Assembly: GCA_947034885.2 (NCBI GenBank)
Contig: OX344751.2
Coordinates: forward strand, 15,686,001-15,750,000
Length of the DNA: 64,000 nt
Direction of reading: 5' to 3'
Origin: Thuidium tamariscinum
Taxonomy: Eukaryota > Streptophyta > Bryopsida > Hypnales > Thuidiaceae
Shown: positions 1 through 64,000 of the stretch, one piece after another
Layout of the letters: every line of letters starts with the position of its first letter
Position numbering within the stretch: the first letter of the stretch is position 1
The notes under the pieces: model-generated
Database searches by the model: none
What the model saw: the letters and a program-made list of their open reading frames with translations, nothing else
What the model was told of the DNA's origin: nothing
Program-made: the position numbers and the translations under genes

Positions 1-1120
1 TTCAAAATGAATACAAGTTCTTTCTTGTAGAAGGGTTTGTGTTAGATGTACAATGCTTCAAAAGTACACTTAAAGCTTTGGCTATTGGCAAAAGTAGTCA
101 AGAATAGTTACCCTATGTTCTCGATTGTATTGTAAAGGATGTCTAATGGCAAGCATGTTTATTTTGCATTCTTCAATATCTTTCCTTCAATTTTATGACT
201 AATTTTTTTACAAGGTGATAGAAATTTTAAAAGTACTTTTTGAGGATGTTGTGAACCACCATTTTTCTTCACGTTTCGAGAAATGGGAATCATAAACAAA
301 GGTGTGAATTTACAAATTCAAAAGTATTAGTTCTAGATCAAACCACAATTGTTAGTTAGAATTTTTTTTGTTAAGATAACGGTATGAACATTAGGAGTTC
401 ATGGAGAGTAAGTGAAAAGTGCAATTGCAAGAATACAAAGGATAAATTATTGGGAAAAAATAGGGGTTCTAAATAAAAATTACATTAAGGAAGATTTGGT
501 AAAGTAACCAAATTAGGCAAATGGTAAAATGGTGTTAATTTTCTTTTTAAATACAACAAAGTTGAAAATGAAATTAGAATTAATAGGAATTTGGAAATGA
601 AAGATAACTCGATTTAACAATTTTTTCACATCAAACTATTTTGAAAAAAATTACTCTACTATGCCTAAATTAGGTCTAAAGTTCTATATTGAATATAATT
701 CCTTTGTCTTTGCTATGAGTAAGCAAGCTCTCATTTTCTAATCATCCCTTACCTTTTGAAGATTTATGCAAGAGAATGGATTTTGATATTTATAAAAACA
801 ACCTCTCCACCCTATATCTTACATTTGGATTTCCTTCAATGTTGTGCCGTTTGCATTTTCTCTTTGTATAGAATAGGTAGAAACTTTTGTAGTGTACCTC
901 TTTTTAGTGCAATCTAGTTAGTAATGGAGTTCGTAAGTGGGGCCAATTTGAATAACATTCTCTAAAAGATAGTGTTTGAAGTTGACATCTGTAAATGGCT
1001 ATTTGTTGCATCTCTTCGACATACAAAAGACTTTCTTAGAGCATAGTCTGAACACCTTGCACTAAAAGAAATTCTATTTGTATAGTCTTTGTGTATAGAG
1101 TAGCTAGCACCCATTTGTAG
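1..1120. other. AT-rich tract without a recognisable gene
   Basis: No open frame of convincing length or composition is present on either strand. A stretch near 600-700 shares a skeleton with about 47140-47290 and with the inner part of the foldback near 59380-59440 (the string actatg followed by an aaat-aggt core), so at least part of this tract is old repeat. Confidence 0.5.
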
Positions 1121-1473
1121 CATAAGAGGATTTTTGGGCCCCCAGAAGACCGTTTCAGGGGTGTTCCCCGAAATTGTTCCCACTGTTGCAGACCAGCCCC
1201 CTGCTGGTCTGAATTTTTGAATTTTGAAAAAAAAAAATTAAAATTTTTTTTCCAAAAAACTTCAGAATGTATTAAAGAGAAAAAAAATTGATAATTTAAA
1301 AAAAAAAAAAAAAATTTAAAATATTTGATATGTAATTAAAATTTATTAAAAATTTATTATTTTCTGACGTGGCAGTTGCTCGACCACATCAGCATCGCGT
1401 TCCTAGCATTCCCAATGCGTTCTTAGGGTTTGGGAACTCACAGTCTTGTACAGCAGCTGAAAATCCTCTTATG
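1121..1473 (+). mobile_element. TIR element family A, copy 1 (MITE-like)
   Basis: The element starts CATAAGAGGATTTT and ends AAAATCCTCTTATG, a 14-bp perfect terminal inverted repeat. The interior is non-coding: a GC-richer left part with the small palindrome ACCAGCCCCCTGCTGGT, an A/T-rich centre, and a right part with a gacgtgg...cgaccacatc motif. Six other relatives lie in this window (1982, 15315, 18391, 39745, about 54900, 55841). I see no clear target-site duplication, so the superfamily is left open. Confidence 0.75.
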
Positions 1474-1981
1474 TCACGAATTTCTAGCCACACTTTATTT
1501 TTTTTGAAGTCCCTTTAGATTTCTAAATGGTGATGCTTACTTACAAGCGGTCACTATGTAAAAATCCAACTTCAAAAGACTTGGTTCAAGGTTATGTAAT
1601 AGTGATTGTATATTATTTTCTTCAAAATATGGTGAAATTTGCTCATATATGAAATTTCAAAACATCCTAAAGGGATTAAGCACGTGGATAGCTTGCCTTG
1701 CCTAAAATGATCATATTTTGTACTATAACTAGTGCTTGGCACTATGACATGGACATTATGGTCTATAATTAGATTTTTAAAAATAAATTCCCCTATATCA
1801 TAGTGGTTTAACCTTGAAGTGCTCTAGCATTTGGTTTTTGGACAATGTAAAAATTAGAAATTAGTTTTCTTTCTCATTACAACTTAGATGAAATTCATTC
1901 TAATTTTTAGAGTACTTTATAAAATTGTAGTCCTATCCAAGGGTTCAATTGGGTGTTACTAAAGTATGTATTTTTCCAAAA

Positions 1982-2289
1982 TATTAGGGAAATTTTGAGC
2001 CTTTGGAAAGCTGTGAGTTCTTGGATGTTGTAAGTGTTGAGGGAATGCTGAAAACATTGCCACATCAACAATCTAATATGGTTGGGCCTCTACCACATCA
2101 AATAATACTAATTAATTATTTCATTAAATTAATTATTAAATATTTTATTCACTTTGAAATACTTTGAAATTTTTAATTTTTTTTTAAAATTTGAAGATTC
2201 AAACTAGTAGTGGTTGGTTTATAGCATTGTAAACAATTTTAGGAAATAGCCTTGAAATTGTCTCTTGGAGGCCAAAACCTCTTCTAATG
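1982..2289 (-). mobile_element. TIR element family A, copy 2 (diverged)
   Basis: Degenerate copy with left end ATTAGGGAAATTTTGAGCC and right end CCTCTTCTAATG. It has the same internal order as copy 3 at 15315: a GTTG block, 'gccacatcaa', a second 'ccacatca' block, an A/T-rich centre, then 'gtggttggtt' and a closing 'cttggaggcc'. Orientation is opposite to copy 1. Confidence 0.6.
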
Positions 2290-2877
2290 CCACAAATGTG
2301 AAAGTATATCAAGTGATTGACTTGAATTGACTTTAGTCCAAACTTTAAAGTTGGAATTACAAAAATGAGGTTATAGAATCAAAGAACAAAAAAATTCCAA
2401 AAAAATTCCATGTCAAGAGAACCTCATATCAAATCCTTTCAACAAAATTGACACAAAAATTGACAATATTTTGTTTATAATTGAATTTAGAAAGAATTTA
2501 TAATTTTCCCTTTCAAAATTTATAGCAAAATATTGGTGATAGCAGTGGTGAATCTAACCATATGGATACAATCTATAGCTTGCACTCTACAACTTTTATT
2601 TGCATCTCAATTTCAAAAAATTCTTCCTAATAGTCCTTTTTGATGATTTTTCCGAAATCATCAATTCTTGAAATGAGTCTAGATGCTTGGGTGTGAATGT
2701 GCTACACTAATATGAAAACCAATTCAACAATTATGTAAAATGGCAAACATAATTCCCAAGGCCATTAGCTCTGGCGTCAAAAGTCAAATTTATTTTTCAA
2801 ATATTTCTATCAAAAGTCAAACATGATTCTCTAAAACAATCTCAAAATATCAAATTTGACATATATAATCTCCTTAA

Positions 2878-3062
2878 ACCCTTGAAGAACGGACCGATGG
2901 CCATGAAAATTATGCATTTTGATATTGTGAAACATCATCTTCTTTGAAAAAGCCATATATACTCATTTGAAGTCAAAATACTATACCCTTTCCACCCCTA
3001 ATACTAAGGATGAAAAGTTGCACTTCCTTCCTAGAAGGAAAGATTTTTTTGTCATTCAAAGC
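2878..3062 (+). repeat. Dispersed repeat shared with 36470-36660
   Basis: About 180 bp matches 36470-36660 in the same orientation. Shared blocks, in order, are 'atgcattttgata', 'acatcat', 'atatactcatt', 'cctaata', 'aaggatga' and 'agttgcactt'. It ends just before the GC-richer promoter region of the AP2/ERF gene. Confidence 0.6.
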
Positions 3063-4285
3063 ACGCTAAACGTCCGCAGCGGCGTTCGAGGGTAATGCCC
3101 AAGCAAACTAAGAAGTCAAATCCTCATGAGTACTGGCGCCACCAATGACATCTTAAGTTCATCACTGACTTATATAAATTAAAGCTTATTTCTACAAGAC
3201 TCTCATGTCCATAAAACTTTACAGACAGACCCAGAGACGCGCTCCGGCGCTCCACCAACTTGAATTTTTTTGCCGGGAGCTAGCTCTTCTCAAGGCCCTC
3301 CTGCAATCCATATGTCAGTGAGCACTACTTGCAACAAAGCTCTCAAATCGGACGCTTTCTGTGCAGGATTACAAGTACAGACAGATTTCATGTACGGTAT
3401 TAAACAGACAGACGGCAATAATGAACATGAGTCGCACGAATCTCATTGCAGTGATCACCTGCGCAAGAAGATACTTTCAGTGAACAAACTTCCAGTGTAG
3501 GATTTTTGGTTTGCAAGACTATTTGAAGGTTCGAGCTAGTGGAGTGGTTGTCTGGTTGAATGGTGATTTGGCTTACGAAGAGAGAGAGAAAGAGAGAGAG
3601 GGTTTTATGGCTACAGTGCGTCGCGGAGAAGGTCGAAGCGCCCGGGATTTTGTCTAGAACATGCGGCTGGGATGGTGACGATGACTTTGTAGAGGACAGG
3701 TTAGAACTGGGGTTGTCAGGATTTGGAACAAAATCTAGTTTCTGGTGCTTTGTACTGTGTTGAAGGTGCGGTGGTCATCTTGTTGGGTTTGAGATCAAGC
3801 TACGAGCTAGGTGTATTCGGAGAATTACAGACGAGGATAAGCCGCGCTCTGGTACGTAGTAATTTGAATCAATATTTGTCGTCGCCTTGGCCTTTCTCAG
3901 TTTCTTGGATTCCGTGACTTTGTCGGTAAATTGCAGAGCGCATGTTGTTGCCCATGTGAAACTTTAAAAAAATGAAAACACAAACAGAAACAGAGTTTAC
4001 TCGAGTCTTGGCACACCTGTGAGATTACATTCAGGCGAAGGACTTCTGTGTAGTTGCAGCTCTGGGTTTAACTTAGACGAAATCGAGTTTCAAGTCCGTA
4101 GAAAATAAAGAATCGTTAATCTGTCGGTAACTCGTGTTGACAGGAGGATTCTTGTTTTTGTAGAGGATGCTTGTTTTGTAGAGCAAGCATGGCAGGTAGG
4201 TTAGAGAGTGCAAACCTTCGACTGATGATTGAAGCTTGTGTGGTATTCTTGCCACAGAGTATCGAGTTAGGGTTCTAAATCAGAC
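3063..4285 (+). promoter_or_regulatory. Upstream region and probable 5' leader of the AP2/ERF gene
   Basis: A TATA-like TATATAAATT lies at about 3172-3181, followed by GC-richer sequence with a GA-rich run (about 3580-3600) and several short upstream ATGs. A telo-box-like TTAGGGTT lies at 4267-4274, about 12 bases before the coding ATG. If transcription starts near 3200, the leader is about 1 kb and may contain an intron, for example between a donor near 3851 (CTG|GTACGTAG) and an acceptor near 3936. The intron is a guess; the small frames at 3270-3500 and 3560-3763 show no family features. Confidence 0.4.
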
Positions 4286-6344
4286 ATGGAAGAGCCTGCA
4301 CCGCCATATCGACGATGGGGGGCGATGAACGTCTTGATGCGGTTGAAGAACAAAATCAGGGAGAAGTTCTTCTGGGATCGAATTTTAACTGACCCCGACC
4401 CCCCGGATTTATCGATGCACTCTGCGACGGGCAGTCATCAGTATGACAAGGAATCTGCTCTACTAAGCGATCCCGACTTCCAGTTCTACGATGCCATGGA
4501 CGGTTCCGAGCCTCAAAATTATGCATTAGGTCAAACTTTTACGGAGATGCTGCTTCAAGGTGGTGAAGAAGCAATGCTGGATCATGCGCAAAGGGGGAGT
4601 AGTGTACCTTCACATGAGCAGCCTGAAGCGTTTCTTGCATTAGCTGATTTCGACATGGACGGTCAGCAGCAACCATGGCCACCAGCCACGGCTGAAATGG
4701 ATCTACAGGAGGATTTACCATACTGGGCAACTACCCCAGCTGTGCCTGTTTATGCTGAATTTGGGTATAAGGAAGAATATGTCGATGCGCGGACGGAGCT
4801 TCCAGAGGATTTCAGTGCTGCTTCTGCTTTTCAACTGAGCAGAGTGGAGACGACGGAGATGGTGGACACTGGAGAGTCGTCTGCAGCAGCGTTGCAACCG
4901 GCGCAGTGGCAGCAGCTCATGCAGTTACGGCACTTCTTGGAAATTGATGAGGGCGTCAACCAAGCGGGTGCAGGCTGGCGGGTCATTCTGAGTATTGTTT
5001 CTGCTTTTCGAAGAATCTCGGGCCTGGTCAGGATTCGGAGATTGCAGAGAACCACATCGGTAAGGAACTCATACATTTACATCAATATATATTCTAAGTT
5101 GTTGCAACGCCTGTAGAGGTGACTATTGTTGTAGTTTCCTGCGTATTTAATGCCCTCTGCATTCCTCGTTTTAGGGTTTTGTGAGTTTCTTCAAATAATA
5201 CAAGCAGCTTCGCTACAGGAGCCCTCTTTCCGTTTTTTAGTACAGCTACAACGCTAGGAGACCCTCTTTTTTTTTTGGTTGTGCAAGTGCAATAGTATGA
5301 GGGTCTCTGTCCCTTTTCGTATGGTAGTTTCAACGCTATGAGAGACTGTAGCTTATTTTATGAATAGCTGTGCTGTAAATGCTGCTTATATCTTGTTAGC
5401 GACTGGAATTCTGTTTTTTAGCAGCAGTGGTCACTTTACATGAGAACGTGCGCATTTCACAGTAGGTCTAGTTTTCCTCCTCCCCTGCGATCTTGAGCCG
5501 AGAAAAGAAGTACAACTGCACTATGAGAGGCTCTGTCTCCATCAGAGTGTAGCTGCAATGTTGTGAGACTCTCTATAGCTTATGTCATAGTGCAGCTACA
5601 TTTTAGGTTCATGATAAGAACTAGGGCTCCATTTTTTAGTATCAGACAAATATCGAATTCAAGGAAACCCTTTTTTTCATTTCAGTATAGTTGTAGCTTG
5701 ATGCAATGGGCCTCCTCCCCTTCGATCTACAGCCAATTGACAAAACAAGAAACTATGCTACAACAGACATTGCAACTTATTTCTCAGCGTAACTCCATTG
5801 TAGATGTATTTTATGTCATGTCAGTGACTCAGGCTTAGTGTTCGAATAGCAAACAGACACGCTACACGAGAGACCCTGCTCAACATTCTCAATTAAGACT
5901 TAGACAGTGAGTTGACGCAGCGGGTTTCCTCTCCTGAAAGAGTTAGGGTCCTAATCCCTAAACCCTAAGCCACTAGTTACGATTTTTGGTGTGTTGCAGG
6001 GGCAAACGGCTGTGAGCACTCCCAGGCGAATAGGCCCCAGCCTTCGGTACAAAGGCATTCGGCAACGCAACGGGAAGTGGGTGTCGGAGATCCGGATCGG
6101 AGGGACGCTGGAGAAAGTGTGGCTGGGGTCGTACAACACGGAGAAGGAGGCGGCTCTGGCTTTCGATGCAGGGAAGCACCACTGCAGCGCCAGGAAGTCC
6201 AGGAACTTCAACTTCGCCGACTCACCCCGCCTGCTTGGGGCTCCGGAGAATCTGATGCACCTCTCCTCCGTCGAAAGACGCACGAGGATTCAACGCTTGG
6301 CGGAGGATCACGCCCGCACCTACGGCAACGCGCACATCCGTTGA
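4286..6344 (+). CDS. AP2/ERF-domain transcription factor, two exons
   Basis: Exons 4286-5059 and 6000-6344 join in phase 0 across a GT-AG intron (TCG|GTAAGG ... TTGCAG|GGG) to give 372 aa. Residues about 275-331 form one AP2/ERF DNA-binding domain: YKGIRQRNGKW, VSEIR, then EKVWLGSYNTEKEAALAFDA, with the WLG and AAxAxDA cores intact. The usual PWGKW-type loop is shortened to RNGKW, and the last helix (GKHHCSARKSRNFNF) differs from typical ERF/DREB proteins, so I assign no subgroup. The N-terminal 258 residues are acidic and Q/P-rich (for example MDGQQQPWPPATAEMDLQED), as in activation regions. By family it is a nuclear sequence-specific regulator. The whole DNA-binding domain sits in exon 2. 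The start is the first in-frame ATG of the open exon. Confidence 0.85.
5200..5750 (+). repeat. Degenerate tandem repeat inside the AP2/ERF intron
   Basis: The 940-bp intron carries several imperfect copies of a pattern 'tagt-cagctacaacgct-(g)agagactct...' spaced by roughly 80-120 bases, near 5200, 5250, 5320, 5530, 5595 and 5690. Units alternate a GTAGCT(A/G)CA core with a T-rich run. The frames inside are short and are not exons. Confidence 0.45.
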
Positions 6345-7687
6345 ACGAATCCTTTGCATGCGATGCCCGTGTAGAATCATGTGAAAAACTCTTGCACTTC
6401 TCTGTAATTCGACATGTATTGTGTACATATTGTACTGTACAATGCAAGGTTAGCCATTAATTTGCATTGGCTAATGTTCGGCCCTGCTCACAATGTTTCC
6501 CAGTTCAAGACTCATGCCGTATGTGAGCGGATTACCTTACATCATGTAGCGTTACAGGTTTTTGCATTGTGACATCCGTCACATGTTCTTGCTTTGTGAC
6601 CAATTTCAGATCCTTCTTTCCAGATCAGTTTTGTTATCTCTTTACTCTCATTTTGAGATTCAACTTGATGGTGGGGGCGGGGGCGATGTTTTTCATGGGA
6701 AGAAATCTCTGATTTGGTTTAACGTTGAGGAAAGACTGAGGGCTATAGCTTCCTATGTGAAGAAGGTTCGCCAAATGGAACTATGCGCGACGCGGTTGAG
6801 TCCTTTTCCTGTGAGCTAGTATTCCTGTAGAAATGGGGAAACGCAGGCATTCATCCTCTCATAGGATAATTGTTTGACTGATGATCACAATGATGGGCTT
6901 GTCATTTCAAGGTTATTTGAGTAAAGTGATGCACATATTATTCTTGAACACATCATACCCCAATTGGGGTGGGCGAGAATTGCCAAAGCAGCTCTATAAA
7001 ATTGACAGTCTTTACTCTGAGGCTCACAATTGTTGGTCACAGCATTGAGATGGTCACGATCTGACCTGTGGGTTAATAACTGGTCTATCAGTCACCAATA
7101 AACCCAGACCTCTTCAATTTCACACCGTCTCTTCTCACCAGACCATAGCAAAAGGCAACCCAATTCAAAGCTCATTATACGTCACAAGAAGTTGCAAACA
7201 AATGTGATAATAAATAGTTTGAAATGTGCGAAAACAGTTCTCAAGCACTTTGTTTTCCTCTTGCAATTCCTCAAGTCTCTAAGTCAAGTTCGAACTATTC
7301 CAGGTGAGGGTCACTTCCAAATCAGCTCCAAAAATACTGGCACAATCATCTGGAGTTCTGCTCATCGACATAAGTTAAGCTTAGAATCGATTAGTAAATC
7401 GTCGTGCCATTAACAAATCAGCTCTTTGCTTTCTCCTTGAAACTCAAGGCTTTAATTCCTGCGTCTGACACATTTTGTTATCTTGCTACTTCATGAGTTG
7501 GTGCCTCATCCCCATCAGGTGGGAGAGCAAAAGGGCAACCCAGGCTGGAGAGCTTTGAATTCTGCCTTTTCATGGAAACAACTCCAAAATAATGCAGTTC
7601 CTATTTCTGCAGCCCAAGGAAGCCCTCTTCTCACATGGTGTAGTTTTTCTCCAGAATTATTTCTCTGATTCCAGGTTCCGAGGCAGA
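6345..7687 (+). promoter_or_regulatory. Intergenic region: 3' end of AP2/ERF gene and promoter/leader of the proline-rich gene
   Basis: A TATA-like CTATAAAATTG lies at about 6992-7002. A strong donor CAG|GTGAGG at 7303/7304 and acceptor TTCCAG| ending at 7674 would define a 5'-UTR intron (7304-7674) ending 13 bases before the coding ATG. The splice sites are visible; their use is inference. The small frames here look non-coding. Confidence 0.45.
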
Positions 7688-7963
7688 ATGGGGAAGATGA
7701 GAAAGCTAGTGTACATGGTGCTGCTGTGCAGCTTGGCTTTTGCGTTATGTGCGCAAGCGCAAGATGTGCAAGGCCACCACCTGATAGGCAGTCCGGAGGA
7801 GATCACAACAGGGCAAGCGAAATTCAAGTGGTGGGCGCCTCCCAAGGCGTACCCTCCTCCCTATGATAATCCTCCGTTATCCCCTAGTCCTATTGATTTG
7901 TCCCCTCCTTATTCTCCAAGTCCTTCGCCTCCGTATTCACCCAGTCCATCTCCACCATACTGA
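7688..7963 (+). CDS. Small secreted proline-rich (SPSPP-type) protein
   Basis: Frame of 91 aa starting ATGGGGAAGATG. Residues 1-25 form a clear signal peptide (basic start MGKMRK, hydrophobic LVYMVLLCSLAFALC, cleavage likely after AQA). The mature part is short; after about residue 50 it becomes proline-rich with repeated SPSPPY units, as in extensin- or arabinogalactan-type cell-wall proteins in which SP and SPP prolines can be hydroxylated and glycosylated. Export to the apoplast or wall is inferred. The frame remains open upstream to 7592, but the signal peptide and a likely intron acceptor at 7674 favour this start. I recognise no named family. A spliced 3'-UTR appears to follow. Confidence 0.65.
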   Translation: MGKMRKLVYMVLLCSLAFALCAQAQDVQGHHLIGSPEEITTGQAKFKWWAPPKAYPPPYDNPPLSPSPIDLSPPYSPSPSPPYSPSPSPPY

Positions 7964-8002
7964 TGAGAGCATCTCTCCACAATCCGTGTGGTTTGATGTC
8001 AG

Positions 8003-8477
8003 GTAAGAAACTGAGATGTGTCGATTTACATTAGTACACGATAAAAAAACCCATGTTTTTTTGGATGCATTTTTTTCCTACATAGGAAGCCTTGCAAATT
8101 TGGTGCATGAGTTCCACTGACATTCCAAGTACGTTATTCGTGTGTCACAAAAGACATTCATTTCAAAATCTGTAGATTTAGAGTTTGTGCTTGCTAGGAA
8201 GGTATTTGTTCTTGGTCATGTCATACATCTATCAGAATGATTCAATACCGAAGTTATGCAATAACTTTTTTCTTAGGTACTACATTTTGTCAGAATTTCA
8301 AAATCTAAGTTATGGATAGTGAAGTCAATGAACTGAGTAAGAGCCTCGAGGCTCATATGATAGCAGAATTTCTTCTAGTTTTGGTTTGCTCAATTTTATA
8401 AGTTTCATGGTGAACTCTGTGCAGCGCTGATGGATGGATGCATGTCTGAGTTTTGAAGTAATGTTTTTTGTTTGCAG
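8003..8477 (+). other. Probable intron downstream of the proline-rich protein stop codon
   Basis: Donor CAG|GTAAGA at 8002/8003 and acceptor TTTGCAG| ending at 8477 follow the stop at 7961-7963. If used, the exon junction lies only 39 bases after the stop, inside the roughly 50-55-base limit for nonsense-mediated decay, so the transcript would be stable. Alternatively, the sites could join an alternative C-terminus. No coding signal is obvious in 8478-8740. Confidence 0.4.
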
Positions 8478-8725
8478 GTGGGAATTGAATTTGTAGCTCG
8501 AAGAGAATGGGTGAAGGAAAGGAAACGTGCAGATATATATCGTTTAATGTATTCCCAGATCAAGTTTCTGCGGTGCACATGCTCTTGGATAACGAAATGC
8601 AATTCGGCTCTGAGAATGGCTCCGGAGAATCTGTAACAAATTAGTGAGCGAGGGATCGTCCTCTGATTGCACTTCTCAGTAGCGGGGAAGATGCGCCCCA
8701 TTGCAATGGAATCCAAGACATCATG

Positions 8726-8741
8726 CTAATAAAATAAAATA
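8726..8741 (+). terminator. Polyadenylation signal cluster
   Basis: Overlapping AATAAAATAAAATAG lies about 765 bases after the proline-rich protein stop, consistent with the 3' end of that transcript (with the intron at 8003-8477 removed). Confidence 0.45.
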
Positions 8742-9514
8742 GAAGTGGAGTGGGTTCAAGGTTATGGATAACGACTCTTGAGATGTTGAAGAAAGCTAAC
8801 TTAGCGAGCCCATGCAACTAGAGTATTTGCATCAATAAAATTTGCAGCTGCAACCCAAGTACAGCACATTTGTGAGACTCATGAGTGGGCCAGGTGCATT
8901 TACCAAGTCAGTAGACATTACGACACAGCTTTTGGCACTTTTCTGCATACTGAGCTTGCATTCTCTTGCCTGGAAATCTTTGGGATGCAACATGTCCTTC
9001 AGAAAATGAAGCCTTTCTGTTCCAGCACATGCAAAATCCAACTGCCACGGTGCTGCCAGTCATTGCCACAAAATTTGAGGTTTCAAGGAATTGTCTCCTT
9101 AGTTAACCGGGACATGGGAATTTTCAGAAACCAATTGAGCTATAAATAGAGTGCGACAACTTTGCATCCGACAAGTGTAGCTAGGATGCGATTTGGTCCA
9201 AGACCAAAGAATTTTTGCAAGGGGCGTGTCAATTTGTCAATTAGTCAATTAGTAGAGAGGGTTAAGTTCCTCCAATCAAATCATTGTACAGGGTCCATGG
9301 ACTACATAGTCAGGACAAGTAGATGGGTCATCGTAAGTACAAATGTAAAAATCGAATGTAGTTCTACACGATCCAAAGCCTGGTCATAAGTCGGAGCTAA
9401 TTAAGCGCGACAAACACTGAATAATTAGTTAGACCTCGTGTAGGGTTATGTACAAAGTAGAGATAGTCGCAAGGATGATTCCATGGCTGATCTGAAGAGT
9501 AGGCAACACCGTCG
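8742..9514. other. Intergenic region between two convergent genes
   Basis: It holds the 3' flanks of the proline-rich gene (+) and the ATG14-like gene (-). No frame with coding features was seen. Near 9232-9252 there is a short direct repeat of 'caattagt'. Confidence 0.5.
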
Positions 9515-12500
9515 TCACTTGGTGGCATCAATAATCATCGCCCGAGCCCAGTGCTCGACATCCTCCGAGTGAGAAGGTGGAGGCAAACTGGGATGCTCTA
9601 CGAGATCCCAACCGTCCACAGAGCTATCGGACGAGTTGGGTGTGGCCTCCATGAGCTCCGACTCTGTACTGACATCGTAGAAGTCATTCCAGCTTGTGAC
9701 CTTGCCTTTGTTCGCTCTCTGGCCCTGCACAAATCGAAACTTAGAGGTCACCATTCACATGTCTCAGCATTATGGTAGAATAACAGTAAGCCACATTTGT
9801 ACATTCCATTCCTCTGAGGGCAGGACAAAGAAACTTCCAGACGCTACAAAGGGTCAGTCCCAAGCCCTTCGACGCAGGAAGCTAAATACTGCAGCTAAAA
9901 CAGTTTTGAAGTTAAGGTAGGGAACTCATTCTCGTGGCTTTCAGCTATCTCAGCTGTTTTTAGTTGAAATTTTGGAATAGGATTTTCAAGAGGATTTTGG
10001 ATATAAATTAGTTATATACCTCTGTGAATTGTTGAAGCTTGAAATAGTAGGGTTCCAATCATGAGTCCAGACTACCCTCGAACCAGGAGGATTGCATCTA
10101 CGAGTTTGGATAACACTTTCATTGTAAATGGGTGGCATTTCAACTCACGGACACCTTGCACATGGTCCCTACCTTTTCAGAGACAAGTAGATGCCAGAAA
10201 ACATAGGTGTGGATTGCATACTAGGAGGGATGACCAAGTAAGGTGATTGGAAGAATCTATTACCAGGGATCCTGGAGAGAACCGATTTCCATCCGGCAGA
10301 TTTCGAAGACTGCTTCCCATGCTCGCGAAAGGACCTTCTGAAAGACCGAATCTGCCGTTAGGCTGTTGGTTACCTCTGCTAGACCTGCACGATTGCCATG
10401 GATCAGCACCAGTTCGTCAGCAGTCTCACAACCTCATGGCGGCCAAAGGTTTAAAACAGGATGAACACAAAGTAGTAATCACGAAACTCAAAACAAAAAT
10501 CTGCTACGTACGCGTGGTATTACTCGTAAGAATGACTCATTTAGTAGCGGGATTATCATCACTACCTTTAGAGCACTTATTTAGATTGCCAGCTGAGGGG
10601 GTTTCATCCAATTCCACATTGATAATTTCACAAACTGATCATTTCTATGACTTGGCAAAGATGACTCCCACTGGAGCACTAAACACCCAGTCAATGATAG
10701 AATTTGTGCGACGACTGATATGACCTGTAAAACTCAAAAAGAAGAACTAACCTTGATCGTGCCTCTTTCGACGAGAGAATAATGAGAAGTTCAGCGAATG
10801 CATCGAGGGTGGACATGTCGGAAGGAACAGAGACACCGAGCTGTCCAAAACTGTATGCACATAAACATCCCACACTCCTCCGCAGAAGTTTGATGCCTTT
10901 CTGAACATCTGGATATGACTCCTGTGTCCCACTTGAAGTTCCATAATTGACGAGACTGGCTGTGCTTTCTACAGTATCAATACGCAGGCTCTCCATGGAT
11001 GAAAATCCCAACGTGGTACCGACACTCTTGCTCAGCTCATTGAGGTTATCACTAGAGGATCTGCGTCCTCCTTGGCGAGGAAGAAACAGTGGAAACTCCT
11101 CACTAACACCCAGAAGAGAAACACTTCAGTACAACAGCATAATGTATTTCTTGAGAAAACTAAAATTCACTAATTACTGACGTAACAAAATAGATTAAAT
11201 CTGAAGGCCTGATGCCTGTGTTCCGCATAATTAACATAGCGAATATGAAGCCAGCAACAGAACATATCTTCAATTAAAAGCACAATTAGAAGGCAGCCGA
11301 GGCAATGCCCGCAAGACAAATTGTTAAGTCTCCGTAGCAAGTTTACCTTTGAGAACCTGGCTTTGAGTCAAAATACGAGGCCCTTTGCCACACACGTGAT
11401 GAAGAAGCCTGCATTATGATCTAAGTTCAGTACTTTTTACAGGGAAATTCAATCAAAAAGTGCAATCAACTTCCAGTTCACGATTTTATACAAAGAGCAT
11501 CACAAACAAAGTCATGATCTCTGTACTAAGCAAATTGAATCGCAGAATAACTCACCGCAAAGCCAGAGCTATGTAAGAGAGGCACAGACAGATAACGTGC
11601 TGCCTTGCTGACGAGTTGGACCATATACCTGCCCAATACAAGACAACAATACAAGTCAACGCATGAGTTTCTAACATTAAATTCTCATTGAAATATCTGC
11701 ATCTAAAACAAGTAGGTAACCCACAAGTCATGAAAAGTGAAAAGCAAAAATCCAACATGTTTTGAACGGAACACTGAATTTTCAGAAAAAATCTCAATTC
11801 TCCAGAAAGCACATAGAAAGCCTGGAATTCCCTAACTGGACATTGAGCCCTGACTTACCCCAATGATGCCGCAAGTTCCGAATGTGGTACAGACAGAGGA
11901 TCATCTCCAAGAGGCAGGCGCGCACCACAAATTCGAACAGAATGTGGCCTACTAATGCTTCCTTCCCACTTCTGCCGCTCTTCGAGTGTCATCTGCATCC
12001 ATGAAGATAGACCACATCCGTTGCACCGAGTTTAGGCTAGAGGAGAGAGAATTCTCATCTGTTTTAAAATACGTCTTCTGAGACGAGTCTTCTACTAAAG
12101 ATCTATCCAAAGCAGCACAAAAAATACCAGATAAACTGCCAGGCATGATCGGCTTGTTTGAACAATAACGAGGCACTTCCACAACTGAAAACCTCGTGAA
12201 CACATGGAGTTAAAATAGTGTCTTAGTCTGGAGTGTCTCGTGCCTATGGAGCCAGTAGTCACAATTTACCACAGCGATTCGGTGGTGCACACAAAGAATT
12301 ACTTACAGAGCTTCGACGAAGAGGCAAAATCTTGCAGAGTTGTCTGATGACCACTCTTCGCTTTTGATGCAAATCAGATGCCACTGCTGTCTGCCAAGTA
12401 CAGGAAACAGAAACGCCAATTTACACATATACACGTCACGTCACTCATCGCAAAAACCTTGCAATATGATACAGCTCGTGGGGTCTCCACAATATTTACA

Positions 12501-14020
12501 ATTGTGGAATCAATACAAGACAGAGTAGACCGGTCAAGAGATTCATAGCAAAGGATTACTCACGTGAACAAGGGACTGCGCACGAATCAAGTCGGGATAA
12601 AAATGTGCCAGCAGTTCCAATCTCTTTGTTGCAATCTGCAACACCAATTACATTTTGTACACCATAGATCTTAAAATCGCAAGAAAAGGAGCCGAAGGCT
12701 TCGTTGTCCACAAAAATCTTAGCATTCTGATTGATGCGATAGTCCATGCTGTTGTAGCACTTTGAGAGCAGAGATTACACAAAGCATCTGAAAGTAATGC
12801 ACCTGAGCAGAAGCAGCAGAATGGAACCGAAGTTGTGCGTCTAAATCATGTTGCATATGTTCCCGTTTCGTTATCCCTGAACAAGTGAGCACCATCAGTC
12901 CATACTCCTTGACATGGATCAGAAGATTTCCATCTTCATTGGTGTATACTTGATTCCCCTTAGCGTCCCAAATTGAGCTTCCAGATGATTTTAAGCAGTT
13001 CTGCGTAGGTCGACGTCCTTCTCAAATCTTATTTATTTTCCGATAAACACACACAAATGTCTCTACTGGTACAAAATTAGACCCACATAAACTTGTGACT
13101 CTTCACATTTATGATCGATTGAATTGATGATTTTCAAACCATGGTCCATTAGGGGTCAAACAATCAAGGTTTAGAAACAACTAAGATCAATCGAAAAAAC
13201 TTCACAACGTGAGGATGCCCTTCATAGTGGGCATAGGAGACGTAAACCACAAAACATCAAAAACCCTAAATTCTTTAGCAAATTACAGAGGGAAAGCGTA
13301 TCTTAAGGAACAGCCGTAAAAGACACACTTAACTAAGCTTCATTCCTTCGGTGTCAATAGCGTCACAGTGCAATGTCTCCAATCTGGACCCTGAAAAACT
13401 CTTTCCTCTCTATTGAGTTCCAGAGACTAATTTAGTTGAATCAAAATTCCAAAACCACGGAATAGCAATCAAACATTACCTTGAAGAAGCTCGTCCTTGC
13501 ATTGCCGCAGACGCTCTTTGAGCTGTGCCCTCCGCTCAGCGTGCTCCACACGCCAGTGCTGCTGTAGCTCGGCTTCTCGCTGCCCCAACTCACCGAAACA
13601 CCATCAGCAAACTCCACCCTCAAAAATTCAAAACCAATTGCACTCAAATTCCCCCCAATAGCACCTCTAACTCACTCACTCTCTCTCTCTCTCCAAGCAA
13701 TGTCTGACCGCCGTGAATTTTAGCACACCTTAGCAATGATTTCCTCATCCAAGCGTCGTCGCAGCGCATCCCGGTCCTGTGACAAATTCTTGACCAATTT
13801 GTATCGCTCTAATAATCTGCATCCCTCCCTCATCCGACGAATTGAAGTCAGATTCTGGTATACCCAAGTCAGGAACGAGAGAAACTGAGTTGCAGAAATG
13901 GTCGTGTGGATGATAAGAAGCTGTGATCGTGTTCCTGTACCGGTGATTGACGCAATGAGTGCAGACGGAGGGCAAGTTGAAGCTCTCGCAGATGCCGCAC
14001 ATGCAGCCTCTTCGTGCCAT
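9515..14020 (-). CDS. ATG14: ATG14-like autophagy protein (PI3-kinase complex subunit), 12 exons
   Basis: Exons, high to low: 14020-13941, 13816-13729, 13579-13480, 12876-12803, 12635-12564, 12390-12307, 11992-11859, 11628-11556, 11408-11347, 11102-10752, 10384-10264, 9724-9515. All junctions are GT-AG and in phase, giving 482 aa. The N-terminus holds the cysteine cluster of plant ATG14 (CMCGICE ... CTHC, residues 6-23), then a predicted coiled coil (RREAELQQHW..., RLRQCKDELLQ, ITKREHMQHDLDAQ). Family blocks follow: VVIRQLCKILPLRR, ICGARLPLG...SVPHSELAASL, GYMVQLVSKAARYLSVPLLH, RVWQRASYFD, and the C-terminal SVDGWDLVEHP ... SEDVEHWARAMIIDATK. By family it is the ATG14 subunit of the VPS34-ATG6 PI3-kinase complex I that starts autophagosome formation. 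Length and block order match flowering-plant ATG14. The start is the ATG just before the cysteine cluster; an in-frame upstream extension exists but looks like leader. Confidence 0.93.
13096..13165 (+). repeat. Partial copy of dispersed intron repeat D (ATG14 intron 3)
   Basis: About 70 bp share the core 'atgatcgattgaattg...ttttcaaaccatgg' and 'ggggtcaaac' with copies at 22621, 23563, 24671 and 27445. It lies in intron 3 of the ATG14-like gene, in the same + orientation as the other copies. Confidence 0.45.
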
Positions 14021-14340
14021 GCCTTCGAAATAAAAATAGGGAACATCAATCGCATTCGCAAGCAGGTGCTGTAAAAGTCCGTCTTTGCACAAATTTCTGG
14101 CGGAATCGTAAGAACCACTTCCGATTCTTCGTGCACCTGGCCCGCATCTGGTTCTGGGGCGTGCACGGCGTGTGCCGTGTGTTGCAGCTTTTGCTTGTAC
14201 GAAAATACTCCCAATGGATGAATTGTGGATAAATTGTAGGTGGATGAAATGTGAAGGGTTGTATTGTAGATGGATTGTGGATGGATGAATAGAGGATCTC
14301 AGTCTCAAGAATGTACTAAGTTATATTCCTCCAGACAGTG
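14021..14340 (-). promoter_or_regulatory. 5' leader / promoter side of the ATG14-like gene
   Basis: The frame upstream of the chosen ATG stays open to 14308 but translates a low-complexity IHPSTIHLQ-like string made by a 'tggatgaat/tgtggatg' short repeat at 14215-14290. I take it as untranslated leader. Confidence 0.4.
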
Positions 14341-15314
14341 AATTTCATTGGGAACCCAGAAGGTTGCCATGACATTCAGTAGCATGTAGTTTCACTACCT
14401 TGGCTAGAGTAGATGGGTGTAAAATATTTCACACCCTAGAGTATTTGAATTAGCACTAAATTATGAAAGTAAGTTTGATTTCTTATGGTCTAAATGTGTT
14501 TTATAAGTGTGAAAAACAAGAAAAGGACTTTATTTTGTAGGACATGTTCTCTTATCCCAAAAATCATCAAATTATAGAACATATAAAGCCAATGACAAAA
14601 GATAAAATACAAAAGGAATAAATAAACTTTATAAATCATAGTTTATGTTTTTAACAAATCATAATTAAAGTAAAAGCAATGACAACTATTGGTTAGACAT
14701 TTTCAACCAATCATAATTAAAATAAAAGTAATGACAACCATTGGTTAGACATTTTCAACCAATCATATGTGATGTAAAAATAAAGGCAACTACTAGTTAA
14801 ACATTTTTAATCAATTATAAAATTAATGTAAAAGTAATGTAGAAGTAACTTACTTCATATAGGGAGCTATGGGAAAGATTCTTCACCCTAATGGAATGTC
14901 AAATCCATAGCCTCTTTTGCAACTTCCACTATTATAGGAGTTATAGAAATCCGTAGTTAATCTTTTAGTGACCAGTTGACTAAATTTTGGTCAATTTTTA
15001 GACTATACACTCATTGTAGGTCAAAGTACACCTAATTTGTAAAAAGACAAAGAGTTCAAAGTTAGAGCATCTTTAGATGCTCAATCTAAATCAAATTGTT
15101 TGGAAAGGCGTGCAACAACATATGCAAGTTTCAATGAATTTGAGTTGGCCTATGAAATGCACAAACAAGGTCTAGTTTTGGCAATTTTTTTCAAAACCCC
15201 TGAGCCTTGAAGGTAACAATATTGTTTAGTAATCCCATGACTATCAAATTCATGAAATCCAAAGATATGCATGAATTAGCTAGATGGACACTCTTTCTTG
15301 CTTGGTTGTAGTAG
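14341..15314. other. AT-rich tract, no gene
   Basis: It contains the 51-bp tandem repeat listed separately; the remainder is AT-rich with no recognisable coding frame. Confidence 0.5.
14655..14840. repeat. 51-bp tandem repeat, about 3.5 copies
   Basis: Units start near 14657, 14708, 14759 and 14811. Each reads '(a)ccaatcataattaaa' then 'taaaagtaatgacaac' then 'attggttagacatttt'. The first two are nearly identical; the third and partial fourth are diverged. Each unit carries CCAAT and ATTGG, so each can form a small stem. Confidence 0.75.
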
Positions 15315-15628
15315 CATAAGAGGATTTCTAGCTATTTTAGAAGACTACAGGTTTCCGAATGTTGGGAACACTGTGAATGTTGCCACATCAATATGATGTG
15401 GTCAGGCGATTGCTATGTCAGGTGATATTAATTAATTTAAATAAAAAATTTTAAACAGAATTTTTTTTAAATCATTTTTTCTTTTCAATACATTCTAAAA
15501 TTTTTGGAATTTAAAAAAAAATCGAAATTCAAAAATTCAAACCAATAGGGGTTGGTCTACAACAGTGGATACAATTTTTGGGAACGGCTCTGAAACAATC
15601 TCTCGGAGGCCCCAAAAATCCTCTTAAG
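15315..15628 (-). mobile_element. TIR element family A, copy 3
   Basis: It starts CATAAGAGGATTT and ends AAATCCTCTTAAG. Internal blocks (gccacatcaa, gtggtcaggcgattg, attaattaa, an A/T centre, ggggttggtc, cggaggcc) match copies at 1982 and 18391. Non-coding. Confidence 0.75.
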
Positions 15629-16360
15629 ATTCATTTCTCACTTTAGTTTTTGAGCAATACTCATGTCTAAATGAAAGCTCTAAATACCTATTTTTTTCCA
15701 CAACGTGTTGCCAAGGCCCTATAGCCTCAATTTGTGTGGTATGATCAGATTTATCATACTCATAGTTCTTCCTAAATTATCTTTTTAAAAGTATACACTT
15801 AAAAAATGCATTGCCCTCCAAACCAACCATAGGCACAAGAGGGTTTAAATTAGGATGAATTGGCAATACTATTCATTTTAAAGAATTGGACTTGAAAGTC
15901 ATGTTACATTACATTCAACAAATATCATCAAGCAATAACAGAACTAAGACATTAGGACATCAATGAAATTGAAGACCATCCTTGAACAAAAGTCATAAAC
16001 AAAGATGCAAGCAAACAATAAAAATTACAAAAGAGAATTTTCAAAGGTTTTAGGCATTTCAAAAGGTAGAGCATTGAAGTAAGTTTATTCCATCAATAAG
16101 AATTCTAAAGGACCATAACAACATGTGCCAAAATATCTAAAAGGATGAAAGAGATATTAACATCCATCATTGCATCCATTGGCAACATGACACTTGTAGC
16201 AATGGCAACCTTGGTTGCCATGATTGCAAAAAGAATGGTTAGGTAACATACTATTTCTTTCCCCCTTCCCTCTTTGTCCAATAAGCAAAGAATATTCATT
16301 TTGGCCCCCCTCTTCATCTCCTTTGTGGGGTGGAGTCACTTGGCAAATCTTCCAATACCA
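15629..16360. other. AT-rich tract, no gene
   Basis: The only notable frames (16105-16339, minus) are short, overlap each other and lack family features. Nothing else recognised. Confidence 0.5.
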
Positions 16361-17060
16361 TCACCTAGGCAGGGATGCTATTTTGTGAGCCTGCGAGCAT
16401 GAGCCTATGAACTTGTGAGCCTAGACTTTTTGGTGAAATTTATAGTGATTTTTAGGGCATGGACCTATTACCGTGCTTTAAGAATTTTGGATTTTTATAT
16501 TTGGTATCCCCCTCATGAGATTTGAAATTTGTAAATTTCAAAAGTCTTTTTTTCAAAAAAAAAAATTTCTATTTCTATCAAATTTTTTTTCAGTCCTTTT
16601 TTATTTTTCAAATTTTTTTTGCAACTCCATCACCCTCCAAAAACCCTCTTGATATTGAAAGGGGTTTGGAGGTAGAGGGCTTTGGAGCTCTCAAAACTTT
16701 TTTTTTTTTTTTTTTCACGACTCCATCACCCTAGAAAACCCCTTGTTGGATTCTGGATTTTGAACCTCAAAAAAAATTCAAAAATTCAATTTTTTTTTGG
16801 AAGGTATTGAGAGGCCCTTTAGAGATAGTAGGGTTTGAAATTTTAAAATACATTAACCACATTTCCACGGTCATAGGTCCACGGTCATGAAGCTGAAATT
16901 TACTATAAATAGATTTTTTTTAAATGACTTCACTTTTTTTTCTCTTGGCTTAAAAAATTCACAGTTTTTTTTGGTTAATTCTCTGGGCTCACAAAACCTA
17001 CGCTCACAGCTCGAAAGCTCATGCTTTTAGGCTCACAAACTAGCCTCGTTGTCACCTAGG
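16361..17060. mobile_element. Non-autonomous hAT-like element with 9-bp target duplication (family B, copy 1)
   Basis: The element spans 16370-17051 (682 bp), flanked on both sides by the identical TCACCTAGG (16361-16369 and 17052-17060). Ends are CAGGGATGCTATTTTGTGAG and the complement of CAACGAGGCTAGTTTGTGAG, inverted repeats of about 22 bp with few mismatches. Sub-terminal GTGAGC/GCTCAC motifs recur several times at each end. The interior is A/T-rich with poly-T runs and no transposase. CAGGG ends and an 8-9-bp duplication fit hAT best; a Mutator-like origin (9 bp) is possible. Relatives are at 49069, 55645, 56605 and possibly 48765. Confidence 0.8.
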
Positions 17061-18390
17061 TTACCACTATTACAATCTAGCTGGCAATACAATGAGATAG
17101 TACCATGAAGTGAGAGAGGGTCTAATCAAGTCTACTTGTGAGTAACATTCTTGTACTAGTCCCCACCTACAAGCATTTGCAAGTGAGGAAAAACCTATTC
17201 CGTGACATCAATTTAAATTCCTAATAGTCTTCTAGCATGCTTGCATTAACCTATTGTTGCTTTACTATCATTGTATAATGGTAATTGGATCAATTATAAG
17301 TGCTACACTATTAATGGCATAAAAAATTAGAGTGACAAAATTTAATGGAAGGATTGATGAATATTTCAAGTCTCACACCATTGGATTTGCTAAGATCTTT
17401 GATTCACTTCATCCTTTGATTCTTAGCCGCTTTGCTTGCTTTGACCTCCTACTAAGGGATTAGTGACATGTGAATGTCCCCATTGGAGAAAATGATTGTT
17501 GCAATTCTATAGGCATGGAAAGGAATCTTTGAAGATGTGCTTAATATTTTCATTTTTACAATGCTTCATAGAATGAAGGTTATTATCGATGCTCAAAGTA
17601 TGATAGTACTAGATGGTAGGCATTATGTTGAAAATAATCTATTTTATATTGACAAATTTCTGTTTGAAAACATTTTATAATGTGAAAACAATTTCTCTAG
17701 GTTTTCCATTTGATTTTATAGTTCTCAAATTTAAAAATTTCCAACATTTGACAACAACTTGAATTTTGAAATCTTTACAAGGTTGGAGCTTGAAAATTGT
17801 GTATCCATATCTTAAATGCAAAATAGAGTACAAGAAGGTTTTCCATTGGAGGTAGAAGAGTTGCATGATTGCAATAATAATGTGTTTGATTTTGTCAAGG
17901 ATCAATTTGGTAAAGAATCTTGAAGTAATAAATCTCTCTTCATTTGCTATTTGATTTCATGTGATTGAATGTTCTAGTTTAATTTTGTTTCATGATTAAA
18001 TATGTATTGTTCTTGATTGTGGTATGTAGACACTAAACTATCCTTGGTATTATTATTTTCTTTGGTGACTTCTAGAAATATATTTTAGTAGATATCATTG
18101 AGATATAATAAATCAAGGATGGTTGTTGAGTGTATTTAGGATCACAAGTCTGAATATATAGATTGTGTCTAGAATAATACATTAGAATGCATATGTAGTC
18201 TATTTCCATATTAGATTTAGATTTTTGTCTAATCTTTGTAAAAACTGGAAGGTCAAATGAATGCCAAGCAATACTATGCTAATAATTTATAAAAACCTAT
18301 GCATTGCTATGATTTAAATGTGATAGTGAGTTATAAGACAATGGTTTGTTTTGTTTTTTATCCTAAGGATTTCGTCACCCAATGTTTTCC
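17061..18390. other. AT-rich tract, no gene
   Basis: No convincing frame on either strand. Nothing recognised beyond low-complexity A/T sequence. Confidence 0.5.
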
Positions 18391-18716
18391 ACGTAAGAGA
18401 ATTTTTGGTTGTTTTAAAAGATTGTCAATTCCCAAACGCTCTCAATGTTGTGGAGAAGCTATTAACACTACCACATCAGTAGGCTAACATCATTGGACAA
18501 TTGTCAAGTCAGATAATATTAATTAATTAATCAAATATTAAAAAAAATAATAATCATTTTTTTGATTTTTCATACATTCAAATTTTTTTAAATTTAAATT
18601 TAAGAAAATTAAAAATTAAAAAAATTCAGATCAGTAGGTGTTGGTTTCCAATAGTGGGAACAATTTCAGAGAATGGCCATGAAACATTCTCCTAGAGGCC
18701 CGAAAATCCTCTTATG
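18391..18716 (-). mobile_element. TIR element family A, copy 4
   Basis: Left end GTAAGAGAATTTTTGG (diverged), right end CCCGAAAATCCTCTTATG. Internal order matches copy 3: accacatcag, attaattaattaatca, an A/T centre, gtaggtgttggtttcc, ctagaggccc. Confidence 0.7.
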
Positions 18717-20767
18717 CATCCAAATCCTTAGCAAACTTTGTAGATAAGGAATTATAGTGTATTAAAGAGGCTATTGATAAGAATATATTAAAGTGAAATC
18801 ACTAGGTCTCTTGCTAAGACAATTTTTGGTTTGAAATATGAGAATTAAAAATAAAAGTAGTAGGGTCCCATGAATCTCAAGAATGTAGAAGAGACACTTG
18901 TTCTAAGAGATAAAGGAATGTTTGTCATTGGTCTTCAAAATGCCAAATCTTACAAAAAGTACTTCCATGAAGATCACAATTTATCTAATAAAACTATACA
19001 GTGTGTCATTTATAGAGAAAGACATTTACGCAAATGAAGTTACTAGATGAGTTGAATTGAAAGTCTGCTTGGTGTTTGGTTTGATTGTATATATTAGTTG
19101 CTAATGGTTTGGTAGGTTTTATTTATTGACATGCTATTCTAACAAAGTTTATTTGTTTATTTGTAGGTTGTAGATGAAGATGTTGCTTCATTAAATGTCA
19201 ATACCAATGTGCTTTTGAGTAACCACCAACTTAAACTATACCAATGAGTAATTGACTAAACTTACAATTAGATGGTATAGTTGGGTGTTAATTGTTGCTA
19301 CAAAGTGATGGAGAATTAATGGATGTTGCATGCTTTTTAAAAGCAAGGGGAATTTGAATGAAGCAAATGAAAAGCATGGACACTTGATCAAGAATAATTA
19401 CAATTGCTAAGTTATTAATATAGCTTTTAGTGTTTTAGAGATGAAGAATAATATAGCAAACATTTTAGCAACTTGCATCTTGCCTTGACTTCCAAATAGT
19501 TTTGCTTTTGAAATTTTTGATAATTTTAGATTTCACCTTCTTTAGGTTTTTTCATTCTTGAAGCTAAGCATTCCTTGCCAAGGTTGCTTGCATATGGTTT
19601 ACTAGGACAAGTTTTTGTTGTTTGTTTCTTATCTCTTCTTGTAGAGATTGAAACAAGGATATCTTCATCTCATTCTATTTTAACAAGTCAATTCTATTAT
19701 AATCTTAAATATATTTTGATTGTTCTTTCATTTGTTTGAGTGGATTGATTACAATTAAAAATTTAAGTCTATTTGATTGCCTTGGATTTTAAAAAAAATT
19801 GTTTGAATGCCATAAGTTTTATTTTTTCATAATTAAAAACATTAAATTAAAGATTTATATAATTTTTGAAAAAAGTTTCTTTGCAAAAATAATAGAAATT
19901 CCAAAATGCTTGAAATAGTATGCTTTAAAAAAAAAAAATACAAACAATAGCAATAAACATCATGGTGTACTTGATGTATTGCTTGAGATTACACCAAGAG
20001 GAATTCAATAGAAAAGGTTCAAAATTGGTGTATTTATTAACTTTTAAGATGCTATTATGAAAGTGTCTCAAAAATTACAATTTTAAGAATTTTGAAAAAA
20101 ATTGAAATGGAATAAAAAGTAAATTATTGGAACTATATTTTTTTATTTTAGTTAAGCTTAAACATTGATGCAATACTATTTCAATGGGGATTACTTTCCT
20201 GATGCAATCTTTGTTTTTACAATGAACAACAAAATCATCCACCAACCACTTTTCGGTCTCAGCCGTCCGTCAAGGATTATAAGCATCAAGCTAAGCCAAA
20301 TACTGTGCCAAGCATTTCGGATATTGTGTCATGGCATGTTAAATTTCCAATTGGCAATTTTAGCCTAGAATCATACGAATTTTCTACGTGCAGCTGGCCG
20401 GCCAATGCATAAAGATCCCATACTTCATTTCAAAACGCTGTGGAATTACTGCGGGGCCAAACCTTCCAATCCACAAGCACGAACTAGTGGCAAGAATTTG
20501 TTTACCCTCTCAATAGGCCTGAATGAAGCCGTAGGCCAGGAGACCATCGCTGCATTGGAGCGGAGCAACTGCTGCAAAAGATCCCCAAAACTGGGATTCA
20601 ATTGAAGTCGCAACAAACATCTTTCGAACCCACTCTCACCTAACACGAATAAGTTAACGTACACGCATGAGAAAGATTCGCAAGACCAGCAATGGGTTAA
20701 CTGAAAGCCTGTTTCACAAGTGGCAGGGTTGAGTGTATTACCCGTACTTTTTATATTAATATTATTG
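18717..20767. other. AT-rich tract, then probable 3' flank of the pseudouridine synthase gene
   Basis: 18717-20160 is AT-rich with no gene recognised. From about 20200 the base composition rises and 20400-20767 is probably 3'-UTR and downstream sequence of the gene on the minus strand. The short frames at 20405-20664 on both strands are not supported as genes. Confidence 0.45.
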
Positions 20768-23700
20768 TTAGGACCGCCACCATGGCCTTCCTGCTCTGAA
20801 AACTTGTCTTTCGCCTTCCCATGAAACTACAGAAGCTTGGAGGCCGAGGGCACATTCAGGCTCTACCCCATGTTGGTCTCGCCAATTCTCTATCACACTT
20901 TCCAAAGACTCATCATCTTGGATGCTGCTTGAATTCAGGAAGGGATCAACCTCAGCAGCCTGCCTTCGCGCAACAACAACAGGCATGTACACCGAGTCGC
21001 CCACTAACGGTGCATCTAAAGCAGCGAATTGAGCACGTATCTGCAGAGAAGGAAACAGGAGAGAATTGGAAACAAGCCCAGAAAATCTTAAGCCATGGAA
21101 TGGACCTAAGTAAGCAGCTAAACCAAAAAACAGAAGCATTTGAGTATGCATATTACGATTAGACTGCCTTAATTCTTGCTGGGTCTTGTTAACCATTGAA
21201 ATTTAGAAAAGTCTTGCAAATCTTAGAATGTAATTTTTGAACACCACATCAAGACACTATGAATCTCCAAAGCGCTGATTACAGGTGTGTCCAAAATCAA
21301 TTCTAGGCATTCATGCTCAGACTATGTACTATTTTAGGCAAGAACCTCCAGGTATTGCTCATTGAGTGGGGGTTGCAAATTAGGTGTGGTTACTCTACAT
21401 CTAATTTCCACTCCAGTATGCACAAGAAAATTAGTGAAGCGCTTTCAAGGGGAAGAACTGGACTTGTAATAAGGTTTTTTAGTAGAATCAGACTACTTCA
21501 GGAACTTATAAACATCATAAGGAAGTCTTTCCCATTTACTCATGGGGAGGTCTCCCAATGATCCAAGGGAGATTCTCATTGTAAAGTTGTCAACACGTTC
21601 CTGAAATAATCCAACTGAAAACCTTGATTTTGTGTATAATCATGGACTGCAAGCACAGAGGAAACATCACCTGGTGTGTCCGTCCGGTCAAAAGACGCAC
21701 TGAGCACTCGTAAGCGTGTTCTCGTGATTCCCAACCACAGTGAGCGACACGATACTGTGTTTCTACTGAAGCACTGGGCCACTTCACTTGTTTACAACCT
21801 AAAATCTTCAACTCGCAGTTGGACCAGTCCGGATGTTGGTCTGAGCATTGGGTAAAGAATATTGTAAGAGCCACTTCAAGCAACAGAAATGTCACTAGAA
21901 CACAGAATGTTTTGTAAAACGATGCTGAAATACCAAAGCAAGTGCAGATAGGGTATTGTGGAATTTGAGAATCCTCGCATCAAGAAACTAAAAACTTAAA
22001 AGTTTTTTAGCAAATCTATTCTGTGAATCAAGAGGTCTGATTCTGGCCGCAGTGATCATATCGAGGCCTCTTCATGTATCAAAGGGACAACCTCTTTGTG
22101 ATCAATGTAACCATATGGACTTCTCCAAGAATCAAAGGGAAGATTCTCCTTATCCTGTTGTCTAAAAAGTCCTTCAAAAAGTTTAATTTTACACAAACCC
22201 TGTTACGAAGTTATTTGCATCCAGAATAGACCCTGCTTACAATTACTAATTAGTCGGGGAGCATAACGGTCTGGTCGCATGTAGTGAATGTGATGTCCAA
22301 GATCAACAGGTGCAGATGCTAAAGCTGTGTACTCCTTCTTTACTCTCCTCTCCTGATAACACATCCAGAACATAGAACACATTTTTCTTTAGATGAATTC
22401 AGAAAGGCATAAATCGACTCGAATATTAAGCCTACGGCAAGACCACAAGACGAGACTCCTTTCCTGCCCAAGAATTTGGTAAAATTAGTATAGGAAATGC
22501 CTTCTAGAGGAGCAAAGCAACTACCATTCTTACTATTAGTTCAAAACCAAATTTCTCACGGAAAGAAATGAAAGATGGTCACAACTCGTTAATCCAGGAG
22601 TTACCCACTTAAAAGATCAGAGGCCCACATTGGGCTTCATGATTCTTCAGGCAGCTTTGAGTAGGTCATATGGGGACTTTCTTTTGTTCAATTTAATTAC
22701 TTCCTGACCAAGGCATGCAATTTTCTTCATTGATTCTGGAGATATAAAATTTGGTCCCATCTGATTTATTTGTTTCACAACATGACCCATCAAATTGGTC
22801 ACTTTTAAACCATGTATCCTTGCTCCTTCGGTTAGATGCTAACCCGTAGAAGCATGTGGAAGTGGGACGAAAATGCCCTCGTCTTTGCAAAAACAATGCT
22901 GCACCAGAAGTTCACAACCTCATGAGTCACAGTAGTTGGACAATGCTTTCATATAGAGGCAGGATGCATCTTCGTAAAACCTTTGAAAATTCGTCTAAAG
23001 ATGTGTCCAGTGTCAACTCCACATATGCTTTCCAGAAAGATGAATGCAGAAGTCTCCATGGAAGAATTACAATCCAAGTCGTAGAGTGAGAGTTAAGTAT
23101 TCAGATTTGGTTCAGAGAGGTCACTAGTCCAGTCGGCAGATATGTGCATCCAAAAGAAGGAGAACACTAACCATCCTTCAGTACATGTATCAATTTGGTG
23201 CGTCAGAATGAGTGGCTTTTTAAGCTTTAAGGCTCGGCTGACATGGGTAGCACACATCTCCTCCAGGTTATCCACTGTTCCTCCGACCTAACCACAAGTG
23301 ACACTGCGTGATGAGAAAATAAGTAAAGTTCAACGCAACGAAGCTAATTAGATACCAGTTTGCTAAACCAAGAATCTTAATCAATAACAGGTTAGCAACA
23401 ATATCATTCAAGGCCTTGGTTACATCTGCCAAGACAGAGTGACTTGATATCAGCACATTAAGGGCCTCCACATTTAGCGGCTGAAAGACACATGGTAGGA
23501 GCACTTTACTTAACCACTGAGTGACACAGTTTTTTTAGCACTTTTCAGCTGCTAATATGAGCATTCTCTTTTACTTATTTTTGGAACAACACATACAATG
23601 CTCTTCAAAGATAACATCAACTCCATCTGCATTCATATTTTTCACAATATGATCAATCAAATCGGTCACATTAAGACCATGAAATCTCTGTCTATTGGGG

Positions 23701-25984
23701 GTCAAACGAGCATATTCGTCAAACAACAAACTTACAGAGACACCAGCAGGCTTGTCCACAACCACAAAAGCATCTGTCTCAGCAATTATCCTTGATTTCC
23801 AGTCAATCTCATATACCCTGCATCATAAATGTGCAATTATAAACTCATTCAGTGAATGAAGGCAGCAAGATACGTTAAATCTCGGGGTGTAGTCATATTC
23901 ACATCATAGTTCCTTCTTTCTATTAGTATATTTGCTAACTTCCTCAAAGCTTCCAAATATATTCATTTCAACTCCTATAGATAATGAAGCAGTATCTTTT
24001 CGACAGTAAGGGACTTGGAGGTAACTTATATACATATAAAATATACCTTCGGCACAAAAGAAACAAACACTTTTCCCTCGGAAACTTCTTAAGATACGAC
24101 TAGGATGTTGCAGGAGGAAGATTATCAAATCGAAACAGAAACTCTACATTCAAAATCAGTCGATGACAAAATTAAACATTCACAGAATTGAAGAGGAAAA
24201 ATCGAGAGGCAAGAGCACTGAAATTCATGCTAGGCGCAGAAAATACCTGGGAGAGCGCTTGGGATGCACATGCACTCTTAAGTAAGTCCCTGATTCAATG
24301 CATTCGCTTGGACTTGCAATTCTAAGACATTTCTGGGCCTCCTTCAACGTCTTTCCTTTCAACGACAGTCGCTCTTTCTTCCTGGAGGCTCTAAGCTTTA
24401 GCACTCTATCGTATAGCTCTAGTTGTTCGGGCGAAGCAGAAGGTGGTGGCGTCGGGCATTCAAGGGCGTAAAAGACAGCTCCAAATCTAATAAGATCTGT
24501 CACATATCTACATTTGGATCTTATTAGAGATTATTGCACTGCGATGAGATATTGAAGGATGAAAAACATGCAAAAAATTGCAGCTTCCCACTTGGTTGTA
24601 GCTTCGTCTGCCGCATCAGCATTTTGTTGCAATCGAGGCTCAAGTTAACCCCAAAGACCAAGAAATCAGACGTGGGCCTCAATTTTCAAGCAATTTTCAG
24701 TAGATATACGGGGACTTTCTCTTGTCCGATTTTGTTTCTTTATTGATCAACACATGCAAAGTTCTTCACTGATTCGGGTGATATCAAATTTATCCGCATT
24801 TGAATAATATTTTGCACAATGTGATCATTTGAATTGGTCATTTTAAAACCATGAATCCCAGTCTTTCCAGTTTAGTCCACTGCACGTTCAAACTTCACAG
24901 ATAAAGTATCTCCAATTTACAGGCACGCTTACCAGAAACTGACAAGCCAAAGGAAGTTCCAATGTGACGGAGCTTACAGAGGAGGAAGAGAAAGTTCTTC
25001 ACAAATTATGTCAACGATGTTTCCGTCTCTCTCGATCAGCAAATGCTCCACACGAGGTGGCCAACTGTGATTCGGACACGGCATCAACCGGTCGTACGTG
25101 ATGGTCCTGCCATTTGTTTATAGCGCCAACATCATACCAGGATAACAACCACAATAAGGAGAGTCAGAGCTGGTTTGCAAAGGAAGGCAAGTCTAGAATC
25201 GCATTCCAAACTCTATGAAGGGGCTAGCACTTGGAGGAAAGAAGAAACGCACCCTGCCCCAATTTGATAATAAATCGCAAGGTGTAACACCTAATAGCAA
25301 ATGCATAAGAAGCACAGTCCAAAATAAAACATCGAAGGCATACTAGGCTTCCGGTACCGAAGATTGGAGTAATTCGGTTTGAGACTTGAAAACTCTATGC
25401 ATTTCAAGATTATGAGGAAGGGATCGCAAAGGCCCAAATTTGGAAAGGAGCGGTGAAACCTTGCAGCACAAATTGACCCCGACTAATGAGCACAGCACCA
25501 AACCCTGCTTTTGGTTTCCCAAATATTGCAGCATCAGAAATCAGTTCAGGATTTAGGGTTCAAAGATCCAGGCTTTAGGAATCAGTGCTTTAGGGCTCAA
25601 AGGAAAAGTAAGAATAAGTGCTTCAGGATATAGAGGAAGAGCAAAAATCAGTGCCTCAGGGTTTAGGGTTTAAGGTTCAGCAATTTAGGCTTTAGGAATC
25701 AGTGCTTTATGATTCAGAGAAACTGTAAAAACGAAGTGAAGAGACAAGAAGTTCGGTGTGCATACGTACCCTTCATGAATTGTTGTTCCGAGCTGAGCAG
25801 CGACCTCAAATTTCGCTGCCTTCCCTTGCGACACAAAAGCACTTTGCAAACGAAGATAGCACCGTCCTTTCCATAGTCCTTGATTCAGGAACGAATTGGA
25901 GATATCCCGTGACCTCGAAACGGTAGAGATGCGAGAGCACGCGGAGATGGCAGAGATCGACCTGGCGGCCACCGGAGCTGCCAT
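20768..25984 (-). CDS. Chloroplast-type RNA pseudouridine synthase 6-like protein, 9 exons
   Basis: Exons: 25984-25770, 25106-24978, 24507-24247, 23817-23736, 23287-23172, 22898-22844, 22352-22241, 21840-21671, 21040-20768. All junctions are GT-AG and in phase, giving 470 aa, the usual length for plant PUS6. The first 50 or so residues are rich in Ala, Ser and Arg and poor in acidic residues, like a plastid transit peptide. Then come VTDLIRFGAVFYALECP, GTYLRVHVHPKR, VVVDKPAGVS (residues 220-229), the catalytic block THQIDTCTEG (258-267; D262 is the expected nucleophile), FHMLLR, HYMRPDRYAPRL, VRLLTGRTHQIRAQ (near 371-384), LVGDSVYMP and the terminal GRPWWRS. By family (RluA/RsuA type) it isomerises uridine to pseudouridine in RNA, probably in plastids. 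The frame is open above the ATG at 25984 but has no earlier ATG. Three introns hold copies of a dispersed repeat. Confidence 0.93.
22621..22820 (+). repeat. Dispersed intron repeat D, copy 1 (PUS6-like intron 6)
   Basis: Ordered blocks: 'ttgggcttcatgatt', GGGGACTTTCTTTTGTTC, 'atgcaattttcttcattgatt', 'ttcacaacatgacc', 'caaattggtcacttttaaac' and 'catg'. It ends about 25 bases from exon 6. The same ordered blocks occur at 23563, 24671 and 27445, in the same + orientation. Confidence 0.65.
23563..23702 (+). repeat. Dispersed intron repeat D, copy 2 (PUS6-like intron 4)
   Basis: Blocks 'cacatacaatgctcttcaaa', 'ttcacaatatgatcaatcaa', 'atcggtcacattaagaccat' and 'ggggtcaaac' match the other copies. 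It lies between exon 4 (down to 23736) and exon 5. Read on the minus strand it gives a short open frame next to the exon, but that frame is not part of the protein. Confidence 0.6.
24671..24876 (+). repeat. Dispersed intron repeat D, copy 3 (PUS6-like intron 2)
   Basis: It starts 'gtgggcctcaattttcaag', followed by GGGGACTTTCTCTTGTCCG, 'gatcaacacatgcaaagttc', 'gcacaatgtgatcatttgaa' and 'ttggtcattttaaaaccatg'. It is the fullest copy along with 27445. Confidence 0.65.
25540..25715 (-). repeat. Degenerate TTTAGGG-like repeat in PUS6-like intron 1
   Basis: A run of phrases such as 'gatttagggttcaaag', 'gctttagggctcaaagg' and 'gggtttagggtttaagg' mixed with 'ggctttaggaatcagtgctt' (present twice, near 25570 and 25688). 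The units resemble the plant telomere heptamer TTTAGGG but are not a clean array. Confidence 0.55.
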
Positions 25985-26830
25985 TGCCACAACCTCCAAC
26001 AAGCCCCGCGCTGGAAGAGATCATTCCAATGGCTCAAATCCGACCCCAGTTGCAAAGTCCGACAACAACAATCAAAGCCAAAGTGCAGTGGCACAGACGC
26101 CTCTTAGCGCTGGTCATGCGAGCCATCACTGTATTTTGGAGAGCCCAGGGCTTTCACTGTTCCGGAAAGAGTTCAAGCCCAGTCAATCAGTTGTCAGCAA
26201 ATGGGGAGACTTCGGTCATCAGTTGTGGGCAAATGGGAAGGCTTTATCCTATTCGGCGCATTTTTTCAAATCCATTGATTGAATTGGAGTGCTGGGATCT
26301 TAGCCAGTAATTAGGGTTTAGCATTGTGGTTCCTTTCTTTGAATCTTTGTGGGATCACGGAGCGTTGTAGAGGTTTTGCAAAGTGTAAGTGACTCTCCTC
26401 ATCCGACTCTGCTGGGTTAAGGTAGAGATTAGTTTCGTGGCTTTGTCATTCTTTAATCTTTTGGGTTCAGTCTTGGTGAGGTCTAATGATTTGCTTGATT
26501 TGCTTGTAGGTTTCTGAGTTTCTGGCACACGATATAATTATAAGAGAGAGATGTAATTGTTTACCATGTAACTGCAGCTGAGTTTCTGTTAAGGTTTACC
26601 GATGAAGATTGACACACTTGGATATCCCATGATCATGCGCTAATTGTTTGCTAGTATTTGGGCGATAAGCTATGGTTATATGCACTCGAAGTGTCCCGCC
26701 GCTCTGATGAAAAAAATTTGTGCAGATTCTGCTAGAGAAGGTGGAATGTTGCAAGACAGAGAATCTGTTCACGGGCGATACGATGTGAGGCAAGCCATGT
26801 TGTAAAAACTCTTAGCAGGTGGTGGGTGTC
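25985..26830. promoter_or_regulatory. Bidirectional promoter between the PUS6-like and methyltransferase genes
   Basis: 846 bases separate the two start codons, which diverge. A telo-box (TTAGGGTTTA, 26311-26320) lies near the middle, a motif known in promoters of plant translation and ribosome-related genes. 5' leaders of both genes must lie here. A shared regulatory region is inference from geometry. Confidence 0.5.
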
Positions 26831-29800
26831 ATGGCGATGGAGACGACGCAGGTCATCGTGCTGCAGTCGTGTAAAATCTCCATGCGGAGAATGGCAGGGA
26901 AGAAACCGTATTTGTGGCCCAACGTGAAGAAGCACGCTTTGCCATGGTTGTCTCCAAGGGTTTCGAACTTTGAGGGGCTGGGGCCTGGAGATGGCAAAAC
27001 ATTTGCATCCACTGCTGTAGAGACAGCAAAGAAGAGCTCCAACATTCGCTTAGGACGCTCATCGCTCTATGCTTTCTTCCCAGGTAAAAAAGTTGTGAGA
27101 AGTTTTCGTAGATTGTCAAATTCTTTGTGGGCTGATTGTGGTCACGGATGTGGGTTGATGTTCGATTTTTCTTTTGGTTTTGATAATTGCTTGGTTTTAT
27201 GGAAGTCTGGTATAATCAGACGTCCTCTCCATAGCCAAACGTAGAGAAAGACCCGCACGCGTCATCCATGGTCTTCGCTTACCCATGAATGGTCGCCTCG
27301 CCGGTAAGGAGGTGAACCCTTGTGTGTGGGAATACTGGAACAACCATGTATTAGGGCACGGTCTCACCGAAGGCATATTCAACCCAAGGTAACCGAACCA
27401 CTTCATTGAAATGTCTAGCCCCTTACGAACCAAGATCCCGAAATGTCGTGAGCCTCATTTTTGTTTGGAATATTTCAGGAACTTTCTTTTGTCCTATTTT
27501 ACTTATCTTTTGATCAGCACATGCAATATTCTTTGCTGAATCAAAAGGCCTCATCTGAATCGTAAATTTCACAATGTAATCAATCGAATTGGTCATTTGA
27601 AGCCATAAATCGTTGGTCTTTAAAGGGTTGGACCATGCCTGGATCGTGTGCATGTGATAGCATGAACGTGTTGCGCATGTGAGATCTGGACAACTGGTAA
27701 TGGATACTTCGTAGTTTTGACTTTGTAGAGGGACGAGCACCTCAGGTACCTTTTTTGAGCCAGCGCCTTGGAGGAAGGAGGTGAAGAGGGGTATGCGCAC
27801 CGAAGCCTGGCTGGGCAGACACTCGGAGGAAGGCGACTGGCAATTTTCTCCGGAGTGGTGGGGCACGCAAGGTGGAGGCTGGGGCCGCAATGCTGGCGAC
27901 ACGGTTTTTGAGTCCCAATCGACCATGGGCAATGGCGTCATAGTAGTCACTGCACATCCTGCCTCTACTCCGGTTTGTTGACCATACCTTATCCTTTTTC
28001 TCCTTGGATTTCCATTATTTGTTCTTCTCTTTCTGTCCAAAATTTGACATCGTTTTAGCAAATGTATTTGAGCCTTTGATACTCTTTCCTAGAGACTGCA
28101 GTGCATATCTTCGTATATATCACAAATTTGACCCATAACATCTTGATGATTTTGGAGAATCTGCTGACCCTCGAGGAAATAAGCTTTTTTTTTAACTTTC
28201 TAGTGCAATCTGCGTAGGATTATCGTATCAACCAGAAAGTGCAAGAAATGATCAATCGTTGATGCTGCACTATGCTACATAGCATTCTTGAGGAGCTCGC
28301 TTTAACACCCTTGCAAAATGAATCTAGATCTTTTTGAGTAGCATGAACACCTTGGATAAAGATTTCATGCCAGTCGCTGAGCACCATGCATGTTATCTAT
28401 AGTGAATGTCAAACTCTTGTGTCTTCTTTTTTTTGGGGGGGGGGGGGTGGGTCCATCTACAGTGGAGAAGGGTGAATCCAAACAATTGCTCAAGAATGTT
28501 ACGCTTAACGTCTAGAGCACTATTGACCACCCACTTTTCACTGTAGCTGCTCAATAGGTGTCAGCATCTACACTTGACTAGTATAGTTGGCTTAGCGCCG
28601 ACTTTTTCATTCTTGAACTCAGGATGTTAGAGGATTCGTACTAAGAAAGAAGATGTTAGAAGATTAGAGAATCTTGGATATGATGATTCTTCCTTGATTT
28701 AGCAGTTGGCCCAAGGTCTTCACAGCTCCTTCAAGAATATTATGAGTGCTTTTATCGTGTAAACTCAGTGCACTTGAAATTTATTCGACCGTTGTACCTG
28801 TGAATTGCGAGCATTGTAATAGAGACCAGAAGAGTGGACAGCGACAGAGCGGGAGTTGCAACAGAGGCAGAGCCAGTTGGGGAGGGCTAATCACGGCCAT
28901 GGGCAGTTTAAGGTCCTCGGATACGAATGGCGGGTGCTTCGTTTCAATGCTATGACCCGCCAAAGCGTAGCCAAAGTCATGGCCGTAAGCAATGACAGAT
29001 ACCCCTCGGAAGTCTTTCTGGTTCAGCAACCGAACTGCATTGCTTTCGAATGTGAGTCCTTTGTGTCCAGGACTCATTTTTTGTTTTTGTCATGAAAGTG
29101 CACCTCTAGATCATGGCAATTTCTTCTGTTTTCTTTGTGCCTTATAAAGGAGATGCTCTGATCGACAAATGCACCAAGTTCTTCAATCGCTTGTATAGTC
29201 TGATTCTAGTTTAGAAGTTAACTTCTTCACCTAAGGTCTGGCACTTAATAACAGGGTAAGGCATTTAGTGTTAAAGCAATTACCCATGCTTGGCCTTAAG
29301 CACATCTTTGAACCTCAGACCTTTTTACGCAGTTTCATGCTATATGATTGCAGATGTGAAAAGTATGTTATCCGTGGGACTCACAACTATGAGCCTAGGT
29401 GGCTATAGTTTGGAGCAGGTGACTCACAGAGCGAGGGATATGCGAATCCTATGTATTGGACTTGGAGGAGGGAGCCTACCACTTTTTCTAGCCCACAACT
29501 TGCCTGGTACGTATGACCCTATTTCAAATGTGAAGAAGGAAGGATTTCGTGAGCACTCCGTTGGACCATGTCCTCACTCCAGTGTTTTTTCTTGGACGCC
29601 TGACACTGGTAGAAAACCCACCACAGAGATTCTATAATACCCTAGTCACGTTACAATTGGCAGAGTTATTTTAGAAACTGCCTTATATGCTGTTACAAAT
29701 TGCTAGGGTTTAAAGCGTCTAGGTTTTCTACAATACCGAGGGAGATGGAGGACCTCTACTAGTGTGTGATGTATGCTATAGCGGCGGAATTGTGATATTC

Positions 29801-31497
29801 AAGTTTATTATGTTTCTTGAGGACGATCTTCAATTTTGGGCTTTAGCATGGTATTGTAGTGTCTGACCGTGACATCAGATGCTGCTTCTTAATCAGGTGC
29901 AACATTGGATGTGGTCGAGATCGATGGCGCTGTCATAGAGGCAGCTGTCGAGACCATGGGATATCCCCCTTGTAAAATACGGCGCTTGCAATCAGAAACT
30001 TCGTATCATGATTCTTCGCAAGCACCAAAACATGGAATGGAAGATCATGTATATTCAAATGGAGGTATGAGAGGACATGCAGACGCAGGGAAAGAGGATG
30101 AAGTAACTCGGGAAGTTTTATGGGTAAGTTTAAATAGGCTGACAGTGTATGAGGCTGATGGTGAGACTTTTGTTGAAGCTTTGGGACGGAGGGAATCCAC
30201 GAAGGAGCGTTCAAAACGTCAGTATTATGATCTAGTTTTTGTGGACGCTTTCGATGGTGAAGATATTGTTCCCACGAAACTGTGGAGAAGAAATGGACCT
30301 TTTTTGACATTTTTGAGTCAGCTGTTGCATCCCGAACATGGCACTGTTGTGGTAATTTTTTAATCCTTGGTTATTACTGTCTAGTATGAGCTTTCTTTGT
30401 GTATAAAAGACCTAGTATTAATTTTAGTTTGCAAGTACTTCTGATTCCAAATTCTCTGCTAGCATGCGGTAGTTGGATAGGTTCATAATAGGATCTACAA
30501 ATTTGTGATGATGACTCAGTTTTCTTTTATGCTTATATCACGAATATGTGTACTTTTCATGACTTTTCCTATTTGATACTGCTCCTTGCCTTGACCAAAT
30601 TAGAAGTAATTTGCCTTATCTTTCTCTCGTAGTGGTATTCTAATGAGACATTCAACTAAGTGATTCAGGTCAATTTGCACACAGACGCGCCTCCGCCATC
30701 CATTTTGGAGAAAGTGTCTGGACAGTATGGACCCGGATTTGACCCCTCCTCACCTCAGGGACGAAAAATCCAAGAAGCCTGTTGGGCTTACCGGTATGTT
30801 GCATTTAGCTAAGAATCTTTATAAGGCTTTGAATGGTCCTTGCTTAAAAAAATGTGATGGCGAATATTCATGCCTTCAAGCCTAGATTTTTGCAAGTTTG
30901 TCTCAACTTCACTGGACAAAAACGGGAAGGGATCTTGGAAGATCAACTTGACGAGTGTTTCTTTCAAATTTATTACCCCTTGTAAATCAGATTTCAAAAG
31001 AGAACCCCATTTGCATTGGTAAAACGTACTCTGGTCACGAATTGCAACACAATTGGATCATTTTTCAGCACTTCTATGTGCCACCTGGTTTCAATTTGGA
31101 CCCAGTATCTTTTGAACGGCCGAACCGTATCCTTTCGTGAACCATTTTTATTCGACTAGCTTGTGATTTTTACATAAACTTTGTGTAATGCAGAGATGCC
31201 TTGGTTTCCCCAGCGACTGGCATAGGCGCGAGTGGTGGCATGGCATTTACAGTTGCAGTACCGTCACAGGGAAACATAAGCCTTGTAGCATCTAGAGGCT
31301 TCTCTGCTCACCATCATTTTGAGACGATATCGCACAACCAACAACAGACCCGGGAGAAGCAGATGTTTATTGAGAAATTGAAAGCGGAGTCCAAATACGT
31401 CCAGAAGATTCTCCAGTCTCAGTTGAACTTCTCTGAGCGAGTATCTCGAGGATTTCAAGTTGTGCAGGACAGGGTGAGGTCTGCCAAAGTTCGGTAG
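26831..31497 (+). CDS. SAM-dependent methyltransferase / spermidine-synthase-fold protein (METTL13-like), 6 exons
   Basis: Exons: 26831-27083, 28830-29051, 29354-29506, 29897-30351, 30669-30793, 31194-31497. All junctions are GT-AG and in phase, giving 503 aa. Motif I is ILCIGLGGGSLPLFLA (190-205), followed by the second strand LDVVEIDGAVIEAA (213-226) with the acidic residues that usually hold SAM ribose. YYDLVFVDAFDGED (319-332) is the post-II/IV block seen in spermidine-synthase-fold enzymes. Upstream is a divergent domain (FKVLGYEWRVLRFNAMTRQS, PNCIAFEYVKSMLSVGL), and the C-terminus is helical and Q/K-rich. The fold is well supported; the substrate is unknown, and I see no evidence for polyamine synthesis itself. 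Intron 1 is 1746 bp and contains repeat copies. The start is the ATG with a following second Met (MAMETTQV). The gene is head-to-head with the PUS6-like gene and convergent with the CDPK. Confidence 0.85.
27445..27625 (+). repeat. Dispersed intron repeat D, copy 4 (methyltransferase intron 1)
   Basis: Blocks 'gtgagcctcatttttg', 'ggaactttcttttgtcctat', 'gatcagcacatgcaatattc', 'ttcacaatgtaatcaatcga' and 'attggtcatttgaagccat' match the copies in the PUS6-like introns. Here the repeat is in sense relative to the host gene; in the other two genes it is antisense. Confidence 0.65.
28428..28452 (+). repeat. T8 then G14 homopolymer run in methyltransferase intron 1
   Basis: A run of T is followed directly by about 14 G and then TGGG. 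A G-run this long is unusual for the window and could form a quadruplex on the sense strand of the intron. Its length may be a sequencing estimate. Confidence 0.6.
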
Positions 31498-32169
31498 TCC
31501 GTTCTGAATTGCCGAAGAACATCCTTGATCAATCTTGTAATCGTGGTGCAATTAAAAACAAAATTTGACAATCATTCAGGAAATAGCTTGTCTTCTGTAA
31601 CCATGTGAGCATAGCTAGTAGAAGTAAATAAGTAGATTATGTGCATAGGATTCGTGTGAAGACAGTGCACGACGATCAAGCTCACTAGTAGTAAGCTTTG
31701 TGGCGAGAATCTTTTTTAATCATTATATTCAAGGGCACTCGTTCAATTTCATTTATGCATAGTATTGATTGACATAGTGGTGAAATATTACAAGCACTTA
31801 TAGGTAGTAGTAGTTCTACAGAGGTAGTGTGGGACTGGGCTATTTAGAGAGATAGCGTTTGCTCAATCTCTGAAGCCGCCTAAACTGTGTGAAGAAAGAG
31901 ACATGTCCTCGTTGCACTTACACAGATTGTGTGACGGTGCATGTTTGATAAATACCGTTTCTTTGCAGAGAATGTCCAACTCTGCATTGAAATGTGACAT
32001 GCCAAAAAAAAGCTACTTCATGTTGAAATGTGACATACAAAAAAACAAGCTAATTCTTGTGCCGGACAGACACAGGAACCCTGAGTAGAAACAACTGGCA
32101 TTCAGATATTATCACAGCTGTACGGAGGTGCCCACTTGCAGCTGAATCCGCTCTTTCCTCGATGTAAGC
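31498..32169. other. Convergent intergenic region between methyltransferase and CDPK genes
   Basis: 672 bases hold the two 3' ends. No frame of interest; a short direct repeat ('gaaatgtgacat', about 31989 and 32025) is present. Confidence 0.5.
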
Positions 32170-33894
32170 CTATCCAATCATCAAGACATCATTCAAGCTC
32201 AAGCCTTGGCTGTGTCGTAACGATGAACGCCCAGCACTACCCTGGTTTCCCTTGCGCATCATCGCAACGAATTCGATGTAGTCAATCTTCCCATCATTGT
32301 TTTGATCAATTTCCTGAAGCAACTCATCCACAGATATGTCTCCCATATTGAACTCTTTCAAGGCATGTTGAAGCTCATCAATCGTCAGATAGCCACTTTT
32401 ATCCTTGTCCAAGTACGAAAAAGCAGCAAACATATTCTCATCTCGTTCAATCTTGTTCAGATGGAGAGTGGCAGCAAGAAACTCTCCATAGTCGATTGTT
32501 CCATTACCGTCGACATCGGCAGCCTCCATGAGATGTCGAACATCCTCTTCTTTGAGATTTGAACCTACCTTAGTCAGGCCAGCCTTCAGCTCTTCATAAC
32601 TGATAGATCCTGAGTTGTCAGTATCCATCATCTTGAACATCTCCTTCAGACCTGCAATTTCCTCCTCTGACAAAGACTCAGCTATGACCCGGATGGCAAT
32701 TTTCTTCAGCTTGTTCATTGCTGAAAAGTGCTTGAGCCGAGACTGCACCGCTGAATCAATAGGTCTGTCAGGTGCAACTCCATCTTCACAGATCCAAGGA
32801 TGTGCCAACACTTGATGAGCCTTCAACCTCTTCGAAACTTGAGGGGTGAGCATTTTGCGAATCAGGTCCTTGGCACTATCAGAGATTTTAGGCCATGGAT
32901 CTGAGGCAAAATCAAGCTCTGATTTCAGAACCTGCTCAAAGATACCTTGCTCAGTTTCTGCCCAAAATGGGGGAACACCACTAAGGAGGATGTATAGAAT
33001 CACTCCCGCACTCCAAACATCAGCTTCAGGGCCATAATTCTTCCTTAACACTTCAGGGGCAACGTAGTATGGGCTTCCAACCACATCCCTGAAAACTTCT
33101 CCGGGCTTGAAAAACATCGATAACCCAAAATCAGTAGTTTTCAAAGCCGCATCCTCCTTTGAACTAGAAAACAGGAAATTCTCCGGCTTCAAATCCCTGT
33201 GCATCACCCCAAGGGAATGGCAAGTCTCAACCACACCCACGATGGTGCGAGTAAGCACTGCAGCTTTGGCTTCAGAGTAGTGCCCTCTTTGAATGATGCG
33301 GTCAAACAGCTCACCACCAGCACAAAGTTCCATCACCAAATGCACTGAAGTAGAATCTTCATATGCCCCTTTAATCAAGACAATGTTAGGATGCCCTGAA
33401 AGATGATGCATAATTTGCAGTTCACGACGCACATCATCCACATCCTCCTTGGAAATGAGCTTCTTTTTCGCAATAGACTTGCAAGCATACTCCCTGTTTG
33501 AGGATTTCTCAATGCACAAGTACGTGGTGCCAAATTGACCTTGTCCCAGCTTCTTTCCCAAAACGTACAAGTCTCTTAAATTCTCAGTCCTGCGCTGTAG
33601 CACGGAGTACGTTAAGCTCTGCCCGGGGACAGGTTTCATCTCTCTCCCCTTCTTCATGGCCTCAATCACCTCCTTGAATTGCTGAGAATCAGGCGCTTCG
33701 ACTGCAGGTATGAAGTTCGGGCGTGGTGGTTTCCGTTGAGCCTCTGGGGATTCCCCCTCAGTCCTGCATCGATTAATATCTGCTTTCGATACACCAGGTG
33801 ATGTTTCTGAGGATCTAGTGCTCCGCCCACCCAGCGCAATTGCACTGGTGAAGCCTTGAAAATACCCAGCCGCTCCTACACAAGTGTTACCCAT
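32170..33894 (-). CDS. Calcium-dependent protein kinase (CDPK/CPK), single exon
   Basis: An intact 574-aa frame without introns. The N-terminus MGNTCVG gives Gly2 for N-myristoylation and Cys5 for palmitoylation, so membrane association is likely. The variable region runs to about residue 109. The Ser/Thr kinase domain is about 110-368: glycine loop GQGQFG, Lys139 in [14 protein letters not shown] with catalytic Asp234, DFG at 255-257, APEVL, and [15 protein letters not shown]. The autoinhibitory junction is about 391-406 ([16 protein letters not shown]). Four canonical EF-hands start at Asp424, Asp460, Asp496 and Asp530, each with acidic residue 12. All catalytic and Ca2+ ligands are present, so it should be an active Ca2+-regulated kinase. 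The pre-DFG block reads LKTTDFGLS where most CDPKs have LKATDFGLS. Plant CDPK genes usually have several introns; this one has none in the coding region. Confidence 0.97.
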
Positions 33895-34690
33895 TTAGTC
33901 CCAATTTGTAACATGCCTCCACTGGAGTCGATTAAGGTGTAACCAAGAATTATCTCAATGTTTCCCTAAGAGTGCACTTGATGACGTTTCTGTCGCCATA
34001 TAGTCACGCCCTGTCAGACATCCATCTGTATCAATCGAAATTTTCAATCAGCATTGTAAGAAGCCACAGAATCTCTTTTTTCACAAGAGAGACAGCCCGC
34101 ATCAAGCCCAACATAGCAAAAAAAGCACCAAATCCAATCTAAGTCAAAGAAACAGTAATAGAGTAGGACAGAATAATGGAAAATTTCGCAATTTCAGTAC
34201 AACAACATTGAGAACGACAAGTTGAGACCGCCTTCGTGAGAAGAGCCAAAGCAAAATGGCGTATATCAACTAGCAGAAATGCCGAAGGCGTGAAAATCAC
34301 AGCTTCAGACAGTCAAATTCCGGCTATTTGCAGTGCAGTTAAAGTTTACCAGCAAGCACACCCGATTATTTCTCAAATGGCTGAGTTCCAAGAGAAAAGA
34401 ACATCATCGCTTGAAATACATAATGAATATGTCTAGGGTGTGCACCGCCCAAAATCGACACTTCCACTGATCCGGCTATCTCGGCGGCCGAAGGACAAAT
34501 GTTCTAGCGAAACCCAACGTAAGCGATTTCTTAACTTTGCAACACTTACGTCACGTTCCACATATTCTCCAAGCTGAGATCCTAGGATGACACTCAGGTA
34601 TGGATGCCCAAAACGGACCCTTCCCAACTGCAGCCCTTATCTATAAGTGCATAACACGTCAGTCTACAAATCTTGGATACTTAGAAAAAG
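33895..34690 (-). promoter_or_regulatory. 5' leader and promoter side of the CDPK gene
   Basis: Moderate GC, several upstream ATGs on the minus strand and no other gene. A leader intron is possible; I could not choose its sites. Confidence 0.35.
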
Positions 34691-34714
34691 GCCGATTTGG
34701 GGTATGCCTACTTT

Positions 34715-34856
34715 AGACACGTCACTAAACCCATGACATAGACACAAGATACGTGACAGTGACACTAGACACATGACACGACACATGCCTCACACAAAAT
34801 ACTTAAACTCCCGTGACACTTAAAACATGACTTGACACATGACATAGACAAAAGGC
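34715..34856. repeat. Degenerate 'gacacatgacat' tandem repeat
   Basis: Repeated forms of ACACATGACA and CATGACATAGACA occur (34732-34745 and 34840-34853 are nearly identical), with 'gtgacactagacacatgac' between them. An irregular short-period array of about 140 bases. Confidence 0.6.
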
Positions 34857-36440
34857 TTCCCCTCGCACTAGTCTGAACATTTGTAATGATTTACGCTGTT
34901 GAAGAATTAAAAGTGTCAAATTCATAAACAAGTCAATACGTCCCCATTGAATCCACAGAGAATATTCCACACTCCATCCAACTCTTAACCTTAAGCAACT
35001 ACCGACCAACCAGCTACACCCTGTCTCAACCAAACTAGTCTCCAAAGACACCCATCTCCATCTGCATAGCTTACATGATGTTATGTCGGGTGGACATACC
35101 TCGTAACAGGACCACAAAAATCCAACTAGTCGGTACACTACGATAGCGACATAGCCTCCTTGAAAAACATCTCATAAGCCTTGAGACTCCACGCCCGGTT
35201 ACAGGCAATTACTCTCCTTCTCAACCTGCGCCAACGCAACCAACGACGACAAAGTCAAAACACATAAAATAAAAATCCTACAACACGATTGCCGAACTAA
35301 CCTCGCCTGAAGAAACGCTTCAAAGGAACGTGAAGGTCTGACGGAAACAAAACTGCACGAAACTCTAGAAAACGAGAAGAAACTAAACCAAACACTACCA
35401 TATTACTCAAACGCACAATCCTATTCCTAACCCTCACTTCTCCTGCGCTACTAAACTAAACAATGTCCAGAAACAAACCACTTATCAGTACCACTGATCA
35501 CACTGGCTCTCATTCAACGCCCCATGAACAATGTCGAACACCGACCTCAAAAAACTCCAAACCCCTCTTTGAAACCAGATTATTCTGGGCGGGAGACCAA
35601 TCGTCACATCGCTATCGAACCGCCTACACCAAAGCAGCACGTACATCAGACTCGCAAAGGAAGAATCTCAAACCTAACGCAAACTCGACGCCGAAAGATC
35701 CTAAAGACCCCAGAAGTTCGAAACTCTCATCCCTATCCCGCCTTCCCGCAACAAAGCCCTGACGACAACACTTGCCGTGAGTCCCCCCAGGAAAGCACAA
35801 CTCGAAAAATCCCGAAAGTTTCGGCACACTAAGTCTGGCGAAGGGGAGGATCCAAATCAAAAGCAAGTGTATCCAGTTCAGCCAAATCAACCCACTTTCT
35901 CAAATGGCCTACTGCCTGACGAGCGAAGCTCACCGTAGACGGAAACCGAGCATCGCACTGGAATGGGGGGTAAAGCTTGAGGTGTGCGCGGGGAAACTTG
36001 GACTCTCGAGGAAGGAGACCGGCAATTTTCGCAAAGGGTGGTGGGGACTCGGCATGAGTTAGTGGAAGCTACTGTAGGTCTACTGCTTTGAGCTCCAAGT
36101 ACAGTGGTAGGGCGGAAAACGAGGCTAAATTTAGAGGGGGCGCTACTAAAGGACCTTTTGGGAGTATAAGGAAATAATGAGAGTGCTGAATTTTAGTGTT
36201 GAATTTGAAGTGGGGGCATTTTTAGCAGTCTTTGTTAGCTTCACGAAAGTGACGCAATGGCGTGGTAGCAGTCCTGTTTTGGGTTCTGTTTGTCGTGCAT
36301 GTCTTATTATTTCCCTTTTTGTAAGGGACTTCCATCATGGTGTTTTCCTCCTTAATAATTATTATAACTGAGCCCAATTTGACTTTGGTTCTAGCAGCTA
36401 CGTGCCATTACTCTGAAGACGTTCCCTGCTTGTTCCCTGC
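34857..36440. other. Moderate-GC intergenic region, no confident gene
   Basis: Short frames exist on both strands (35463-35762 +, 35524-35832 +, 35624-35890 -), but they overlap in the same bases, lack family motifs and have low-complexity composition. A stretch at about 36000-36055 resembles 27808-27870 in the methyltransferase intron ('gaggaagg-gac-ggcaatttt' and 'gtggtgggg'), so part of this region may be repeat. Confidence 0.4.
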
Positions 36441-37850
36441 ACTCCATTTCAACGGGACAATTGGTCATGAGATTAACCCTTGAACAACGAACTAGTGGCT
36501 GTGGAAATCATGCATTTTGATACCATGTGACATCATGTACTTTGAGTAAGCGAAATATACTCATTGAAAGTCCAAGTACTTTAGGAGATCTCTCCATTTC
36601 ATCCCTAATATCAAGGATGAATAGTTGCACTTATGTCCTACAAGGGAAGATTCCTCATAACATTCAGTAGCCCATAAAAGGACTGCCTTTCCCTTGGTGA
36701 AGTCCCCATCACCTAATTTCATTTGACATTTCTTGGAGTTGCAACTTTAGTTACTGAATGGTGTGGAATACCATTGGTGCTGGATGGAATGGTGTGGGAT
36801 ATTCCACACCATTTCATCCGCTAGGAGGCCGTATGGCAGGCTAGTACTGAATGTAATGCTTGTCATTCATGAGACGCAAAATGTCCACTTCAGTGTTTAA
36901 TGGATAATCCTATAAAGACACGGCTCCCATGACCACAATATTCACTACAACGGTCACTAAACTTCTTTAATTGTTGGACTCACATATGCATCTTCTTATT
37001 CTTCAATTGATAGTGAAGTCATCCATCAAACCACTTCAATCCTTAGCATCTTTACAAGGTTAAGGAAGACAAGCCTATTAACTCCTCCTTGATTTCAATG
37101 CTCATGAGATTAAACTTGAAATGTCAAGGGGGACATTTTGTTTCCAATAGACAATAGAGAGTCTTTGTATATAGGACAAAAGTGCAACTATTCATCCTTA
37201 TAATTTTTTGAGGAAAGGAGAGATTTTTATAGTAGTTTGACTTCTATTGAGCACTTTTGGATTTTTTTTTAAACCAATGATTTCCATTGTATTAAAATGG
37301 ATGATTTCCATAGTCACTAGTCTACTTTTTAAAGGTTAAGGATGACAAGCTTACCTATTACCACCTTGATTAGTAATCTGAGTATCTTGGGGCCAACTCT
37401 AGGAGGGGCATATATTTTTTCAAATGTGTGTGCTTGTTTTATGAATCAAAACCAAGTGGACTTTTAATTTTTCAATTAAAATTGTGAGTTCTATGAATAT
37501 GTGAAGTAGTATGTTGTAAAATTACAAAATCACTGATAAAGAAGTGTCATGAACATTCTATAAACAACCCATGATCCCCCTCCCATGATTCAAAAGGTAC
37601 TCAAGTGCTCACCATTAAAGGATTGACATGTTATTCCTTATTGGCACTAATGCAATGATTTGTTAGAAAATGAATGGATTTAAATGAGATTTTGGTAGAA
37701 TTGGGCCAAAACATGATGATGGAAAATAAGAAACTAGTAGAAGTGGGCTAGCCTACTTTGTGCTATTGTTGTAGAATAAGTTATACTTGGTTAATTTGTA
37801 TAATAAACAAGCACTGACATGTTGATAAAATATAGAAAAAACACAAGTAT
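36441..37850. other. Start of the gene-poor repeat block
   Basis: It contains the repeat shared with 2878-3062 (36470-36660), a perfect-looking small cruciform at 36782-36819, and an inverted pair at 36612-36641 / 37171-37199 sharing 'aaggatgaatagttgcactt'. The inverted pair suggests a TIR-type element of about 590 bp. No host gene is seen. Confidence 0.5.
36782..36819. repeat. Small cruciform-forming palindrome
   Basis: Arms GGATGGAATGGTGTGG and CCACACCATTTCATCC (16 bp, one mismatch) around a 6-base loop. A half copy (gaatggtgtggaata) lies just upstream at about 36757. Confidence 0.75.
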
Positions 37851-38820
37851 ATCCTCAATCTTTAAAGGTTTTTGACTATGTTTTCACCAAAATTGTCATT
37901 TCTAGTCCAAGTACCAAATTTTAGGAGGGGGGGAAAATTGACACATCTAACCATAGGATCTTTTAGTGTGCTAGATTAAGAAGATGTGGAAAAAATTAGG
38001 AATTGCCACCATGTCGGTTGTGAGGTATTAGTGTTTGAATGGACAAAAATCTATTTTAAATTGTGGCCTTGTAAAAATAAAATTGCACTTCAAACAGTTA
38101 CATTTGTATGAAAAAATGTCCAAAATAGTGTTTACTCTATCGATTCACTTTTCAAGGCAAGTTGGCTACATGCTTGAAAAAATTTGAATCATTTGGAATT
38201 GTATAATATATAGGAAAAAAATAGTAAGTAGAAAAAAGTAAAAAATGCTTCAAATTACAAAATTCTTATGAATTTATCTATAGAATTGAAAAATGCCAAT
38301 CCCAATGGTTGAAATGTTGTAATAAACAATCTACACCCAATGTTCATATTTTCTTTCAAAAAAATTTAATAATTTAATAAAATAAAAGGACTTCAAAGTT
38401 TATCTTAGAGTAGACATTCCACAACTACCCACAAACTACTATCAAACTAACTGAAACTCCTATAACTTTCATTTCATTAATCAAAATGGAATGATTCAAA
38501 GCTTTCCACATATATATTGATCTTCAAAACCAATTTCATTTTTTTATGTTTATAGGACCTCCAAGAGATGCTTACGCTCTCAATAGAAGGAGATTCAGCA
38601 TTCTCTTGAGAACATCCATGCCCCCTTTCGCTAAGATTTCACCTACCAAATCCTTTGTGGCAAGTCCTTTGTGTTAGGTCTCATGAAGAGCTTTTGCGGG
38701 ATCAATAGCAAATTCATCTAGTTTCAATGTGTATATAGGAACTTTATGGAATTCAAAATAATATTTTTTTAAATTTGCCTACAAAGATTGGAAACACTAT
38801 TTTGGACATCGATAGAGTAA
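37851..38820 (+). mobile_element. TIR element family C (TTAACCCCTAAAGG), diverged copy
   Basis: It starts 'ctttaaaggtttttgactat' and follows the full internal order of 51771-52710 (ttttcaccaaaa, accaaattttagg, aagatgtgg, ggtattagtgtttgaa, atgtccaaaa, tagtaagtagaaa, aacaatc, aaaatggaatgattcaaag). The right end is unclear: an internal piece (tgtccaaaatagtgtttact, 38113) recurs inverted near 38793. Non-coding. Confidence 0.6.
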
Positions 38821-39744
38821 ACACTATTTTGGTAGAAGAAGAGATGGTATAGTTGCAACAATTTACAAAGATGATGAATGATACTCTAGACATCCTATGA
38901 AATTCATTGGAGGGTTGTACTATATTAGTTAGTCTTCAAAGACATTGAGCCAAGATTCAAACATCCTATAGATGTCGTGAAGATGATTCTCTACAAAGTT
39001 GTGAATTCTTAGAGGTTTCTATATTCTAGCGTAGAGGGCAAGAAGATTATATAGAGTCCGCTTGTGAATTCTTCTCCTAATGATGGAACTATGCAAATTC
39101 TTCAATCTTACTTTATTCCACCTTGTCAATGATCTTCAAATTAAGCTCCACTTTTGACAATTTGATCGATATACTGGACATGTGGTTAGGAAGAAGGTAT
39201 TGCCACTACTTTAAAAATTTTAACCTAAATTATAATTTTAGGTCATCAATTTACTTGATGTAATATTTGATTATTGAGGTTTGAGTTTTGGTGCACATCA
39301 AAATAACACTTGCATTCCTAAATTTTGTGATTTGTTTCTTGTTTTTTTGTTGATGTTGTATGTGATGGAGCTAGACAATGCAAAAGTTATGAAGCTCCAA
39401 AGTTTTGGTGTTAGATAATTTTAAACCAATGTTTAGGTAATCTAAATCCTCTTTATTAAGATTTACCCACTTTTAAATATTTGAGGGCATAGATTATGGA
39501 TATCCCTACTTTAGCGACCAATTTATCCAATTATTTGTATTGGAAAACCTTCAATTTTGTAAGTGAGACTTGTAGAACATTGAAATATTGTAGGAAAATG
39601 TGAGCTTCAATTTGTCACCTAGAACTCATTTTTCTTTGTTTTTTGCAAAGTATAGTGTGAAGAATAGTATGAAAAGTCCCCAAAAGAGTGTAAAATCAAA
39701 ATAGATATGTTACATGCCAATATAGTATTTGGTCACATTTTGAG
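38821..39744. other. AT-rich tract, no gene
   Basis: No coding frame and no clear element boundary recognised. Confidence 0.5.
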
Positions 39745-40003
39745 CATTAGGGGGGATTTGAGGCCTTTAGAAGCCCATTTTGAGACTGTTCCTAAAATTG
39801 TTCTCGTAATTTCTAGCCACTATCAGTCAGCAATTACTTAAAAAAAATTTAATTTTAAAATTTGGGGTCCTAGAATGTGAAAAAAGGTCCAAAAAAATTT
39901 CAAAAAATAATTGATGAGGTGGCACTCTCTCAACCACGTCGAATCTGCATTCCTGCAGTCCTAGAACTTGTAGTCTTCCAGAGGCCTCAAATCTCTTTTA
40001 ATG
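39745..40003 (+). mobile_element. TIR element family A, copy 5
   Basis: Left end CATTAGGGGGGATTTGAGG, right end CCTCAAATCTCTTTTAATG. Internal 'gtggcactctctcaaccacg' corresponds to the gacgtggc...cgaccacat block of copy 1. No target duplication seen. Confidence 0.75.
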
Positions 40004-40200
40004 GTATTTTTATCCAATTAAATTGAAATCTCACTTGTAAATAGGTTACAAAATCCAAATAATGCACATATTTGGTAGATTTATCTAAAACAGCCCTACC
40101 AATCATGTATATGATGAAGTTGGCTAAAATAGGTTAAAGAAAACTTGGTGAGAATCCTTGAAGCCAAGTTTACAGATAGGTTTTAAGTTCCCAATCGATT
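40004..40200. other. Short AT-rich spacer
   Basis: Sequence between a family A element and the LTR-like block; nothing recognised. Confidence 0.4.
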
Positions 40201-40865
40201 TCCACTTTTAGTCAAAAACCCGATTCTTAGTCTACATGTTGAAAAATATCTCAACGAATCGGTGAAGGGAATCTATAGCAAAAAGGTGATGTTATCAAGT
40301 TGAAATCATACTAGAAATTCAACAGCAAAGTCACTTTGCCAAGATTCCTTTGATGTAAAAGATTTCCTAGAACTCAATAATTGAAAGATGGTATAGGATT
40401 TTACTCTCCTTGGACAATTGTGTAGAGCTTAGATTTGGGCCTACACATCTTTTTTGGAATTCTATGGGAGGTCTGTGAGCCCCGTCATTGTCACTCAGGC
40501 CTCGGATTTTTCTTTTTTTCGCTTATTGCTCATATTTAGGGTTATTATGGTTAAAAATCAACTAAAAAGAGTGTTTGTAGTAGGATTGATACAATCCCCG
40601 GTGGGAATACAGAATTGGTTAGAATCACACCAAAGTCCCTTAAAGGACTCTTTAGAATCAAGTTCTACATCTTATCAGGAGATTAGGAATGATATTACAC
40701 GCTTACCAGGAGATGGCATGAACTAATAGTCGAAAGACAACTTAGGGCCAGAATATCAAGACAAGCCCTATCGGACTTCTCAGGAAGAATCTTAGCGGAA
40801 TTTGGCTAAGTGGAGGTCACGAGATTCCGGTAGTCACTCAAGAGCGTCACAGCGAAGCCAATGCA

Positions 40866-40965
40866 TGGAGATTCCCTTATACGTGAATGATTCCTCCCCG
40901 GAGGAATTAACTCAACTCGTGGAGATTCCCTTACGGGAATGATTCCTCCCCGGAGGAATTAATTC
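40866..40965. repeat. Direct repeat of about 50 bp with internal palindrome
   Basis: Two copies of 'tggagattccctta', then 'gaatgattcctccccggagg', then 'aattaa'. Each contains the palindrome TTCCTCCCCGGAGGAA. The first copy has a small insertion. Confidence 0.8.
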
Positions 40966-42309
40966 GACCCTAGTACAATTTCTACTTTAATTAGACAGTG
41001 TATGTTTCTAGCAGAACCTTGCACTTGTCATAAGGGGGCTTCCTGGAAGATCCCCTAAAAGTTTCGTGATTTTCTGGATTACAGAAATGACTCCATGGGA
41101 AGTCAACTACTTTCATCGGCAATTGGAAATTCATAGAAAATTCCACGGTGATGGTAAAATCCCACTAAAAATTAGGATAGCATGTTTTAGCATAAATAAG
41201 CATCCTGCCAATTTTCAAAGACATTCTGACAGCGGCAAGTACTAGAACCAGCGGCGGCAACGACTTTTCTAGGTTTTTACCAAAATCTTGGTGAGTTGAC
41301 CGGCGTTTTGGGAGCATACAGTGTCCGATTTGAGTCAACTTAGACTCTTTTCCAACATTCTCGGACCTTCCCGACAACCCTAGCTAGTCAAAACCTTTGG
41401 AAAAAATCAATTCCGAAAGATGGATTTTCCACCCTTTTTACCGGTTCATAAATGTTAGCTTTTGAGCTCAATTAGGTTCTGGAAGTAAGGGGTAGGGGTT
41501 CCTTTAGACTAATTTGGGTCTTCCGGAGCTAATGGCGCTGTCCGTTTGGCGGTCGGACCATTTCTCCAAAAGTTAGAATAGCTACAGCAGTAGGGTAGAA
41601 TTTTAAATCGTTAAATTGGTTTTTTCTTAAGTTGTTTTGTTCGTAATTTGAGGGGGGAGGAGGCCTTGGAAATGTATAAAAGGCCTCCCCCTCCCCTCAT
41701 TCCACACCTTCATACCTCATTTTCATTGACAACTCTTTTATCAAACCTTCAATTCTATTCCAAAAGACTCTTTTCATTACCAAACCTCTCTTCAAACCTT
41801 TTCTTATACTATTTGCTTCCATTCCATCATACCTCTCATTGTCTCAATTCTCCATGACAAGTGATACTCTTGCAAGGTTGGCATCCACCACTCTTGTCTT
41901 CTGACACACTTGATTTTCCATTAGTGTTTTATGTTGAAGATTGATACCTACACCATTCGATTTAAGTCTTTTGACAAGGGATTCACAGCCTGGATTGGCT
42001 TATTGAGGATCCCCCTAAGCTTAAATGGGTGATTTGGGTCCCTATTGCACCAAGGAATTTGATCCACACTTCTTTTAGCAGAGTCTTGGTGAAATCATCT
42101 TAAATTTTGGTTCCACACCGCTAGTACGGCGAAGCTTCGCACCCCCACTGAATAATTCCTTAGAAAATAGAGACCTTTTGTTTCTTTTAGCTAGCCCCAG
42201 GTTATGAATTATAAGCACCAACTCCGGTTTAGTTTTGGTTGTAAGGGTCTCCATTAAGGAGACCCAATATTGGCTTGGGAATACCAGGTTGGGGTTAACC
42301 AAGATTTAG

Positions 42310-42985
42310 AACCCAGCAGCTAGCATACCAGACCTCAAAAGGCCAGTAGTAGCCAACTGAACGGTAGCCAGTCCGAACAGTAGCCAATCCGAACAGTAAG
42401 CCAGCCGGCAGGCAGCCGGTGCCACGTGGCCGCATGGCAGCCCATTCACTCCTTACCGACCCCCCAGCACACTCAGTCAGTTGCTTGCCTGAGGGGGGTC
42501 GGCCAATTTTCTCACATACATCACCATTAGGAAGACCGAATTGGGAAACCAAAAGGGTCCAGGGCCAATTAATTTGGCCACTATTAGTGTGTGGGAAAAG
42601 ACTAGAATTCAGGGAATGAAGGACTCCCAATTCAAACCCAGTTAAGGGAGAGGATAATTTAGTGTTGGGAAGTCTGAGTGGGAGTTTAGTGTGAGAATTA
42701 CAAGTCAGAGGAGGTGAGAGTTCCAAAAATCAATTAGAAGGAAGGGAGCCAGTCCAGCATCCAAGTTGGGTTAACCAAGTTCAACATCCAGCACCCAAGT
42801 TAGCATACCAGACCTCAGAAGGGAGGGGCTGGTCCAGCATCCAGCACCCAAGCAGCATACCAGACCTCAAAAGGGAGAGCTGGTCCAGCATCCAGCACCC
42901 AAGCAGCATATCAGACCTCAGAAGGGAGGGCTGGTCCAGCACACCAACACCCAAGCAGCATATCAGACCTCAGGGGGTAGTGCTG
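42310..42985 (+). repeat. Minisatellite, 'agcataccagacctcag' family
   Basis: From about 42770 a unit of roughly 57 bases recurs about four times: 'ggtccagcatccagcaccca', 'agcagcat(a)ccagacctca', 'gaaggga-g-gct'. Later units carry 'catatcagacctcag'. A stray unit lies upstream (42318-42336), and 42360-42420 has its own 'gccaatccgaacagtaagcc' short repeat. GC-rich relative to its surroundings. Confidence 0.8.
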
Positions 42986-45232
42986 GGTCAACGGCCGTTG
43001 ACCAGGCCTCACCACCATCTCCAGGCCACCTCCAGCACAGAACTCTCCTCCCAACTCACAGAGCCCTCACAGAGCCTCCATACAGTCTAAGCTCACTTGA
43101 TTCAGAGGACACAATTTGATCTCACTCAAATTCGAAGTCACAAGTACACACAAGGGCAAGTTGGAATGAGAGACTAGTAGTATAGAGAGAGTTAGACATA
43201 GTATTCCGTATTTGACCATTAAACTATAGTTGAATTTGACTTTGGAAACATAGTTTAGAATTGTTAGGAAGTCAAACAATAAAAAACGAAAATAAAAGAA
43301 TCAATTGACTTAGAGACACTTTAGAATAGTTCCAAATTAGAAGAGAATTAGAAAAAAGCTTAGTTGTCTTGGAGTTGACTTTTACGTCCATTAGCAACTA
43401 ATTTCAAAAGTTAGATTGCACTAGGATATTTTATAAGTTGACTTTGGAACCATTTTAAAGAAAAGGAAGAAGCTCAAAAGATCAAGGAAGTTATAAAACA
43501 AGTTGGAGTAACAAGGAAGATTCTTGGAGGAAAAAACCGTAGTCAAAGGCATTCAACCAAAGCACAAGGAACACCAAGATGGAGGTGGAGCGGGCGCAAA
43601 TTGGATTAATCGGCGAATCACACGAAGACCTCGGAAGCACCATGATGGAGGTTAGTCTTTGAAACCCTTTTTTCTCCATTTTTTCCGTAATTCACTTTTA
43701 GCCATAGAATTCAGCTATCAATTAGTAAGAATTTAGAAGTAACCAAGGTCCAACACCATAAAAATTAGACAAAGCTAGAAGAAACAGGAAGTTTAGATTT
43801 TTGATTTAGAAGTACAAGAAGAAGTTGAAAGTTAGAAGCAAGTCCAAGAAAAAGTAGTTGACAAGTAAATTTTGAACCAGTCAATGGTCAAAATTTACCG
43901 TAAAAGGAAAAAGTTAATTCTATTAAGGGGAGCCCTAAATTAACCATTCAAACATCCAAAGTTAAAACAAGGAAAGAATAGTACTCCAATTGGACTACAA
44001 AATAATTAGAAGACAAGCCAGGGATAACATCCTTTAGAAAATATCTTAGAACATAAAAAACCCAAGAATACCTGGAATCATATCAACAAACAAGACGTCA
44101 GAATTAGGTGAAGTCCTGACTAGAGCCTTGGCTTATTTGGATAGACCAATAAGGATTGACCAAGGCTAATGAAACCCTAGGATGGAAGTTATTTCTGCTT
44201 AAGCAAACGCAAGCGGGTTGATTAGGAGTAGGAATTAGGAAGATCCATTGCTTAGAAGGCACAACTGGATTACACGTAGGTTAGACACCCGTTAAAGATC
44301 ACTCACAAAACAACAGAACCCGGTTGTGTACACTTTATTCCAAGGGTGGGAATAAAGCGCCCACAAGGTCTTACAAAAAGTCTTCAAATTTTTGGATACT
44401 TGGAATATACCTCTCTAGATAGTCAATTACTTTAACCTTCAACAAAAAATTCTTAGAAATTATTCAAATTGCGGTAAAATCTTACTAAAAATTAGGGTAG
44501 CTTAATTTATGTTAATAAAAAGCTCCAACAAGTTTCAAAAAAATTTGATAGCCAGAAGTATCTAAACTAATGAGATCCTCCCCAAACCGGCAAATTTAAA
44601 TATTATGGTGGAATTTGACCGACATTTCGGATGCCTACGGAATCAGAATGAGGTCCAAGTTAGGTATTTTCTTATTTCCTTACACTAACTAAAGACCCTA
44701 GTTTATTTATTTTTCTCAGAAAAGTCAAACTCCAAAAGTTGGATTTTTATTCTTTTTGGTTGTTAAGTCGACACTAGGATTCATTGAGTTTTAGTGTAAA
44801 AAAAAGGGGAGAGTGGTTTTTCATGATAAAAATTAGCCTTTTGAAGCAATGACCCAATCCGTTTGTGATTTGGATTTAATTTTCAAAAGTTAGAAAATGA
44901 ACAATTGTAAAAAGTTAAAAATGGTTAAATTAGAATGAAAATCCTAAGTGATAAGATTACCATGATAAAATGAGAAGAGGTGGGTTTCCTTAAAAGAGTA
45001 TATATGGGCATCTACTTCTCTCTAAAAACACCCCTTGTAGCCATTTTCTGACCATGTATACACATGTGTACACATTTGTCCAGTCAAGCTCCTATTTTGT
45101 ACCTTTGTTAGAACATTGACAGACTTTGGGGTCAATTCAAGTTTTGCTAACCTTTTGATGTGTTTTGTTGGAGTTTTTAAAATACACTACTATGAGATTT
45201 ATAATGGAATAATTCAACCTACATTAAATTAT

Positions 45233-45530
45233 TAAGATAAACTACCTCATCAAGGATAGAATGGGATCAAGTCCATTGTAGGCAAAATTATAATGATGGT
45301 GTGGTAGACTATCCCATTGTGGTCAAAATTGTAGTGATGGTGTACATTTGAGGAAATGAATGTACACCACCAATACAATTTTGTCTATAGTGAACTTGCT
45401 CCAATTTTAATTGTAATGGGGAAGTTTACCTTATACATTCAAGTTTCGAAATGTACACTACCTTCTCAATTTTGACCACAATGACAATGAGCTTGCTTCC
45501 ATCTTGTTCATAATGGGGTACTTTATCTTA
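45233..45530. mobile_element. TIR element family E (MITE-like, 298 bp)
   Basis: The left end reads TAAGATAAACTACCTCATCA; the complement of the right end reads TAAGATAAAGTACCCCATTA. The similarity continues inwards for about 45 bases (ATGGGATCAAG / ATGGAAGCAAG, then TCCATTGT / CTCATTGT). The interior repeats 'tggtgtaca' in both directions. Non-coding, so it can fold as one long imperfect hairpin. Confidence 0.7.
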
Positions 45531-45706
45531 GTAGGTTACACAAGCAACGTTCAAAATATTTGCTTGCACTTCAGGGGCCTCAACAATTAATATACTGAAT
45601 TTTTTTAACCAGTCAACACTTGAACAGTTTCATGGAATCTATTCGTGACTTACCCCAGTTGCTTGTTGTGAGTGGCCTGAGTTTCATTTACAGAAGCCAT
45701 GTACAG

Positions 45707-46083
45707 TGGAAACACCCAAAACCGTCCAAATAAGGAATTCATCATGGTTGGAGGCATCTTTTTCTAAAACTGATATTTTTCTAGTATTAGCGAGAGAAAA
45801 TCATGAATATTCAAAAAAAAAAAAATTGAAATCAGTATGTAATTTCTACAAATTTTCAAAGAGTTGGCTCCCTAGACCACTGGAACCGTTCTATAGGTGT
45901 TCCTTAAACTGAACTCTGTTGAAATCAGTTGTCAATGAATGAAAATTATACATGTGTCTTCAAACTACGTCAGCAAATTAGAGTTAAACACTTGTCAAAC
46001 ACTTTAATGGACGCTCATGGACAGATTTAGTGACACTCTAGGGACGTGGAATAGGTACAGGGACGGAAATGGGTGTTTCTCCC
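45707..46083. mobile_element. TIR element family F, copy 1
   Basis: The left end reads GTGGAAACACCCAAAACCGT; the complement of the right end reads GGGAGAAACACCCATTTCCG. The same ends and interior occur at 53477. The short frame at 45706-45912 lies wholly within it and is not a gene. Confidence 0.75.
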
Positions 46084-46250
46084 TTAAGTTACCTCACAAC
46101 CATGAAACAATAATCTACTAAGCTTAGCTCTGGATTTTGCACTGATTTATATGGCTTTGATTGCTTGCTTGCTTTGAGACAAGTAGTTTGTTTTGTTTGC
46201 TTTGTTTGTCACGTTGAGATCTTGCAACCTTTGCATCCCTCAGTTGCGTG

Positions 46251-46545
46251 CTTGGTACTGTTGGAAAGCTCTCAGCGAGGAGGGGTGCACGGGCTTAGTT
46301 TCATGGCATTCCAACTTGTAGTGTGAAAGTTATGGATTTTTGAATATTTTTGGTTTTAGAAAATTTAAAAATTAAAATTACTTTTACTTTGGTTTTAGTT
46401 GAAATCTTGTTACTATCAGAAAGCTCTTGGTGAGGAAGGGTGCACGGCCTTTGTTTCATGACATTCTGACTTAGGATGAGAAAGTTATTGAATTTCAAAG
46501 TTTTTATGCATTCAAAAATTAGATTTGACTATGGCAATGGCACAA
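46251..46545 (+). repeat. Two tandem copies of dispersed repeat G
   Basis: Units at about 46251-46370 and 46410-46545 share 'tact-t-ggaaagctct', 'gaggaggggtgcacgg', 'ttgtttcatg-cattc' and 'gaaagttat'. Further copies are at 48486-48600, 50672-50800 and 57098-57210. Some copies are followed by 'ggcaatggcacaaggc'. Nature unknown. Confidence 0.6.
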
Positions 46546-48485
46546 GGCCCACTAGTAAGTGTTAAGTTAACACTGTTATTACCATAGCCTTAGAGCACGA
46601 TCAACCGAAAATAATTATTTTCAAGAATGCCAAAAATAAAATAAAAGGAAAAAGAAAAATTGCTAAATTTTGCAGAAATTATTTGACAGTCAAGTTGTTG
46701 TAAAATAAGAAAAAGTCCATTTTTAGGCTTAGGAAGTCTATAGAAATGTCAAAGACAACTTACCTTCAAAAAAATATTGATGACAAAGTGGAGGATTTTC
46801 AATATTGAAATTTAGTAAGAATTAAGGATAGAGAGGCTCTTTTTATAATGAAATCTATTGTCTTTCATGAACCCACAAAGGATATGGGATAATTTGAAGA
46901 AGGAAATTTAACCACTCATTGTTAAAACGTAGGATTTGTGTTTATTGTAGGATTTTGGACCCTATTTTGACATTGTAGAATTTTTTTTTTCAAAATAATT
47001 TGAACAAAGAAAAGTTGAGAAATCAATCTAACTTTCATTTCAAAAAATCTATTTGTGATTTTGAGTCTCCAAAAAAAAAGGTTTGGACAATAATAAAAGG
47101 ATGTTTGAAAATTTTTAAAAATTCCCTTCTAACCCCTCTTTGAATTTGCTCATAACTTTTGAATGGAGCCTTGAAATCTCAAACGTTTTTTTGGAGATGA
47201 AAGTTAACTCGAGTTTTCATTTTTTTTTAATTCAAAGTTTTTTGAAAAAAACATTCTACTATGTCTAAATGAGGTCTTAAATTGTACTATGAACACAATT
47301 CTTGCATTTGATGTAATTATGAGAGTTTGAGCTTCTACTAAATTATCCTAACATTTACTGTATGTCCTATATGGTTTGTTCTACCTCCCATCACCCCATT
47401 TGTATCAAGAGATTGTCTTACACCTTCCATCACACATCCACTCACTAGGCAATTGAAGCTAAGAGCTAAAACTTTTGACATCTATCTAATACAATGTCAA
47501 TTTTTAAAAAGTTGAATTTGATAGTGTTGAAGCTACCTTAGTAACTTTAATTAAATACTTGGCAACAGTGTATTGATCCTACCTTATGGTTGCAATATTC
47601 TTATTGCAAATCATATTTGACATCATGTCAACTTCATTACATTTTGTTATACACATCAAGGTCTATAGTAATAGCCAAACTTTGTGAATATTGTTGTTAT
47701 GTTTATTTGATATCCTAGTGAAAGCAATAATATGCATTTGTAGACTATGCAAATATGTCCCGTTGCATCTCACTCACTTTATAGTGGTTTGTGTAGTTTT
47801 GGAGAAGGCTTTAGATGACGTCTACAACCTCTTGGAGTATTTTCAAACCTCTTCAAAAAATTTGATTAGTTGCTTACTACTTATGCTTAAGTCTTGTTAA
47901 ACTTAGAATGAAAAGAAAATGAATTTTTTTTACATATTAGTACTTGGTAATTTTAGCATAGAAAGAGGAATTTTATTGATGTTATGATTGTAGAAAAATG
48001 GCCCTATGCATGTTGCAATACATTTTTTTATAATTGCATTGCATTTGTATGTATCTTGCTCGGATTTGTTCAATACCCCTTATTTCAAAGAAGTTCATAA
48101 ACGACATGGAGACAAGTGGTGCTTAGCTCTATGATGAAGTAGGACTCAATCTTTTCAAAATAAACAAATTTGATTATTGTCTTTTCTAGGGATGTTCTAG
48201 AGGAGCTACTTTAATTCTTACACTTAAAATTTGTTTGGCTAACAAATTTTGAATGCTCAATTATTATTTTAAAAAACATAATGCAAAAATTGACATTTGA
48301 CATGATATCAAACATAAGTTCTACAAATAATTTAAAGAATAACCAAAAGGTATATTAATGGTTGCATCAACATCAAAAGGCATGCTAGTCATTAATTTGC
48401 ATTATTATAAGTGCTCCTAGGTTCCATTGATACTTTAAATGACAGTGAAATCTATAGAACCAATTGTACCCTAAGTGCATTTTTA
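46546..48485. other. AT-rich tract, no gene
   Basis: Includes a segment (about 47130-47290) related to the inner part of the foldback at 59380-59440 and to 600-700. No coding frame stands out. Confidence 0.45.
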
Positions 48486-48600
48486 GTACTAATAAAAAGC
48501 CCCTAGCAAAGAAGGATGCATGGACTTTGTTTCATGCATTTCAACTCTTGGCACAAAAGACATTGAATTTCAAAAAAATTATGAATTAATTATTAGAAAA
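48486..48600 (+). repeat. Dispersed repeat G, copy 3
   Basis: Blocks 'agcaaagaaggatgcatgga', 'ctttgtttcatgcatttcaa' and 'gacattgaatttcaaa' align with 46410-46545. Confidence 0.5.
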
Positions 48601-48764
48601 ATTACCTTTATATTTCATTTATTCAACTGTGGTAGCAACATAGACACTTTGGTATATATTGAAGCAATATTGTGTAATTTGAAACCCTACAATGGTGTTT
48701 GGAACTTAAAAGCTCTAATAGATGACTTCACTTATAACTATAGAAACAATAATGTTAAAGCATG

Positions 48765-48965
48765 AATATAGGAACATGAGTCTAAGAGCTTTAAACTTAG
48801 AAGACTTGAACCTAATTGTAGGTACATACCTACAACTATTTGAAGGTATTTATAACATAAGCACCTAATACATAGTTATTTTATAATATAAAAGCCTATA
48901 ATATAGACATCTATAATCATAAAAGGTGTCTATAGTATAGATTCATAGGTTCATGAGATCATAGA
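48765..48965. mobile_element. Possible short relative of family B
   Basis: It starts 'aacatgagtctaagagc' and ends 'ttcataggttcatgagatca', with an interior of 'tataatatagacatctataat' type shared with 56605-56840. Ends are weak, so this is tentative. Confidence 0.35.
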
Positions 48966-49059
48966 TTGTATGGTCGTTTGTAAGCATTATATATTATAAA
49001 AACAAATAATGTACGTATTGGTCTAATAACCAAAGTATTTTGGTCATTGTCTTGGTCAT

Positions 49060-50532
49060 GATAGGCCCCCAACAGTGCTATTCTGTGAGCTTGTGAGCGT
49101 GAGCTTATAAGAGTAGAGCAGGGATTCTGTAAGTGCTCACAAAGCTTAAAAATTTGAAGAAGCATTATAAAACTTAATTTTATTCATTAAAATTGATTCC
49201 ATCTTAAAATTTGAATCAAAATTTTTTATTTCTAATAAGTGTTAGTACCTATTTTTGTAGACCTATTACTGTAAACCTATTACCATAGTTATATTGAAAT
49301 TGAATAAAGATTTTAATTTTCAATCTTACTTAAAAGTATACATTACAAAAATGAAGAACTTAATTGATATGAAAGATGAATAAAGATGGAATTAAGTTAA
49401 TATAGAGTATTGGTTGATCATTATCCTATAATAATGTAGATCTTTTTGAGGCCTAGGGAAAGGTACTAATGATTTTTATTTATATATTATTATTATAGTT
49501 GTTTAGATTTTTGAAAGAAAATTTGTTGATAAAAATGTTTGCTACACTAAATTTTATTTTGGTTGATCATGTCTTGTAGTATTAAAAGTCTTCTCAAGGC
49601 CAATAGGAGGGCATCAATTATTCCCTCTTTATTTTTAAGTCAATGGACTTGTTTAAATTTTAGAAAAAAATTTGTTTGTATGATTTCATTATATATGGAA
49701 AGAATTTAGTTGCACCAAATTTCATTTTGTTCATGAGTATCTTATAGTAGCGTAGGTCTTTTCAAAGGCCAATGTAGGCACCTACTATTTTGTCTTAATG
49801 TATCAATAATGGAACTTGTTAAGATTTTAAAATATATATTTGATTGATATGGATTACTTTTGTAAAGAATGAACTTCGTTATACAAGATTATTGATTATT
49901 TAACTCATTATCCTCTTGTTCATCCAATGAAGGGATTCATTTCTTCTTTCTTGATTCAATGGTTGTTTATTTATCATCTTGAAACAATACTTGTCAAGCT
50001 TTGCTAGATTTTGTGAACACTCTCCTTGGTCTTGCTTCTTAGTACCCCTCGGCGCCAAGAGGAGTCCCACGGCTCCTATAAAATTATTATTGCAAAAAAG
50101 GGGGGGTTGGCCAAGAGACTCCCCTCAGTGCCGAGGGGAGTCCCACAAATGCCGGGGGAAAAAAGAACTTTTTTTAATCGGACCCGTGGGACTCCCCTTG
50201 GTGCCAAGGGATACTAAGAAGCAAGACTGAGGAGATTGTTTACAAAAATCAAAATTTGTGAAATAACCTCATTTGATTTCAAAAAATTTATAATTAGTCA
50301 CTAATGTTTTTTCTTCATAAAATCTAGCAAAGTACAATAAATGGTAAAACAAAGTTATTCAAGGGACCACGGTAATAGGTCCACGATAATAGTTCCACGA
50401 TAATAGGCACTAAAATTTACCAAAGTTAATCAAATTTGGCCAAAAGTTTTAGATGGAATCTTCAAAAAATTGACTAGGCTCGCATGCTCATAGGCTCACA
50501 AGCTCACAAAATAGCAACCCGGGATAGGCCCC
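49060..50532. mobile_element. Family B (hAT-like) element, copy 2, with a nested MITE
   Basis: Flanked by GATAGGCCCC on both sides (49060-49069 and 50523-50532; 8-10 bp depending on where the ends are set). The left end CCAACAGTGCTATTCTGTGA and the complement of the right end CCGGGTTGCTATTTTGTGAG form imperfect inverted repeats. Sub-terminal GTGAGC/GCTCAC motifs recur, and 'ggtccacgataatag' near the right end matches 'ggtccacggtcatg' in copy 1 (16370). About 1.45 kb, no transposase. Confidence 0.7.
50018..50238. mobile_element. Nested GC-rich MITE with about 55-bp inverted ends (family H)
   Basis: The left end CACTCTCCTTGGTCTTGCTT matches the complement of the right end CAATCTCCTCAGTCTTGCTT. 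The match continues through CTTAGTA, CCC, GGCGCCAAG/GGCACCAAG and GAGTCCCACGG. A third, central palindrome (GACTCCCC...GGGGAGTC, about 50120-50150) gives a multi-hairpin. The element is strongly GC-rich inside an AT-rich host element. The frames over it are artefacts of the repeat. Confidence 0.8.
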
Positions 50533-50671
50533 TATTTGTTTGAGATAAATATTGAATGATTAATGATATTGACTAAATGTATCTATTTATACTTTAGATG
50601 AATACCTTAGATGAATTGTTGTCTTTTGTTATAGCAAGATCTCCAAAACCAAGTATTCCCCAATTACATTC

Positions 50672-50800
50672 TTACTACTATCAAAAATTCATCCACAAGG
50701 AGTGGTGCACAAACTTTGTTTCATTATATTTAGACCTATAATATAAAAGATATTTAATTTAAAAAAATTTGTGAATTAAAAAAAATAGAAAATTGATTTT
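50672..50800 (+). repeat. Dispersed repeat G, copy 4
   Basis: Blocks 'ttactactatcaaaaattca', 'aggagtggtgcaca', 'aactttgtttcatta' and 'aatataaaagatatttaatt' align with the other copies. Confidence 0.5.
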
Positions 50801-50881
50801 ACTTTTATTTTGGTTGTAGCAATGGTACAAGGCACTACACCTTAAATGAGGTTGTTTGTTATTTATTTACTATGTTTGTTA

Positions 50882-51480
50882 TCCCCTAAAAGACCAACTT
50901 GCTAAATTTGGCAATTGATCAATTTTAAGCATGTGCATGTAATTAGAGATTTCTATATTTTGGGCCCAAATTTTAATAGAAGATGAGGACAAAGAATATC
51001 TTTCATGTGCACCAAAAACCATGACATTTGGAAATATGAGTCAAAAGTTATAGCCTAATATGGTGGTTTTTTTTAAGTGGATAGTTCAAGCAAATTGAAA
51101 AAAATCACTTTTCTCATAAACAAAAATTTCAAATTAATTGTCTTCATTTATGTATGTGTGGAAAGATTTGAATCATTCCATTTTGATCAATGAGTCAAAA
51201 TTTATGAGGAGTATTTGTTTGTAGGTTGTTATGGATTTTTTTACTCTAAAGTATACTTTGAAGTCCTTTGTTTTATTCAATTTTCAATATTTCTGAAAAA
51301 AAAATCATAGGTTGTATATTGTTTATTACAACATTGCAACCATTGGAATTGGCATTTTTCAATTCCATAAATAAATTCTTAACAACCTTGTATTTTCAAT
51401 CATTTGCTATTTTTTTCTATTTATTATTTTTTTCCTATATGTTGTACAATTCCAAATAATTTGAAATTTCTTAGGCAAGT
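50882..51480 (-). mobile_element. Family C element, partial copy on the minus strand
   Basis: Starts TATCCCCTAAAAGACCAA, then (complemented) follows the right half of 51771-52710: 'aaaatggaatgattcaaa', 'accaatggttg', 'tagtaaatagaaaaaa', 'ttgtacaa'. With 51771-52710 it forms a large imperfect inverted repeat. Confidence 0.6.
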
Positions 51481-51770
51481 ATCCTACTTGACCTCAACAA
51501 TGAATTCAAAGAAACACAACCATTTGGGGTCATTTTTCATATGATTGTTGCTTTCTGAAATGCAACTGCTATGTTTTTCGTAGGGTGAAAAAAATTATTT
51601 TTGAACATTCAGATGCTAATAGCTTGCAATCTACATGATGCATCAGAAAAGTTGGAAAATATTATTTTGGTGTCATTATGACACTAGAGGTAACATTCTT
51701 GGCGATACAAGTAATTTTAGTGTTATTTTATCCATATTGGGTTGGTATGGAGGTTGATACCAAATTAACT

Positions 51771-52710
51771 TAACCCCTAAAGGTTTTTGGCTATGTTTTC
51801 ACCAAAACCGCTTCAAAACTATCATTTTTAGACAACTACCAAATTTTAAGAAGAAAACATTTTTGGACAAAAGTAACCATAGTCTGTTTTAGATAACAGG
51901 TTTAAAAAGATGTGGAAAAAATTTCAGCAATTTTTGCCATGTAGATTGCAAGGTATTAGTGTTTGAAGTGACAAAAATCATTTTCTTACCACTGCGAAAA
52001 TCCGGGCAGCTACACTTCAGAAGACCATATTGTATGGAAAAATGTCCAAAATGATTGTAACTCTTTGGATTCATTTTTCAAGTAAATTTGGCTACATTCT
52101 TGAAAATTTTCAGATCATTTGGAATTGTACAACATATAGGAAAAAATAGTAAGTAGAAAGAAGTAGAAAATGAGCCATAATACTAAATTATTAATAATTT
52201 ATTTACAGAGTCAAAAGAAGACAATCCCAACGGTTGTAATGTTGTGTTAAACAATATAAAACCAATATTTTTATTTTTTCAAAAATATTAAAAATAGAAT
52301 TAAATGAAGAATTTCAAACTTTTCTGCAGTGTAGAGATTCTATAACTAGCCAAAACTACTTCAAACTAAAAATCCTCATAACTTTTGATTCATTGATAAA
52401 TATGGAATGATTCAAAGCTTTCCACTTAGATAAAAATCAAATAAATCAATTTCAATTTTAAATTTAAAAATAGATAAATTTTAAAGAAGTTTTTTTTTCT
52501 ACCCAGGCTGCCCGCTGAGTAGACAAAACAACATATTATGTCATAACTTTTTAACCATGTAGTCAAAAGTTATGAAAATTGTTGGGCCTTAAAGCTACTC
52601 CTTGGTCACATGTTGTATAAAAATTTTAAAGAAAAAAAATAAAAACTCCATCCGTAATGAGCTGCTCGAAATCTTTATGTTGCTAAAGAACTTAGTTTGG
52701 TGCTTTAGGG
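51771..52710 (+). mobile_element. Family C element, most complete copy (about 940 bp)
   Basis: The left end reads TTAACCCCTAAAGG and the right end CTTTAGGGATTAA, imperfect inverted repeats. The right end at 53989 (inverted) is a perfect CCTTTAGGGGTTAA. The interior is non-coding and matches 37851, 50882 and 53989. A TTAA-type end raises the possibility of a piggyBac-like origin, but target duplication cannot be separated from the element end here. Confidence 0.65.
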
Positions 52711-53476
52711 ATTAATTGCGTTTCAATGCACCATCATGGCACCACATTCACGTGCATTGAAGTTCTTGATGTAGAAAACTTTGAAATTTTTCCTACATGT
52801 TTACAAATTGATTTACTAAAGGATCCTATGGTTGCAAATCTCAATTTTAAGAAAATTTAGTATTGGTACTAGAAATGGTAATTTTCAGTTGGTTTTAAAG
52901 TAAATATAGTGAAGGAACTTAAAAGGCAATAGTAAGATCTTTAGAAGTGTAAGTCTTCCAATCACATTCTTGGTACCTTCACAATCAAATTCATGATCTT
53001 TTTGTAATTTTGTTAGACAAATTATTTTTTTCTAGTGCAATTTGGCACGAAAAAGCCCAATAAAAAAGCCTTGAGGAGGCGGGTACTTTCAAAAGCCCTA
53101 TACCATTTCAGCTTCAAAAATTCATAATTAATGCGACAAAGCTCAAAAAAAATACGAAACGACTTACATTAAATGTCAATTCTTCTTGTCTTTTAAAGAA
53201 AATTTGCTGAAAAATATTTCAAGAAGTTTCACCTCCCAAAATTCAGTTTCAGGACTTAGATAGGCGCTTTTTGGACCTCCTCCCTTAGTTTCCATTGAAT
53301 GTTGAATCACGAGGAAAGACTTTCCTGATTTTTAGAGAGAACTGCATTTCCTATCCACCTACATACTTTTCTCATTCAGTTTCTCTGGAATCCTATGACA
53401 GCAAATTATTTTTTAGTTGGTAGAGTGACTTGTACCCTCAATTGCAAATAAGGAAAAATCGATGGAATCATTTATG
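52711..53476. other. AT-rich tract, partly derived from family C
   Basis: About 52800-52900 repeats, inverted, pieces seen near 37890-37960 and 51810-51900 ('ggatcctatggttgcaaatc', 'attggtactagaaatgg'). The rest is unassigned. Confidence 0.4.
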
Positions 53477-53810
53477 GTGGAAACACCCAAAAACCGTCCA
53501 AATAATATTTTTCTCATATTAGCAAGTGAAAATCAGGAATATTAAAAAATAAAAAATAAAATTGGATCCCATATGTAATTTCTATGATTTTCTAAAGTCT
53601 TGGCTCTTTCCCTAGACCACTGGAACTGTTCAATAGATGCCCCCAAATTTGAACACTGATAAAATCAGCAATGAGCCAATCACATTTTAGTATGTGTCCT
53701 TAATATATGTCAGCAAATTAGTGTCAAGCATTTGGCAAACACATTAACTGCAATCTAGGGACAATTTTGGATGAGTCTAGTGTACAGGGATGATTTTGGG
53801 TATTTCTGCC
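53477..53810. mobile_element. TIR element family F, copy 2
   Basis: Left end GGTGGAAACACCCAAAAACC; the complement of the right end is GGCAGAAATACCCAAAATCA. Interior blocks 'tagaccactggaactgttc', 'gtgtcc' and 'tcagcaaattag' match copy 1 at 45707 in the same orientation. Confidence 0.75.
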
Positions 53811-53988
53811 TTATCTATATATTTTGCTTCAAAATGATTTGTTACTTCCTTCGTCCCAAAATGATTTTCATGTTGCATGTTGTGATGTTGTGAATTGGTC
53901 AAATTTAGCTTTCAATTGCTATATGGGATAAATTTTAAAAAAAAAAAAAAACTTCAAGTAGTGGTTCCCTCAACATCCATGCAGTCAT

Positions 53989-54565
53989 TAACCCCTAAAG
54001 GACCAAATTGTGTTTTTTGGCAACATAGCAATTTGGGGGAGCTCATTGTGGATGGAGTTGTTTTTTTCTTTGAAATTTTTACACAACTTGTGTCCAAGGA
54101 TTAGCTTTAAGGCCTAACAATTTTCATAACTTTTGACTACATGGTTAGAAAGTTATTGCAGGATATGTGATTTAAAAAAAATCTTTAGGCAGCCCGAATA
54201 GCTCAAAAAACTTCTTTGTAAAGCACTTTTTGAAAAAATATAAATGTGAAATTGGTTTATTAGTTATTTGTCTTAGTGGAAAGCCTTGAATCATTCCATT
54301 TTGATCAATGAGTAAAAAGTTATGAGGAGTTTTAGTTTGGGGTAGTTTGCATGTAGTTAGAGTATCTCTACTCTACAAAAAAAAATTGAAATCCTTTATT
54401 TAATTCAACTTTTAATATTTTTGGAAAAAAATTAAAATATTAGGTGAAGATTGTTTATTACAATATTACAACCATTGAGATTGGCATTTTTCATTTCCAC
54501 AGTATTTTGAATCATTTTCTACTTTTTTCTATTTACTATTTTTTCCCTATATATTGTACAATGGA
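53989..54565 (-). mobile_element. Family C element, minus-strand copy
   Basis: Starts TTAACCCCTAAAGGACCAAA. Complemented, it follows 52200-52710 closely: 'gtagtcaaaagttatgaaaa', 'ttgttaggccttaaagcta', 'aaaatggaatgattcaagg', 'atggttgtaatattg'. The left half of the element is missing or runs into unrelated sequence at about 54565. Confidence 0.65.
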
Positions 54566-54899
54566 GTACTAGTCAAAATGGCGTTTTCAAATTTGCAATG
54601 AAAGAAATTTCAAGGCTACCAACTTTGACAACCTCTTGAGAGCTCAAAAATTGATATTTTAACATGTGATTTCTTTACAAGATCATCTTTAATTTATTAA
54701 CATGTGTGCCAAATTTCAAGGCCAAAATATTTATATAAAAAAAGATATTCAAAATCTACCAACATTTGTAGTTGTGAAAAAAATTTCACTACTTTCAACT
54801 ATGACACCCTTCTAAGGATTGAGACTTTTTTTTTGCCATGAAATTTTTTGTAATGAAATAAATTATATATTTTTAATATGTATTAAAATTTTCAATAAA

Positions 54900-55038
54900 A
54901 TATTTTAAGAAAATACTAGCTCATTTTTCTAACATAGCTCTCTCTTGACTACGTCAAACACTTGACGTGTCATGTTCCCACAATTTGGGAACTCAAAATA
55001 ACTTGTAGGCTTTCAATGCCCTCAAATCTCTTCTAATG
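54900..55038 (+). mobile_element. TIR element family A, copy 6 (right part)
   Basis: It shares 'ctctctcttgactacgtcaa', 'tttgggaact' and the right end CTCAAATCTCTTCTAATG with other copies. The left terminus was not found, so it is truncated or very diverged. Confidence 0.55.
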
Positions 55039-55747
55039 TTTTTAATTTAGGATTTAGTAATTTCATCCATTTTAAAATAAAAAATTTCTATAGTAGTATT
55101 ACAATAATGAATAACAAAATGAGGTAGGATTTTGATGAAAAATTGATTAGAACTATTTTGGTACATGGAAGTTGGAGGATAGTTCAACAAGATTCATAAG
55201 GCACTACCAAATTGGACTTGTTAATGGGCTTGTTAATTATGCAAGTTTTGAATGATTGATGTGGAATTAGTACTTTACTATACTATCTTTGGAAGTACAT
55301 TCAAAATAGTTTAAATAGACCCAACAATATCTAGATTTAGACTTTGGATTACCAAAATAAAACTCAATTGGAAACAAGTTGACTAATAATGGTCTAGAAA
55401 GGAGAATCATGCAAATGGCATGGGTATAGAATTATAGACATAGATAATGATATCAAACATTGTGTGAGCTATAAAAGTTAAGTCACCTCATTTTTGGGTT
55501 GAACATTATTTTTTAAGTCCTTTGACTATTTTAACCCCTTCCAAAACCAACAAATACATCTCCTTTGAAGAAACTAAATAGCAATATGCACTTGGTTTTA
55601 ACCCTCTTCACTTCAAAGAAAAAATATCCAAGAAGCCTATTGGGAGGGTTGCTATAATTATGTGAGCTTAGAAGTGTGAGCCCATGAAATTAGAAGACAA
55701 TACATCTATAATATAAATATCTATACTATAGTAATCTTCTATATTAA

Positions 55748-55749
55748 TA

Positions 55750-55793
<44 letters not shown>
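55748..55793. repeat. (TA)n microsatellite
   Basis: About 22 uninterrupted TA units inside the family B copy. Confidence 0.95.
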
Positions 55794-55840
55794 TACAAAT
55801 ACCTATATTACAAGTGTTTATGATATAAACACTTTCAGTG

Positions 55841-56136
55841 CATTAGAAGAGATTTGAGAGCTCTAGGAGCCCACAAGTTCCCACAGCCCGAAATCCTGTA
55901 ATGTGCCGCGAGAACGTAGTTCCGCAGGGAATCCTACGTGGTCGAGCGACTACCACGTCATAAACTTCTTCTTTTTTTGAAAATTTTTTTTGGACTTTTT
56001 TTCATATTTCAGGACCCCCCAATTATTATTTTTATTTTTTGAGAAATTCTGGCCCGACAGCGGCAAGCCATTCCCTAGACCAGTTTCGGGAACAATCCTG
56101 AAACGGCCCATTGGAGCCCTCAAATCCCTCCTAATG
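55841..56136 (-). mobile_element. TIR element family A, copy 7, nested
   Basis: Starts CATTAGAAGAGATTTGAGAG, ends CTCAAATCCCTCCTAATG. The internal 'tacgtggtcgagcgactacc' is the complement-side match of copy 1's right block. It has retained more GC than the older copies. The nesting shows family A was active after family B here. Confidence 0.8.
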
Positions 56137-56604
56137 GTTTTATGATATCTACTTATATATATGCTCACATGCTCACACTTTCATGCTCACATACTAAGAC
56201 CATTGGGCAAACACTTGCATATTACAAATCATTGTGCAATTAATCAATTGTCAATTTTATTATCTTCTTTTACCCCAATCAAAATTTTAATCCATCGTGA
56301 AATGAAAGTTTTATTTGGCACAACAATTGTCATTTTATAGTACCATTTCTTAAAGACTAAAATAGATATTAAATGCTACTATACAAAATAATACTAGAAT
56401 ACCATGGGAATGCATATAAATTTTTTCAAAAGCTTTGACTTTATAGATTCTAAGATTATATTGTTAGAAGGTAAAAAAGTTTGACCTTGCTCAACTCAAT
56501 CAACAAACTTTGTCTCTTTTTAGACAAAGTTTCTTTCAATATGCAAAGTCAAATTATTTTTATCATTTTTTACAATCATTGCATATCATGTTACTTACAT
56601 ATTC

Positions 56605-56840
56605 AATGATTCTAGTATGTGAGCATAAAAATGTGAGCACGTGAGCCTTGGCATATAAATAAGTAGATATCCTGCAACCATTGAAGGTGCTTACAACATA
56701 AACATCTATAATAAAGGGGTGTATATATATAATATAATTGCACTATAATATTAATTTCTTTAATATCTAAGTACCTACACCATAATTGCATAGTCTTGTA
56801 GGCTTATGGGCTCATACTCTTAGGCTCACATAATAGCAAC
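56605..56840. mobile_element. Short family B-type element, copy 4
   Basis: Starts CTAGTATGTGAGC, ends GGCTCACATAATAGCAACC; the complement of the end, GGTTGCTATTATGTGAGCC, matches the left end of the copy at 55645. The interior 'aacataaacatctataata' is shared with 48765-48965. Confidence 0.55.
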
Positions 56841-57097
56841 CTTCCTTACCTCCTTACCAAATTTTAAAATTAGAGTAAGAATTTAGCCCAATGCTATCTA
56901 GTCTACTTGGATTATCAATATATGAGCACCCTATAAAGGAAAAATTATTCTTGAAAACAAAAAATATATATTTAAACTTCAAGAAATTTAAAAATAAATA
57001 AATGTATTTGTACCTTAAATTAGATTATTTGCTTATTTGATTTAGTTTAGGTTTTTATAGTGAGATCTCTTGGATTTTGTATCTTCTAGTTGCATTC

Positions 57098-57210
57098 TTA
57101 GTATTGTTGGAAAACCTTTAGCCATGAGAGGTAGAAGGCTTGATTTTGTGGTGTTTAGTCTTATGATGTGAAAAATATTGAATTTCAAATTTTGTATGAA
57201 TTAATAGTTA
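57098..57210 (+). repeat. Dispersed repeat G, copy 5
   Basis: Blocks 'cttagtattgttggaaaacc', 'tagaaggcttgattttgtgg' and 'atattgaatttcaaa' align with the copies at 46251 and 46410; 'agcaatggcaaaaggc' follows at about 57285. Confidence 0.45.
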
Positions 57211-58601
57211 GAAGACTATACTCTTAGTTTTATTTAAGGAGGTTAAAGAGGGCTTTGCCATCACTTTGCCATCCCAATGGTTTTAGCAATGGCAAAAGGC
57301 ATGTACTTTAAAAAAAATCACCAATCCTATTCTCCATCACAATTAGAGTGATGATGTTACATCTACTATAACTTTTGAAGCACAAGTCCAATGAACATGA
57401 AATTCCTATTAGAGATGTCTAACTTGATGGTAATTCTATATTATATTTTAGAAATTAAAATCAATACAAAATTTAAAAGTCAATTTTGTTATTTTGTCAC
57501 ACTCAAAGATTTAGGGGTTTTCACTATGTTTGGAGTACCCAAATTGATTGATTTAGAGTTCAAATTTGGTAGCCTATTTCCATTTTCTAAACTCATGTAA
57601 ATAGGGCTCTTTGCATGAGCATATTTGAACATTAAAGATGGAGTCAACTTCATTTTTTTGGGTGAAATTTAATCACCATCAAGTATTCACAAATGACCAA
57701 TTTTCATTTTTTTTTCGTTTGTAATTTGCTATTTATTATTAAATTATACCTCATTGTTTCTACTTTTTGTAACAATCTATCTTTTTTTCTTCTTTAATAC
57801 CATTTCAATACTTATAAGTAGTCCATAGTACTTGCAATGGTGCTTTTAGCTATCAATTTTGGCAATCAATAGCTAAAAAATTTCCACTTCATAGTACTCA
57901 TAGTATTGTAAACCAAAAATGCAGATTTGACCAAAAATGTACACAAAAATCATTGTGTTTCTTGTAATGACCCCACACTAGTTCAAAATCAAATTTGAAG
58001 GAATCTACCTAAATTCTATTTGGTCACTTGAAGGCCAATTGTCATTCATAGGTAATCAATAAAAGTCAATAGCTCTAACTTTGGTCCTAATCTATTTGTT
58101 GACCTCTTTAGAGTGTTCCAAGAAACACTTGATAGTGTTGTTTTATCATCACATAATACTTCTACCATGTCTTCATTCATAACTTTTGAATTAAAGAATT
58201 CATAGACCTAAATTTTTTCTTAAATGTGTAGAAGTTTTTAAATAATACACCCTCTATTCCACTAGAAACCTCTAAAAATCTTCCCTTTGAGGGATTAACT
58301 ATATTTGAAGTCATAGTGCTAGTAGCACATATTTTTCAAGATCAAGTAACCAATCCCTTAGATCTATGTAAAATCTTTAGCTTATATATTGTTGTTTAGA
58401 CATTCTGAATCTATATGTGAAAAATATGAAATTTGAGCATAGTTTGTGAATGCTTCTAACCCTATCATTTTTTTTATTTTAAAAGATGGTCACAATAGTG
58501 TGATTTAAGAAACATGTTCCTCAACCTAAATACCCACAATAAAGAAACTTTGCCTACTTTATGAACAAATTTTTATAGTGCCAAAGTGGTCACTCAATGC
58601 A
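57211..58601. other. AT-rich tract, no gene
   Basis: The frame at 57391-57600 is short and AT-driven, with no family signal. Nothing else recognised. Confidence 0.45.
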
Positions 58602-60041
58602 TTCACTACAAGGAACGTGTGTCCTATTTGATAGTAATTTTGACAAAATTCTGTCAACTTTGCTATAGATTAGAAACACCTACGTCAGACACTTTTTTTT
58701 ATAGAATTATATCAATTCGGCTATCAATTCGGACAATGATACACATCAACAAGTCTTCTTCTTACTCCTTTGCCACCGTGGATTTTTTTCTTTGCCAACA
58801 TGGAGTTTTTCCACATCACTTATTCCAAAAAATTATTTTCCAAGGATTTAATAAAATAGTTGAAATAATGGCTTGAAAAAAAATTAGATGAAATTTTGTC
58901 AAATGAATGATAAATTTTTAGATGAAATATTTTTGAATGATTTAAATTTTTAAATTTTGATTTATCAACTTTCAAGAATGTTGACCAAAACAAACTAAGA
59001 TCATGGAGTTAATTGATTCAATAAATTGTTTTACTCCATGAACCATTTGTATTTTGTGAAATGAATGGGGAAGAGAAGCTCCTTATATACACATACAGAG
59101 GTAGGAGGTCGACCAACCCATATGGGATATATGAATTCTTGAAGTTGTGAGAGCTCATAGTTAAATTAAAAACCCCAAATTTTGTATTAAAATTAGGATT
59201 TCAAACCTCATTTAAGCATAGTAGAATGTCTTGTTTCAAAAACATTTGAACTAAGACTAGTTAGAATATGAATTGGAGTTTTGCCTCCAAAAATCCGTTT
59301 GACACTTCAATTTTCAATCAAAAGTTATGGAATTTCAAAGAGGTGTTTGAAATTGTTCTTATTATATTTTTTTCAAACTTCCTCTTTGAAATTTGTTCAT
59401 AAATTTTGATTGACATTCTACTATGCTTAAATGAGGTTTGAAATCCTAATTTTAATACAAAATTTGGGGTTTTTAATTTAACTATGAGCTCTCACAACTT
59501 CAAGAATTCATATATCCCATATGGGTTGGTCGACCTCCTACCTCTGTATGTGTATATAAGGAGCTTCTCTTCCCCATTCATTTCACAAAATACAAATGGT
59601 TCATGGAGTAAAACAATTTATTGAATCAATTAACTCCATGATCTTAGTTTGTTTTGGTCAACATTCTTGAAAGTTGATAAATCAAAATTTAAAAATTTAA
59701 ATCATTCAAAAATATTTCATCTAAAAATTTATCATTCATTTGACAAAATTTCATCTAATTTTTTTTCAAGCCATTATTTCAACTATTTTATTAAATCCTT
59801 GGAAAATAATTTTTTGGAATAAGTGATGTGGAAAAACTCCATGTTGGCAAAGAAAAAAATCCACGGTGGCAAAGGAGTAAGAAGAAGACTTGTTGATGTG
59901 TATCTTTGTCCGAATTGATAGCCGAATTGATATAATTCTATAAAAAAAGTGTCTTGACACGGGTGTTTCTAATCTATAGCAAAGTTGACAGAATTTTGTC
60001 AAAATTACTATCAAATAGGACACAGGTTCCTTTGTAGTGAA
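58602..60041. mobile_element. 1.44-kb foldback element with near-identical 628-bp arms
   Basis: Left arm 58602-59230 and right arm 59412-60041 are inverted copies. I count only a handful of differences, mostly in the outer 150 bases (for example AAGGAACG versus AAAGGAACC). The loop (59231-59411) is about 180 bases and has a weaker inner palindrome ('aatcaaaagttatg'/'cataaattttgatt'). Termini read TTCACTACAAGGAAC; CACTACAA is typical of CACTA/EnSpm ends, but no 3-bp duplication is visible (flanks att/aac, or gca/cca if TT is included). The paired 85-96-aa frames at 58586-58876 (+) and 59766-60023 (-) are the same arm read twice and not a gene. RNA from either strand would fold into a very long duplex. 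Confidence 0.9.
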
Positions 60042-60280
60042 CCAATCATTTGCCTTGGTTTCCTCCCATCCTTTTACAAATTGTTAGTGGGTTGACTTTT
60101 AGACATCTACATTTAAAAATAGGTGCCAATGATACAAATATTAGTAAAAATCATAATTAATTTAACGATTCAACAATACAAAATCATTTCGCTTACGTTA
60201 TGTATCTATCTTTGTTCCTATGAAAAATGACCTAAATTATTTTCCATCTACAAAAAACAATAAAAAAGGTTGATCAAACC
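60042..60280. other. AT-rich spacer
   Basis: Right flank of the foldback; nothing recognised. Confidence 0.4.
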
Positions 60281-61556
60281 TTAGTCTCTAAATGCCCAAG
60301 GCAACCAAATTTGGTGTTTGCAAAACTTTGAAGTAAATAAAACCTAACCAAGTTGCTAATTTTAGTAGACTATATTTTTGGGAACTTCATTTTGAAGTCT
60401 AGTTTTACTCTTGAAAATGATTCATTATGATTTTTCTATTTAAGGTTTAGTGCAAAGGTGTCTAGTGCAATCTTGACTTTTTGTAGTATTGAGGGCTCTT
60501 GGAAATGAGCCTCAAATACACTAGAACTTCGAGAAAAAACCAAATTAGAAATTTATTTAAGAAAATTGTAGAATAGATTTTGAAAAGCCATAAATTGATT
60601 GGGATCATTCATGATAGGGTCTCACTTTAACCTCATATTCTCTTGGTGACCAAATTTTTAGATTTGACTTGTGAAAAGAGGGTTCAAAGATTTTAACTCA
60701 CTTTTGTAGTTTTAACACCCTCATGATCAAACATTATAATTTTCAATCCATAAATGATATTGTTGTGTTTTCTTTACCTAAGTGATCTCTAACATGTCAA
60801 GTTTGAATTTATAAGGTTACATTTTTTTTAAATTGATAAAACTTATCAAATTGTTCACTTTTGTTCTTGTTAGAGGAACTAAGCTTGCTAGAAGTTCAAA
60901 AAAGGCCTTGGGCATTTAGGGGTTAAAATGGTCGGTATTAACCCATAAATACCCATGGCACTAGAATTTGGTGTTTGCAAAACTTTGAAGCCTAGCCAAC
61001 TTGCTATTTTTAGTAGTTTATATTTTTGGACAATTCTTTTAGAAGTCTAGTTTTAGTGTCAAAAAACAATCTCGAAAATGAATGATAGTGATTTTTTTAT
61101 TCAAGATATTGTCCAAGGGGACCCATTGCAATCTTGACTTTCCATAGTGTTGAGAGCTCTTGAAAATGAGCCACAAATACACTAGATCTTGGATAAAAAT
61201 TCACATTTAAAATTCATTTACAAAAATTGTAAAGTAGATTTTAAGAAGCTATAAATTGATTCGAGTTATGCATGTTAGGTACTTTAACCTCATATTTTGT
61301 TGGTCACAAACCTTTCACTTTACATCATTTTTGCACTTTAAACACCCTCATGGTCAAATTTTATAATCTTTCACTCCATAAGTGATATTGTTGTGTTTTC
61401 TTTCCTATGCAATCTATTACATGTCTAGTTTGAATTTGAACAGTTTCAATTTAAAAAAAATTTGATACAGCTTCTCAAAATATTGGCAATTTTTTTTTAA
61501 CTTAGAGCAAATTCCAAGAAGCTCAAAACAGCCCTTGGGCATTTAGGGGTTAAATA
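60281..61556. mobile_element. Two tandem related TIR elements of about 640 bp (family J)
   Basis: Units 60281-60927 and 60930-61556 match in order: 'tttggtgtttgcaaaacttt', 'gaagtctagtttta', 'gcaatcttgacttt', 'tgag-gctctt', 'gagcc-caaatacactaga', 'aaattgta-a-tagattt', 'ataagtgatattgttgtgtt'. Each begins near (T)AACCC(A)TAAATGCCCA and ends with GCCTTGGGCATTTAGGGG or GCCCTTGGGCATTTAGGGGT, so each has inverted ends and the pair share the junction. The ends resemble family C (TTAACCCCTAAA). Confidence 0.7.
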
Positions 61557-62053
61557 GAGAAGACTACCTTAAAAGAAAGTGCCAACTGCCAAGCTCCAGG
61601 GACGTGGCCCGGATGAGCGCGACATCCATTGCAGCCAGCACGCCAGCTCGGAATGATCGAAGGGTGGGACCACTAGCAGGGCAAGGAACGACCCAGCGCA
61701 CAACCAGAATCAGAAACAGACGCGGGCGCACTTCTCCTTCGCTGCCGGCGCAGGCATCCGCTCGCGCCATCGCTACTTCTTCCTCTTCCGTTACCATCAC
61801 TCCGAAACTATTATTCCTCAAGATCCTCTATTGCCACATTTCCCTTTCCGCCGTTTCCATCCCCACCCGCGGAACTCTTCGCGTCCCCTTCGCGGTAACT
61901 TAGTTTTGCCCGGGTCTGGAGCAGACGAAAGTGGTTGAGTGGCGCATCCGCAGAGAAAGAAGCTCGATTTGTATGTGACGCGGGGTCGAGAGGCGAGGGA
62001 GGAGGCTATTAGGGCTCCGACGTTGCTGGCTGGCTGGCTGGCTGGCTCCATCC
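61557..62053 (+). promoter_or_regulatory. Promoter and 5' leader of the DCP1 gene
   Basis: An abrupt switch from AT-rich repeat to GC-rich sequence at about 61570. C/T-rich stretches (for example ttcttcctcttccgtt, about 61768) suggest a pyrimidine-rich leader or initiator. A (TGGC)n run, five units at about 62028-62047, ends a few bases before the ATG. Overlapping frames on both strands here are GC artefacts. Confidence 0.55.
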
Positions 62054-64000
62054 ATGGCGCAGAACGGGAAGCCGCTCCCTCCGCAACTGGACCAGAACAG
62101 CACGAAGGAGCTCAACCTCACCGTGCTGCAGCGCATGGACCGCCATGTGGAGGACATTCTCACCACCGCCGCGCACGTGACGTTCTACCAGTTCGACGTC
62201 GACGCCAGCCAATGGGTAGGAATTGGGGTGGGGTGGGGGATTGATTTCCACGGGGATGGGAGGGCAGTGGTGGGCAATTGAGTTTAGGGGTTCGAGGGTC
62301 GGCCACGGTTGAGTGCTGTGGAGGCATTTTGATTGGTGGAACCGGAATTAAGTTGGGCCGTGTCGGAGTGGGAGGAAATGTTGTCGTCTGGGATGGTGGC
62401 AGCAGTGGTGTGTGTTTCGGGTGATGTCTGTAGAGAGGGCAGCGTTTCGTGGATGGGATGGAGCGTTGAGGCGTGCGTTGTTGTTGGGTAGGGTTTGCGG
62501 ACGGTAGGTTGATTTGCGCGAGCTCTGACCTAGTCGGGCACGAGGAAATCGGAGGGACACACACCGTAGAAGTTTACGAGGATCGGTTGTGATGGTGGGA
62601 GTGATCGAAACAGGGAGCTTGGCTGTGAGGAGTGCGTGTTTAGATCGTCTTGTCTGGAGCGGTTTAGGGTTGTGATCTGACACGGCATGGACTGGTAGAT
62701 TAGGGTGTGCGTCTGTCATTGCTAGCCAATGTATGAGGAGAGTTGCAGTTGGGATCACTCCCGGGCGTATATTGTATCCGAGAAATAATGTTAATACATG
62801 CCGGGTTTGGATGGGAATGAATGTGAGGCGATGCGCTGACAGTTCTTTTTCCTTGCTGTTGGCTTTCAGAGTCGCAAGGATGTGGAGGGTTCCCTTTTCG
62901 TAGTGAAAAGGTGAGGCATCGTTTCTGCAGCCTGCCTATTTCAGTTTTTTTGCATTTGGATTATGATGCACTGTTCGCGGAAGGTTGGTGAGTGACGTGT
63001 GGAGGTTTTGTTTGCAGGCGGACGCAGCCACGTTTCCAGTTCATAGTGATGAATCGGCGAAGTACAGGTGAGTGTTTGTGGTGCACCACGAAGCCAGGAT
63101 GTATGTCAGAGAATTGGAATGTAAACGATCAGAGGCTTGTTGGAATGTGTGGGGTGCTCCCTTTCTCTTTGGCTGTAGAATGTGGGGAACCAGGTGTTGT
63201 ATTCTCGTACTGGCAGAGAGGTGGTTTCGTTGTTTTGATTCGAGTTCCTCAACAGGGTATCCATGTCGGATTTGGAGAGTGCAGTGGGGAGTGTGGGTGT
63301 GCGAGTCATGCAGCCATTGTGGTGGAGCTTGTCTGGAATGGAAGTGAAGTGTGGCAATTAGGTCTGGAAATGGATCTGTGGTTGTTGATTGTTGTTTGTG
63401 GACTTGCGAACAGACAATTTGGTGGAGAATCTGTTGGGTGATTTCGAGTACGAAGTGCAGTCGCCGTATCTTCTGTACCGGAATGCCACCCAGGAAGTGA
63501 ATGGCATCTGGTTCTACAATCCGCGGGAGTGTGAAGATGTTGCCAACCTCTTCCAGAGGTAGTCTCTTCTGGTCTCGTGCGGTTGCAGTTCAGCGATATT
63601 TTGATTGATGGAAGTGGTGATCCGCCCATCTTTCTGCTTTGTGCAGGCGATGGCGGTTATGGTTGCCTGAGTACCTTATGTCTGAGTTTTAGCTGCTGCC
63701 AGCGTTTGCTAGAGTTGACTTTGTTTGCACAATGACAGAAGATCTGTCGACTTACTTGCACTTGCATTTCTTTAGGTTTATAGTTTGTCGACTCTGGTCC
63801 GGGTATATGATCAGAATGTCTGGATAGGTCCACGCTTTGTTGTTGGAATCGGGACCGTGCGCCTTGATGTAATCCAGGGTCAAAAGTACCATGTTGTGCA
63901 AGTGTCGTTGGTGACATGGGTGCCATTCTGATGGATACGTTGGATTTGGGCTGCTTCAGGATCTTAACTGCCTTTTCGAAACCTCCACCAAGACCGAGAC
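62054..64000 (+). CDS. DCP1: mRNA-decapping enzyme subunit DCP1 (5' part, runs off the window)
   Basis: Exons 62054-62215, 62870-62910, 63018-63067, 63414-63558 and 63960 to beyond 64000. All seen junctions are GT-AG and in phase, giving the first 146 residues. The protein opens MAQNGKPLPPQLDQNSTKEL, then NLTVLQRMD and HVTFYQFDVDASQW, followed by RKDVEGSLFVVKRRTQPRFQ, FIVMNRRSTDNLVENL, EYEVQSPYLLYRNATQEVNG and IWFYNPRECEDVANLFQRIL: the complete EVH1-like DCP1 domain of plant proteins. By family it activates DCP2 in 5'-cap removal and sits in cytoplasmic processing bodies. The C-terminal part with the trimerisation motif lies outside. The AG at 63645-63646 is not used in this model: joining there ends in a stop after 14 codons, whereas 63960 restores the conserved RILTAFSK. 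Confidence 0.95.

Follow-up and report, generated by a model that had tools for sequence, protein, structure and literature searches.

The locus lies in a 64,000-bp stretch of the Thuidium tamariscinum genome (assembly GCA_947034885.2, contig OX344751.2, positions 15,686,001 to 15,750,000 of the forward strand), referred to here as the window, with coordinates counted from its first base. Near its right-hand end is a foldback element, E1, which is listed with its parts, its flanks, and two older relatives in Table 1. E1 is genuine and sharply delimited; it derives from an old non-autonomous CACTA-type family and carries the same end, B, twice. Aligning the two arms of the foldback (58602-60041) gave lengths of 629 bp (58602-59230) and 630 bp (59412-60041) around a 181-bp loop, with 623 of 628 columns identical, five mismatches, and three one-base gaps; a first-pass annotation of the same DNA, which had described arms of about 628 bp that differ at a few sites and a loop of 180 bp, was right in substance. 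These long inverted arms with little or no interior place E1 in the foldback class. The inner 493 bp of the arms show no differences; all eight lie in the outer 136 bp. If differences were evenly spread, the chance of all eight falling there would be about 5e-6; the value rises to 5e-4 when neighboring changes are merged into about five events, and to 0.01 when run-length changes are dropped and three events remain.

Of the 17 inverted pairs of 60 bp or more reported for the window, E1 has both the greatest length and the highest identity (98% over 621 ungapped bases); the runner-up by length spans 271 bp at 77% identity, although a lenient scan also lists many degenerate palindromes. A lenient palindrome scan in 32 tiles returned E1 with E = 0, while first-order Markov resampling of the same tiles gave a single match in total at E <= 1e-9. 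The predicted RNA fold is one long hairpin (-1084.7 kcal/mol) with small stems in the loop. The loop consists of a left-only segment of about 85 bp plus a smaller imperfect palindrome, and the majority of family copies align across it. The termini of E1, CACTACAAGG and CACTACAAAGG, lie at 58604 and 60039 and begin with CACTA, as do the terminal repeats of CACTA (En/Spm) elements.

Table 1. Features of the E1 locus and its older relatives in the window
Feature	Coordinates	Strand	Basis or remark
E1, B/B foldback derivative, non-autonomous CACTA-type	58604..60039	.	1,436 bp between CACTA termini; arm alignment, family comparison
E1 left arm, B end (CACTACAAGGAACG...)	58604..59230	+	Arm alignment and family consensus
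Outer left-arm stretch with all eight inter-arm differences	58602..58737	+	Partner at about 59905-60041 in right arm
E1 loop, left-only segment and imperfect tip palindrome	59231..59411	.	181 bp
E1 right arm, second B end, replacing the A end of typical copies	59412..60039	-	Alignment and A/B queries
AA beyond right terminus of E1	60040..60041	.	Complementary to TT ending the left flank
Left flank, part of repeat T1 cut by E1, flanking triplet ATT	58245..58602	+	Flank search
Right flank T2, not a continuation of T1	60042..60276	+	One relative seen (L052, 74%)
E2, a degenerate and much older relative whose central palindrome is homologous	46550..47720	.	Clear over 46874-47364; outer limits tentative, by eye
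E3, older half-relative, homology over 472-823	472..894	.	Candidate right end ...CTTTTGTAGTG at 885-894

A family with two kinds of end

We searched the genome (363 Mb in 19 contigs, with the window on contig 3) using the left arm as query. This gave 773 first-look candidates, 40 of which were scored, including the two arms of E1 itself. Other copies exist, so a lack of them, which the first-pass annotation had named as grounds for doubt, falls away. The other 38 main matches begin at query base 3, the C of CACTA (21 matches), at base 2 (6), at base 1 (9), or later (2). Family copies terminate in CACTACAAGGGAAA; the CACTA terminus is present in 25 of 28 other loci, with CATTA in L016 and L027 and, read by eye, ACTA after T in L029. 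With the ends picked by eye, an exact 3-bp target duplication was found in 6 of 15 readable copies (L013, L019, L021, L022, L024, and L025); the 3-bp flanks have one mismatch in four (L004, L010, L014, and L015) and agree less well in five (L009, L016, L020, L029, and L030). The shared ending and the exact duplications identify the copies as non-autonomous CACTA-type elements. The CACTA-like ends read from the letters alone thus stand, except that the leading TT belongs to the left flank and the terminus is CACTACAAGG. Helitron, hAT, and MULE readings, which rested on ends shifted by two bases and on chance CAAT/CATT flank words, are excluded by the family terminus and the 3-bp duplication.

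In a typical copy, a central palindrome of about 360-570 bp separates a B end (consensus CACTACAAGGGAAACTGCGTCC...) from a distinct A end (CACTACAAGGGAAATGG...). The central palindrome was detected in 25 of the 28 loci and not in L007, L019, or L027. A second end of another kind could be read in 15 of the 28, L028 is B/B, and 12 have no convincing second end. By eye, subterminal words like TTTTGACAGAA or TTCTGTC seem to occur in both end types. The lists contain 85 B and 40 A ends, which face each other in 14 B/A combinations, three B/B (E1 included), and no A/A, and since the lists are limited to the best-scoring rows these proportions are rough; the count used start coordinates only and excluded three 48-bp partial left-arm rows, one 51-bp outer-B row, and rows found twice. 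Both E1 arms align with the full 413 nt of an outer-B consensus (90% and 91%), and outside the inner arm two A-end queries gave no match longer than 100 bp at E1. The family is commonly B/A in form, and E1 is B/B. Two other B/B copies were found. The arms of L028 are identical at 603 of 670 aligned bases, with 37 gap positions (90.0%), and its flanks are ATT/TGT; those of L055 agree at 424 of 448 positions over the outer arm, with six gaps (94.6%), and its flanks would be CTA/TTA if the last base of the right end has mutated.

A broken target site

The triplets next to E1 are ATT on the left and AAC on the right, so E1 itself shows no 3-bp duplication. Its left flank belongs to a repeat, T1, that continues beyond the insertion point in all six copies fetched, where 13 of the 15 copy pairs match over about 100-240 bp. 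To the right of E1 this continuation is absent from the window and from the next 8 kb, although the same query finds it in other copies of T1. The flank alignments show a broken target, E1 having cut T1 next to ATT. Loss of the right part of T1 from that side explains why no duplication is seen, and would hide one even if it had once been there; the earlier observation of no clear target duplication holds, and has its account in the missing part of T1. The empty site spanning both flanks that had been proposed as a check did not appear: a query made of the joined flanks listed 40 matches of 241 candidates (E1's own two flanks, 37 left-flank matches, and one right-flank match), none of which crosses the join by more than three bases. 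The AA after the right terminus is complementary to the TT before the left terminus, as if an inverted copy ran 2 bp into the flank, but such agreement would arise by chance in about 1 case in 16 or more and is weak evidence.

T1 (58240-58602; relatives L048-L051, L053, and L054) itself resembles a repeat of about 600 bp with inverted ends, in that 58240-58276 matches the continuation of L049 in inverted orientation (37 bp, 92%). Just right of E1, 60289-61554 holds two direct copies of about 610-640 bp that are 72% alike.

Age of the insertion and equalization of its arms

The first-pass annotation took the likeness of the arms to mean either recent insertion or gene conversion. We compared each arm with a consensus built from 29 further B arms, one from each of 28 loci and the second one of L028. 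The E1 arms are 91.9% and 92.3% identical to it, within the family range of 88.2-94.1%, and none of the 38 other places scored from the 773 candidates is more than 90% identical to the E1 arm, the closest being at 89-90%. Departures from the consensus number 46 common to both E1 arms, five in the left only, and one in the right only, counted at ungapped sites and omitting columns that are gapped in either E1 arm or hold fewer than 15 family letters. Had the arms decayed independently since insertion, most changes would be unshared, so the ratio of 46 to 6 indicates that the arms were equalized after the family had spread. Of the shared departures, 35 also occur in at least one of the 29 other arms, and part of them may therefore be subfamily variation rather than damage to E1; 11 shared departures, two left-only, and none right-only are absent from all 29. 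The comparison resolves towards an old insertion whose arms were probably equalized recently, and away from a young one: about 8% divergence from the consensus and the lack of a close relative among the scored places speak against recent insertion, and the shared departures speak for later equalization.

We also built two trees from 166 nt of the inner arm. E1 falls among the B arms in one and between B and A in the other; the A arms of 15 loci form a clade with support of 0.994 in the first, while in the second the A arms including L005 have support of 77.5/88 and the same 15 without L005 have 0/49. These trees are too weak to place E1 or to prove a direction.

Transposase and coding content

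Searching the genome for Transposase_21 (PF02992), which we take to be the CACTA transposase, gave 627 candidates; all 150 that were scored exceed the cut-off, and many have long open frames. The 150 scored matches all lie more than 15 kb from the 125 family ends listed, and one 10-kb transposase region contained no convincing CACTA end pair. The genome thus offers many candidates for the mobilizer, which had been described as unknown, and no particular partner emerged among those scored. Within the window, 39 stop-to-stop frames reach 110 codons or more; 20 of them were searched against Pfam and gave no match over a curated cut-off. A kinase open reading frame was handled separately: 32170-33894, on the minus strand, is an uninterrupted frame of 574 codons whose best solved-structure match is a calcium-dependent protein kinase.

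Potential for hairpin RNA

If transcription ran through the whole of E1, and only then, the RNA is predicted to fold into a hairpin of 629 bp with 493 perfect pairs, and E1 could in this way make double-stranded RNA; the siRNA source or proto-MIRNA locus that the first-pass annotation saw in it is a candidate role. Rfam identified no family at its gathering score in the window. Exact 21-mers are shared between the E1 arm and 28 of 28 other copies (median 54; median for 24-mers, 38), and 242 of 604 left-arm 24-mers have an exact match in at least one of those 28, where about the first 900 bases of each copy were compared, so that many 24-mers look distinctive enough to be mapped to E1. RNA from the predicted hairpin could therefore act on the family in trans, as Mu killer acts on MuDR, an analogy to which we return below. 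A review gives as its third model that any inverted duplication can start a new MIR gene (PMC10004981); we infer, by analogy with the model as outlined there, that E1 might be such a start.

By eye, each arm contains a TATA-like word with a pyrimidine-rich stretch downstream (TATATAA at 59553-59559 on the plus strand, mirrored at 59083-59089 on the minus strand), and TATAA-like words occur at the matching place in the left arm of E2 and in E3. In both arms of E1 the words point outwards, so alone they would not transcribe the hairpin.

Older relatives in the window

A tree of the four inner-arm sequences from E1, E2, and E3 groups the left arm of E2 with E3, and its right arm with E1, with 100% bootstrap support (200 replicates). 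Site counts for the arms only range from 17:4:8 to 22:5:7 according to the alignment; at the tip the counts are uninformative (5:5:3 in one alignment). On the E2/E3 branch, the two types of arm may thus be ancient, though alignments are shaky at such a distance. The wider tree puts E2 and E3 side by side outside the present family, which leaves no basis for identifying their arm types with A and B. Other long degenerate palindromes, with about 57-70% self-identity, lie at 1110-2300, 36473-37339, 49946-50306, 50879-52715, 52124-54562, and 56127-56687; they apparently belong to other families, and foldback-like elements seem common in the window.

Origin of the B/B state

We favor, at a probability of roughly 55%, the reading that after insertion E1 lost its A half and gained in its stead an inverted duplicate of the B half; the central palindrome would have seeded this rebuilding, and the target on the right would have been lost. 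E1 would have inserted into T1 as an ordinary asymmetric B/A copy. A break or an abortive transposition on the A side could then have brought the inner arms of the A and B halves into pairing by way of the central palindrome, the feature of the family that makes replacement of the A half possible. The broken or displaced A-side strand would have folded back or paired onto the B side and been extended outward to the B terminus, by hairpin-primed repair or by gene conversion between the arms. Loss of the A end, of the duplication, and of what remained of T1, which left E1 joined to T2, would have happened either in this event or in a later one that broke at the right terminus. Finally, the inner 493 bp would have been homogenized again, more recently than the outer 136 bp: the clustering of differences in the outer stretch requires either later conversion between the inner arms or a separate, earlier origin of the outer ones. 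We infer the repair mechanism, the order of the steps, and any RNA product.

Several points count against rebuilding, among them the possible subfamily variation within the shared departures, the weak placement of E1 in the inner-arm trees, and the scoring of 40 out of 773 candidates. A repair tract ending at the terminus, or 2 bp past it, is a coincidence unless cleavage by transposase ended the template, and a single event alone does not account for differences confined to the outer 136 bp. The main competitor holds that E1 transposed recently as a ready-made B/B foldback, a deletion starting at its right terminus having then removed the duplication and the remainder of T1. Both termini are exact, other B/B copies exist, and Transposase_21 genes are abundant; the near-duplication CTA/TTA around L055 also suggests that B/B copies may insert as units, and deletions beginning at a transposon end are well known. 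We nevertheless consider this course of events unlikely, as it requires an extra deletion exactly at the end of the element, no young source appears among the 38 other places scored out of 773 candidates, all being at most 90% identical, and the E1 arms are as distant from the consensus as those of other copies.

The difference between the flanks and the missing duplication would also suit a fusion, through their central palindromes, of two related B-ended elements at the neighboring targets T1 and T2, and chimeric copies of Galileo in Drosophila are bounded by different 7-bp sequences (PMC3573991). Those chimeras have unusually divergent terminal inverted repeats, whereas the 46 shared departures in E1 would demand near-identical sisters as parents, and we regard fusion as quite improbable. 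We give similarly little credence to an artefact of assembly or polishing, which would either have merged the arms into a single consensus where they lie more than a read length from the unique flanks or have created the right junction by a mis-join. The last arm difference lies 136 bp from the flank, near short-read length, and the target is broken at the junction; against this, the ends of E1 coincide with the family terminus, eight sites differ between the arms, E1 retains the asymmetric loop of the family, B/B structure recurs in two other copies, an older relative is also palindromic, and the listed matches include no second near-identical locus from which a mis-join could borrow. Two further possibilities were rejected: a missing adapter or fold-back read chimera as the main reading, since the palindrome ends where the transposon does and has a center in common with its relatives, and a palindrome made wholly afresh, since the tip palindrome is family-typical and still imperfect while the arms match.

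Rebuilding of one half may not be confined to E1. In a broader version of our preferred reading, the central palindrome would let one half re-template the other recurrently, producing the B/B foldbacks E1, L055, and L028, and the E1 hairpin could silence the family in trans, an effect that would agree with the absence of young copies from the scored set; we consider this combined proposal a long shot.

Comparison with known systems

Galileo, of the P superfamily, provides close precedents in its two-TIR, extended-TIR, and chimeric copies: its foldback forms arise repeatedly from a normal DNA transposon, the arms of one copy were extended by duplicated and inverted internal sequence, and its chimeras lack a duplication and lie between different 7-bp sequences (PMC3573991). 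It differs from E1 in superfamily and kingdom; E1 has CACTA termini, arms with shared departures, and a visibly cut target repeat. Titles and the openings of abstracts in the literature searched gave no account of CACTA foldbacks made by end replacement, which is not proof that none exists.

In the soybean Tgmt*/Tgm group of CACTA (En/Spm) elements, the CACTA terminal repeats measure about 13 bp, the target duplication is 3 bp long, and the left and right subterminal regions are asymmetric (PMC2613891). The family of E1 shares the terminus, the 3-bp duplication, and the asymmetry of left and right regions, whereas E1 itself is non-coding, lacks a duplication, and carries one end twice, so that inverted arms of 629 bp stand in place of a 13-bp repeat. 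Mu killer, a rearranged derivative of maize MuDR, gives a long-hairpin transcript matching its own family, with small RNAs and silencing reported (PMC8224964). Both are rearranged transposon copies, but the small RNAs and silencing are reported for Mu killer, and the hairpin transcript of E1 is predicted from sequence; Mu killer is also a Mutator and not a CACTA element, and E1 consists of non-coding ends alone.

E1 points, in this one genome, to a likely route from an asymmetric DNA transposon to a long foldback, in which half of the element is replaced by an inverted copy long after insertion, and not to a young insertion. The family offers a graded series of arm likeness (99%, 95%, and 90%) from which the process might be timed, and palindromes like E1 are natural candidates for hairpin RNA, deletions, and inversions.
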